Source: Hexactinellida sp. DTS-2022 (Eukaryota > Porifera > Hexactinellida). From it: a stretch of DNA of 64,000 bases. The notes under the pieces were generated by a model. It searched no databases. It saw nothing but the letters and a program-made list of their open reading frames with translations, and was not told the origin of the DNA. The translations under genes and the position numbers were made by a program. Positions 1-64,000 of this stretch are shown here, in pieces. The stretch lies in assembly GCA_028753945.1 (NCBI GenBank), contig JAPNXP010000010.1:2545042-2609041 (forward strand). The letters are read 5' to 3'. How positions within the stretch are numbered: the first letter of the stretch is position 1; each line of letters starts with the position of its first letter.

Positions 1-1044
1 AGCAACTGGTATGAAAGAGAAAGGCGAATTGGGAAACTTATTGAAGAATAATTGGTTATGATTGGTATCTGTGATGGTTAGGACTTTAAATCCAAACAAG
101 ATAAACTTTTAGTGGATAAATCTGGATTTGAATTGATTTGATTGTAGATGCGGTGAGTACCTGAACCATCCAGTCCATCTGATATTGTGACATTAAGAGG
201 ATATTGTGTGTCTGAAATGGGATCTAAATTTTCAAGGGTACGTTGAACGGTGAGAGAAAGAATTGAATGATAAGATATAGCTATTCTAACTGAGACTTCT
301 TCAGGGTTTTGAACTATCCTCATCTCATCTGCTAAGGAGATTTCTCTACGAAATAGCGAGACTACTTTGTATGGTGGTAATTTAACATTTTCGCCTTTCA
401 AGATCCGCTTTAGCGCGCTGAATATTTAGTTGAACCTATTTCTAAGATGTCTAACAAATGGGCTGATTACGGAATGGAAATTTTAGTGACAACTTTATTG
501 AATGAGCCCTTTTAAATTATTTCTTTACATACTCTTGAGGTATCTCTATCATATGTCTCATTGGATACCAATTCTAAAGTTAGTGCAACTAGTTTTTTTG
601 GTTCAATTAGTTCTCGTTCGGCTATAAAGTGAATATGTTCCAAAAGTGCCTTAAGTCGTTGCCGTGAAGTTTTTAGGTTGCAATCTAAAATATCTTTTTT
701 AGAATTTGTTGCAATGTGTTCGGGAAAAACTTTAAGACCAGGAAGTGTCACTACTGAAAAGCGATCTGAATCTGATTCGGAATAATCTGAAATTCGTTTC
801 TTTCGAGGTTGTTTACAGGAAAAGGAATAGAATTAAATACCATATTTTCCCAAGTTGCTAAATCATTTCTTTTTCGGGAGGATTCTCTAGATTTTTGGAG
901 TGAGTAGAACTTGTGACGAATTACTTCGCTATCCTCCTCCAAAAGATGGCGCTTCTCAATTAGATTTTGTACAGATTGAGTGATCCCTCTGTCGTTAGCT
1001 ACATAAGTATAATACGCGTCTTTATTAGAAACAAATTCACTCAC
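1..1044 (-). pseudogene. RAG1/Transib-like transposase, broken and cut by the window edge
   Basis: Three minus-strand pieces (751-1044, 512-751, 78-401) read N- to C-terminal and continue off the left edge after a frameshift near position 80. The third piece holds the motif SDGLDGSGTHRIYNQ. Past the frameshift, the spacing to a PNS motif in the 1-78 stretch resembles the RAG1/Transib core, where a DG catalytic aspartate is followed about 45 residues later by a PNS motif. If the assignment is right, the product would be an RNase H-fold DDE recombinase acting on transposon ends in the nucleus. The first two pieces start at GTG codons and meet near a possible acceptor (TTTTCAG, minus strand, about 754-760), so part of the break could be an intron rather than decay. 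The family call rests on motif memory. A Chapaev-type transposase is the main alternative. Confidence 0.5.
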
Positions 1045-1850
1045 ACTGTGAAATATGAAGAGCTAGTACAGATTATAATAGTTATTTATTATTCAAGCAA
1101 AATCTATTAATTAATATTATTTTAAATCATTATTCATTAACAATCTGAAGGGAAATTAGTAAATTCTGATGAATGTTTAAAATGGGGAAATTTTATAATC
1201 GTCCGATATTTTGACCCATTTTTACTTTACCTCGAAAATATATTTGGGCGGGCGTAGAAATACTTTAAATCTAAACCTAGATAGATAGACAATATAAAAA
1301 CGCAAACAATTCAGCTCGCAATTGTTTGCATTCTAAGATCGGACAGTTGGAATATTTGCCACAATGCAGGAAGTTATTTATAAATAGCCCAAAAATTCAT
1401 AAAAAATAATCACATTATTAGTTCGGTTTGAAAACTAGTTAAAATCTATCAACAAATGTATAAGAATACACATATATGTTTTGAATTACCAAAGAATCAA
1501 GCATAACTAAATATACCAACGTTGGCTAACAATAGATATTTGTGGTTTTTCAGAAATATAATTTTCAAATTTTATGCATAACTTTGAGACTTTGTGTAGG
1601 CATGATGTATATATCCAAGGGAAATGACAATAACATTTTTCTATTCGTTCAACATTATAGAATCGAATGTACGCATTTATATTAGCATTTGGCGATGTCA
1701 AAATTTTACCTATTACCCCATAGTTCCACACTGTGCAATTGTGGCCCGGTTCTAATCTCACTGCCTTCATCTTAATTATTTAGCCGTAGACGGTCCCATG
1801 GTCATACCTTTATAGATTGAGGACTGAAACTTGGCGTGTAGGTGCGCAGT
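1045..1850. other. AT-rich stretch without a recognisable gene
   Basis: Short open frames occur, for example 87 codons at 1507-1770 on the minus strand, but they show no domain and no codon pattern I trust. I see no terminal repeats here. Confidence 0.4.
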
Positions 1851-2110
1851 GAATTCTAATTTGCACCTGGGGTTACGATTTTTTTTATCAAATAATTTTA
1901 ACACCGATGCCTAAACTAATTATGGCTCATAACATGAAATAATTAATAGTAAGCTTGAATATTTACATATTTGGATAGATAATTAATTTTACACCTTTTG
2001 GCATATCACAAATGTTCAATTTGGCCTAGGTTTGTACCATAATTGGGGTGCAAATCCTATATTTCCTCACACTTAAGATTTAGTCAAACTGTTATTCTAA
2101 TTCTATTGTT
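1850..2110 (+). repeat. Dispersed repeat A, copy 1
   Basis: This stretch recurs in the same orientation at about 16670-16900. Both copies contain GCACC(T/A)GGGTTA followed by a T-run, TAATTAATTTNACACCTTTT, and AATTGGGGTG ahead of TTTCCTCACNCTTAAGATT. The two are diverged, and I could not place the element ends. Confidence 0.55.
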
Positions 2111-2164
2111 TCGAATTATATTAATTACTTGTGAATTCGATCTGGTTTCTATTTAAAAGAAGTA

Positions 2165-3250
2165 TTATTAGTCGTGACCTTCGTTATATAAGGCCTTACT
2201 AGTTACTACTGAGTAGATTTTACTGGATCATGGATTACTTAAGGCCATTGATTATTAGCTGACATATCTTTATCTCAATAGCTAGTAATGACAGACCTCA
2301 GAAATGCATTATAATTATATAGGAAGTTAGGAACATGATATCAAGGCATATATAACACCCTCTAGAATTGTGATATATCACCATTTTATTAGGTAACCGC
2401 TATTTTTCGTGGGAATTATCGTGTTTTAATAGCCTGCTTTTAACATAGTTAAACGCGTTATAAATGTTCAAAATTGGAACAGCAGGTTGTCCATAACTAG
2501 TTGAATTAAATATATCGAAATTATACTGTTGACACATTCCTCGGTTGCCAGGGAAATGTATATTTCCTAAATGAGTCATAACTCAAAAACTATGCTAGTA
2601 CTGATCTATCCGCAATAGATAACTCCCTATTCATTAATGATAAATTTTCTAGGCCTAACTTCAAAAATCTTTGAGATAATAGTCAGGTCGCTTAACATCG
2701 ATTTCGGGAAACGCTGGACAAAAGCACCAAATTTTTAAACGTGACCTTTATGACCCCGGAATAAAAATTTTCCGCGGCCCCACGAAGAACGGATACATTT
2801 TGGATGTTACCTTGGACTTTTAAAATTGCGGCTCTCTACTAAATTGCCGGTATTACCCCGAACGGCTACTTTCCAAAATCAACTCTGGTCTACTTTTAAA
2901 GACCAGATTCGTTGTCCACATGAAATTCCCCGTCGTTTAAGGGGTCACTTGCCCATAGTTTATCCCTAGCAACGCAATAATGTCTCAGGAATGTGACAAC
3001 ATTCCTTTCTCAAAATTTGTCCTAAGCCTATCGAGTGACCCCTTGTTCGACTCCCAACAGCTATCTGAGTCTAGTTATAAACATAGTGACACTCTAAATT
3101 GTTATTTGATGCTGTTTACGACAATTCCTTAGTTATCATTACTCTAATAGTCCACCAGTGGGTAAAAGAACCCAGGTGAACCATTCAAGAATTTAGCCTT
3201 AAGTAACATCAAATATACATAATATACTAACATACTTTATAGTTAAAGTA
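2165..3250 (+). repeat. Dispersed repeat B, copy 1
   Basis: A repeat of about 1.1 kb opens with GTGACCTTCGTTATATAAGG. It occurs inverted at 14100-16260, and its first part recurs in direct orientation at 46378-46900. It carries short inverted pieces such as GGAATGTTGACACATTCC-like hairpins. There is no coding sequence. At 2616-2617 the TA dinucleotide is empty, whereas the inverted copy carries a MITE at the corresponding point. Confidence 0.7.
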
Positions 3251-3790
3251 TAGTAAAACTCGGTTAAACGCACCAACCTGGGAAACAAGAAAAGGTACGT
3301 ACTAACTGAGATACGTCTTATCTGTACACATAATCCACAAGTCGAAATACTGACTTGTTTGATGGTATAAATACGATGTAGGGTATTCAAGTCTTTAACA
3401 TACTTAATACTTAAAGATGAGATTAAACTATTTCGTTTTAACCTACTCACTTAAACCAATTACTAACTGAGTTCTGCTAATAGTTTTCTAGAGTACGTTC
3501 TAACCGATTTAAAATACAAGTATATTTATTTACTTGGGAATAGAAATTGGTACGTAATATCTGAGTACGTATTAACCAAATCATTTTATAGTGGATCAGA
3601 TAGGAGGAAAAATCGGCTAATAGAGTATCAGGGGCGGCGGAAGCGGTCAGGCCGGCCAGGCCAATAGCCTGAACAGTCCTACGTCACTAGTTAGGCCGGC
3701 CAAGCCATGGCCTGACCACTTTATAACTGCTTCCGCCGCCCCTGAGTATGTAGTATCCGAAAGTACGTCTTAAGACTCTTAACCCTACTT
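3251..3790. mobile_element. Tc1/mariner-type MITE, copy of the 49471-49913 element
   Basis: Sequence from 3251 matches the element at 49471-49913 (AGTA(A/G)AACTCGGTT..., ACAAGAAAA, CACAAGTCGAAAT). It interrupts repeat B just after AAAGTATA, consistent with insertion at TA. The right terminus has decayed. A GC-rich element is nested at 3629-3744. Confidence 0.65.
3629..3744. mobile_element. Short GC-rich MITE
   Basis: The inverted ends CAGGGGCGGCGGAAGC and GCTTCCGCCGCCCCTG are perfect. AGTAT lies directly on both sides (3624-3628 and 3745-3749). The ends look hAT-like, but a clean 8-bp duplication is not visible. GGCCGGCC blocks give it a strong internal palindrome. Confidence 0.75.
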
Positions 3791-3799
3791 CATGCAGCT

Positions 3800-6590
3800 G
3801 CAGGAACAGTCAATTTGCTATGATGATTTCGTGAGTGTGTAATTTGTCGGGACCTAGCAGCAATATTTCTAAAAACTCTGTTAAGTTAACTAAAAGATTT
3901 TAGAGCTTAACTGAATACTGCCGAAAGCTTTTTCATGAATTTCTAATTCACTACAATTCTTTTGAATCATAAGAATGAACTTTTATATTCAAAAATCATC
4001 AAGACATTCATATTTTGTCAACATTCAAATTTTTTTGGAAAATTTTGTTCAATATTTTGTCCAAAAAATGGTGACAAATTTTTTTCTTTGAAACGAAAAA
4101 GCCTGAGAATAAAGGAAGTTAGTCTTACTTTGAAAACTACATCATGTGGAGCCATAATATTCCATTTTGGATAACATATTTCAAACGATTCGGACGCATA
4201 CTACTAAATGTACATCAATATATTAAAACCACTAAAGTTTGTTTTTTTAACGATGGATGACGAAAAAAGATTAGAAAATTCCGTTCGGTCCCACAACTCT
4301 AAAAATATACGGGTAAAACATTCAAAAAAGGGTCTATACATTGAATTCCATAACTAACATGTTTTGCACAGCCAAAGTTTACATTTTAAGGGTAATCTGT
4401 ATTGATATTCGGACGTTCACGGTGAATCTCAGAATTGCATAATTTACTACTAGGAATACTCTAGATGAGATAGAGATTGACTTCTATGATTTTTTTTTTC
4501 TTAATTTTCAATCAAGATGGTGTTTTTTAATAAAATAAGACGTCGACTTCCTTATATGGGCATGACATTTTTTCAAAATTGTTGAATCTTTTTGAATTTT
4601 TGAACATATTATTATGAGACTATTTCCTCTCAGTAATAATTTTTATTTTATTTATTTTTGCAGAAGAAACGATGCTAAAGGGCATTTTTTCAAAATAATC
4701 ATAAAACGCAGTCGTGCACTAAACTATCGTTATAAAATGTTAGAAGAAAAAATTTTCAATTCTAGTTCAAGGGTCTGAGGATGCATCATGTGTTACCCCA
4801 GAGAAATTTTTTGACTTTCTGATTATTATTTTTGGTTTTATAAGCATTCTAAGGCTGCGGCCCACGAATTTTTCCGAATTTCAACATCAAAAGAGGTGAT
4901 AAAATTCTACACTGCCATATATTGTTCCCAAAATTAAAAATATCGGAATCTACAGGTCAAAATATACAGGTTCACGTCAAAAAGTTCAGGAATATGTCAA
5001 AAATTAGGAAATTAGGGGCATAAAAGAATATGAAGGGTATGCAAGTACCCGGTGATCATATATTACTGTGGGAAATTGGACAGCAGAATAATTCTGTTAT
5101 TCTTCATAAAAATGCGCCAGCTTCTTATCTATGCGTAGCATTTGTTTTCAACACTTTTACAATAATATATCATGAGTTATGACCAATTTATGACTATGGT
5201 TTTGTCTGTTTTGTCATATTTTCACACCTCAAGGCCCTCAAATATACAATAAAGTATTATATAAAACACCAATTTGGTAATACAAATATGGAAATAGCAT
5301 TTGCGCACAAAATGAGACGTTACACAACACGATCCAATCATTATTCGATAAGTTATGGACTTTTGGGCCACAGAAGGGGGCAAAAAATCTGACATTTCAC
5401 ACCTGTTGATATTTCAGAAACGCTTTGAGATAAAATGATCATAGGCATTAGAAAATACTGTAAATACCTGACTTTCTATACGTTTATAATACATTTTAGG
5501 ACTCTAGGTGTCACACTTTTTAACATGACCATATATGGTAATTTGATGTGCCCAATTTTGATGACGAAGCAAATTTTGTAACTCTTGATCTCTGGACAGC
5601 AGAGACTAGCTCTAAAATTCTAGTCACATCATGATACTATTTCTTACTCATTGGATAAACTTTTGGGATTATATTATAATTCGAATGATGTGTTCTGATT
5701 TCAAATGCCCAAATATGGTGGTGTCAAAGTGGCAATATGTTAAAAAGCTGACAAAAATCCAACTTCTGATCCAAATGAGATAGAGCTTAGCTCTAAATTT
5801 CTAAAAATAGTCTAATTCAATTTCAAATGACATTATCTATTTTATGCAGTTTAGGAACTCCTTTTCCTCGCACTTTCATATTCTGGACTCAGCCACTTCG
5901 ACACAAATTAATTAAATGCTAATTATGAAGGTGTAAAAAAAGACCATTTGGGCATATGGATGTAAAAAAGAGAATTTTTATTCTAGAAAGTCAAACTTTT
6001 TTTTAAAATGCTCAGTATATGTAGGCGCATGTTTTAAAAGCGGGCAGTTTTGGCAATATAATACAAAAAAATTGAATTAGTATACTTTTAATGAAAAATA
6101 GTGGTTTTTTTTTGACCAATTTCACAAAAATGACAATAACATAGAGTAGATTAAAGAAAAAGCATATTTCGGTTCGATTTAAAACATTGAGTATTGACTC
6201 AGGTATATTTTATAATTGACATGTTTCGCGCTAAAAACTAACATAAAAATTTTTTGTAAATATTTGGCTAGTATGGATTAGGCCTATATTGACATTGTCT
6301 AGTTCATAACTAAGGATATATACATAGTAGAACTCTAATATTTTCAGGGATATCTTAGATATATTAGTACTATCCAAAAACGCAATAAAAACATTAGGTC
6401 GTCGGGTGTCAAAATATCAGTACAGAGTACCCTTAATATTTCTAATTGAGGTGGCATTCAAGTGGCGGATGACACTTTTATGCTATGTTATCATTTTGAT
6501 ATTTCAAAAAAACTTTTTTATGATCGAAATCGATAGAGTATATAAAGACATGTTTAAATCGGAAATCTTTTGAAATTTGGAGTTTATTTA
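3800..6590. other. Long AT-rich stretch without a gene
   Basis: I find no reading frame worth calling. Positions 6240-6430 resemble 20760-20940, inside the CACAGTG-ended element: both have AAAAACGCAATAA, then TCGGGTGTC. Part of this stretch is therefore probably an old relative of that family. Ends were not found. Confidence 0.45.
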
Positions 6591-6659
6591 CTACGTTTTT
6601 TGGCACTGCCACACTGTGTGGCGATTAGGCAGTCTAAGGTTAAGTCCAGTATATCTATA

Positions 6660-7117
6660 TTTAGTCGGGTCAATATGTTGTATGACCTCAAAAAATGCAA
6701 GAAATTGTTTTATTGCATTTTTCCGTAGTACAATGTATGGGGAATAACATACTAAAAGTCTAGCGAAATCGGACAACCAAAAGTGAAAAAAATGGGGTCC
6801 AAAAGTTGGTGTCCGGTCGAAAATCGCTGGATTGTGTATCCACGTTAGCCATTTCAAATGCATTTAAAACAACTAATTGTTGTCATATTCGTGCTCAGCA
6901 TCAAATTTCCGACAATTTGATATATATTTTGACCATATGGGGGGAATTTTGTATGGGAACCTCCATAGCAACGGCCAGGAATGTGAATTTCCTGATCTCC
7001 AAATTTGGTAGAATCCATATTGAGTGACCCCATGTTTTCCTCGGCTATGTTTACCGAGTACGAATTAGCTAATATAAATACTCTAACGGTTTAATTTAGA
7101 AATATTATAGTTTACGG
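6660..7117. repeat. Left long inverted terminal repeat
   Basis: About 458 bp, paired with 13099-13562 in inverted orientation. It ends 26 bp before the stop codon of the nuclease ORF. Confidence 0.7.
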
Positions 7118-7142
7118 CTGGAGACTTAGCAGAAAGATACCG

Positions 7143-8333
7143 TCACATTTCTTCATCATCATCATCTGATGCTACCCACTCGCCCCATATTGTCACAGTT
7201 GTGTTCTTGGCATCGTCCACATACATGAGAACAGTTAAGTCCTTGTTTCCTGCAGCTACACTTGTGTGTCTACAGCCGGTAGAACAGTTACAGTGTATCA
7301 TTTTCAAAATTGCTTCGCGTGCAGGATTAGTGTCCATCATGACTGGGATTAGGCTGTTACCTTGGCGGTCCCATCCCCATTCGGTGACCTCCATACCGTC
7401 AGCCATGTCCATCCACAACATTACCTGGAGATAACTCCTCAGAGAGTGAAATTTCGTTGCAGAAACAGTAGGTGGCAGCCTTTCTGGTGTCACGAAGCTT
7501 TTGGCTGCGCAAACTTTCTTGCAGAGGATATTATATCTCAAGTCACGAAGACTGTCACCGGGCTTTGCATTGAACAATGCAATCATGGATTTGCAACCAG
7601 TGCTTACTATCACAGCTGGGTCTTGCTTTGGTGTAGAAAATACCCTAGCGTAGCTTTGTAAGACGGAATCTTCTTTCATCATTTTGTGTAATGCAGACTT
7701 TTTCCCGAGCCCAAAAATGCTGGAAGTTGTGTCACACCCGGTGAATGCGTGAAGAAACAGCAGACTTTGGCAGATGTTGACTCCAAGCATCTGCTTTATG
7801 ACCATTATCTCATACACTACTGTTGGTATCCCTTTATCAGAGCGGAAATAATTCTTCTTTGCATTGTTGTTAAATGTGCAGTGTAACAACAGAACGAACA
7901 GATCAGTATCCTCCCCTAGAAGAGTTGTTGTTTTGAAGGATGTCATTGATACTGCTGCCTTCAAAATGGTAACATCGGCATCTCCCTCAGCTTGTATGAC
8001 GTGGCAACCTCTTTTCCTCATACGTTCGGAAATGAGACAGATGAGGGCCTGTTTGTTGACTTGATTGGAAAGGAAATCCTCCTTACTCCCAATGAAGACG
8101 GTTGCTTCGGTGATATTTACTTTGTTGCCAACCCGATTCTTTCTTAGTCGTCGCTGATGGGTATTGTCCTTTGTTGTTGGACCTCCGCTGTAGCCATCAA
8201 AGACAACGGTGGCATTGCCATAATGATCTACAGTGAATGATGTATAGTCATCAGCGATTGAACTGTAGGTTCTTCCTTCAGCCCATTTCAAGCGATGCAG
8301 AAGGGAACCCCCATCTAGAACGTAATGTTCCAC
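7143..8333 (-). CDS. FEN1/XPG-like nuclease domain protein (C-terminal part of the element gene)
   Basis: An open frame of 396 residues. The FEN1/XPG active-site pattern is present in order: VFDG (D46), AEGDAD (E116, D118, D120), GEDTDLFVLL (D142, D144), and TGCDTTSSIFGLGKKSA (D201 plus a helix-hairpin-helix-like loop). Established members of this fold use these acidic residues to bind two metal ions and cut flapped or branched DNA. The C-terminus holds a Cys/His cluster (CNCSTGCRH) and an acidic tail. The listed start is a GTG, and the frame stays open upstream to about 8447. It is therefore more likely a continuation of the larger gene than an independent protein. Related unclassified proteins occur in many invertebrate genomes (from memory). 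Whether this one still cuts DNA is inference. Confidence 0.75.
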   Translation of the reverse strand: MEHYVLDGGSLLHRLKWAEGRTYSSIADDYTSFTVDHYGNATVVFDGYSGGPTTKDNTHQRRLRKNRVGNKVNITEATVFIGSKEDFLSNQVNKQALICLISERMRKRGCHVIQAEGDADVTILKAAVSMTSFKTTTLLGEDTDLFVLLLHCTFNNNAKKNYFRSDKGIPTVVYEIMVIKQMLGVNICQSLLFLHAFTGCDTTSSIFGLGKKSALHKMMKEDSVLQSYARVFSTPKQDPAVIVSTGCKSMIALFNAKPGDSLRDLRYNILCKKVCAAKSFVTPERLPPTVSATKFHSLRSYLQVMLWMDMADGMEVTEWGWDRQGNSLIPVMMDTNPAREAILKMIHCNCSTGCRHTSVAAGNKDLTVLMYVDDAKNTTVTIWGEWVASDDDDEEM

Positions 8334-8485
8334 TTCGGGAACATACTCTAGCAGGCCTGCGCCATCTGAATGGATTTTGAGATGTTCTTTCAGAGCGTCA
8401 CGAAACTGTGGCTTATCTGGCTGCTTTAACTGATTCTAACCTGAAATAGTGATGGAGTGTATGGCAAAAGTTCATGGTCCATTGC

Positions 8486-9136
8486 TTAATTTAGCGACAG
8501 GTATCCTGATTGCAATACTACAAGAAACCTCTGGAACAACAAAGCTGGATCTATTGTTCTGTCCTCGGTCACTTCGATTGCCCTCGCTGATGCCATTGTC
8601 TTCACCTTCATCTTTCTTTTGTATGAAAAGGAAAATACCTCTTGTCCTTCCATTTTCCCTACTGTGCCCTTGCCGATGGTGAACAGGTTATGAATATTAA
8701 CATCCTTGTTTGCATTAACACCAGTAATTATGTTACGTAAAGATGCTTCATCAGAGAAAGTAGAAAATGGCTGGAGTTTCTCTACTAACTTCTTCATGTC
8801 TGCATGATCTCTGTTCATCCTGGACGCTGTTGCCTCCTTGTGTTGTTCACTGGTAGTGAATATCTGGCGGGTAAACCCGCATTGCATCATTGTAGTTTGC
8901 TAACACATGTGAAGACATAGTCCAGAGAGCTCGCTGATGTTCGGTCATTCCGCTTCCTCGAGTGAGCCCCCTTATACTTTTAATCGATCGCATAAGAGAT
9001 TGCTCGATGACCAGATCGCAACCGAGGCCTGCCCAATACTGGTCACTACGTCTGATTACGTGGAAGCCATTCGAGAACTTATGGAATACAGACGGGTTTT
9101 CGTTTTCTAGTTCATTCATAGTCTGGAGGTAGAGGT
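8486..9136 (-). pseudogene. Middle part of the FEN1-like element gene, frameshifted
   Basis: Two overlapping minus-strand frames (8847-9119 and 8486-8890) carry conserved-looking text, including HVIRRSDQYWAGLGCDLVIE, then LTRGSGMTEHQR. They overlap in different frames, so at least one indel separates them. A second break separates them from the nuclease frame at 8447. The upstream side is cut at 9137 by a hAT element. Across that insertion the reading resumes at 9997, giving a continuous AYLYLQ...MNELEN sequence. I know of no function for this middle region. It is seen only with this gene type. Confidence 0.65.
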
Positions 9137-9996
9137 TAGAGCTGTACCGGTTTAGAGATTCTCTACTCCGGCCGGATCCGGATATCCGGTGCTCAATTAT
9201 CCGGTTATCCGGCCGGATATCCGGCTAAATATGTATTTGACAAATGAAACCATAATATTACATCAATAACAAGTTCTGCTTATTCATAATTAAATTGTCC
9301 ATAAACTAAGCTTGTGTTTTTTTAGGGAGGCTTCTAAAATCTTTTATGTGATTCCACAATTCATACAGTATATGAATATACTTTCAATCGCATTCACCTA
9401 TGGTAAATAAGATCTTTTCAATAGCATATTTATTTTCGATTCCTATATATTATAGCTTGAAAGGTTGCATTTTTTATCAATCCCAGCATGAGTGAAATTT
9501 GGCATTTTTCTCACTATCTAATAACAATTCTTTCAGAGCACTCTGTAATGAATGTGATGCCAATACATATATCACGTGGTAAAAATCCTAAACATATAGC
9601 ACGTCTCACTGTGGAACCACATAAAACATTCACATCCAGAAATTTACAAAGAAAAAACAATAAATGAAAATCCTCTTGTAGAAATTCACAACAAGGTGAT
9701 CATAGTATTTTTTCAATCAACTAGTTCTGCTATTACACACTATCTAAATTCTATTCCAAGAATATCTATACAAGAAAACCTATACCAGACATTAGAACGA
9801 CAGAAAAAATGGACAGTTAATGACCCTAGAGCTATGCAAATTCATTTGATATTCGGAGAGAAAGTTATTCTTTAATTCATACACAAATACAAATGGGACC
9901 GTTATCCGGCCGGATAGTTGTTAATACCCGGTTCCGGCCGGATATCCGGTAATTGGCCGGATACCGGATTAGAACCGGATATCCGGTACAGCCCTA
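9137..9996. mobile_element. hAT-type element inserted in the FEN1-like gene
   Basis: Ends are TAGAGCTGTACCGG and CCGGTACAGCCCTA, with the 8-bp duplication GTAGAGGT at 9129-9136 and 9997-10004. Both subterminal zones are packed with CCGGATATCCGG-like palindromes. The AT-rich interior has no coding sequence, so it is non-autonomous. Confidence 0.9.
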
Positions 9997-11344
9997 GTAG
10001 AGGTAGGCAGTTTTCAGATAATTTGCATGTCCAGCTGCTGCAAATATGGGTAAACAGGCCGACAATGCATGAAGGTGCATTTTCCAAGAGCCTGTACGAT
10101 CTGCTTCAATCAGCTCCCCGGCAACTCCTACCATTTGCTTATAACTTAGCCACAGCTTGCTTGTTTCAGATCGAGCGGATAGTTCATGTGTTTGGTGGAC
10201 AACACGCGGATCGTTTCCTTTAAGTACTCGGATTGGATGAGTGAATTGAAGTCAGACTCACCCATCAATGTTTTAGTATATAACTTCTCTAGTTCCTGCA
10301 ATAGGTTTTTAAATGCAGGCTGGTCAGTGATTACTTCGTCTGCAACTTGTTGAGTAAGACATTGATCAATAAGGAGATGTCCACGGAATGCCCGTTGAAC
10401 TGCCTTTCCGCTCATGATGTGTAATACGGCGTTCTCACCGTAAATGGCCCCAATAATCTCTTTGATTCCACTACCATCCATTAGTGTTCCTATGGCCCCA
10501 AGAAGGTTCATGAAAGTGTGAAAGCTTCCCAGTAGCAACACAACGCCTCGAACTGGACTGTCATCTGGTACCTCTTGTTTTATTTGTGAAGCTTTCCAGT
10601 AAAGCGGTTGGTCGAATGTGACAATTGCTGGGCTTTTGTGCTCGAAAGCAAGCTTGCACAGATACTCAAGTGTTGAGAAGATACATGTCTTGTCCCCGGG
10701 GTACATATCAATCATTGGTAAGAATATCACAGAGGATTGTCCTGGGTGCTCACAGTCCTTGTGCAAAACGTGCATCATTCCTTGCCAATTCGGTACAGAT
10801 TGTTTGAATCGGAAGGACATTTCCCACAGTATATCTATCCTGTGATCAGCAGCTTCAAGGAATGACAATGGCAGGAATTTAATGCTGCGACGCAAGTGTG
10901 CCGAGAACCGGCATTGTTTAACATCAACTTTGGTCAGGTCAGCTATATGTAAATCCGAAAGCTTTCGTCTGAATATAGACTGACAGACTTGCTTTCCTGG
11001 TGTTATGGCTGCCATCATCCCCATGCCGTGGAATGTTTCCTTTCCATCCAAGGTAACAATGTTATGATCTACGTTGTCGGCCACAAACAACAGCGTCATA
11101 TCTAGTCTGTTACTATCACCACCTAGACATCTGGTGCAACGGAAGACGCAGCATTTTCCTCGAATCTCTGAACCTCAGAATATGAGGAGCTAAAGCCCAT
11201 GGCTGAGAGGCTATCTACCAAAAAACGTGACCTAAAATGATGGTGCATCTGGACAGCTAAGCCAAGCTGTAATGGGGCAATCAAAACTCTGGGAAGTGCT
11301 GCTTGGACAATTGAATGTCCAATGCTTGCTACTTTCCGGCGAGT
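9997..11344 (-). pseudogene. Central part of the FEN1-like element gene
   Basis: The main frame at 10146-11099 (317 residues) begins with LLFVADNVDHNIVTLDGK and a HGMG motif. It contains a glycine-rich hydrophobic block (LLLGSFHTFMNLLGAIG) near its middle. Downstream, 9997-10145 continues in another frame with KMHLHALSVCLPIFAAAGH. Upstream, 11105-11344 reads on with PRVLIAPLQLGLAVQMHHHF and SRFLVDSLSAMGFSSSYSEV. All pieces are collinear on the minus strand, so this is one gene broken by small indels. The DN...LDGK and HGMG motifs hint at a metal-dependent core, but I do not recognise a named family. Confidence 0.65.
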
Positions 11345-11900
11345 GCCTTTCCAACAAGGATACGTTGGAGAAAATAACGCAAGCTCGTTGGAACATACTC
11401 TAAGGCTGACTGTATCTCAAGTCCAGAAGTTTTTGGATACTCATCAGTAATAGGGGAGTTCTTCGACTTGAGGTCACTCTTGACAAGTCTGGCTGCAGTC
11501 TCTATGATGAGTCTCTTCTGGGATTCCTCATCATCCACTATTGGCATGCTGAAGTATTCTTTCAGGATTTGATTAGTCTTCTCGCGGAATGTTACAATAT
11601 CATGCAACCCTTCACCCTCGGCAATGAATATAGACTCCCCATAATGTTCCAACAGTCTCGACTTCAGATACTGATGACCATAGGCAACACAATCTCGTTC
11701 TTTCAGATACTCTTTCATCTTACTCGAAAGACAGGTGATTGTCAATTGTTCTTCATCATTTTACTCAAAGAAGGAGCACATTCTTCGGAAGGCTTGATCT
11801 TGGTCGCTGTCCTTTGGCCTCCCAATCTTCCTTTGTTTCTTGTGAATAGGGTCGTCTGCTTTGTGCTGTATAGGAATATCCCGGGTTGTTCGAAAATGTA
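11329..11900 (-). pseudogene. N-proximal helical part of the FEN1-like element gene
   Basis: Minus-strand frame 11329-11745 (138 residues) is charged and probably helical (SKMKEYLKERDCVAYGHQYL, then EGEGLHDIVTFREKTNQILK). Upstream, 11746-11900 continues in a shifted frame with basic text up to the boundary of a Tc1-type MITE at 11901. No domain is recognised. Its place between the Cys/His N-terminus and the central block is constant with a single ancestral gene. Confidence 0.6.
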
Positions 11901-12463
11901 CACTAACCGGCCAAAAGTATTTGAACAGCAATAATTTGTATTCATATATTTGAGGTTATACAACATAATAACATTACTAGATGCTACAAAATGGCAATTA
12001 ACATGAAACGATATATAAAGTATAATAAAACAGCAAAATCTTTGAATTTACATTTTTATTGAGGCGTTAAACTCATTAAATATATAATTAGCTAATTAAA
12101 TAATTAATTATTGATCATTAAGATGCAATGTTAATATTTTAATTCTGATCGCGGATTTGAATTCCACATGGTTAAATTACTCTAAGTACATAATTTCAAA
12201 TCAATCCGAATATTTTCTACTGTGATTCAGCCACATTTCCATTTGTGCCACTTATGCCACAAGTGGCACGTGGCAGAAACACTTGTGCCACTTCGTGGAA
12301 ATTTTCTAAATTTTATTGAAATCGCAATATTTTGTAATGTATATCTATAATAAGAGATTTTTAGTCATTTCAGAATAGTTTAGATAGCCGTTAATAAGTT
12401 ACCAGGCGAGTATTGTCTGTGCATTATAATTCCTAATGTTCTAATACTTTTGGCTGCTTAGTG
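11901..12463. mobile_element. Tc1/mariner-type MITE inserted in the FEN1-like gene
   Basis: Ends CACTAACCGGCCAAAAGTAT and ATACTTTTGGCTGCTTAGTG are inverted, with TA on both sides (11899-11900 and 12464-12465). Same family as 28528-29076: both carry CCACTTGTGGCA palindromes near the middle. Non-coding. Confidence 0.85.
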
Positions 12464-12960
12464 TATATCACATGAACGATGGTACAAACTATCAACAGCG
12501 TGCATGTCTCTCCCAAAGTACTCGATTCGCCCTAGCACAGTAAAGCCCCATTCATCATTTCGTTGTTTACAATGTGACAAGATCGACTGCACGAATGAAT
12601 CAGTTTTGACATAGCTAAAGTAGTCATAATTCGCACTAATAGTGCTCTTCACTACTTCATTTCCACAGAACAGACAGTCTATCTTACTATCATATGGTCC
12701 TGTGGAAACACGTGCACTTCTTTTTAATTGTTTTGGTGGTCTTAGATTGGCATTCTTCTTATATAACTCGATGTATGTGTTGTTGACATAATTTTTCCAC
12801 ATAACTTGTGAACGCCTGTCCCCGCTATTACCACGATGGTGTCACCTCTCTCAATGCTTGCCCTGTTGATGCCTTCTGCTCCTTTCTCACCAATGACCAC
12901 TCTTGCATATCCTTCTACCTCATTCTCACACAAAGGGCAAATTTCTTGGCTCGGGCTCAT
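12464..12960 (-). pseudogene. Cys/His-rich N-terminus of the FEN1-like element gene
   Basis: Two overlapping frames (12742-12960, 12458-12802) each hold a zinc-ligand-like pattern. The first has CPLCENEV with a later HKLC. The second has CLFCGNEV with a later YHRSC. Each looks like a treble-clef or ribbon-type zinc module. One frameshift near 12780 separates them. The second frame runs directly into the MITE boundary at 12463. The first ATG, at 12958-12960, is a plausible start for the whole gene, and the right inverted terminal repeat begins about 140 bp upstream of it. Confidence 0.6.
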
Positions 12961-13098
12961 ATCAATATCTAATATGCTAATACAAATATTAGTAAATTAT
13001 TTGGAAATAATCTTTTAGACAAAATTGGAAAAACAATACAAAATATAACGAGTTTTATTAGTTATTTCCATTTAATTAAGAATTTAATATACCCCCAT

Positions 13099-13562
13099 CC
13101 GTAAACTATAATATTTCCAAATTAAACCGTTTGAGTATTTATATTAGCTAATTCGTACTCAGAAAGCATAGCCGAGAAAAACAAGGGGTCACTCGATATG
13201 GTTTCTACCAAAATGGAGATCATAAATTTTCACATACCAGGCCGTTGTTAGGGAGGATTCAAGAAAAAATTGGTCAAAATATATATTAAATTGCCGGAAA
13301 TTTGATGCTGAGTACGAATATGACAACAATGGGAAGTTTTTAATGGATTAAAATTGGCTAACGTGGATACACAAAACCGGCGATTTTCGACCGGACATAA
13401 ACTTTTGGATCCCATTTTTTTATACTTTTGGTTGTCCGATTTCGCTAGACTTTTAGTATCTTATTCTCCATACATGATACTACGGAAAAATGTAATAAAA
13501 CAATTTCTTGCAATTTTTTTGGGGTTGGGGGTATTTGCTTCATATTTTGACCCGACTAATTA
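13099..13562. repeat. Right long inverted terminal repeat
   Basis: About 464 bp, the inverted partner of 6660-7117. It would form the 5' flank of the minus-strand element gene, so any promoter probably lies in it or in 12961-13098. Confidence 0.7.
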
Positions 13563-13565
13563 TTA

Positions 13566-13990
13566 AATCTCGATTGTTGTTTGTGTGTTTGTTTGTGTGT
13601 TTGTCCGGATTATATTAAAGTGATGGGGGAATAGAAACCGCAATTAATATTGGGATATAAACTAACTTTCAAATGTTATAATAGGTAAACAAGTATGCTG
13701 AACACGAATTTGGCGTTTAGAAATTTCTCATATTAATATTTGTTGTTGTTGTTTACACAAAATAGGTTAACAAATTAATGAATATTCAAATCAACCTAGA
13801 AGTTAGCTTCCAACGGGTATTATTGGTAAACAAGTTTAAACCATGGAAAATGGTAGAAAGGCTTGTTATAACATCCACTACCATTTTGCATGGTAGCAAA
13901 GGATGATAAGGCCGCATAGCGGCCGTTAACTTGAGGTGTGTAGCACCGATCCGTCGCAAAGTGACCGAGACCGAAGGGCTCGTCACCATT
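13566..13990 (+). repeat. Dispersed repeat C, copy 1
   Basis: Opens with ATTAAATCTCGATTGTTGTT, then alternating GTTTGTGTG and a TTTGTCCGG step. It holds GATGGGGGAATA and ends near GCATAGCGGCCGTTAACTTG and GATCCGTCGCAAAG. The same order of landmarks occurs at 30505-30905. No inverted ends were seen. A Helitron-type origin is possible but unproven. Confidence 0.5.
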
Positions 13991-14924
13991 ATGTGTTAAG
14001 TGCCCAGCCTGTTTCTAGCTACACTCAGTTCTCTCTAAACGTCCACTTCTCTATTTGCCCACCTTAATTAGTTTCGATGATATTTAAGCTAGCGTCCACA
14101 TGGTCCCCTAACTACAGATGGGCTAGTAAAGATCAGATTTTATTACGTATTACTTACGTACAGTTCATACTCCCTAATAGTTTATATTGACTCTATATAT
14201 TCTCGACTATATTTGCTTGTACTAATATACTTTAACTATAACGTATGTTAGTATATAATGTATATTTGATGTTACTTAAGGCTAAATTCTTGAATGGTCC
14301 ATGTTCTCTAGTAGTCCACCTGGGTCCTTTTACCCACTGGTGGACTATTAGAGTAATGATAACTAAGGAAATTGTCGTAAACAGCATCAAATAACAATTT
14401 AGAGTGTCACTATGTTTATAACTAGACTCAGATAGATGTTGGGAGTCGAACAAGGGGTCACTCGATAGGTTTAGGACAAATTTTGAGAAAGGAATGTTGT
14501 CACATTCCTGAGACATTAATACGTTGGTAGGGATAAACTATGGGCAAGTGACCCCTTAAACGACGGGGAATTTCATGTGGACAACGAATCTGGTCTTTAA
14601 AAGTAGACCAGAGTTGATTTTGGAAAGTAGCCGTTCGGGGTAATACCGGCGATTTAGTAGAGCCGCAATTTTAAAAGTCCAAGATAACATCGGAAATGTA
14701 TCCGTTCGTCGTGGCGCCGCGGAAAAATTTGATGCCAGGGTCATAAAGATTACGTATAAAAAATTTGGTGCTTTTGTCCAGCGTTTCCCGAAATCGATGT
14801 TAAGCGACCTGACTATAATGAGTGTATTACCATATAAAGATTTAAGTGCTAATAATCTCATTATTTCAAAAAATATTGAAGTTAGGCCTAGAAAATGGAT
14901 TATCAATGAATAGGAAGTTATCTA

Positions 14925-15098
14925 CAGTCGACTCCGCTTAATTGAGCCAGGTTGTTTTGACCCGATTAAGCGGAGAAACCGATTAACCGAAAATATTGCA
15001 AGCCAAACTGTAATTCTGTCCTATAAATCCTGTGAAATTTTGACCCGATTAAGCGGAGAAACCGATTAACCGGTGGCTCTATTAAGCGGAGTTGACTG
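14925..15098. mobile_element. 174-bp Tc1/mariner-type MITE with an empty site in the window
   Basis: Ends CAGTCGACTCCGCTTAAT and ATTAAGCGGAGTTGACTG, with TA at 14923-14924 and 15099-15100. Repeat B copy 1 has a single TA at 2616-2617 in the matching context (ATAGATAACT in that orientation). The motif GATTAAGCGGAGAAACCGAT is repeated inside. A fragment of the same family lies at 31563-31612. Confidence 0.9.
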
Positions 15099-15294
15099 TA
15101 TTGCGGATAGATCAGTACTAGCATAGTTTACATAATATTAATATCGATAGTTTTTGAATTATGACCAGGGGTCTCTCTAGACCTCTATCAGAAGGTACAT
15201 TCCCTTCTTGAAAGCTATTGTACCCTTTATTCACATGTTGCATGTGGGCATGTACCCTTTTAGTCAATACTATTATTTGAAGGATTCATTAAAC

Positions 15295-15772
15295 CAGTGG
15301 TGTCAAACCTTTCTAATTCACAGGACAATTTCTGATTTTACAGTCATTACACGGGCCGCAGGGTAATTTACGTGATTATATTCAAGAATTTTCATTCTTG
15401 TATTACGATGAGTACAATACTAGTTAATTACTTTAGTATAATAGTATAATGTCATTAAGAGGCAACATTCAAATAATAATGTTTTTTAAGCTAACTTTTT
15501 GCTCGTTTGGCACTGCTTCCCTTCGACCATCTCATCCAAATTTGGTGCAATGGATGAAAACAGCAAGCCTTAGCTTAGAATGCAGTCTAGATTACTCTTT
15601 GTACAAATACAGCTTTGGAACAATGCAATGTTGTTTCCATGATTAATCGATATAGTCGACATTTAAAATTGCTAAAAGTGAATACAAGAAAAATCAGCTC
15701 TAGGTGACTCATGATTCCTTAGTTACATAGCGGGGCACAAGTGGCCCGCGGGCCATAGGTTTGACACCCCTG
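15295..15772. mobile_element. hAT-type MITE
   Basis: Ends CAGTGGTGTCAAACC and GGTTTGACACCCCTG, with exact 8-bp duplication CATTAAAC at 15287-15294 and 15773-15780. The one 65-codon frame inside has no recognisable domain. Confidence 0.92.
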
Positions 15773-16669
15773 CATTAAACCATTGACATTAACGTCATAT
15801 CTCATTCTCATGTACCCTTCAACGAAAAATCCAGGCGAGAACCCTGGTTATGACTCATTAGGAAATATACATTTCCCTGGCAACCGAGGAATGTGTCAAC
15901 ATTCCATTTATAATTTCGATATATTTCATTCAACTAGTTATGGACATCTTGCTGTTCCAATTTTGAACATTTATAACGCGTTTAATTAACTACGTGTATG
16001 TTGAAAGCAGGCTATAAAAACACGATAATTTCCACAAAAATAGCGATTACGTAATAAAATGGTGATATATCACAATTCTAAAGGGTATGCCTTGATATCA
16101 TGTTCCTAACTTCCTATATAATTATAATGCATTTCTGAGGTCTGTAATTACTAGCTATTGAGATAAAGATAAGTCACCTATTTATCAATGGCCCTTAAGT
16201 AATCCATGGTTCGGAGTAGTGGTAAGGCCTTATATAACGAAGTTCCCGTACTAGTTTATTATACAAAGGATTTAAGCAAATTAAATTAACTAAGGAATTT
16301 GTTTGACTTATCTATTTATATAATTTTATTATTTATACATTGTTAATGAATTACATCAAACACAAGATGGTTTAAGAAAAAACAAACTCCCATTATCAAT
16401 TGTCCGTTTGGCTCGTGACCACCTGATAAGTGAGTGTTAAGTTATTTACATCTTGAGGGGTTGATAGCGAAAAAATCCAAAATTGCAGCTGTGACGACCG
16501 CATTTCCTTTGAAGGTACGATCGATTAACCAGCCACCATAATATAGTCCATCCAAAGTAAATGCCATCAAAATAGAAGCAATTTGGGATTTTTTTATTAT
16601 CAGTAGACGGTGCCCTGGCCAGTGGCCACGTTTTAGATAAAGAGCTGCGAATTCGATTGAGGTGCGAAT

Positions 16670-16900
16670 TAACCGTCTAATTTGCACCAGGGTTATGATT
16701 TTTTATCAAAGAATTAGCACACCTATTTTATTTAATTATAGCTCTTAACATAAATAATGAATAGTGACATTGACAAATTTTCATAAATGGATAAATAATT
16801 AATTTAACACCTTTTAACAGGTTACAAATTTTAAATTTTTATGTAGTTTCAGCAAAATTGGGGTGTCTATCGCCAGTAATTTCCTCACGCTTAAGATTCA
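16670..16900 (+). repeat. Dispersed repeat A, copy 2
   Basis: Matches 1850-2110 in direct orientation. The flanks 16261-16670 and 16900-17400 are AT-rich with no gene or clear element ends. Confidence 0.55.
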
Positions 16901-17400
16901 ACTGTTAAATCTAATTGCATTGTTCCAACTTGCAATAATTATATTGGATCAACTTGTTACGTATACGTATCTTACTCTATTGCTTCAACTTGTGATAACT
17001 ATAATAATTCTGCCTGTAAATTCGAGCTGGCTTCTATACAATTGATTAATTTAAATTAAATTAAGTTAGATAGGGAATTATTTGACAAATATGAGTTAAA
17101 GCTCAATATTAGTTCCAAGTATTTGGTAGAAAACCTGGGTAGCAATATGGGATTACCATGTTAACATAGTTACCAAGTCATTTTGTATAGTTGTCACTAC
17201 ATCATTGTTTTGTTCAAGTAGTCTTCTCATTATTGCAAAGACAATGCGCAAATTTATGAGGGGGTCATTTTCGCACGGGGCTTGCATAATGAAATGACCC
17301 CAATGAGAAAATGACCCCCTAAACGGTATCCATGGTTCACTTTAAGGGGAGGGGGGTTAATATCTCATGCAACAGCACTACCTATGTTGGGCCAGCTATT

Positions 17401-20400
17401 CACAGTGGGAATTTTCAGGGGTGTAAGTGGAAATAGGAAAACTATGCTAGATAGACTCTAATGAAGTATTATTGACATATTAGTTATCGGTAGCTGCAAA
17501 CTGAATAGCATTATCGAAAAAGATGTACGTATTCTCCTAAACGTAGTTCTAGACAATTCATGTTAATTCTGTCATAAATTATACTTTAGGTTTGTCAACA
17601 AATTTTTATTGTTCACCCATGATTATTGATTATATTTCTTGAACAAGGTATAATTTTTTCAAAAAATCCTAATATATATGGTTCAAAGTTTTTAAGTGAC
17701 CCACGTCGCGCCTTTTTGCGCATTTAGAATTTTTTTAATATGAATATTACATCACCTCGGTTTTAGAGCTAGTAGAACCCAGTTTTTGACAATATTGTTG
17801 AGATCTCAGTATGTAAAAAGTATGTTTCCACTAATTTGCCGACAGTTCAGCTCCCTGCTAAACTTTAATTCATCAAATTGACACGAAATCGTTTGATATT
17901 AGTCAGATTTTAAATCATTGTAATCCATAACTCACTAGATTCGAGTTAAGAAATTCAAAAGCTTCCTTGTTATGCATAAAAAATAATTTTAATTGAAGGA
18001 GTATAATTTGTACTTGAATCACTTATCTTAATAAATTAATTAATATTAAAAGAAAATATCTATGGGAAAATTTTTGCGCATCTGGAATTTGGTTTATATC
18101 GAAGTTAAATATGTCTACTTTATATTAAAAACACTAAAACGCGCATGAGCCTGGACACGATATTTACCATCACATTGAAGGAGGGGGACTAAGCAAGAAT
18201 TTATTGTCCGAATCGTATATTTTCCATTAGCCACATCCCATAATCAATTTATACTCAACAGTTATAATGATATCTAATATATATAATTAAGGACGTTTCC
18301 AGTTGTTTCTTTTGATGATAAGAAGTATTTATCATCAAAAGTGTCCTAACAGTGCCACTGATCCTCCACTAACTCAATTAACATTCATTTAAAATCCTAA
18401 TATCGAGAAAAACCAATTTTTGTGTGCAATGACTGTCAAAAACTCCCAAATTGATAAATTAATGGTTTAAGGATGTTTCTAATTGTTTCTTTTGATGATA
18501 TGTAGTGTTTATCATCAAAGGTGACTAACAGTGCCACTGAAACTTTACTAACTCAATTAACATGCATTTAAGAGCCTAATTTTGTGTTAAACCAATTTAT
18601 GTGTGCAATGACTGTCAAAAACTCCCAAATTGATTAATTAATGGTTTAAGGACGTTTCCAGTTGTGTCGTTTGATGATATGAAGTATTTTTCATAAAAGG
18701 TGAGTAACAGTGCCACTGAAATTTAATAAACTCAATTGACATTCATTTAAGAGCCTAATAAAGAGAAAACCAATTTTTGTGTGCAATGACTGTCTAAAAT
18801 CCAGAAAATGAAAAATTAATGTTTTAAGGACGTTTCCTGTTTTTTCTTTTGATGATATGAAGTATTAATCATCAAATCTGTCCTAACTGGGCAACTGAAA
18901 ATCCACTCACTCAAATTACATTCATTTAATAGCCTTAAATCGAGAAAAACCAATTTATGTGTGCAATGACTGTCAAAAACTCCTATATTGGAAAAATAAT
19001 GGTTTAAGGACGTTTCCAGTTGTTTCTTTTGATGATAAGAAGTATTTATCATCAAAAGTGTCCTAAAGGTGTCACTGTAACTCCAAACTATATTAACATT
19101 CATTGAAAAGACTAATATGAAGAAAAACCAATTTTTGAGTGCAATGACTGTCAAATACTCCTAAATGATAAATTAATGTTTTAAGGACGTTTCCTGTTTT
19201 TTCTTTTGATGATATGAAGTATTAATCATCAAAAGTGTGCTAACTGTGCCACTGAACCTCCACTAAACTCAATTAACATTCATTTAAGAGCCTAATATCG
19301 AGAAAAACCAATGTTTGTGTGCAATGACTGTCAAAAACTCCTAAATTGATAAATTTATGGTTTAAGGATGTTTCTAATTGTTTCTTTTGATGATATGAAG
19401 TCTTTATCATCAAAGGTGACTAACAGTGCCACTGAAACTTTACTAACTCAATTAACATTCATTTAAGAGCTTAATATTGAGAAAAACCAATTTTTGTGTT
19501 CAATGACTGTCAAAAAGTCTCAAATAGATAAATTAGTGGTTTAAGGACGTTTTCTGTTGTTTCTTTTGATGATATGATGTATTTATCATCAAATCTGTCC
19601 TAACTGTGCCACTGAAAATCCACTCACTCAATTTACATTCATTTAATAGCCTAATATCGAGAAAAACCAATTTTTGTGTGCAATGACCCTCAAAAACTCC
19701 AAAATTGATAAATTTATGGTTTAAGGATGTTTCCAATTGTTTCTTTTGATGAAATGAAGTGTTTATCATCAAATCTGTCCTAACTGTGCCACTGAAAATC
19801 CACTCACTCAATTTTCATTCATTTAATAGCCTAATATCGAGAAAAACCAATTTATGTTTGCAATGACTGTCAAAAACTCCAAATTGATTAATTAATGGTT
19901 TAAACCATGTATATCAGAATATTCAAAAGAGAAGTCATTCTCAAGAACAGTGTTCTCAAAATCTGCAATGAAGCATTAGTAACTTTCTATAACCGCAAAA
20001 TAGAAATTCCAATTGTCAAAAATCTAATACTTTGAATAGTCATAACAACCAAAATATTTCTTTTAAGGAGATACAATGGTGGTTTTATACAAATGTGACT
20101 AAATACCATATTTCCTGTATTAGCATTTCCAAATATACTTTGACATGCCAGTTTTCCAATTCTGAAAATAAAATTCGAAATTTGACACTATTTTGACCTT
20201 TTTGACGTCACCAAAGGTCAAAATCATCTTATAGAATAATATGGCCATCGAGGGGTAAATAATTGTAAATTCATGAAAAACGATAAATTTAGTTTAACCT
20301 CTCCTAGTTATTGTTTGACATGCTATCTATCCAAATCCAAAAGAAAAATTTGATTCGGACATTTTTTTTTTCCCTTTTTGACGTCACCAAAGGTGAAAAT

Positions 20401-21058
20401 CACCGTCATTTTGTACAAATACATTCTGTTAGAATTTCCGGGGAGTGACCTTTGTATTCTTATGTGTATCTCGAAAAGTATAAGTCGTAGAGAAAAAAAT
20501 TATCCCTCAAAAATGATCCTTGTCAGTTGTTCTTGGGATTTTGCCGTTTCGATTTTCAACTTTAATGCAAAGTTTTAGAGGATAATAGTTATATAACGCT
20601 AAATTTTTGATAAAATCGAGTGATTATTTGAAAATCTATATAAAAAAAGAATCAAATCGATATCGAAAATTCTGTGTGACGAAATCCCTTGTACTAATGT
20701 AATAGAGTTAAACTTGCACTATAATAGAACTTGCGCCATATAGAATAAATAGCTAGAATTTATGTTGACTAGTATGGATTCACTATTACGCTATTTTAAA
20801 ACTATCAATATCTAATTCAAATTTTCATTTTAGATAATAGTGATAATACTGTTATTTGTTCCTACTAAATGTCATGTCTAAAAACGCAATAATAATTGGA
20901 GGTTATCGGGTGTCGAAAATCCACCTTTGTATATCCTTAGATCAGAATGAAATTATGCATTACTAGGTTATTTGATATTCTGAATTAAGTGGTAACCACG
21001 AATTCAAGTTTCAAGAGAATGATAATTATATCCTATTTCCACTTAAATTCCCACTGTG
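17401..21058. mobile_element. Non-autonomous element with CACAGTG ends (Transib-like), copy 1
   Basis: Left end CACAGTGGGAATTTTCAGGG and right end, read inward, CACAGTGGGAATTTAAGTGG are inverted copies. After a short gap they share AAGTGGAAATAGGA. The 5-bp duplication CTATT flanks it (17396-17400 and 21059-21063). Transib transposons are known for CAC-starting ends and 5-bp duplications, and CACAGTG is the consensus heptamer of V(D)J recombination signals. The 3.66 kb body has no coding frame and carries the 179-bp tandem array at 18291-19905. It must therefore depend on a transposase made elsewhere. Confidence 0.75.
18291..19905 (+). repeat. Tandem array, nine units of about 179 bp
   Basis: Units begin at 18291, 18471, 18650, 18828, 19008, 19185, 19366, 19545 and 19725 (GGA(C/T)GTTTC...). 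Each has a hairpin built from TTTGATGATA and its complement TATCATCAAA around a short loop, and a conserved TGTGTGCAATGACTGTCAAA block. The array sits inside the CACAGTG-ended element and is absent from the shorter copy at 38198-38982. Confidence 0.93.
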
Positions 21059-21327
21059 CTATTTCGTTCACCAAGAATTATGTCCCATCTATTTTCCGAT
21101 GTGCTTCAACACAATTGTTCAATTATCACAAATTATTTGCCTCTAGGGAAGAATATAGCTGAAATAGAACGTGATTTTATTATTTCATCTTGTGAATATT
21201 TGCTCCATTTCATAATAACTTTTTATAATAAAATGGCCCACCTGAGTTGTGCCAGGCCTCAATCTAGAACCACTGCTCTTTAATTCTACCGCATCCATTC
21301 TGTACAACCATGTAATTACTATATACT

Positions 21328-21405
21328 AAAAACCTGTTCAACTGTACACGATTCCTGCTTTCTATATAGAAAGCAGGAATCGTGTACAGTTGAAACAGGT
21401 TTTTT
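21328..21405. repeat. Near-perfect 78-bp palindrome
   Basis: Arms AAAAACCTGTTCAACTGTAC... and their complement meet at TCTATATAGA. One base differs (GTTC/GTTGAAAC side). It could form a long hairpin, and may be a tiny MITE or a recent fold-back event. Confidence 0.85.
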
Positions 21406-21503
21406 CTAATCATTTCTTTTCAGAAAAAATAGTGAGAAAAAACAGCTGAAAAATACTAGTAAATTTGGAAATTCTTCAAAATAATATTCACTAATAGTTA
21501 GAA

Positions 21504-22625
21504 CAGGGATGGATCCACCGGGGGGGTTCAGGGGGTTGCACCCCCCAAAAAATGGCTTAGGGGAGTGCGAACCCCCCAAAGAATATAATAATATAATCCA
21601 AAAATTATATCTAGGGACTGGCACAAATACCGAGATTAGTTGAGAGAAATATATCAGAGTTCTCTTCCCTATCTAATACTTTTGAGAATGTTGTATATCA
21701 AATATGTTGAAAAAATAGTCAATTAATCGTTGACAGTTGATTCATAATGATTGTTGGTAATGGATAGTTTAATTAATTAATTTGATTATTAATTTATAGT
21801 TATGTATGAATTTAGAATAGATTTCTTTGACGTATATTAATTTCAACTTTTTCCAAAGATGCTTTCTCAAATGCGTTTCTTAAAAAAGAATTCCAAAAAC
21901 TGGTACAGTTGACCCGCAAGCGCACCATGGCGTCGACAATTCTAAGGCCCAACCCTGGGCATTACACCCTCCCAGATATTTTGTGCTGGATCCATCCCTG
22001 ACAGGGAATGAAAGGTTCACGAACGAACTTATTGAACTTGAACTGAACGAACTGAACGCAGGGCTTTTAAGCAATTCACGGTGAACGAACTGAACGCAGG
22101 GCTTTTAAGCAATTCACGGTGAACGAACTGAACGAACGCCAACGGTTTCCGAACGGAAATTGAACGAACTGAATTGAACGATTTGAACGGATTGAACGAA
22201 CTGAACTGAACGAACTAAACTGATTAAAGATAAATTAGAAATATTGATCCATTAAATATAATAGGTGACTGCAAGAGGTAATTCAGGACATCTCTAGTGG
22301 ACTCCTGTCTGTTAGCTTAGATTCTAGCTTCTTAACCTGAACTTCAATAACAGCTTGGAGTATCGAACAGTCTATCATAAACGGAATAGTTCGACCCACT
22401 CACTGTACACTGAACTAATTGAACGGTTTGGACGAACTAAACGAACTGAACGAACTTAATTGAACGGATTGAACGAACGCGGGTCAGCCCATGAACGAAC
22501 TGAACGAACGCTGGAGGAGCTGAAGTTAGGAGGTGAACTTGAACGAACTGAACGTGCGTCGATTTGAGATGAACTGAATTACATCAATTCTGTCCGTTCG
22601 TGAACCTTTCATTCCCTGATCCCTG
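21504..22625. mobile_element. hAT-type element split by a second hAT
   Basis: Ends CAGGGATGGATCCACCGGGG and GTGCTGGATCCATCCCTG. Flanks AGTTAGAA (left) and AGTTATAA (right of the nested insert) form an 8-bp duplication with one change. The inner element at 22002-22618 lies in its last bases. G-rich and C-rich strings near the left end explain the frames there. Confidence 0.85.
22002..22618. mobile_element. hAT-type MITE built of GAACGAACT repeats
   Basis: Ends CAGGGAATGAAAGGTTCACG and CGTGAACCTTTCATTCCCTG are perfect, with 8-bp duplication ATCCCTGA (21994-22001 and 22619-22626). Much of the body is degenerate repeats of GAACGAACTGAAC. Confidence 0.92.
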
Positions 22626-23130
22626 AGTTATAAAAAGCCGAGTTAGAATAAATTGGTTTCGACTGTATCGTGAAAACAGCAGGTATGCTCCAACTAAAAG
22701 TAGTCACGCTGACTCGCACAACCCTGCTCAATGATTAAGTTTTCGTTATAGAATATAGTAGAACCTAAAAAGGATCTAAATAATAAAAACTATTTGAGTA
22801 ATACAATTAATTACACATGTTGCATATGACAAAATTTCCAAATAAAATTCATATAAATAAGGAACGAGAGTCTACGGTAATTTAAAATAATAAGATCGAA
22901 TTTCTCAAATATCAAATCGTATTTGAATTAATTAAAGTAACTAGATTTAGGCGAACATTGTTATCATAATCAAGCAATACAAATGAGCTGCCTGCATTTG
23001 TCAGAATTTTGAAGTTGTCAGTTGTCAGAATAATGGAAGTTATCACTTATCAGAATGCACTTTTGCAAAACTTTCACTTGTCAGAATGGACTTCTGCAAA
23101 ACTGGCACTTGTCAGAATGGACTTTTCATA

Positions 23131-24400
23131 ATGTCACTAATAAGGCCATATAAAATAAATAACTTGTTATCATCCCCGTTCGTCCCAAATTTACCCACCG
23201 TTCGGATATATTTTATTGTTATCCTATGAACATGATCTTACGGATATTAGCTATAAACTTGTGTAAAGTACTAATGTATAATTAGTCTTGTATTTAGGGA
23301 TTATTTGGACATTATCATATGATTTTCTAAGTAAATTAAATATTAATATTTATTGTTTGGCATAGGATAATGCATAGCATTCTGTACATAAGGCAATGAA
23401 ACGGACTCAAATTTCTGGACCATGGATGAACTAGTATAGTCAACTAAATATATGCAATGCAATTATTCTTCGAAATAAGTAATCCAGGGTGCTTCTACTT
23501 ATGTAATTGTTTTTTATAAAGGTAGTCATGTACAAGACGCATATTTTTGAGGTACCACTTGATCGAAATGACGTCACCGTATTGTCTAATAGGCAAAATA
23601 TGCCAAAACTTTGAACGCATGTAAAATGTTCAATTTCGCTTTTTAAAACAAATTGCTGTGACTAACCCATCTAGGAGTTATTTACATAAAATATCTCAGA
23701 ATCAACTATGGAATGTTGCCACATTCCTCTGTTTCCTTGGATACGTGATTTCAATGCTTGAGGTCATATCTCGAGTATAAATAGTTACAGCTTAGTCAAT
23801 GGATCCAATTGATAGCCCGTCCTAACTTCCTATTCAATGATAATCATTTCGATGCTCTATCTCCAACCAATTTTCCGCAAAATGTGTATAACCATTTGAA
23901 TGTATATTACAATAATCACAATTCTCAGTCGCAACATTCATAATTGATTCAGAGATATTTATGTAAAATTACTCCTAGATGGGCTAGTCACAGCAATTTG
24001 TTTGAAAAAGAGAAATTGAACATTTTACATGCGGTAAAAGTTTTGGCATATTTGGCCTATTAGACAATACGGTGACGTCATTTCGACCAAGTGGTACCTC
24101 AAAAATATGCGTCTTGTACATGACCACCTTTATAAAAAACAATTACATAACTAGAAGCACCCTCGATTACTTATTTCGAAGAATAATTGCATTGCATATA
24201 CTTAGTTGACTATACTAGTTCATCCATTGTCCATAAATTTGAGCCCGTTTCATTGCCTTATGTATAGAATGCTATGGATAATGCTATTTGCATAAAAATG
24301 AAAATAAAAAATAAAATAAAAATCCCGTCCGCCGTCCCTATTTCTGAAAAAATCCGGATGATAAACAATTAATTTATTTTACATGGCCTAAACTATATAT
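23131..24400. repeat. Dispersed repeat D, copy 1, split by a P-type MITE
   Basis: AGGCCATATAAAATAAATAA at the left and TTAATTTATTTTACATGGCC at the right are inverted ends. GTCCGTCCC-type blocks follow. The intact copy at 30022-30395 lacks the 0.9-kb insertion. Confidence 0.8.
23373..24276. mobile_element. Foldback MITE with P-element-type ends
   Basis: Ends CATAGCATTCTGTACATAAG and CTTATGTATAGAATGCTATG are inverted, and the homology runs inward for more than 300 bp on each side. The 7-bp duplication GATAATG lies at 23366-23372 and 24277-24283. Repeat D copy 2 holds the empty site GGATAATGTTATTTGC near 30266. The ends match those of the P-like element at 56645-61279, so a related THAP/P transposase probably moved it. 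Confidence 0.9.
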
Positions 24401-24455
24401 AGTAGAAATTAAACTTTGTGAAAGATTATTTTTATTTTACAATCAAGAATAAACA

Positions 24456-24740
24456 TCAATTAGTGAATATTTCTAATCTGGCCTCTATATTGCTACGGCA
24501 TATAGGGCAATTCTGTCCTAAATTGACAATCCTCTCGCTACAATGGCCACAAAAGCTAGCATGTCTACAGGGAATGAAAACCCATGTGTTACTTCTTTGA
24601 AAGAGACACACTACACATATAGATTCTGTGTTGGTGTTTTGATCACCTTCATCTTCAGAAAATTCTGATTCACTGGATGGAGTAATATCTTGCGATTTGA
24701 TGTTCCCCACAGTATGGTTAATCGATTGAAGAAATCCCAT
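24456..24740 (-). CDS. RING-finger protein ORF in the MULE
   Basis: A 94-residue frame with an acidic, serine-rich lead (SSESEFSEDEGD). A C-terminal C3HC4 RING follows: C42-x2-C45, C58-x-H60, C64-x2-C67, C78-x2-C81. The tight C-x-H-x3-C-x2-C form is that of the IAP/MDM2 class. Such RINGs normally recruit E2 enzymes for ubiquitin transfer. The ATG lies 4 bases past the stop codon of the upstream transposase frame, one frame shifted. It is therefore either a second cistron, a spliced exon, or a former C-terminal domain separated by one indel. All zinc ligands are intact. Confidence 0.75.
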   Translation of the reverse strand: MGFLQSINHTVGNIKSQDITPSSESEFSEDEGDQNTNTESICVVCLFQRSNTWVFIPCRHASFCGHCSERIVNLGQNCPICRSNIEARLEIFTN

Positions 24741-24744
24741 GGGT

Positions 24745-25855
24745 TTAATTATCCATCACGAGTTTATGTTTGAGAACAATCCTTTCTTCTTCATTTTTTA
24801 TATCTGCCTTACATCTTGGCCTGCTAATTTCCCTACCTTGATACAGGCGACGAATTTCATTATCTGTGTCGTGAATTAATTCATTGAGCTTTGTTATGAA
24901 GGTCCATATTCGAGGGTGACTGCATCTCACCCTTGATTTTAGTTTGGCGTGATAACTCTCTGACCCGTTATTTCTTGAAATATTAATTTCATGAATGGAG
25001 AGTTCCTCAGCCGATATTAGATTTAGCCAGCGTTTCTTGAAATATTTCATCAGCTTTTCCAATCTCGGAATGTCTTCAGTTGGTAGAACAGGAACTTCGA
25101 TTAAGGTAAAAGTGGGGAATATTAGAGCAGCAGGCAAAAAAGGTATGGACATAAAAAGTCGTATAAACTTAGCAATATGGACGTTGTTCTTAAAATTCTG
25201 ACTCAGTCCAAGTTTATGAGTCTTCGCCCAAATGCGTTGAGTGAAGTCAAACCAGCACCCATATACTTTCATTTGTGGATAAATTCCTTAAAAAGCGTTC
25301 CGAGCAGCTGGTTCCCAATCGGACATCGAAGCAATTGGTTGAAATTGAGGAACGTGTATAACTAAATCCTTTAAAAGTATAGTTATAGTTCTATAGTTCT
25401 TGACTCTTGGACGTCATTAAGCAGTGGATTGCAGGCATCGTATGTCTACCTACAGCTACAAATATTGTCCATAGCTAAACAAACTGAATGGGGACTGTCT
25501 GAAAGGTACCATCAAACTGGATGTTTGTCGCCTCACTGAGAAAACTCATCATTTCATCGGAATAGAATATTACAGCTGTTTGTCCTCCCTGTGTTTCCGA
25601 AAATTTGTAATAATCCTTAAAAGTGGACGTCAGTAACATATCACAGAACTCTGGCGGAGTAAATGGAATTTTGGGTTGAAGTGTCCTCCTCGCGCGATAC
25701 ATTGACGACTCGCATTCCATAAAGGAGATATCAGCTGCATTGGGATCGTTTCTTGTTACATCATCGAATACTGCCCTAAGATTATTTTGCGAGTATTTAG
25801 CGAGAGTTTTGCATCTTGACTTAAGCTGGTAAACCTGTCTTATCGTCCTCAACAT
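24745..25855 (-). pseudogene. MULE transposase, incomplete
   Basis: N-terminal frame 25475-25855 (126 residues) ends with IQFDGTFQTVP, the first catalytic-aspartate motif of MULE transposases. C-terminal frame 24745-25272 (175 residues) holds GCWFDFTQRIWAK, the C/W-F-H-type block after the second aspartate, followed by the helical tail. Only about 200 bp separate them, they carry stops, and I see no second DFE-type aspartate motif there. The core therefore appears partly deleted. If whole, the enzyme would cut and paste the element in the nucleus. Confidence 0.7.
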
Positions 25856-26606
25856 TATAATTATGTAGTTTCATTGGGGTGATCAAATTTCTCAAACGAT
25901 TTAGTTTGCTGGTTCCTTTACAAAAGATATATATAATCTTCCGTTATCTTCAATGAATATAGTTGTGTCCATCTGAAGTTGAGAACTTTTCCTACGGAAC
26001 GTTTATACTCTTGTTCAGTGAATTCCATTATTGTTTATACAACTGGATTATTCGGATTTATACTAATCATCCCATTGTTATTTAGTATTACAAGCACATG
26101 GAAGTGTGACATGTTCTAAACAGTAATTTTTTGACACCCACATAGATAACAAATTTCTATTGCGGTATTCTGGCTTTGTTGTCTTGAGGTGGTAAATAAC
26201 TAACAAATTTTATATTTTGGTCGAAATATGAATTATTACTAACATCAATTCAGAAGGTATTCAAAAGTACATTCTGACAAGTGCCAGTGTTACCAAAGTC
26301 CATCCTGACAAGTGCCAGTTTTTCAAAAGTCCATTCTGACAAGTGCCAGTTTTGCAAATGTCCATTCTGACAAGTGAAAGTTTTGCAAAAGTGCATTCTG
26401 ACAAGTGACAGTTTTCCAAAAGTCCATTCTGAAAAGTGCCAGTTTTGCAAATGTCCATTCTGACAAGTGACAACCTCCATTATTCTGACAACTGACAACT
26501 TCAAAATTCTGACAAATGCAGCTTGCCCATACCAATATTTATTAATATAAATCCATGGTATTAATAAGACAATTTTATTTTAGTTATTAAATTTTTATAG
26601 AAATTA

Positions 26607-26772
26607 CTTATATAGAGCTCAGCTCTAGTAGAGTTCAGTTTTTCAGTATGTGTATTCAGGCACTGAGAAAGGTCAGTTTTTTCTCAAACTTTGAAATTGA
26701 CCTTTAGAAAGTAAGCCTGGGCTTTTAGTATGGGAAAAAATCTGAACTCTACAAAGCTCAGCTCTATATAAG
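26607..26772. mobile_element. 166-bp MITE
   Basis: Ends CTTATATAGAGCTCAGCTCT and AGCTCAGCTCTATATAAG are inverted, each followed inward by AGTAGAGTTCAG-like sequence. The target duplication is not clear. Confidence 0.6.
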
Positions 26773-27008
26773 GATTCTCATTTTTATAATAGTGAGATAA
26801 ATTAATTTGTGTATTTAACTAATGTCTTAACTTTAGTATAATTAACCAGGAATAATAAAAAGTAAATAGTAAATAAATACATCAATGAAAGTAAAATGTT
26901 CATATACAAAGATAAAATTATGGAAAATTAGGAAAGCAAATATTATTTATAAAGATAAAAGAAAAACAACAAAAATGGGAAACAGTGTATATACTTTTGA
27001 GGTGTTGC

Positions 27009-27869
27009 CTAGAAGGGATTGTATTGAGAATAAAGCGCTAAAACTGATACTTCTTCTAATGGGCTGTCAAGGCTAATTGATGGGAAAAGCTCAGTTCCAT
27101 TAATAATCATGGGAGAACCATAATTTTCACAATTCTTAAACCATGAAATTTCACGGTTGTGCATATCTAACTGTACTGAAATTATGTCACCTGTTGTATA
27201 CCCCCCAGAAAATATTGAGCCACTATTCATAAAACCTTCTTCTGGCTTAATTCCTGAATGATAGTTGCCATTATTCCTTTGAGCCATTTCACCTTTCCGG
27301 AAAGGATGAGGGTTCCCATCCCAAATAGTCTTCAAAAAAGATAGCTTCCTTTCTGTATTCACAACTCCAATTTGCATCCAACCGGGTACCCTGGATCTTT
27401 CAATTTTGATAAGCCACGAAAATCTCCCATGAGAAAATCCCTTATCTTTTGGAATAAATAAGATTGATGTACTATAACCTCGACCACGATATCTTAATGT
27501 ACGTCCATTATTAAGTAGTTCTACATTTTCTTGAAGAAAGTTGCGGTCAACAATTGGAAAGATATGGTATGTAATACAATCTTTCAATAACTGAAAAATT
27601 GGAAGCTTATCAATTGCATCATGATGCTCAATGATTCTAGAAATTAGCTTACTAGTCAAAAAAAGAAGTGAAGGAACACAAATACATGAAATTCCCCCAT
27701 CAGTCCACATTCTTAATCGATCTTTCTCTTCATTATATTTTGAACAATTAAAACTAAAATCCGGAATATAATCTCGTGTAATTTGTGTACTCCTTGATTT
27801 TTTCCTTTTAAAATTATTTGAATTCGAGAGAGGTACATTATTAGAAGTTGAAAAACAAGAATTTCCCAT
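27009..27869 (-). CDS. SPRY-domain protein, possibly N-myristoylated
   Basis: An uninterrupted 286-residue frame starting MGNSCFS. Gly2 and Ser6 fit an N-myristoylation signal, and Cys5 could be palmitoylated, suggesting membrane attachment. Residues 20-30 are basic. Residues 60-110 are hydrophobic and helical. A SPRY domain spans about 125-285, with GRFSWLIKIERSRVPGWMQI, then SGGYTTGDIISVQLD, EISWFKN and ELFPSISL. SPRY domains bind short peptides in partner proteins. No other domain is recognised. It is flanked by a MULE/MITE on one side and a P-element relic on the other, yet has no frame damage. It is the best candidate for a real host gene here. It could still be a retrocopy, because it has no intron. 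Confidence 0.75.
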   Translation of the reverse strand: MGNSCFSTSNNVPLSNSNNFKRKKSRSTQITRDYIPDFSFNCSKYNEEKDRLRMWTDGGISCICVPSLLFLTSKLISRIIEHHDAIDKLPIFQLLKDCITYHIFPIVDRNFLQENVELLNNGRTLRYRGRGYSTSILFIPKDKGFSHGRFSWLIKIERSRVPGWMQIGVVNTERKLSFLKTIWDGNPHPFRKGEMAQRNNGNYHSGIKPEEGFMNSGSIFSGGYTTGDIISVQLDMHNREISWFKNCENYGSPMIINGTELFPSISLDSPLEEVSVLALYSQYNPF

Positions 27870-28319
27870 TTCAATTTTAAAATAAGATTATTGTGCTATA
27901 ATAGAAATAAGAACAAACAAAAAAATTACTGATTGAATATTCACGACTCGGGCTGTTATTAGTGGATCTTAATTAACTATACAATACGGGAGTTAAATGA
28001 ATGGTAACCAGACGAACATAAACAAAATTGATCGAGGCGTGAACTACGATATACAGGACTATTCACAAGGTTCGACCATGGATTGTTTGAGGTCTGACCT
28101 CATATATTCAGAATTAGTTGAATATCTTAGTTATTAATGTTTCGGATGTTCAACTTGCTAAATTACATTCTTGTTAAGTTGTTAGAAACAAAATATAATT
28201 TTTATCGTTTACAAGATAACATAATATAGAAGTATACTACTCGTATCATTGTCGAAAACGAAGAAACAAGGTACAGAAAATAACTACACACAGTACACAG
28301 TGATAAAACTAGTTCGGTT
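27870..28319. other. Upstream flank of the SPRY gene
   Basis: AT-rich, with no terminal repeats or frames noted. Any promoter of the minus-strand SPRY gene should lie here. No definite core motif stands out. Confidence 0.35.
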
Positions 28320-29400
28320 TGAATTTCTTAATTTTGCGTGATTCGTCTTTGCTCCTTTCAAGCGAGTTCAAGTTCTTCGTTGTATTCGATAAAATGCAAT
28401 TACATATCGTAAAATTAACTTCATAAGGATATCCCATCTGAAGGTTGAACAACTGGGGCATTCAGTCCGCCATATCTCCTCATGTTCAGATTCAAAGTGA
28501 ATAAGACATAATTTTAACAATATAGTACACTGCCTGGCTAAAGTATTTGAACAAGAGGTATTTTAATCAGACACATTATTCTTCTAGCAGAATGTGAAGG
28601 CTATTTGAAATACCTTAAATGACTTTACATTTAGTGCTATATTTATAAATTTAAAACTAAATTGATTTTAGGACATTTTCAAAAAATATCCATCAAGTGG
28701 CATGGTGTCGTTGCCACGTGCCACTTGTGGCATCAATGGAAATGAGGCTGTATCTCAGTATATAACGATCTTAATGATTAGATATTTAGCACCTAGAGTT
28801 CGATTGTGAGGAATTCAAATCCGAAATCAGAAATTATATATTTTAATTGCCTCATAATTATTCGAAATTAAATATTTAATTAGAACATTATATAGTTAAT
28901 GAGTTTATCACCTCTATAGAAATTAAAAAATTTTAAAATTGCTATATTCTTATACTTAACATATCGTTTCATATAAATAGTATTGTAGAAGCACCCAGAA
29001 ACGTTAGTATGTTGCTAGGAACACGGACTGTTTATACAATAATTATTGGTGTACGAATACTTTTGGCCAGGTAGTGTACTACGTGACTGTTCAGTAAGTA
29101 GCCTTTCGTACAATGTGGAGTCGGCTTCAATTAAGGTATAAACCGTCCATATCTTAGTCACTGCATTAAGAACTAGCTGTGATGGCCATTTGAGTGATCC
29201 CCGATCAACTAATTCATTAAGTGATAGAAGGATTGAAAATCATGAAACTCGATAACCTTGTCTTCCGTTAGGTCTTTAATAGTAGGGAAGCATAACAGCC
29301 AGATTGGAGTGAATTGTTCAATTTTTGATACAAGCATAAAAATTGGTACAGACATAGATAAATATATTATAAAAAGATATGGATATGGAGGCATCACGAA
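28320..29400 (-). pseudogene. P-element transposase C-terminal relic
   Basis: Read in shifting minus-strand frames, this stretch matches the C-terminus of the 852-residue transposase at 52810-55368. DRGSLKWPSQLVLNAVTKIW (about 29100-29220) pairs with DRGSLKWPSHIVIDVIIVVW. CNCILSNTTKNLNSLERSK (about 28330-28420) pairs with TNCILSNKVKDINSRQREH. The 62-codon frame at 29209-29397 covers the adjoining LTEDKVIEFHD part. A Tc1-type MITE splits it at 28528-29076. No N-terminal half is visible. Confidence 0.75.
28528..29076. mobile_element. Tc1/mariner-type MITE inside the P-element relic
   Basis: Ends CACTGCCTGGCTAAAGTATT and AATACTTTTGGCCAGGTAGTG, with TA at 28526-28527 and 29077-29078. Same family as 11901-12463. 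Confidence 0.85.
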
Positions 29401-30021
29401 ATTTTAATATTTTCATGATGGCGGCCAAAAATAGTCGGAAAGTGTCGGACAAAAGCCCGCTCTCGCGATTACTTGTTGAATGACCTCGTAGAGTCTTTAT
29501 ATGGTCATAGTTATTCTCAAATGACTGTGCGATGAAGAAAGATGGGTCACTCGATAGGGTAGAAACAATACTTGAGAATGGAATGTGTCACATTCCAGCG
29601 TTGTCAAGGAATGTCCTCCCTCCCAAACATGGTCATGTGACCCCTATAATGACTGGAAATCTTATGTTGATTACGAATATTAGCATTAAACATTGATTAA
29701 ACTTGAATTGATAGAGTTAATTTGATTTTGTATACATATATGTACTACACTATAACTCGGTTTAGTACGTACTTAGGCTTAGTGGTACTAATTTTTTAAA
29801 CCAATTAGTTAATTTATATGTATCTCAATATAATGTAGTCAGTTAGTACTGTATAAATCAAATAATCACTTTTCGTGTCTTCTATTTCGGCTATTTTGCA
29901 CTAGTCTATTTGCACGTTCATGATAACAAATTGGTATCAACCGGTGTTATTCGAATTGAAGATTCTTTGAAGCGTGCAAGTGTTCATTGTCACCGGAAAT
30001 TCGCAATGTCCGTGTTCGTAC

Positions 30022-30395
30022 AAAGGCCATATAAAATAAATAACTTGTTTATCATCCCCATCCGTCCCAATTTTGTCCCCCCGTCCGGAAATATTTTATT
30101 GTTATGTTATGAACATAAGCTTACATAATATTAGCTATAAATTTGTGTATAGTACTCCTAATAAATGTATCAATTTATATAAGCCTTGTATTTTAGAATA
30201 TTATTAATAATTTAAACATTGTTATGTGATTTTCTAATAAAATAAAATAACAATATTTATTGTTTGGCATAGGATAATGTTATTTGCATATGAATGGAAA
30301 TAAAAAATACAATAAAGATCCCGTCCGCCGTCCGTATTTCTGAAAGAATCCGGATGATAAACAATTAATTTATTTTACCTGGCCTAATGAGGTTA
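30022..30395. repeat. Dispersed repeat D, copy 2 (empty site)
   Basis: AGGCCATATAAAATAAATAA and its diverged complement AATTTATTTTACCTGGCCT bound about 375 bp. It contains GGATAATGTTATTTGC, the undisturbed target of the P-type MITE found in copy 1. Between the P relic and this copy, 29401-30021 has one repeat-B-like piece (29545-29650) and no gene. Confidence 0.75.
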
Positions 30396-30504
30396 TATTG
30401 TATATTTCAATTTTTCAATTTAATTAGGATTTATTTAGTTCAAGCACTCAAAAATATTTTAGGCGAGAACATTCAGGGGCTAAGGATTTTAAATAACTAT
30501 TGAT

Positions 30505-30905
30505 GAATCTATATTATTAAAACTTGACTGTTGTTTGTTTGTGTGTGTGTACCACTGTGTGTGTTTGTTTGTCCAGGTTGCATTAAAATGATGGGGGAAT
30601 ATAAGCTCCTTTATATACGAGATATAAACTAATAGGTAAAAAAGTACGTATGCTGATTTCAAATTTCGCATTTTTTAATTTTAATATGAATATTATTGTT
30701 GTCGTTCGCAAAAAGGTAACAAATTAATGAAAATTCAAAATCACCCTAGAATTTGCTTCACGGGTATTATAGCTAAACAAGTTAAAAGTATGGTAATGGG
30801 AGGGATTGATGTTTTACTAATTGTATCATCAATGGTTTAGTGAGGAAAGGGCGCATAGCGGCAGTTAACTTGAGGTGCGTTGTACAGATCCGTCGCAAAG
30901 CCTCC
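30505..30905 (+). repeat. Dispersed repeat C, copy 2
   Basis: Same landmark order as 13566-13990: GACTGTTGTTTGTTTGTGTG, GATGGGGGAATA, GCGCATAGCGG, GATCCGTCGCAAAG. Beyond it, 30910-31319 holds no gene. GAGTTACACCAAGG-type motifs repeat at 31150-31230. Confidence 0.5.
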
Positions 30906-31319
30906 TATTTAACTCCTATTTGATAGCTAACGACTTAGAAAAGTTTATAACTGGAAGTATTAATTATCGATGTTCACTGGGTAACTCGAATGGCAGGAGC
31001 GTATCGAGCCATTCACCTGGAGGATGTAGTCCTCAATCGGCGCAGACTATTACAATATTTTTTCTTATATTAGAAGATCCACTATTTTCAGGAAATAGAA
31101 TACACCAGTTTTTTTAATGCCGATCTTGGTGTAAATTTTGCACCAAAGTGTTTTGGAGTTACACCACGATTCGGGTCGGCCGCGGGCGCTGCAGTGTCGA
31201 GTTACACCAAGGCCGCTGCTGAGTTACACCAAGGTCTCAACCTTAAAAAAAAATATGGAATACACAGTATTGATTTATTTTAAAACATGGATAAGATCTT
31301 TACATGCACCTAGTATATA

Positions 31320-31498
31320 CAGTAGAACCTCGTTAATATGAGCACCAACGGACGATGAAATTTTGTTAGGTTTATCCAGAGTTCATATTAACCTCTGTAA
31401 AACCCATAGTAGCTTGTAGGGACCTGATTCTATGGAACTGTTTGTCGTTTTATCCGCGAAATGGTATTAACCGTGTTCGTACTAACGAGATTCTACTG
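31320..31498. mobile_element. 179-bp Tc1/mariner-type MITE
   Basis: Ends CAGTAGAACCTCGTTAATAT and GTACTAACGAGATTCTACTG, with TA at 31318-31319 and 31499-31500. Confidence 0.88.
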
Positions 31499-32948
31499 TA
31501 ATATGGAAATATCCGTTGAATATAAGATACTAGGTATTGGTGTCGAATCTGTCGATCAAACGCAGTCGACTCCGCTTTATAGAGCCACCAGTTAATAGAT
31601 TTCTCTGCTTAATCGAAAATTGAACAATTTTATTGCTATGCTGCCCCACTATAAGGCAATCGGAACATTTCATTTTGGAACGCTTAAAAATAGAGTGAAC
31701 TGCATATCCCCCAATAAAAGCCAGAGATTGAAGTATGGGAAGAGGTGGTTCTACTGTATCTTCTTCGAGGATAGACAGAAACATATCTAAATTAACATTT
31801 GAATCATCACCTTTGACTGCTGAAGAGAATGTATCAAGAAATTCTTTTAATGAGAGGTTATTGAATGAAGATTGTTTCGAAAAAAGAGTTTTAATATGTT
31901 AGAGAGTTTGAGACGTCGTTCACTTTCCTAAATTTGACAAGCTATGACTTGGTACTGTGCACCTGATAGCATCCTATAAAGCCAAAATTATGTTCAATCG
32001 AATGGATTCTGCAAAAAAGCACTGAAAATGTAATCGAATCCACAATCTTGGGGTAAATAATTGACTATTTTAGGAAGACAGTTACAGCTGTGGTGGAAAC
32101 TAGTAAAGTTTGTGAAATTAGCTTACCATATTTTCCAGGGAGTTCTTTCCAATGTGAGAGCCAGTCTGCAATACGAGAAAGTAATGTGAACCTCGAGTCG
32201 TTGTAAATCAAAGGAAGTGATAGATCATCTCGAGACGTTTTCCTTTGGTAGGTGTATTTACATTGAATACTTTCCAAACACTGCAAACGATTTTAATAAA
32301 ATCGTGTGTTTGAGATTTATAAATTTCTCGGATCGAATTTTGCATTTGAATAGCGGCGGCAGTTTGGTCATTAAATATCTTTAAGGCAAGGTGAACATTC
32401 TGACGTTCAAGCTTTGTGGGCCAGCATGCTTTTGCAGTTAACTTTGGTGGTTGTTTCACTGAGGCGAATTGTTCAGGAATGAATAATAGTTTGACATCTT
32501 CCAAAGTGGCTTTGTTTGTCATAGAGAAGTCGTCAAAAGAAGGAAAAATCAAAGTTATATTGTAATCCGTTTGATTTAGCCAATTGTTTCGGATAGTTTT
32601 TAAAAAGTGAACAAAATCAAAAAGCAGGAATAAGCTTCTATAAGAATCAACGGGATGGGGTACATAAAGTTCAAGTTGTAATTTTGATGAGAATAACTTG
32701 AAGAGACCAACGTTTATAGGATGATTATCAGTTATGATAGCCACAACAGATAGACCACATGACTCGATATCAGATATTACCTTCTTCGTGAAAGGAAATA
32801 TTTTTGACGCACTAGTTTGCGAACAAGGGAGAAGTCGGACAATTGTAGACCATTTTGTAAATAGACATGAAATCATAAAACCTAGCATGGTTCTCGCTGG
32901 TATGTTGGGATTATTCGAAGATCCTATAATTTTTCCACCTATGTATGT

Positions 32949-33428
32949 CAGTACCCGGACAAAAGTATTCGACCACCCAGCATTTTCCCATTGAAAATAG
33001 TACTATAGTTGGACTAATAGTATTGTTAAATGTATTAAAACTTTATGACATATTGCTCTTTTGATTTCAGATTCGTATTCTACGCATTCGAATTAACCAT
33101 TGTAGATGCTTTCAAATTGATTACATATTAGTTCGGGTGAAAATCATCATCAAATGGCAACATGTGCCACCTGTTCCCATCTCTCCCATAGTGTCAATTT
33201 GGGAAAAGTGGTGCACAGTGGCACAGGATGATAATTTTTTACCAAATCAAAAAGGGAATGAATTGAAAGCTTCTACAATTGATAATTCGAATGCACAGAA
33301 TACGAATTTGTAATCGAAATAGCAATATCTCATGTAATTTGAATCACTATCTTCCATTGTTCAACATCATATAGTACTATTTTCAATGGTAAAATGTTGG
33401 GTGGTCGAATATTTTTGTCCGGGTAGTG
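32949..33428. mobile_element. 480-bp Tc1/mariner-type MITE in the P relic
   Basis: Ends CAGTACCCGGACAAAAGTAT and ATATTTTTGTCCGGGTAGTG. The size equals its sister at 55424-55903. It splits the minus-strand codons just after MDEIHLKAKY, and the frame resumes with TYIGGKIIG. TA is intact on one side. One base was lost on the other. Confidence 0.85.
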
Positions 33429-33745
33429 TATATTTAGCTTTCAAATGAATCTCATCCATGAAAAGCTTTCGTATTCAAGTAAGATTTGATTTGTACTTGG
33501 TCTTGAAATAGACACGGGTGTAATATGATCAAGGTAGAAGGGATTGTATACCAGAGAAGCCAGTTATTTGAAATATTAGTTTTCTCTAATTTGTCCACAA
33601 GCTCAGCGAAAGTGTTAACACCAAATTCTTCTTTTTCGTTTTACATTGGAGGGCACTTTCTTCTAAAACCTTTCTTAGTTGGGTACTCTCCTTCATTAAA
33701 GTCGAGACGCTTTGGCTTTTCAACAGTTTTTTGGAGATATGAGGG

Positions 33746-33869
33746 CAGTGGCGGAACCAGGGGGGACCATGGACCCACCTTTTTGAGGCTGGCCCCCCAC
33801 TAGAATAACAATGTTGTACAGTGTGGCCCCCCAAAGCTCCCTTACCTGAAAATCCTGGCGCCGCCTATG
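33746..33869. mobile_element. 124-bp hAT-type MITE in the P relic
   Basis: Ends CAGTGGCGGAACCAGG and CCTGGCGCCGCCTATG, with 8-bp duplication TATGAGGG at 33738-33745 and 33870-33877. Confidence 0.9.
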
Positions 33870-34534
33870 TATGAGGGACAATTGGGTAGTATCGTGGGAG
33901 TAGCACCATCAACAAGTCCGGGTCTTCAATATGCCTATTAAGAGAAGAGCTAGTATATACTTTTTAGTGAGGCCACCTATTAATGAATAGGAAATTAGGA
34001 ATATAAACAAATTATTGATAGATAAGTTTTAAATCAGTAGGAACATTTATCTTTTGCAATGGGTTGCCAAACGTATTTGAGAGTACCAAGAACATAGTTA
34101 TAATTTAAGCTATAAGGGATACCGTTAAAATGCGATGGAGTAGATAAGAATGTGAAATGTAATACTTACAATGTGCACCCAGTCCTCAGGTAGTAAAGCT
34201 TCACATGTATAGAGAATTTCCCAAGGTCGGAAATGCTTAGCACAAAGGTAGACTTGCTTTAGAGAATAACAATCAACTCTATGGAGAAACTTTCTCCACT
34301 CATCCTTTTGTTCCTGAGAAAATTCTTCTCTCAATTTGAAAATAGGAATAGGTTCTTCGCCATAATAACCGCATTGACAGTTAGGAGCTGAACATCTAGC
34401 TGGCATAATGCTATAAATTATGAAGCTACATATAGTATAAAGTTAAAGCGTGAACGGTTAAAGTCAATTTGGAGGATTTATATAATAAATTAATTAATGG
34501 ATAAGTGGTAGATTATATAGAATTAAATAAATTT

Positions 34535-34680
34535 CAGGGCCGGCGCCACCGAGGGTGTCCTGGGTGTCCGGACACCCACTGCCTCAAGGAATTGAAGCGT
34601 TGCTTGTACAGTGACACCCACTAGACTATACAGTGGATACCCACTACACACACACCTCATAATATGTGGCGCCGGCAATG
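34535..34680. mobile_element. 146-bp GC-rich MITE
   Basis: Ends CAGGGCCGGCGCCAC and GTGGCGCCGGCAATG. The flanks share AAATT only. The interior carries repeated GGTGTCC/GGACACCCACT pieces. hAT-like by end sequence. Confidence 0.65.
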
Positions 34681-34786
34681 AAATTGTAGTATTTACTTGT
34701 ACAAAACTTAGGTCTTATACTTTTGATAACTTATTTGGATTATGGTTCATTAAAATTAGAAATTATATAACCTACAGTGCATGATA

Positions 34787-35338
34787 CAGTAGAACCTCGT
34801 GAATATGAACACATAGGGACCGTCAAAATTTGTTCACCTTATCCGAAATTTGTACTAACTGGTGTCATTTGTATTGAAAATCCTTTGAGTCCCAAAATTG
34901 TGACATACTAACCAGAAATTCATATCGTTAGAACGAAATAGTACATTAGCATCACCAGACAGACCCCACAGTCATAGGCGTCGTAAATGCAAAGGTCAAT
35001 CCTTCGGGCCGCCCGGAAATTCCGGGTAATGCCCGGGTAAACTCGGGGTATAGTATTAGTAGCATAGGGGCAACCCTTTCGGGCCGCCCGGACATTTCCG
35101 GGCACCCGGGCGGGTTACGACGCCTATGCCCACAGTATAAGTATAGGTCTTCACATAGCACTTGTATGTATATATATATTTAGATTCATTTAGCTAGTAG
35201 TAATTACATGCAAACAATATTTCTGCTATTCACAATTAGACATCATTTTGGAAGATAATTGCAAGCACTTTCGTATCTGTATATTCACGCCCACCGGATC
35301 GCCAATTAATTATGTTCATATACTAACAGGTTCTACTG
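34787..35338. mobile_element. Tc1/mariner-type MITE with a nested hAT
   Basis: Ends CAGTAGAACCTCGTGAATAT and ATACTAACAGGTTCTACTG, TA on both sides (34785-34786, 35339-35340). It belongs with 31320-31498. The hAT at 34973-35128 lies inside. Confidence 0.82.
34973..35128. mobile_element. 156-bp hAT-type MITE
   Basis: Ends CATAGGCGTCGTAA and TTACGACGCCTATG, 8-bp duplication CCCACAGT at 34965-34972 and 35129-35136. GGGCCGCCCGG occurs twice inside. Confidence 0.92.
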
Positions 35339-35526
35339 TACTAGCTAAATTCTATATTAGTATTCCAATAATTAAATGGTTTTGGTTTTACCGCTTGAAT
35401 CAGACTATTTTGGCGCTCAAATTGCACGCCAATCAAATTTGCTAAACTGACCAGAACTCAAACAATCCATGGTTGGTATTCTATTGACTTGTGAATAGTC
35501 TGTACATCGTAGTTCACGATCGAGGC

Positions 35527-36513
35527 TATATAAATATTTGTGTGTGTGTGTGTTTGTTTGTCCTCACATCACTTCAGAGAGCTCTCAACAGATCAGAACC
35601 AAATTTTGTATGTCACTTAGGAGTTACCCACCCACCCTGAATACGGAATTTTTAAGAAAAATATCCACATCTTCCCTCTTAAAAGGTGCCAAAACTTTAG
35701 CCAATTAATTTCGAGAGTTTTCCAGTATGGATTAGCAGCAACCATTCAGTAGTATATAAGGATTTTAGTTCTGAATCAATTGTTAAGTGTACATTATATA
35801 ATGCCTATATGAGACTGTAATTTAATTGGTCTAGAATAAATTCATTCATCCAATCAGTTATTTATGTTCCATCTGTCACCAATACATTCTAACTGCCAAT
35901 CTGTCTATTGATTTCCCAACTGGTCCAAATAGTTGTATTCATAGTTCCTTAATGATCGTTAAATAAGAATAATTGGAAAGAGGTTGAGATATAATCTTCT
36001 AAATGGCACTCTATACAACGGTCATTTGTTGTGCTTTTTAAAAAAACATTATGTGATTTCCTATCATATAATCAACCTGTGTATGAGGCCTTCAAACGCT
36101 AAATGACGCTTCGAAGGAGGAAAACGTTTACGAATGTGACAGACCGTTCTTTTTATTACAAAATGGCAAAAAACGTGACTAAGAGAGAGGATGGTTATAA
36201 TTTTGAGTAATTTTTCGTTACATTTCATAATATTTAAACCGGTATAACAAAATATTTTTTTCTATTTATACAAGCGTGGGCCGCAGGCCCGAGTGCGAAT
36301 CCAAAAGATCTGCAATAAAGTCAATATACTCATATTAATGCATCTATACATGTCACATGTGTCTATCATATACACTTACACAAAATAATATTAGACCAGT
36401 GAACGATAAATTTTGTGAAGGAAGCCCCGAAAGTCGAAAGCTGCGAAAAAAAGCCTTCTGCAGGATCTAGTAGAATAGCGCAGCCGAGAGGGCGGCCATT
36501 CGGCTAGTAATTA
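35527..36513 (+). repeat. Candidate Helitron-like or other repeat
   Basis: It opens with a GTGTGTGTGTGTGTTTGTTT run like repeat C and closes with a GC hairpin (GCCGA...TCGGC) ending CTAGT. A 3' hairpin followed by CTAG is a Helitron trait, but the spacing is unusual and the 5' TC is missing. No coding sequence. Confidence 0.25.
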
Positions 36514-36656
36514 ATAAAAAGATAAAATTGAAAAATATATTTCTTAACTTAATTAACTTCATATATCTCTGTTTGATATTCTGAGATTGGGTGATTATGG
36601 GGATGCTTAGTTCAATTATTTTGGAAATTGCGTTTAACTTAGCTGTTCCCTTACAT

Positions 36657-36850
36657 CAGTGGTTCTCAACCTGGGGTCCGCGACCCAAAAGGGGTCCGCG
36701 AAATATTTTAAGGGTCCGCCGCGGTACCTACACGATAATAGTATCATACTATTTGTACATGTTTTGGGTCGCTTAGTATATGTTTTTGGGTCGCAAGATT
36801 TTTTTAATACAACCAGGGGTCCGTTAATTTGAAAAGGTTGAGAACCACTG
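36657..36850. mobile_element. 194-bp hAT-type MITE
   Basis: Ends CAGTGGTTCTCAACC and GGTTGAGAACCACTG are perfect, with 8-bp duplication CCTTACAT at 36649-36656 and 36851-36858. End sequence of this kind is widespread among animal hAT elements. Confidence 0.94.
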
Positions 36851-36931
36851 CCTTACATCGACTCAAATTGCGATATAAGAACACATCAAAAAAAATTAAA
36901 TTACTACATGTTTTTATCTTTCAGTATTTAT

Positions 36932-37447
36932 GTTGCAGTGTATTAGAGAACTTAGTGAGTACGCGTACACACCATTTAAGTTTGGTGTGTACGCGTACTC
37001 ACCAAACTGTGTAGTGAGTACGCGTACACACTAAATGTAATTTGTGTGTTAAGATTATTTTTCATGTAATGAGTTGTTTCACGCTTGATTTATGTAAAAC
37101 CTCTGAATATAGTTAATTAAGAAGCTGGAAATCATGAAGTGAGATATTAAGGGATTCTAAACAGAATTCTAATCAGTAACTTCAACTTTCATTTGAATGT
37201 TTACGGCTTTTTAATTAACTATATTCAGAGGTTTTACCTAAATTAAGTTATTGATTGAGACAATAATTATTACTAATATAAATGAGCTTAGAATCGGAGA
37301 AAACAACTCATTACATGAAAAATACTCTATCAGACAAATTACATTTAGTGTGTACGCGTACTCACTACACAGTTTGGTGAGTACGCGTACACACCAAACT
37401 TAAATGGTGTGTACGCGTACTCACTAAGTTCTCTAATACACTGCAAC
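36932..37447. mobile_element. 516-bp foldback element
   Basis: Arms starting GTTGCAGTGTATTAGAGAAC and its complement cover nearly the whole length. Each arm has several GTGAGTACGCGTACACAC units, each nearly palindromic around ACGCGT. The flanking ATTTAT (36926-36931, 37448-37453) is the likely target duplication. Confidence 0.88.
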
Positions 37448-37559
37448 ATTTATAACCATCTGAGGTGGTGTAAATGCATCCTCGTTTACATTTGTAGTTG
37501 TTGCACGAATATTCCATGAAATATGTGAGACAATAATTCAGTTACAGTATTAAGAATTA

Positions 37560-38190
37560 GATGTCTTTATTTTACGTATATACATATATGTATATATATA
37601 TATATATAAAGTGTCCGAAAATCCAGGAAAAGTGTCTTTAATCGGCAAATTATCCATAGGACACGCCTCAAATTTGCCTATGCAAAAGAACGGATTTCGG
37701 ACACTTTTTCGGGTTTTGGGACAAAATATAAAATTTAGATAATAAAGGGTCAATATTTGTATATATATATATATATACTGTTAGAAAGTGTCTTTGTATT
37801 TCACATAAATGGACACTATTTAAAACGCCGGCGTTAGAAAGTGTCTAGTTATTAGAAATAGACAAAATACTCCATAAATTACACTTTTATGGTGTATTTC
37901 CTTAGAGGGAATCGAGCTTTTTGTACCTAAATTGTGTTGTAAAAAAAGCCAGCTTTTTAAAAAGTGTCCATTTATGTGAAATAAAAAGAAAATTTTGTAT
38001 ATATATATATACTGGCGCGCTTCGCTTGCTAGGTCGCTTCGCGGAAGAACATAACCACACACCAACCGCTTTGCGGTTGACGTGTGGTTTATACACTTCC
38101 AACATTGATTATATTGCGTAAATAGGCCTAATTAACCAAATTTAACAATGTAAAATTTAATGATTACGTGATCATGCGACAATGAGTAAG
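37560..38190. other. AT-repeat stretch and GC-rich patch, no gene
   Basis: TA-dinucleotide runs occur near 37590, 37760 and 38000, among diverged repeats of AAAGTGTC(C). 38013-38090 has CGCTTCGC-type text similar to 41155-41220. Confidence 0.5.
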
Positions 38191-38197
38191 CATATTG

Positions 38198-38982
38198 CAG
38201 TGGAAATTTTTAGGGCTGTAAGTGGAAATAGGAAAACTATGCTAGATCTAATGAAGTATTATTGACATATAGGTTATCGGTAGTTACAAACTGAATGGCA
38301 TTATCAAAAATGATCTACGTATTCTCCTAAACGTAGTTCTAGACAATTCATGTTAATTCTGTCATAAATTATACTTTAGATTTGTTAACAAATTTATTTT
38401 TGTTCACCCATGATTATTGATTATATTTCCTGAACAAGGTATAATTTTTTCAAAAATCCTAATATATATGGTTCAAAGTTTTTAAGTGACCCACGTCGCG
38501 CCATTTCGCGCATTTAGAAATTTTTTATAAGAATATTACATCACCTCGGTTTTAGAGCTAGTAGAACCCAGTTTTTGACAATATTGTTGAGATCTCAGTA
38601 TATAAAAAGTAAGTTTCCACTAATTTGCCGACATTTCAGCTCCCTGCTAAACTTTAATTCATCAAATTGACACGAAATTGTTTGATATTAGTCAGAATCT
38701 AATTCATCGTAATCCAAAACTCACTCGATTCGAGTTAAGAAATTCAAAAGCTCCCTTGTTATGCATAGAAAATAATTTTATTTGAAGAAGTATAATTTGT
38801 AATAGAATCACACTGTCAAAAATCCAATACTTTGAATAGTCATAACAACCAAAATATTTCTCAGATTAGAATGAAATTATGCATTACTAGGTTATTTGAT
38901 ATTCTGAATTCAGTGGTAACCACGAATTCAAGTTTCAATAGAATGACAATTTTATCCTATTTCCACATAAATTCCCAATGTG
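38198..38982. mobile_element. CACAGTG-type (Transib-like) element, copy 2, short form
   Basis: Left end CAGTGG... (first two bases of CACAGTGG lost) and right end ...CCCAATGTG, with 5-bp duplication TATTG at 38193-38197 and 38983-38987. The left 610 bp match 17411-18020, and the right 160 bp match pieces at 20010-20050 and 20940-21058. The tandem array is absent. Confidence 0.75.
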
Positions 38983-39418
38983 TATTGGCAATCTGGTGTG
39001 ACCAACGTGTCCGCATCATTAATGTCCATATTTTGTTAGATTTTCAGATTTTTATCTCTTAGGACATACGGACAGTTCGTTACATGGACATTTCGTTACG
39101 CGTTCACTTTGTTACATATTTATGTTTCATTATATTTTTTATTCATTTGATAGTAACAAAAACGCAACAATATCACTGAAATATAGTATAATATTAGGTT
39201 ATTTATTTGAGAATAGAAGAGATTATTTAATGAGAATTGATTCCAAAGAAGGTAATATTAAGTCGATTCTATGCAAAATTGCTGAGCAACTCCCGTTTTA
39301 AAAATTCTATTGGGGATCGATGGAAGGATTAGAGTCTTCAAAGCGTCTTCACTAGCCTTGTTTTTAACTCTTTGTTGGTTTTTCTCCACCTAAAACTTGG
39401 ATTGCTTTACTTTCTCAT

Positions 39419-40160
39419 TTATGTGGAACAATGAATTTTCATATATTTGGATGATGGTAGCCTATGGTAGAGTTGTAGGAGCGATGCCATTGTTATCGGG
39501 TAAAGTTGTTCAACTAACGTTCCACCTGGAAGCTTGCGTCCCACATACGTATGCTCAAAGTAGAGAGCAAAATTATGTACCAGAGGTATTGCAAGTTGTG
39601 CGATTACTTGAGGAAAAAACTCCAAGACATGAAAGGGTGATGCAAAGGCAAGAACAGGTAAGAGGCGGATGCGAAGTGCCAGAGCCTTTTCTTGAACATA
39701 GTCGGCCTGCAGTCTAAACTCCTGAACCTTACGCCAAATGTTCTGGGTGAGGTGAAAAAGCATCCTTTACTTCTGTAATTCTGTAAGTGTCCAAATAGAT
39801 TGAAAGCTATTAATTGCAGCCTTTTCGAAATCCATTATCATGTTGGTTGGTAAGGCATTCTTGCAAATAATCTTGATATGTTCCCACATCCTTTTGTATG
39901 TGGTTTCCATCTTGTTCGGTAATAGATGTCCATCCTCCATGAGATATGGCCCGCTTTGTAGTCCATGGATGCAGTATACCTGCGAATAGAGTTGGGACAG
40001 TTTTGAAAGTACCATCGGAGAGCCATATTTGAGAAGAATTTGAAATTTCTAGGTTCATCTGGGTTACAAATATTATAATTTGCTGTGGACCTGGACCAGA
40101 ATCGTATAACAGAAAGTCATCACCTTTTGCAGTTAATTTATATTCCAATGGAATAATCAA
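39419..40160 (-). pseudogene. MULE transposase fragments
   Basis: Three frames share the minus strand. 39810-40160 has IWLSDGTFKTVP, the first-aspartate motif. 39767-40015 has MIMDFEKAAINSF, the second-aspartate motif. 39419-39763 has FHLTQNIWRKVQE, the block after it. The order and spacing are those of a MULE transposase core, broken by two frameshifts and lacking most N- and C-terminal sequence. It differs clearly from the copy at 24745-25855, so it represents another lineage. Confidence 0.8.
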
Positions 40161-40683
40161 TTCTTCGAGACTGTCAGGTTGAGCAGGGACAAATTATGAC
40201 TTTGCCTCACTCGCCGTATCGTCGCTTAACACTATCCACCTTAGGAAGTTTTAGTGTCTTTCTGCTGCTGCACTTTCAAGCTCATCACCAACTATGTGGT
40301 AAACATGGTTGTTGCTCTCTATTGCTCTCCTTTTTATCCCAATTTTCACTTTCATGCTACGAACATGTTTCATATCAGAATCATGAAGATGTTCATTAGT
40401 GCGTTTGATGATTTATGTGCCTTTAGTGATGTATTCTTGCCTTGCAATATTCTATCTTTTCGCATTGCCGATGTGTAATATCACCAATGACTCGCTGTTT
40501 ACAATTTACAAAGCTTCCTTCTACAAGCTTATAACACTCTTTCTTACATTTGGAAGACCGATTCAAATTAAATTGTGGTTCTGGATCCATACTTCAAAAT
40601 TTCTAATTTTCATAAACGTAATGTTTAAGATTATAATATAGATACTAGTAGTACATTATATTTCCGTTTCAACAGCTTGTGTA

Positions 40684-42249
<1,566 letters not shown>

Positions 42250-42833
42250 CTTGTGTACTCTTACCACAATACTTAAGTGCATATACACAACCAATAATAT
42301 TTGGAGTGACAATTATAAATTAAATAGTCTCCATTGATATGTACGGTTTTCACTAGGTGTCACAATCCACACATTGATTCGTTGTAAAAATATCAAATAT
42401 AATGAAATATAAATGTGTAACGAAGTATCCTTGTAATGAAATGTCCATGTAACGAAGTGTCCGTGTAACGAAAATGTCACTAACGTAATGCCATGTATCT
42501 CCCTATTAGAGAGCGGGAGTTATGTGCGATTAAGTGAATTTTCATGTTTCTCGAAATGTGACAATGACGTCATAACTTGTCGAGATATGAGAAATATTGA
42601 GTGGAAACCTCAACTTGTTGGCGGGTGCTAAAAGTTACCGCTATATGCCAAAAATCTAAATTTGGAAAACGTCCACTTTCTTCAATCAACTTCAATGAAC
42701 ATACAAACAAATATAACACACATATATAAAGGTTTGTGTTTTAATAGTATAGATATAACGGTAGATGTAATGAAATCACATTTATGAGCGACGTCTAAGA
42801 AACCTTATATTGTATTAATCAATTAATTGCAAA

Positions 42834-43005
42834 CCTTAGCTATCAATTGCAAACCTTAGTTGATCATTTGCAAACCTTAGTTGATCAATATCAAACCTTA
42901 GTTGATCATTTGCAAACCTTAGTTGATCAATATCAAACCTTAGTTGATCAATTGAAAACCTTAGTTGATCAAATGCAAACCTACCTTAGTTGATCAGTTG
43001 CAACG
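42834..43005 (+). repeat. Minisatellite, unit about 21 bp
   Basis: Eight units of TGCAAACCTTAGTTGATCAA-type sequence, with TTTGC and ATATC variants alternating. Confidence 0.92.
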
Positions 43006-43059
43006 CCCTCGCAAGAAAATTGTACACGTTCAATTTCCATTGAACATGTTGCATCAACA

Positions 43060-43175
43060 ATATTGCTTGAAACATTTAACATACACGATGCAACAATGTT
43101 GTATGCTACTTTGTTGCATGGAAAATTTAACATACACGATGCAACAGTTGCTAGCAACTTTGTTGCAACGTGTAT
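43060..43175. repeat. Inverted GATGCAACA/TGTTGCAT motifs
   Basis: CATACACGATGCAACA occurs twice, with facing TTTGTTGCA segments. The same ATGCAACAAAGTTGCAT theme recurs at 44370-44560, so it may mark a degenerate foldback family. Confidence 0.5.
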
Positions 43176-43359
43176 AGTGGCCTTAACGGAAGTTCACTTG
43201 TAGTAGTCAATATAGTCTACCCCAGCAAATTCACTAGTGTGAAGAAGACTTAGTGTAGATCATATACAAAAGTATTCGACCATCCAACATTTTAACCTTT
43301 GAAAATAGTACTATAGTAGGCCTGTTTCATCGTAACTTGATTCGCACCATGGATGTAAT

Positions 43360-43669
43360 CAGGGGCGGCGCCAGAAATCGAAGAACGGGGGGGCTGGGAA
43401 TGCCGAAACTCGTTTTTGAGGGGGCCAAGCGTATGTTGCAAATTAACTTTTAATTATTTCGAGTAATAAGAATGCACGTACAATTGCAAGAAAGAAAAAC
43501 AAACTTTAAAACATAAGCTATCGTACTCAAATTACAAAATTTTGTCCAATTCAAAAGAATGCGCGTCGGCTTACCCAAAATTAAGAGGGGGCTCTCCCAA
43601 AATTACGGGGGGGCTCTTTATAATTACGGGGGGCTTGAGCCCCCCGAATTTGGGCTGACGCCGCTACTG
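43360..43669. mobile_element. 310-bp hAT-type MITE
   Basis: Ends CAGGGGCGGCGCCAG and CTGACGCCGCTACTG, 8-bp duplication GATGTAAT at 43352-43359 and 43670-43677. Confidence 0.92.
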
Positions 43670-43679
43670 GATGTAATTT

Positions 43680-44643
43680 ATCTATATTAACTTTATACGC
43701 GTCGTAACTTGATCTAGATTGTAATCTAGTCAACGATAGAATGGGACAAGGATTGAGATGAGTATAAATTTGTCGTAAAATGCTAAAAAACATATACCAC
43801 ATACCAAAAACTTAGTAATTTCTCAAGCAATTTCTTATTCATTTATTATTATTATTGATTTATATTATGGATGAAATTCAACGTAATAATTTGGCGTAAA
43901 TTTCTATTGGAATGGAACGTATTCAATTGAAATAAAAGAAGGAAAAAGACATATAAGAATTAATTTTCGCAGGAAGGCCTCGCATTTTAGAGTGGAATGC
44001 GAAAATCTATACAGGGTTAGTCAAACATTATTGAATAGAATGTATATTTAATGTATCTGTTGGTATGTAAATAATTTTTGTATAAACTAAAGACATACAG
44101 GGCTAAAGTTTTGTGTATATGGGCCTCCTCGAACAACTTCGAGTATTGTTCGAATGAATTTATAATTTCAAAAATAATACTATTCTTTCTTTCGCGAGTG
44201 CTAAGTGTCGAGAATAAGCACTTGACAAGCGACAACCTGTTGTTTTGTGGCCGCCACAGTCGGGTAACGATCTTTGAAGCGTAGCCAATAGTATTTTACT
44301 GTGCCCACTACTATTTAATTAAAAGTAAACTCGATTCAGGATATTCAGAATGAATTAAATTTTATCGCAATCGTTGTTACATGCAATTATTACATACAAC
44401 AAAGTTGCATGTAAAATGGTGACATACAAGGTGCAGCAATGTTGCATGCAACATTGCTTTTTCTGCTGCATAAAAATAGGTCACAGCTCAATTTCCATGC
44501 AACAAAGTTGCATGAAATGCCAAACAAAATCATAGATAGATGATGCAACAATGTTGCATCATGTCTTTATACTAATATCCAAATGTATTACAAGTACGTA
44601 TGAAATATCGTGAAAACTTATTATCAGAAGTTTTCTCTTATAG
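43680..44643. other. No gene recognised
   Basis: AT-rich, with the palindromic ATGCAAC...GTTGCAT motifs noted at 44370-44560. Short frames lack domains. Confidence 0.4.
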
Positions 44644-45106
44644 CATACTTTCCAACCGTCCCGCTTTTTGGCAAAGATTTTGTGAATTGTCCCGCGTCCC
44701 GCTTTAAGACACGTTTGTCCCGCTTTTTGTACCCTGTATTTCATTTTTGTGACAATAACATTAAAATATAAATATTGAGCATTGCTTCTTCCAATTAGGT
44801 AATAAATCTGTTGAATTGACTAGCGTCCCGTTTTTTTAGCGGGACGTCCCGTTTTATTGACGGGACGTCTCGTTTTATGCAATTGGAGCAAGGTTCCTTC
44901 CGTTGAGATAATCAAATTATTACGATTAATAGGACTATTTTTAACTCTAATTATAGAATATGTAGTATATGAATTATTATTAACTAGTAATAGTAATACT
45001 ACTTCACTTATTTATGTACTAATGTTCTTTGTCCCGCCAAACTTCCTTATGTCCCGCCAAACTTCCTTATGTCCCGCCAAAGACTTGCTATAGGTTGGCA
45101 AGTATG
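44644..45106. mobile_element. hAT-like element upstream of the integrase exons
   Basis: Ends CATACTTTCCAACC and GGTTGGCAAGTATG, flanked by TTATAG on both sides (44638-44643, 45107-45112). TTTGTCCCGC and GGGACGTCCCGT motifs repeat inside, and GTCCCGCCAAACTTCCTTAT is in tandem near the right end. Confidence 0.7.
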
Positions 45107-46286
45107 TTATAGGTTGTTCGTAATAAGAAGGGTAATTTGAAACGTTTTGAATACCCACACAAATCCGAAATCCTTAATATCCTGGAGGCGTATCATGTGG
45201 ATTACCCGGGCATCAATGCTATGACGTGCTCTATTAGACAAACCTATTTTTGGGATAATATGTACGACACTATCGAACAATTTGTAAGTTTGTTTCAATT
45301 GGTTAGTTATTACAATGATAAATTTTAGATTAACGTCACTCTACAAATAGTTCAAGTCATGTTACTTTTGTCAGATAAATTCTTCGAATATTCCGCATCC
45401 ACACAGGGAACTCCAATTTATCATTCCCCTGATAGACTTTGGCAGGACATAGGCATTGATTTATTTGTTGATATAACTCAAAATGAGTTTGTATACAAAC
45501 ATGTGCTCGCCTTTGTTTGTTACTTAAGCAAATATGTCGTTACACGACCGCTTAGAACGAAAAGTAGTGCAGAAGTAGTTGCTGAGCTATTGAGTGTTTA
45601 TCTCACTTACGGTGTCCCGAAAATATGCCAGCACGACCAAGGAAGAGAATTTACCAGCAAGGTTAGTAATTCCAATAACTTATAAAGTATAACGCGATAG
45701 TAGTTATGGCCTCTACACGATACGATATTGTCATTCTAGTTAATCAGAAATGCAAACTTTAACTTATCCTTCATTGTCAACAATGATACTGACATCAATT
45801 ATTGTACAACATTCCAACAAGATCGTATGCAACAGTTGCATCATTAAATAATTATTGTATCTAATCTACTAATCTAGTATCGTTCAAGCACGTCTCATTG
45901 TTTTGACTGCTGATAAATCTATTTATTTTTGAAGTCACTAGACTCACTACGTAATTCTGATTGTTGCTATTGTAATGATGATGAAATATTCGATTTCTTT
46001 TCATCAAAAAATTTAATATGACTGACCAATTTAAAACTTTAACAGGAGTCGGCCTAGGAGTTCAGCGATCTGCATCAACAGTTAGGAGTAGGAGAACAAA
46101 AGTAAGTATAATATATTTTAAACTAGAGTTTCTAATAATCAAGTCTGTATGATTGATTTATTGCAATTTAGATCGGAACTCCATGAGAGCAGTTTGTCTA
46201 TGGTATTTCGCGATAAACATTCCTTGAAGAATTAAATTTTTTACAGGTAAGTAAATTCATAGAACTTATTTTCGTATGGTTATAAC

Positions 46287-47461
46287 CAGGGGTGTTAGAA
46301 ATGCTCTTAATTAACAGCCGATTTTGATGTTAGCTGTTAACAGCTCATTATTGAAAGTCATTTTCTTGATTTATCAGGCCGTGACCTTCGTTATATAAGG
46401 CCTTACTACTACTCCGACCCATGGATTACTTAAAGTCCATTGATAAATAGGTGACTTATCTTTATCTCAATAACTAGTAATGATATACGTCATAAATGTA
46501 CTATAACTATATAGGAACTTGGTATCAAGGTATACATAGCATCCTTCAGAATTGTGCTATTTCACCATATGATGACGTAATCACTATTTTGGGTGCGAAA
46601 TATCGTATTTTAATCACTTGCTTTTACCATAGTTAAACGCGTTATAAATGTTCAAGATTGGAACATGATGATGCCCAGGACTAGTTAAAAGAAATATATT
46701 GAAATTATAAATGGAATGTTGACACATTCCTCGGTTGCCAGGGAAATGTAAATTTCCTAAAATGAACCATAACTCAAATACTATAAATTTTATGTCAACT
46801 GGGCGAGTTCTGATCTATCCGGAATAGGTAACTTCCAATTCATTGATAATACATCATTTATGCTTAATTTCATTAACTTTTGAGATAATGAGATAATTAG
46901 CTTTGAACAATTATTTGCTAATTATCTCATTATCAGAAAAGTAACGAAAGGTCAATAACGAAATAACGAAGGTAACGATCAGGCCTACTTTTAGTATATT
47001 TATACTATAGTACCGTACTATAGTATAGTACGGTACTATAGTATAAACTATAGTATAAATGCTTTTGTTCAAATATAGCTATACGTACTACGTATAGCTA
47101 TATTTGAACAAAAGCACATTGTATTACCATCAGTATATTTACGTATGCAAAGAAAAGCAAATTGCTATGTAGCAGCTTTTATTAATTTCTAGAAATAATA
47201 AGAAATTATTCACTCTTTAGAAGAGTCGTTTTAAGCAAATCGTTCTTTCATTGTAAATGTCGATTCCACTTAACATAGGATATGTCTCCTATGAGATATC
47301 GAAGCAGATAATTGTAAATATCAGGCTCTTAATATGCTGTTAATTAAGAACGCATTTAACAGGTCAATAACAACTAGCTGTTAACAGCTCAAAATTGCTG
47401 TTAGCTGTTAACAGCTCGAGCTGTCAACTGCGTTGTTAACACATAGATGTTTCCACCCCTG
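46287..47461. mobile_element. hAT-type element with nested repeat B fragment and palindromes
   Basis: Ends CAGGGGTGTTAGAAATGC and, at the right, TTTCCACCCCTG share CAGGGGTG. Flanks GTTATAAC and ATTAGAAC agree at 6 of 8 positions. TTAGCTGTTAACAGCT palindromes lie near both ends. Repeat B (46378-46900) and palindromes (47008-47116) are inside. Confidence 0.65.
47008..47116. repeat. Two adjacent palindromes
   Basis: 47008-47050 is a near-perfect palindrome of CTATAGTACC(G)-type text. 47060-47116 is perfect, with 28-base arms starting TGCTTTTGTTCAAATATAGC and one central base. Confidence 0.9.
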
Positions 47462-48195
47462 ATTAGAACAAATAGAACATGATCAGCAATATTTATTATC
47501 AAACATTCTACTTTCAAAGGAAGATATTATCAGGAAATTAAAAGGGAATCTGTTTGTTTCCCCTTTGCAAGAAAAGATTCTTCACAATACGTTGAAAAAG
47601 AAATGTGTCCAACAGTTACTATCCTTTTCTCTATCCTCACTCCGTTCGAAATGGTTTGTTATATGTTCTAATAGCAATATATTAATATAAAATGTATCGT
47701 TATGCTAACATGATGCGACTGTTTCTAGAGAGAAGAGATTATGAACATACTCTGCACTGTGCAGAAGTTGCATATGCTAACTTGTATGAAAACCAGACAC
47801 TACAGAGTATACATTGCATTAAATATTCACACACAGTTTTATACTCAGTAGTAAGTGAAAATAATATAATTTGTGTATAAATACAGTTTTCGTATACTTT
47901 TTATAGTACTATTCTACACAAGCAAGCTTTGCTTGCTCTAATACAATCCGGTAAAAAACAAAAACATTAAAAAGATTTATTATTAGTTATCTAAAATGGA
48001 TTCTAGGTAGAGTATTCCCCATCTCCAATGCAAAATTTCAATTATAGCTCTTTGCCAGTTCTCAATCGGAGAAACAAATAAAATTCAATTAGTTTTAAGA
48101 TATACGTGTAGGATATCATCCATTTATGTTTTTAGATATGTAAACACCTAGAATCAGAAGTTATTTTCAGAATATTTTCATCTGCGACGGAAAAC

Positions 48196-48702
48196 ATGCC
48201 ATTTAAGGTGGCAAAGTCAAAAATGTCAACTGCTTGGGATTGGTTCACTGAAGATTTTGAACACCATCCCACACACACAGGTATTCTTCTGTCTAAGATC
48301 ATTCCATGGCAAACCGTTTCAATGGATGGGGTTTGCTATATCAGATGCATATCTAAGATTATATCATGCACTCAAGACCATCATGCCAAGCTTAGAGCGG
48401 AAGTATGTAGATACATGGGAACAGATGGCAAACCAATCATTAATCGCTATCTCAAGACCTTCAGTAAGGATTGTTCTCCAGTGTCATACTTAAAGAAGTC
48501 CGCCATGACTGAAAATGGAAATTGGGCAACTAATGTTGAGATAATGGAAATTTCATGTATACTCGACTCAGATGTTTATGTAGCTACACAAATTTATGAT
48601 GAAAACAAACTTTGGACACGAACCATTTGGAATCGTTATTCCGGAGTATTAATCCTCCAAATAAGAAATCCCAAGAAGTCACACTTTACATATCTAACGT
48701 AA
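48196..48702 (+). CDS. OTU-family cysteine protease ORF
   Basis: A 168-residue uninterrupted frame. MDGVCYIRCIS has the OTU nucleophile pattern (D44, C47). DHHAKLRAEVCRYM follows at the usual distance. GNWATNVEIMEISCILDSDV matches the G-x-W...E-I-x-x-x-A block. The C-terminal KKSHFTYL supplies the catalytic histidine (H163). OTU enzymes cleave ubiquitin linkages. A possible splice acceptor (TTATTTTCAG) lies about 20 bp before the ATG, so this may be the last exon of a gene that begins with the integrase exons upstream on the same strand. Transposon-borne OTU domains are known in several element classes. All core residues are in place. Domain call is strong, gene boundaries are not. Confidence 0.75.
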   Translation: MPFKVAKSKMSTAWDWFTEDFEHHPTHTGILLSKIIPWQTVSMDGVCYIRCISKIISCTQDHHAKLRAEVCRYMGTDGKPIINRYLKTFSKDCSPVSYLKKSAMTENGNWATNVEIMEISCILDSDVYVATQIYDENKLWTRTIWNRYSGVLILQIRNPKKSHFTYLT

Positions 48703-49468
48703 ATCACAACAATTAAGAGCTTGTAACCCGTCTAATAAACTCCGATTACTATTAATTTATGAGGCATGATTCTAGCAACTTAACAGTGGCCGAGACATAT
48801 ACTGATCTTGTTGATATACTATAGACTCCTTCGATTATTTCAATATCTACTCGAATATTCTTCTTTGAACAACACCGATTAACATCTTGAGAACACAATA
48901 CACTATTTTCGAAAGCGCTCAAAGGCAAGGTACATCGAACCTTGTGGGGATCTCTGCCCGAAGTTATTCAGGAAACGCAATCCCTATCATGGTGAGCCCA
49001 GATAATGGAAACGCGACCTGCAACGGCAAATCCCCAGTGGGGAAATACTCACAACATTGATCCATCAACCGCCCATAATGTATTGCGTGAAAGGTAAGGC
49101 AAATGATGATTCCAAGCCGGGACGAAACATAATGGTACTTTAATTCTAATCTGAGTTGGAATCGGGCTCATTTTTCACAACGCAACTCGACCCGCCCGAT
49201 TCCAACTATTATTCGAATGCAACTCATTTTTGTGTAGTGAACTGAATTGGTATGCAGCCTGTCCCTTTGAAATCAGGTTGTGTTTCGACTTACCCTTACT
49301 TGTACTCTGGTAATGAACATAATGCAAGTTAATTTGATAAATGAACAGTTATTAAGACCACTGTTAGTTGGAATCTTGTCTCAGTTCCACCACCCGCGTA
49401 AGATATCACTCCCGCACAAATATAGTGATTATTGTCTCTATTTCCATTATTACACCTACATTTCAAAC
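48703..49468. other. No gene recognised
   Basis: Some CG-containing, less AT-rich text at 48930-49080 reads in no frame for long. Could be a decayed part of the integrase/OTU element. Confidence 0.35.
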
Positions 49469-49470
49469 TA

Positions 49471-49913
49471 CAGTAGAACTCGGTTTAGACGTACCACCTT
49501 GGGAGACAAGAAAAAGTACGTACTAATCGAGGTACGTCTTATAAATATGCATAATCCACAAGTCGAAATAATGACTTGTTCAATGATGTGAATCGATGTA
49601 TGGTATACAAGTATATAACATACTTAACGATATGATTAAAGTATCTTAGTTGTCACCTACTCACTCAAACCAAATAATACCTGAGTTCTGCTGATAGTTT
49701 TCTAGAGTATGTACTAACAGAATAAAAATACATACATTTTATTAATTGGGAATATAAATTGGTACGTCTTATCCGAGTTACGTCTTATCTGAGTACGTAT
49801 TAACCGAATCATTTATAATGGTTCAGATAGGAGGAAAAATCGGTTATTAGAGAACAGTACGTAATATCCGAGAGTACGTCTTAAGCCGAGTACGTACTCA
49901 GCGAGTTTCACTG
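49471..49913. mobile_element. 443-bp Tc1/mariner-type MITE
   Basis: Ends CAGTAGAACTCGGTTTAGAC and GTACTCAGCGAGTTTCACTG, TA at 49469-49470 and 49914-49915. GTACGTACT-type motifs repeat inside. It is the reference copy for 3251-3790. Confidence 0.87.
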
Positions 49914-49989
49914 TAGTAATATCTTACTTGATACCGATCGTACTTGTTACCAAACAATTAAACAAATACTACAAGAATATGATTATTAC

Positions 49990-51553
49990 CAGGGCCGGAT
50001 TAACGGACGGGCCTACTGGGCCTGTGCCCAGGGGCCTCTGACCACAGGGGCCTCGTGGGCCTTTCGTTCCCTTAGAAATCCTATTGCGCATACATTATCA
50101 CATCTCAAAAATGTGACTAGATAGTGTCCCTAATTGCGATTATCTATTCAAAATAATCTAATTGTATCCTAATTATTACTATCTTTTTAAATATTTTGAA
50201 TTTGAACTTTGTATAGACCACAGTTGGACACTTTGATCCTTTAGTAAATACATGCTAAGCTTAAGTTAATAGTTATATCATGTTCTTGTGGTTACTAATT
50301 TGAGGTTAGAATTTGAATGATATATGACCCACGACCGTTCTTGGCGTTCACAAAAATATTCGCCTGTGATTCGAGGCGTTCTCGAAAACCTTTTGCAAGA
50401 TGGTATGATTTTTATGCCGTAATTCCTATATGACATGCTATCAGGGATGCCAACCTCTAGAAACCAAAAAGCGGGTGGTTTTGCCATTTGTCAGGAGTTT
50501 TACTAAAATAGCGGGAGGTCGAAGATGGAATAGAGGGAGAAAATCGGGAGCCTCAAAATATATGCTATTTCTTTGAATCAATCATGATTGAACGTTACAA
50601 TATCAGTATTTAGTATGTTTGAAAATCTACAATTAGGAAACGCATATTTTTATAGTTATTTCAATCAAATTTCTTCCTGCGTGTCTCGTATTGACCCAAT
50701 GTATGCATTAATACAACAAAAACGAAATAGATAGATTAATGAATTTTAAATTTCTACAAAGTATGTATTTTTAATAGATATACGTAGATGTAGCAGACAG
50801 AAATATCTTCAAACGTTCTCGTAATTTACGGACATTTTTCTTGAGATTTCAAGGATTTTCATGACGATTTAACTTTCGTTGCCATGGGGTAAAAGGTATA
50901 AATAGAAAAATCCCATTTTCACTTTCAATTGAAGTTGAATTAACTTTCAGTTTGACTTTGACATTCCGGAGCAACGAAGTACTATTAGACAATAAAATTT
51001 GTAAAACGTGTGAAAAGCTCATTCCACCCGTGGTTCCATAGATCGACATATAAACTAAACGAGAAAGAAATTCACCATCGTATCTAGTATAACAACTTTC
51101 TGCAGGATGCAGGTACAAGGCCATCTGGATATTCTTAAGATTCCTTAGCCCACCTATTAATACACTACTATTATATTTAATTCGAATTTCGAAGAAATTC
51201 TTAATTAGCTAACTTACAAGTAATACGAGTAGAACAAAACTGGTACTCGTATCTTGACTAATTTTAGCAAAAAATACCTTTATTACTTATATATCATAAA
51301 ATCTAAATATATAAACAATTTCCAAAAAATCGGGACTTTGAAAAGTTTGGCGGGAGGTCGGGAAGATGGGAGGAAAAGGGCAAAAAAAGCTGGAGGGTTG
51401 GCAACACTGATGCTATATTTACAGGAATTTCTATTGCAACGATTATGCTCTTACAACACGGAGAACGAGGTGTGCTTGTGTCCGTCCAACAGTGGGAGGG
51501 GCCTCTAAGGACGCTGGTGCCCAGGGGCCTCCATACCCCATAATCCGTCCCTG
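49990..51553. mobile_element. hAT-type element containing another hAT
   Basis: Ends CAGGGCCGGATTAACGGAC and CCCATAATCCGTCCCTG, exact 8-bp duplication ATTATTAC at 49982-49989 and 51554-51561. Subterminal CCCAGGGGCCTC occurs in both arms. No transposase frame. Confidence 0.92.
50442..51409. mobile_element. Nested hAT-type element
   Basis: Ends CAGGGATGCCAACC and GGTTGGCAACACTG, with ATGCTAT on both sides (50435-50441, 51410-51416). GCGGGAGGTCG-type motifs lie near both ends. Confidence 0.85.
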
Positions 51554-52447
51554 ATTATTACATAACTACTATGCATATACACAGTGGGCATTTTCAGGGG
51601 TGTAGTGGATATAGGAAAAACTATGCTAGATAGAATCTAATGAAGTATTATTGACATATAGCTTATCGATAGCTGCAAACTGAATGGCAATATCAAAAAT
51701 GATATATGTAGTCTCCTAAACGCAGTTCTAGACGATTAATGATAAATCAGTCATAAATTATATTTTAGGTTTGTTAACAAAAATTTATTGTTCAACCATG
51801 ATTATTGATTATAATTCTTGAACCTGATTAATTTTTCAAAAATAGTTAAATCCTAATATATTATGCTTAATTAAAAGTCATTAGATGATCCCAGTCGCGC
51901 CCTTTCGCGCATCTAGAATACTTTTTAATTTGAAGGTATCATCATAACCTTTCATTTAAAATGTAAAAACCAATTGCTCACTATTGCTCTCAAAGTTCTT
52001 GAACAATATTGGAAATTAGTAAATGCGCACGAATCATAAAATTCTGGTCGGAATGTATTATATTTTTAGACTATATAAGAAGTTAAAATGCATTAATGTA
52101 CATTGATTTCATACAATGCCAATGACATGATAAAGCTAACTTGAATATATCATCAACCGTGGAGTACGAAAATAAGGAGAGAGTACCCAATTGGAAAAGT
52201 GCACCATGGATTGGTTAGAAGTGCATTTTCTTGCGCGACCACAATTTCTACAACAAATTTATACAGTTGTATCAACTCTCAAGACTGTTGTTGTTGGCAC
52301 ATAAATATTATTAGCGACTATTTTCTCCTAATCTACTACTAAGTAAGATAACTTAACTTTCTTAATTATACTCCTTCATCCTTATTACATGCTATTACTT
52401 ACTTCCGTTAATTTTAATTAATTAACTCAATTATATTTACAATTAAT

Positions 52448-52760
52448 TTGTTTTTAGCTAATTCCTCTATAATAGTTGATATCTTATTATTTATGCCGAA
52501 CCAGTGCTCTGCTCCTGGGTGTAGAAACAATTACCGCGGTGAGCCTTATACCCAAGTTTTTAAACTTCCTGCCACGCCCCCAGAGTTACGTGATCAATGG
52601 ATGAATGCGCTCCATCGAGAAAATATTGAAAGTTTGAAACATATTTATGTTTGTGCACATCACTTTCACCCTGAAGACATAATTACTGTTGACAGAACAT
52701 TACAAGCTGACGGAAGTGTTACGAGAGAATACGCGAAAGACCTAAACTTCGTTCTACAGC
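52448..52760 (+). CDS. THAP DNA-binding domain of the P-like transposase
   Basis: The likely start is the ATG at 52493 (MPNQCSAPGC). The C2CH zinc ligands are C5 and C10, then C and H in YVCAHHF. THAP essentials such as the F-K-L-P stretch, W in DQWMNAL and H-F-x-x-E-D-I are present. THAP domains of P transposases bind the subterminal sites of their element. After VTREYAKDLN the frame leaves the family pattern. An overlapping frame carries the expected LRSTAVPSIF and CPSYLS, so a single-base indel lies near 52725-52745. An unusual splice cannot be excluded. Confidence 0.85.
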
Positions 52761-52809
52761 AGTTCCTTCTATTTTTCCCGGCTGCCCTAGTTACCTTTCT
52801 TCTGAATCA

Positions 52810-55368
52810 TTGCCAAGGCCAACTCGATTTAACCGCGAGTCAAAGGAGGAAGAACAGTTTGCACAAGCTCTTAAACTAAGCTTAGACCAACAAGCCCACG
52901 ATGACGAGAGATTCAAGGTGCGCAATTTTCAAGACCTAACAGCGAAGATGTCATTACTAACTTCATCGAATAAGTGGGTCGTTTGGGATTCTGAATGTAT
53001 TCTTCACATCTTCAAGCCAAAATTACATGATCATGTGCTGAACATTGAAATTCGTTTAATGATAAATGAGAACTTGACGATCATGGGATTTCGCGATAAT
53101 GTTGAAATTCCCCTTTATATAAACACTTTATCCGATACAAGGCAAGTTGAAGTTTGTTTCGAAGAAATTGAAGGTTCTTCTACCCCCGATAATTTGTTTG
53201 ACTCATTTGACCATCATCTTAAAGAAGCTTCGAACCACTTTAGTGTATCGATAACTAAACTGCATTCACAACTATCTGACCCATTAACTGACAACGATTG
53301 TAAATTCGCGTACCTCTCACGTCTACAATTCATCCAATGCCAACTAGATAATGTTATTCTGCATAAGAACAGTAGGAAGTATAATGTAATTACACAAGTG
53401 TTGGCTCTCAAATCCCATATTATGTCACCAGCATGTTATCGCTACCTCCAATCGTTAGACTGTATTACTCTTCCTCATCCTAAAACTCTCCAACGGCTCT
53501 ATTCTAAATTCGGTTTAGAGAATGATTATTCAACATTTCTCAAAAAAGCAACTTCAGAATTTAATCAAAGGGAGCGAAATTTAATTCTACACATGGATGA
53601 GATACATGTCAAATCTACTGTGGCTTACACAGGAGGAAGAATAATCGGTTATTCGTTGCAACCTGATCAACCTATTAAAACAGTTTTCGCCATAATGGCA
53701 TCAAGTCTCTACAGAAAATGGTCTCAGGTAGTCCGTCTATTACCCTGCTCTTCGAATACAGCTGAAGATATCTTTACAGTAGTCAAGTCTGTTATTACTG
53801 ATATTGAACGTTGTGGTCTGATAGTACAAGCAATATGTACAGATAATTATCCGCTAAATGTTAGCCTTTTTAAATTATTCTCTTCAGATAGTAAAACTCT
53901 AACTCCTACCGTTACTCATCCAAATGATCCGAAACGGAACCTCTATCTCCTCTTCGATTTCGTGCACATCATCAAAACAATTCGAAATAATTGGCTTAAT
54001 TTAAAAGACTATGATCGTACTTTTATCTATCCAAATCCATTAATTTTTCCAAACTTTGATGATATAGCTAAGTTACGTTTCGCTCGTTTCCAGGACATAC
54101 GATTATTATACAAAAAGGAACAGTCTTCTTTAATTAAACAAGCACATCGCTTAACTTCCAAAGCTTGCTGGCCTACTATGTTGGAGAGACAGAATGTAAA
54201 CCTTGCCTTGAAGCTATTTGATACATCAACATATGCTGCGCTAACAATTTACCAAGCTACCTGCACCAACTTGAATTCTCAGACACCCGAATTTCTAGAC
54301 ATTATTATCAAGGTATGGAAAATATTCAACGTAAATACAACACATAAACACATTAGGCTTAATGATGCATACTCGAAGCCTCTTGAGTACAACGATGAGC
54401 GCTTTAATTTTCTCAGACTAGTCATCAGCTGGCTTGAAAGATGGCGATATCGTCAAGGAAAACATGGAAAACTTAGTTCACAAACTTTCACAAGTTTTTC
54501 CCATTCCTGTATTGCCCTGATAGCGATTGTTAATCACCTCACTCAGAACTGTGGCTTTGATTATGTTCTCACTTCGCGATTGCAAAATGATCCAATTGAA
54601 CATCATTTTGGTTTGTACCGCATGATGTCTGGTGCACAATACCATATCTCGTATTCACAAATACTAGAGAGCGAAAGGAGAATCAAACTTTCCAGCATGC
54701 TTAAAATATTCTCACACCAACAGGAAAGCGACTACGTCAATGTCAAAGATTTGATTCAATCATTTTCCCCGCCACCTGATGAACCATTGGATAGTTTTCT
54801 AAATTTAGATCTATTTCTCTCGGTCATAAGAAACATTCCAACCTTGGCTCTGGATACTTCACTTCTTCAATCTATCGCGTTTGTAGGAGGCTATGCAGTA
54901 CACTCCTATATGAAGCAATCTAAGAACTGTGAAGCTTGTTTTTCTATGCTGACCCAAGACAAAGAGTTGAATGTTGTTGAATTTAATGACACATACAAAC
55001 TCATCCAACTTACTGACCGAGGTTCACTCAAATGGCCATCACATATTGTTATTGATGTCATCATCGTAGTTTGGAAACTATTCGTCACCATTGAGAAAGA
55101 CAGTTACCTAATGCATCGATTTTTAGCAGGACCCTCACGGAAGATTTTGATCCAACTAACAACGATTTTCATTGAAGATACACAGAGTGCAAATTGGAGG
55201 AATGAATGCAGCTTTTGTAAAGAACAAGGATGGACAATTCTTCATAAAATATGTTCCATAGCAACTAATTGTATCCTATCAAATAAAGTTAAAGACATTA
55301 ACTCAAGACAGCGAGAACATTTAAGAGCTATTCAGGGTAGAAAACTAAAAAAAATTAAAGAATCCTAG
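52810..55368 (+). CDS. P-element-type transposase catalytic protein
   Basis: An 852-residue open frame, collinear with the P/THAP9 family. HMDEIHVKSTV carries the first catalytic aspartate (D263). AICTDNYPLN carries the second (D345), followed by LFDFVHIIKTIRNNW. After a long GTP-binding-like insertion region comes NDPIEHHFG with D594 and E598, the acidic pair at the end of the RNase H fold. The C-terminal block IAFVGGYAVHSYMKQSKNC adds paired cysteines. P transposases cut DNA in the nucleus using GTP as a cofactor. The real protein should begin with the upstream THAP domain, since the frame is open to about 52730. The frame has no stop over 2.5 kb, suggesting recent activity. Confidence 0.92.
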   Translation: MPRPTRFNRESKEEEQFAQALKLSLDQQAHDDERFKVRNFQDLTAKMSLLTSSNKWVVWDSECILHIFKPKLHDHVLNIEIRLMINENLTIMGFRDNVEIPLYINTLSDTRQVEVCFEEIEGSSTPDNLFDSFDHHLKEASNHFSVSITKLHSQLSDPLTDNDCKFAYLSRLQFIQCQLDNVILHKNSRKYNVITQVLALKSHIMSPACYRYLQSLDCITLPHPKTLQRLYSKFGLENDYSTFLKKATSEFNQRERNLILHMDEIHVKSTVAYTGGRIIGYSLQPDQPIKTVFAIMASSLYRKWSQVVRLLPCSSNTAEDIFTVVKSVITDIERCGLIVQAICTDNYPLNVSLFKLFSSDSKTLTPTVTHPNDPKRNLYLLFDFVHIIKTIRNNWLNLKDYDRTFIYPNPLIFPNFDDIAKLRFARFQDIRLLYKKEQSSLIKQAHRLTSKACWPTMLERQNVNLALKLFDTSTYAALTIYQATCTNLNSQTPEFLDIIIKVWKIFNVNTTHKHIRLNDAYSKPLEYNDERFNFLRLVISWLERWRYRQGKHGKLSSQTFTSFSHSCIALIAIVNHLTQNCGFDYVLTSRLQNDPIEHHFGLYRMMSGAQYHISYSQILESERRIKLSSMLKIFSHQQESDYVNVKDLIQSFSPPPDEPLDSFLNLDLFLSVIRNIPTLALDTSLLQSIAFVGGYAVHSYMKQSKNCEACFSMLTQDKELNVVEFNDTYKLIQLTDRGSLKWPSHIVIDVIIVVWKLFVTIEKDSYLMHRFLAGPSRKILIQLTTIFIEDTQSANWRNECSFCKEQGWTILHKICSIATNCILSNKVKDINSRQREHLRAIQGRKLKKIKES

Positions 55369-55423
55369 TTATTTCTGTCCCGCAAACAATATTACCAGTA
55401 TAACTTAATGTACAACACTAGTA

Positions 55424-55903
55424 CAGTACCCGGACAAAAATATTCGACCACCCAAAGTTTTCCCATTGAAAATAGTACTATAGTATGCCTAATAATATTG
55501 TTTAATGTATTAAAACTTTATGACATATTGTTATTTTGAATTCAGATTCGTATTCTACGCAATCGAATTACCCATTGTAGATGCTTCCAATTGATTACAT
55601 ATTAATTCGGTTGAAAATTATTATCAAATGACAACATGTGCCACCAGTTCCCATCTCTCCAATAGTGGCAATTTTGGAAAAGTGGTGCATAGTGGCATAG
55701 GAAGATAATTTTTAACCAAATCAAAAAGGAATTGAATTGAAAGCTCCTACAATTGTTAATTCGAATGTGCAGAATACAAATATGTAATCGAAGTAGCAAT
55801 ATCTCATGTAATTTTAAAACACCATCTTCCATTGTTAACCCCACTATAGTACTATTTTCAATGGGAAAATGTTGGGTGGTCGAATACTTTTGTCCGGGTA
55901 GTG
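55424..55903. mobile_element. 480-bp Tc1/mariner-type MITE in the 3' part of the P-like element
   Basis: Ends CAGTACCCGGACAAAAATAT and ATACTTTTGTCCGGGTAGTG, TA at 55422-55423 and 55904-55905. It lies 56 bp after the transposase stop codon. Confidence 0.9.
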
Positions 55904-56993
55904 TATATTGTTTCCATCTATTTAAAAATGCAATGAATTGTCGCAGTTGTCTAGTTGCCAGTGGTTATTATTACTAAAAAAAGAATATTGTGAGAGTGTA
56001 TAACAGTTTTCAATATATTTAATGAATAAATCCGCAATACTCGTTGATGTGAAAGAGGAATATATATCCTAGAATACCCAAATAATTAAATTTGTGTTGA
56101 TATTCAATGTATTCTGAAATATCGTATTTGGCACTTCTAACCAATCCATGGTGCACTTTTCCAATTGGGTACTCTCTCCTTATTTTCGTACTCCACGCAT
56201 CAACATAATATAATTTGTTGAATTTTGCACAACTTTGATACTGCAATTCTGAAACCACAAGAATTGCTTTTTTTCGAATTATTGTAACATGATGATCTCA
56301 TTACATATAACTCTTGATCTCGAATGTTTCTCAGCACAATAAATTGGATTTTTAGGTTTTCATGTATGCTGAAAACGATGTCAATAATATCGAGTCAATC
56401 TGAGGCGCTCGAAAAAAGCTCTATTTCCACTTGTTTGCCCACTCTGCATGTACTTCCAACTTCAACTGACACATTTGATATGTCACCAAATAATGTGATA
56501 ATGTTAATGAGATGCCGCCAGCCCGCGTCCTCAGATAGACTTCGTCTAGAGCTGAAACAATATTACAGTTAATAAGTTATCACTGGCATAAACTTTAGAA
56601 TTTAAAGAATAATTTTTTATGATCGAAATTGGATTACTTTAACCCATAGCATTTTATATATAAGGCAATGGTGCTGATTGATGGACTTGGACCAGGGATT
56701 GGTTAGGTCAGTCAAATTAAATTTTCCGTAAAGCTTATTTACTACAGGAATTTAGCATTGTACACCCTAACTAACCATTATAATTCATTCTACACAAATT
56801 TGGACCAAAAATGGTACATAGGAAGAAATGGCGAAAACATGTGATTATCTAATTTTTAACCAACTATAATATTTATAAATTATTTTATTAATTAGTTAGA
56901 AAGTTTTTAAAATCACTGTTAAATTCATTTCACGACACTTATCTTCATCAGAACGTTCCCCAACAGTACAATTCATTTTAAACTTCTAATAGC

Positions 56994-59900
56994 ATGTCTT
57001 GTGTTATCCCAGGCTGCAAGTCTAATTATATAAGCCAAGATGAGTCTACCTCCGGTTTTCATTTCCCAAGAGATCTGAAGTTACTTGAAGAATGGTTCAG
57101 GGCAATTCCACGGCCGCGGAAGGACTATGAAACCAACAAGCAGATGAGGGTAAGTATCTATAATTTCCATTTATTGATTGCCTTATTTACATTAGTTTCT
57201 TTAGGTATGCATTCGTCATTTCCAAGAAGATGATATCGAAAGGACCATATCCTACAATGACGGGATTCATACTGTTACAATTTCCAGAGAGAGAATAGCT
57301 CTGAAGAAGACAGCAGTACCCAGCATTTTTCTACACTGTCCTTCCTATCTTTCTGAATTCAATTCCAAGCCAAAGAGAATATGCCTAGATGACAAGGAAC
57401 GACTGCTGATGGAATCTGCATACTCCAAGAGCATAACTGACAACGAAGAAACGGTGGATAAGTTCCTAGTTAATTCATATTCTGATCTTCTTTCTAAGCT
57501 AAATTTAATCGACCTACCAAACGGCTGGATAACTAATGTGTCTAATAACACCCCTTTATTTTTTATAAAAATCGTTATTTTAGAAACCGGACCTTTCATC
57601 GACCGATCTGTATTAGTTAACGATGATTTGTACATCAAAGCATTTGATAATAAAAACGTCACCATTCCGATCTCGCGAATTTTTATTAATGACACTCGCC
57701 AAGTTGAGACTATCCTCGATGAAGTTGATACATTTTCACACTTACTTCAAACTATTAACTCTCAAACTGAATGTTCTATTAACAACCATATAAAACTTGC
57801 TATCCATGAACTCGAAAGTGCAATTAAGCTTGTTGATGGTGACTCGATAGACCTAGACACAGATGATTAACATTGCAGTAGCGAATCTCTGAGTATTTCA
57901 TTCCACTTTTTAGTTGGACAACTGAGAAACTTGATAAATGCTAAAAGTCGTCGACGGTATAATATTTTAACTCAAGTATTTTCACTAAAAATTCATGGAA
58001 TATCACTTGCATGTTACCGACTTATTCAATCATCCAATTGCTTAATCTTGCCTCACGAGAGAAATTTGATTGGTATAAAAACACTCTGGGTATTGAAGGT
58101 GATTACTTTCAAATTCTAAAGGAAATAACTTCCAAATTAGAGGTGAGCGTCGTGTTGAAATTTGTCTTTTACACTAACACGAACACGAATCATATGACAC
58201 GAACACGACACGAACACGAAATTCGCCACACAAACAGAACACGACACGAACACGAACACGAAACACGAAACACGGAACAATAAACACGAACACGAAACAC
58301 GAAACACGAAACACGAAACACGAAACACGAATATCAATAAAAAACTCGAAACTCGGACACCGAATACATAGTTTTGAAAAATCAAATTAATACGTATATA
58401 TAAATTAAGAAATCATAACATTCATAATTATATTTGAATGTAAATAAGTCGAAGCGTGGACCACGGTCTAAGTTATGAACGCAATATGGAAGAATTGTCT
58501 CAAATACTAGTGACAATATAAGAAAGCAATTGTGGTTGAACAACAATTTAACGGGAACACAAAAGTGAAATAGGAATACAATACAATAACTTGAATACCA
58601 CAAGTATTGTATAATTTTAATAACAAAACCTCGGTGAATTTTAGCCCAACACCACACGAAGACGATCAAGATACATGAACTTTGAACACGAACACGACAC
58701 GAACACGAAAGTTTTGGCACAACACGACACGAACACGACACGAGACATAAACCTTGAACACGAACACGACACGAACACGAAAACTTTGGTCTAACACGAC
58801 ACGAACACGAATTCGTGTCGTGTCGTGTTCGTGTTCGTGTCGTGTTCGTGTCTCATCGCTCGGCTCTATTCCAAATTTAGCCATAGGGAACGCCATGTGA
58901 TACTTAAAATGGACGAAGTTCACATCCGTAGTGATGCTTCATATAAAAAGGAGGTAAAGTTTTGGGCGCCATCGACAACCCTAGCGATCCACCCACAACT
59001 GTGTTTTCAATGATGATTTCCAGTCTTATGAAAAAGCTTACCACCATTGATCGTCTTATTCCGTTAGGGTCTTCCTCCGCGGCTGATTTATATCCAATTA
59101 TTACAAAAACAATTGGTGATATAGAGAGTTGTGATATATTTGTTGAGGCAATATGTACCGATAATTATCCTTTAAATGTCAGTGTATTTAAATTATTTCC
59201 ATATGACGCGAAAATATTGCAACCGCGAGTTGCACATCCATGTAACCCAACGCGCAACCTTATTTTATTATTTGACATAGTCCAAATTATGAAATCAATT
59301 CGTAATAACTGGTTAAATTTAAAAGACTTTGAGAAAACTTTTATTTAACCTGATTTTGAGACTTGCACCGATGATATTCCACTACCAGTAATCATACCAT
59401 CTACTCAGCTTAAAGTTTCTATACCTGTTGCTAATATTCTTTTGGATCCGAGGGAATTGACTAAGTCAAAATACCCTCCAATATGCTTTGCAGCATTTGA
59501 CGACCTCAGAACCAGATTTAAAGCTGACAAATTTTCCATAATTAAGAGATCCCCCCAAACTAACATCAAAAGCATGTTGGCCATCTCATTGAGAGCGACA
59601 AAATGTAAACTTAGCTCTTAAGATCTTTCATGAATCAACAGCAGCGGGGCTCTATAGTTTCTATAATAAGAATACAACAAATTAAAATCGCCATATCGTA
59701 AAATTCATACATTTGATAAATAAAATCTGGAACATATTCAATGTTAATTGGGATGGAAAAGATATTCGCTTCAACAATCCAAATTTTGCTCCGCTTCGCT
59801 TGAACGATCGGAGATTATCCATTTTGGACCATGTAGTTAAATGGTTGGATTGTTGGAAATTACTTCCCACGTCTAGAGGGAAGCTTACACCACAAACATT

Positions 59901-60760
59901 CACTAGTTTTAGACATACTTGTATTGCTCTCCCTCTCTTAATACAGAGTTTGACCTTTGAATGCGGTTTTGAATATTTGCTGACGTCTCGAATATAAAAT
60001 GACCCATTAGAACATCATTTCGGGCTATATCGTCAAATGTCTGGTTCAAACTATAATATATCTTACTGTCAAATTTTGGAGAGTGAATGTCGACTTCAAT
60101 TAACTAATCTTCTCAAATTTGTTAACATAAATCAACAGTCTGATAAAATATCTCTTAAAGAATATTTGAAAAGATTTACACAGGAGGACGATGAAGAAAT
60201 GCACTCAGAGTTTGATTTTGAATATGTTATAAGTGAAATACTTAACATTCCTAACCCTCTATTTGATAATTTGCAAATTGAATGCCTAAATTACGTGGCT
60301 GGGTATGCAATCTTTTCGTACCTTAAAAATTCTAAAGAATGTCGAGACTGCAAAGATTTTTTAACATCTCCCAAAGATATTCAAGTTTTTACGACACCGG
60401 ATCTCAATGATTGAATTCCTTGATAGAGGGTTATTTAAGTATCCATCTGAAATTATCTACCAATCTCTCATCATAATGTATGAAATATTTTGAAAATCGA
60501 TAACTATTCACATTTAAGTAAACAATTTACGAGGGATCCTGCCGTAGGAATTTGCTTCAGTTGTCACTTATTATTGTAGAAGAAAAGTATAGTGAAATAT
60601 GGAGCAATGTTGTGTTTGTATGATTCCAAAATGGGAAATTCTTAAAAACTTTTACACTACTGTAGCTAATTGTTTTTTATCGAAGAAGGTTAGAAACTTT
60701 AATTTGATAGTTATTGGTCGAGATAATAGCAAACTTAAAAAATTCAGTGCATAATTCTTC
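56994..60760 (+). pseudogene. THAP/P-type transposase of the second element
   Basis: Exon 1 begins MSCVIPGCKS at 56994 with the first THAP cysteines. A 55-bp intron (57150-57204, GTAAGT...TTTAG) precedes VCIRHFQEDDI with the remaining Cys and His. The frame then runs through TAVPSIFLHCPSYLS and, at 57409-57870, to the linker. The MDEVHIRSD block (about 58910) lies beyond the hAT. 58962-59348 has the CTDNYPLNVS motif and ends at a TAA inside the family's TFIYP position. 59713-59997 and 60037-60414 carry the remainder (HHFGLY, then NYVAGYAIFSYLKNSKEC). Several stops and indels make it non-functional. Confidence 0.88.
58138..58868. mobile_element. hAT-type element made largely of ACACGA repeats
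   Basis: Ends TAGAGGTGAGCGTCGTG and CGCTCGGCTCTA, 8-bp duplication TTCCAAAT at 58130-58137 and 58869-58876. Both flanks of the AT-rich centre are dense in ACACGAACACGAC-type repeats in facing orientation. Removing it restores the transposase alignment. Confidence 0.88.
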
Positions 60761-61286
60761 TAATCTTATAGACAGCTTCCTGACATGCCGATGTGCCAGT
60801 GCGCATCTACTACCATCCTTTGACTGTATTCTCTACATTACTATCATTTAGACGAGGTCACGAGGAGCTCCACTAACACCTACAATCAAGCCGCTCATTC
60901 AGGACACATCGTAACCACATTCCCTCCCCCTGTCGTCATAGATGTACTACTGCCTAACTGCTCTTCTAGTAACTCAGACCACTATTGTATTAATTTACCT
61001 TAATACTATGTATTATCTTTGATTGTTGCTTTTATACTTATTTTATGTTATGATTCGTATATTTATATATATAAAATACATTAAATACAAAAAATATACT
61101 TACAATTCGTAATTTTCTTAGAAGGGTGGTGGATTATCAATTATTTCCCTTCACATTGATAGTCTACATTAATTTAGAGCTGTATTGGGATTTAGATCTA
61201 AAACCAAATCAACTGACCTAACCAATCCCTGGTCCAAGTCCATCAATCAGCACCATTGCTTTATGTATAGAATGCTATGTTTAACC

Positions 61287-61775
61287 CTTTTCAAATATAA
61301 AAAATCAATTTAAAATGAATTTTTGATTTTGATTTTGATTTTGTTTTTATAAATCATCATTTTAAAATCTCTGGAGAGGTGGAGTACTTCATCCTATGAT
61401 CTAAGATTTTATCTTTTTAGGTATGAACAACATTTTTTTATATGTATTAATATTTGTTTTAATTAATAGAGCTATGAATTTGATATTTTCAGTATTATGT
61501 ACATTTAATTGAACAACTGATTAATCTCATATACTTGTACATTTAACTTCTTTAGAATATTGATAAGTTTGGACCTTATATGTATCAACTACCAGAAACT
61601 AGTTCTACATTACATGAAATAGGTTGGTCTATTTCTTAGAATTAAATTGTACCTTTAACTTATTTAGAATAGTCATTACAATACGTAGAAGCGTATCAAG
61701 TTACTATAGTTATTAATTACATCCATGGTGCGAATCAAGTTACGATAAAACAGGCCTAATAATGTTGTTCAATGT
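61287..61775. other. AT-rich flank, no gene
   Basis: TTTTGATTTTGATT-type simple sequence at 61320-61350. ATTACATCCATGGTGCGAATCAAG near 61713, listed by its first 20 bases ATTACATCCATGGTGCGAAT, is inverted relative to 43320-43359. Confidence 0.4.
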
Positions 61776-62550
61776 CAGAGGCGGCGCCACGCTGGGGCAA
61801 GGTGGGGCAAATGCCCCACCTGGACTTCGGCTTGCCCCACCACTGGTGGGGCAAGCCTTATCAATAGCTTATAATTTATTTGGGCGCTTTTGAAGTTTTT
61901 TCGCTCGTCTTCTTAATAGGACGCTTTTTGAACCCAATTTTGTAGCATGGATTACGTTTGAATTGGTTTTCATGTTTTAAACCTTGTTGTTACTGTTAGT
62001 CTTACCATGAAATTTCACCATCCCACTATTGTGTGTCTACCTATATTTTTTGATAGTGGTTTTATAGTTAAACATTTTGCCCCATCTCAAATGTCCCTTG
62101 CCCCGGCCAGCCCCATCGCTCATTTTGGTCTCGCGCCGCCACTGTTCAATGTATTAAAAATTTATGACATATTGCTATTTTGAATTCAGATTCGTATTCT
62201 ACGCATTCGAATTACCCATTGTAGAAGCTTTAAAATTGATTATATATTAATTCGGTTGAAATTATCATCAAATGGCAACTTGTGCCACCTGTTCCCATCT
62301 CTCCCATAGTGGCAATTTGGGAAAAGTGGGGCTTAGTGGCACAGAATGATAATTTTTAACCAAATCAAAAAGCGATTGAATTGAAAGCTTCTGTCTACAA
62401 TTGATAATTCGAATGCGCAGAATACGAATTTGTAATCGAAATAGCAATATATCATGTAATTTGAATATACTATCTTCCATTGTTAAACCTACTATAGTCT
62501 ATTATCAATAGGAAATTTTTGGGTGGTCGAATACTTTTGTCCGGGTAGTA
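61745..62550. mobile_element. Copy of the 480-bp Tc1-type MITE, left end altered, split by a hAT
   Basis: 62153-62550 matches the right four-fifths of 55424-55903, ending CGAATACTTTTGTCCGGGTAG. 61755-61775 matches its CTAATAATATTG zone. The left terminus is missing. Confidence 0.7.
61776..62144. mobile_element. 369-bp hAT-type MITE
   Basis: Ends CAGAGGCGGCGCCACG and CGCGCCGCCACTG, 8-bp duplication TTCAATGT at 61768-61775 and 62145-62152. GGGGCAAG and TTGCCCCAC repeats lie inside. It interrupts the MITE described next. Confidence 0.92.
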
Positions 62551-62559
62551 GGGTGGTTT

Positions 62560-63037
62560 ACTTTTGAATGAGATTTTTGTATTTTAACTGTGAACTTCGC
62601 ACACCCCCTCAAAAGGTGAGGTTATATAGCAAACCGCTCCTACAAAATATTATCCCAAACGGATGTCGTTAACAGGTCTCTCAAAGCCACAATTACTGCC
62701 CCTTTCAACTGGATTTCACAGAATCCCTAAAACGATTATGGTAACCTGATTTTAGCTGAAGTTTAATATCTTAGGTTCGAATTCGGATGCACATGATTTT
62801 ATTTAACACTAACCATAGAATTAATTAATAAACTTTTCTTTTCTACCCTGAAATTGATTCCAATCTCTGATTCTCTATTAATATATATACCTACAATATT
62901 ACATTTATGATCACATTTACTTCCTAAATTTTCCAACCAAGTCTCAATTTTTTTCTTTGTTCAGAATTTAAAATATGGCCACATGATCAAAAACAGCCAT
63001 TTGGCTCATCGGACAACCCCTCCACATGCCTGATTAA
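62560..63037. other. Flank upstream of the last gene, no gene seen
   Basis: Mixed AT-rich DNA, perhaps the 5' region of the following gene. No terminal repeats recognised. Confidence 0.35.
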
Positions 63038-64000
63038 ATGAGTCAATTACCTCTTTCCTGCACAACTCTTCGACGTGTGTTCTTTGAAATGAAGACAATG
63101 CACTTGACACTTGCCGCCGCTTGCAGTACAGTCGCAGACGAGATCTCATTTTGGGCTCGAGCTAACATCCCTACAACAGAGAAACCTCACGTTGTTAGCA
63201 AATTGAAGGATTTACATCAGCAGTACGTAAGAGTGTCGAAAAACAAATATCGAAGGAATACAGCACAGCAGATACTGGAAACACAATTCACTGTGCTACT
63301 CGGTAAAGTATTTGACATTGCACATGCTGAATGGGGGAAAAACAAGCTACTCGATGATCGACAGTTTCTGGTAGATCAATATAGCGACCTCTTGATGTCC
63401 ATGTCCAATGAGGATAAAACCTTTAGAAGAGCTGTTGAGAGGAGAATCAGGCGCAAGATATCAGAACAAACACGTCAAGCAGCCGCTTCAGTGTGCTGTC
63501 CTCACAATCAATCTGAATGGATTGACTACGATTTAAGCGACAGCGAAAATTCTGAAACTGGAGATTATTTTCAAATACTCTACCGACTATCCTGGATTCT
63601 CAAAATCAGGATTGTTTATCACCCAATCAGTTCAAGAAACGCCGTGTCATTGATAATCCAGTATCAACACAGCCCTGGACCGTACACAGATGCCTGTACT
63701 AGCCGCAGCAGGTGAAACTTGAAGGAGATCACAATGTCGCGCACTAGCATGATGGAGGCTCGCAACGAATCGCGAGAGTTTATGGCTGCGGAGGTCAGAC
63801 AAAATTTCCATCCAAATGTTCCATTGGTCGTGCACTTCGATACGAAATTGTTGCCCATCCAAGATGGTACAAAGAACGATCGTCTTGCGATTGTTGTGTC
63901 GGTACTAGTTCTTGAGAAACGGCTGGGCACCCCCATCTTGCCTGTCGGCAGTGGGAAGTTGATGGCCCAGAAGGAGAAGGAGTTTATTCACGAATGGTCA
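63038..64000 (+). CDS. Partial transposase-like gene of an unclassified invertebrate repeat family
   Basis: The first frame, 63038-63715, is 225 residues. It contains KKARIP-like WARANIPTTEKPHVVSKLKD, a basic helical linker and an acidic stretch near residue 165. It leaves the family pattern at about 63600. A second frame, open from 63745 to the window end, has LVVHFDTKLLPIQDGTKNDR and GTPILPVGSGKLMAQ. The VHFDTK block resembles the first catalytic-aspartate strand of an RNase H fold. Such paired segments are familiar to me from multi-copy arthropod and other invertebrate proteins of unknown class. A frameshift or intron near 63600-63740 separates the two. The 3' part is cut off, so completeness cannot be judged. 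Confidence 0.6.

Follow-up and report, generated by a model that had tools for sequence, protein, structure and literature searches.

The window analysed here, a stretch of 64,000 nucleotides, contains a transposon that is a good example of the already described Academ/AcademX kind and not of a new class. We are confident in reading it as the dead copy of an autonomous element of the Academ superfamily, AcademX lineage, placed there by its features and not by a tree. Since the named Academ sequences were compared by description only, the placement rests on features, and because these match AcademX well, the element is assigned to a known kind of transposon. The kind is little studied, and here a single genome of 112 Mb offers an uninterrupted copy together with defined ends and diverged relatives, so that the role of an accessory flap nuclease becomes accessible to experiment.

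Structure of the window copy

The element occupies positions 6662-13558 of the window on the minus strand (6897 bp in total). The initial annotation had drawn it at 6660..13562; the element itself stood, and its exact limits had to be corrected. Its ends in the window read TAGTCGGGTCAA ... TTGACCCGACTA, with the target-site duplication ATT at either side (6659..6661 on the left, 13559..13561 on the right). The left arm (6662..7121, plus strand, 460 bp) consists of the 12-bp terminus TAGTCGGGTCAA followed by a long subterminal inverted repeat, and the right arm (13092..13558, minus strand, 467 bp) is inverted relative to it. With the right arm reverse-complemented, the two are 85% identical over ungapped columns and align locally with a score of 501 bits, compared with at most 22 bits in 20 single-base shuffles, which bears out the annotated inverted arms of about 460 bp around a gene. 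The arms represent distinct ends: while they share only this degree of identity with each other, comparison with the closest other copies gives 97-98% identity between the window's arms and those of the same side. Both arms are also found in the inverted-repeat list of the window (I3, I5, I7 and I15).

Between the arms lies one minus-strand gene (7146..12960) for a protein of 1463 aa, as had been described, which persists as nine in-frame segments that together span all 1463 residues of the protein of the uninterrupted copy L029. All three parts recognized at the outset are present: the Cys/His N-terminus, the conserved middle and the FEN1/XPG-like end. The N-terminal Cys/His region (residues 1-167, motifs picked by eye) lies at 12461..12960. 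An open stretch at 10146..11099 carries an initial portion of the presumed DDE domain, with ADNVDHN and FDQPL, another at 8486..8890 lies between the presumed transposase core and the nuclease, and the one at 7143..8333 contains the FEN1/XPG-like nuclease, its tail diverging from the other copies inside the Cys-rich end; all of these are on the minus strand. Two nested small elements, both delimited by eye, split the gene. The hAT-like one (9137..9996, 860 bp) has an 8-bp duplication and the plus-strand ends TAGAGCTGTACCGG / CCGGTACAGCCCTA; the mariner-like one (11901..12463, 563 bp; I18 in the inverted-repeat list) has a TA duplication and the plus-strand ends CACTAACCGGCC / GGCTGCTTAGTG. Both show as gaps in the gene alignment. 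Chiefly because of these two insertions, the window copy is longer than the uninterrupted copy of 5475 bp. Frameshifts and the two nested elements break the gene, and the window copy is therefore dead.

Copies in the genome

The genome searched comprises 112 Mb in 18 contigs. Searches with the left arm gave at least 45 matches (40 of 228 candidates scored), 14 of the 45 belonging to a diverged class of 73-74% identity, and searches with the nuclease frame gave at least 109 matches with 100% to 24% identity (105 of 195 candidates scored). We examined 19 loci, namely the window and 18 fetched stretches of limited length. Gene sequence is present in 15 of the 19; in the remaining four (L038, L042, L044 and L046) arm sequence occurs with no gene match within the limited stretch that was fetched. 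L042, a form of 707 bp, has both ends and lacks any match to the gene. The uninterrupted copy L029 contains a single frame of 1463 aa.

A close gene match, with at least 53% identity, was found at 15 loci, and 13 of these also have an arm match (40 of 228 arm candidates scored). Other copies that combine the arms with the gene thus exist, L029 being uninterrupted, and the arms belong to the gene, as the 13 loci and the 3-bp duplications at the arm ends indicate. According to the initial annotation, two kinds of observation would speak against such an element: gene copies without arms, and arms that occur mostly alone as MITEs. As to the former, no arm match was seen at two of the 15 close gene loci, C5:1555970 and C5:2560991-2565232, at the same 40 of 228 arm candidates scored. 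The latter is encountered to a weak degree, in the 14 diverged matches and the four loci without a gene match in the fetched stretch. Genome-wide there are 29 exact occurrences of the 12-bp terminus and 8 of the same pattern read backwards, so that a good part of the lone terminus sites may be due to chance.

Target-site duplications and empty site

The 3-bp duplications sit exactly at the outer ends of the arms. At the insertion sites, whose comparison had been suggested, of the eight two-ended copies found, the window included, the duplication is perfect in five (GCA, TAT, TTA, TTG and ATT) and has one mismatch in three. Termini, arms, 3-bp duplications and the presence of several copies identify the element as a transposon.

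The window copy was inserted into a repeat of 2.36 kb, which itself has long inverted arms and of which 12 pairs can be counted besides the window. The outer inverted repeats were considered as part of the element and rejected, as they belong to this repeat, which the element entered. An empty site is provided by the repeat copy L053, which reads TATCTATTATTAAAAC, whereas the window reads TATCTATATT, the element and ATTATTAAATC, that is, one ATT extra. L053 was aligned directly to the right flank; on the left, another insertion (3911-6639, TTAA) sits beside the element and leaves a match of only 15 bases adjoining it. A few further base differences separate L053 from the flanks in the window.

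The N-terminus and the central domain

In the L029 protein, Cys and His residues were noted by eye between residues 8 and 167, and a Cys-rich tail is located at 1415-1447. The middle contains the motifs ADNVDHN (D441, D444), TFDQPL (D596), GSFH (H627) and DLVIEQ (D839, E843). For comparison, 11 divergent stretches were aligned, which come from seven loci in this genome and are 19-46% identical to L029; the loci in the alignments A1-A3 are a subset selected from the nuclease-frame matches. Among the loci whose covering frame reaches the residue, D441 is kept in 4 of 4, D596 in 6 of 6 and E843 in 7 of 7. Two stray letters in the D596 column come from neighbouring frames outside the motif.

The Pfam family DUF6589 (PF20231), a family of uncharacterised function for which our literature search found no paper naming it, resembles the element in that it matches the middle domain in 3 of the 10 members of alignment A3 (best E 1.4e-10). 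The L029 protein matches it below the curated cut-off (E 0.0019 for the whole protein, 0.00033 for the domain), and in the Pfam scan of the 1463-aa protein DUF6589 was the only match, with no nuclease and no named transposase model. Because D...D...E acids are kept in divergent loci and DUF6589 is matched, we read the central domain as a putative DDE (RNase H-like) transposase. The middle had initially been called a conserved but unassigned domain; the conservation holds, and these acids and the DUF6589 matches point to a possible assignment. A genome search with DUF6589 gave six matches, all above the cut-off and none in the family of the window element. Two of them lie near diverged nuclease matches, C1:5698853 near C1:5700263 and C11:5200298 near C11:5198813, in both cases with frames of the same length (924 aa). 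Structure prediction, which had been recommended together with the profile searches, gave no usable fold for two window frames folded alone (mean pLDDT 32 and 35). Sequence searches of the PDB returned nothing significant (best YacP with E 0.79 and TNFAIP3-interacting protein with E 0.5).

The C-terminal nuclease and its constraint

In FEN1/XPG nucleases, the active-site acids follow the order DG, FD, acid-A-D, DxD and GCD. The L029 protein has acids in this order (D1074, D1113, D1185, D1187, D1209, D1211 and D1268) and, as a GxGK motif, GLGKK. The acids are kept in all seven divergent loci, position 1185 being D or E; E1183 is not conserved in this alignment. The nuclease alignment A2 with eight members has 19 invariant columns, and D1113, D1187, D1209, D1211 and D1268 (A2 columns D34, D108, D130, D132 and D189) are present in 8 of 8 members. 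The A2 profile of these eight sequences matched a profile of three host proteins, which from their sequences we take to be EXO1, GEN1 and XPG, with a probability of 85.3 and an E-value of 5.9e-6. Other settings weakened the match to a probability of 48.8 and an E-value of 1.8e-4, with a score of 39.8; the controls for this score reached at most 25.6 in 30 column shuffles and 12.3 with the middle-domain profile. The profile alignment extends from the DxD acids through the helix-hairpin (GIG) region. Judged from its sequence, the C-terminal domain is thus related to FEN1/XPG-family nucleases, in agreement with the initial view of how the gene ends. A genome search with Pfam XPG_I found six places, none of them a copy of the element, and Pfam scans of the eight nuclease members gave no fitting nuclease family, only scattered matches in single members (best E 0.0043).

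Compared with L029, dN/dS over the whole protein is 0.21 for L030, 0.24 for L031 and 0.23 for L036, and over the nuclease 0.15, 0.19 and 0.23, respectively. Since the nuclease changes are few (9, 10 and 6 synonymous versus 5, 7 and 5 nonsynonymous), these ratios establish that the protein is constrained but not how strongly. The reading of selection rests on these three copies, the window and L043 being set aside: the window value of 0.5 is inflated because its tail is frameshifted, and the value of 0.74 for L043, an older decayed copy, is as expected of a dead copy.

Classification

Within the Academ superfamily, AcademH elements encode a large transposase protein. In the available part of PMC10045372, AcademX is described as having a nuclease and target duplications of 3 or 4 bp, and AcademH as having a helicase and duplications of 9 or 10 bp; the difference in length, credited there to Kojima 2020, seems to be tied to helicase versus nuclease. 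What had initially been proposed as a possible new transposon class therefore already has a name, as far as this part of the publication goes. Compared by description, the element has in common with AcademX an encoded nuclease rather than a helicase (FEN1/XPG by profile) and duplications of 3 bp; terminal inverted repeats are present in the form of 12-bp termini and arms of 460 and 467 bp. In contrast to AcademH, the Pfam matches of the 1463-aa protein include no helicase model, and the duplications measure 3 bp and not 9 or 10. Bivalve Academ elements are of similar length, near 5.5 kb, the available part of PMC10294476 giving a mean of 5565 bp for 100 curated elements. An accessory nuclease is also found, next to a DDD/E transposase, in KolobokE, KolobokD and KolobokP, whose nucleases are of other kinds, namely lambda exonuclease-like, DEDDh and His-Me finger, according to the available part of PMC9587614. 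Our literature search found no paper that pairs the whole words Academ and XPG. In 2010, Kapitonov and Jurka reportedly described Academ as carrying an XPG nuclease and a Cys8 zinc finger. Such a finger would fit the Cys-rich tail of the L029 protein.

Known Pfam models barely match the protein and the named Academ sequences were compared by description only, which would suit a separate, undescribed superfamily resembling AcademX in the nuclease and the short duplication alone. We regard this as very unlikely, since the published description, as far as its text was available, agrees with the element in length, in the size of the duplication and in the presence of an accessory nuclease, and the Cys8 finger that Academ reportedly carries beside an XPG nuclease would fit the tail at 1415-1447 as well. 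The arms could also be an unrelated repeat, a MITE or a host palindrome, with the gene between them by accident. The window element is indeed flanked by inverted repeats that belong to other elements, the diverged class makes up 14 of the 45 arm matches (40 of 228 candidates scored), and 4 of the 19 loci have arm sequence without a gene match in the fetched stretch. We nevertheless rejected this explanation, whose probability we consider almost negligible, on account of the arm match at 13 of the 15 close gene loci and of the duplications exactly at the arm ends, which are perfect in five of the eight copies and differ by a single mismatch in the other three.

The element might, on the other hand, be AcademX-like with the nuclease as a passenger that takes no part in transposition, given that its role there is one we infer. 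The presence of D1113, D1187, D1209, D1211 and D1268 in every one of the eight aligned members and the low dN/dS in three comparisons, albeit with few changes, make a passenger unlikely.

Proposed mechanism

For an AcademX element whose nuclease takes part in transposition, we propose that binding to the TAGTC ends and the inverted arms would fall to the Cys/His regions of the protein. The central domain, read as a DDE transposase, would cut at the TAGTC ends and join them to the target with a 3-bp stagger. The fused FEN1/XPG-like nuclease would most likely trim or nick a flapped or branched intermediate, or the second strand, either at the transposon end or at the target joint, and the outcome would be the 3-bp target duplications. 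We only tentatively consider a two-nuclease route, in which the flap nuclease would be an obligatory partner: the DDE domain would cut one strand and the FEN1/XPG domain the other strand or the flap, the nuclease setting the 3-bp duplication.

Relatives of the element

A second, diverged family is represented at C16:2407911-2413462 (5552 bp) by a copy whose frame is broken in two, with 46% identity to L029 in the middle stretch and 38% in the nuclease stretch. It appears to have TAGTCAGG ends (TAGTC) and a TTA duplication, the ends having been chosen by eye among seven TAGTC and four GACTA sites; a search for long inverted arms at the chosen ends found none. Phage records gave no match, and pattern scans of viral contigs revealed no relative. 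Within L036 (4695-5977), a 1283-bp element has TAGTCCAGCAATATGG ends (TAGTC), its own TTA duplication and no frame that reaches 150 aa. Stretches of it are 72-73% like the arms of the window element; in our reading it is a non-autonomous relative. The 14 diverged arm matches probably derive from elements of this type, of which one example was examined.

Nested insertions and other repeats around the Academ-type element

The repeat of 2.36 kb that was entered by the Academ-type transposon carries inverted arms of about 600 bp and occupies positions 2680–3910 and 13557–14815 of the window, where it has been broken up by later insertions. At least 12 other paired copies of this repeat were found (40 scored of 1728 candidates). 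A further copy lies inside L032, a related Academ-type copy in the same genome (C5:4055700–4063700), and therefore the 2.36-kb repeat and the Academ-type element have been mutually inserted. The outermost inverted pair, at 2243–2676 and 14820–16193, seemingly represents a further element enclosing the 2.36-kb repeat.

To the left of the Academ-type element, a 2.04-kb element (4390–6432) is flanked by TTAA and has the ends GGGTA.../...TACCC. This element is very young and numerous: at least 39 further places match it with 99–100% identity (40 scored of 1089 candidates). It is contained in a second insertion with TTAA flanks (3911–6639), for which our guess is a small piggyBac- or Kolobok-like element.

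Shorter repeats were observed elsewhere in the window. Units of about 180 bp form a tandem array at 18269–19924, with at least nine copies among those listed, and short TGAACGAACTGAACG-like repeats are clustered at 22044–22480, including a 38-bp unit that is present in two identical copies. At 23362–24287, inverted arms of 349 bp, which are 93% complementary and spaced by 228 bp, perhaps constitute a small foldback element.
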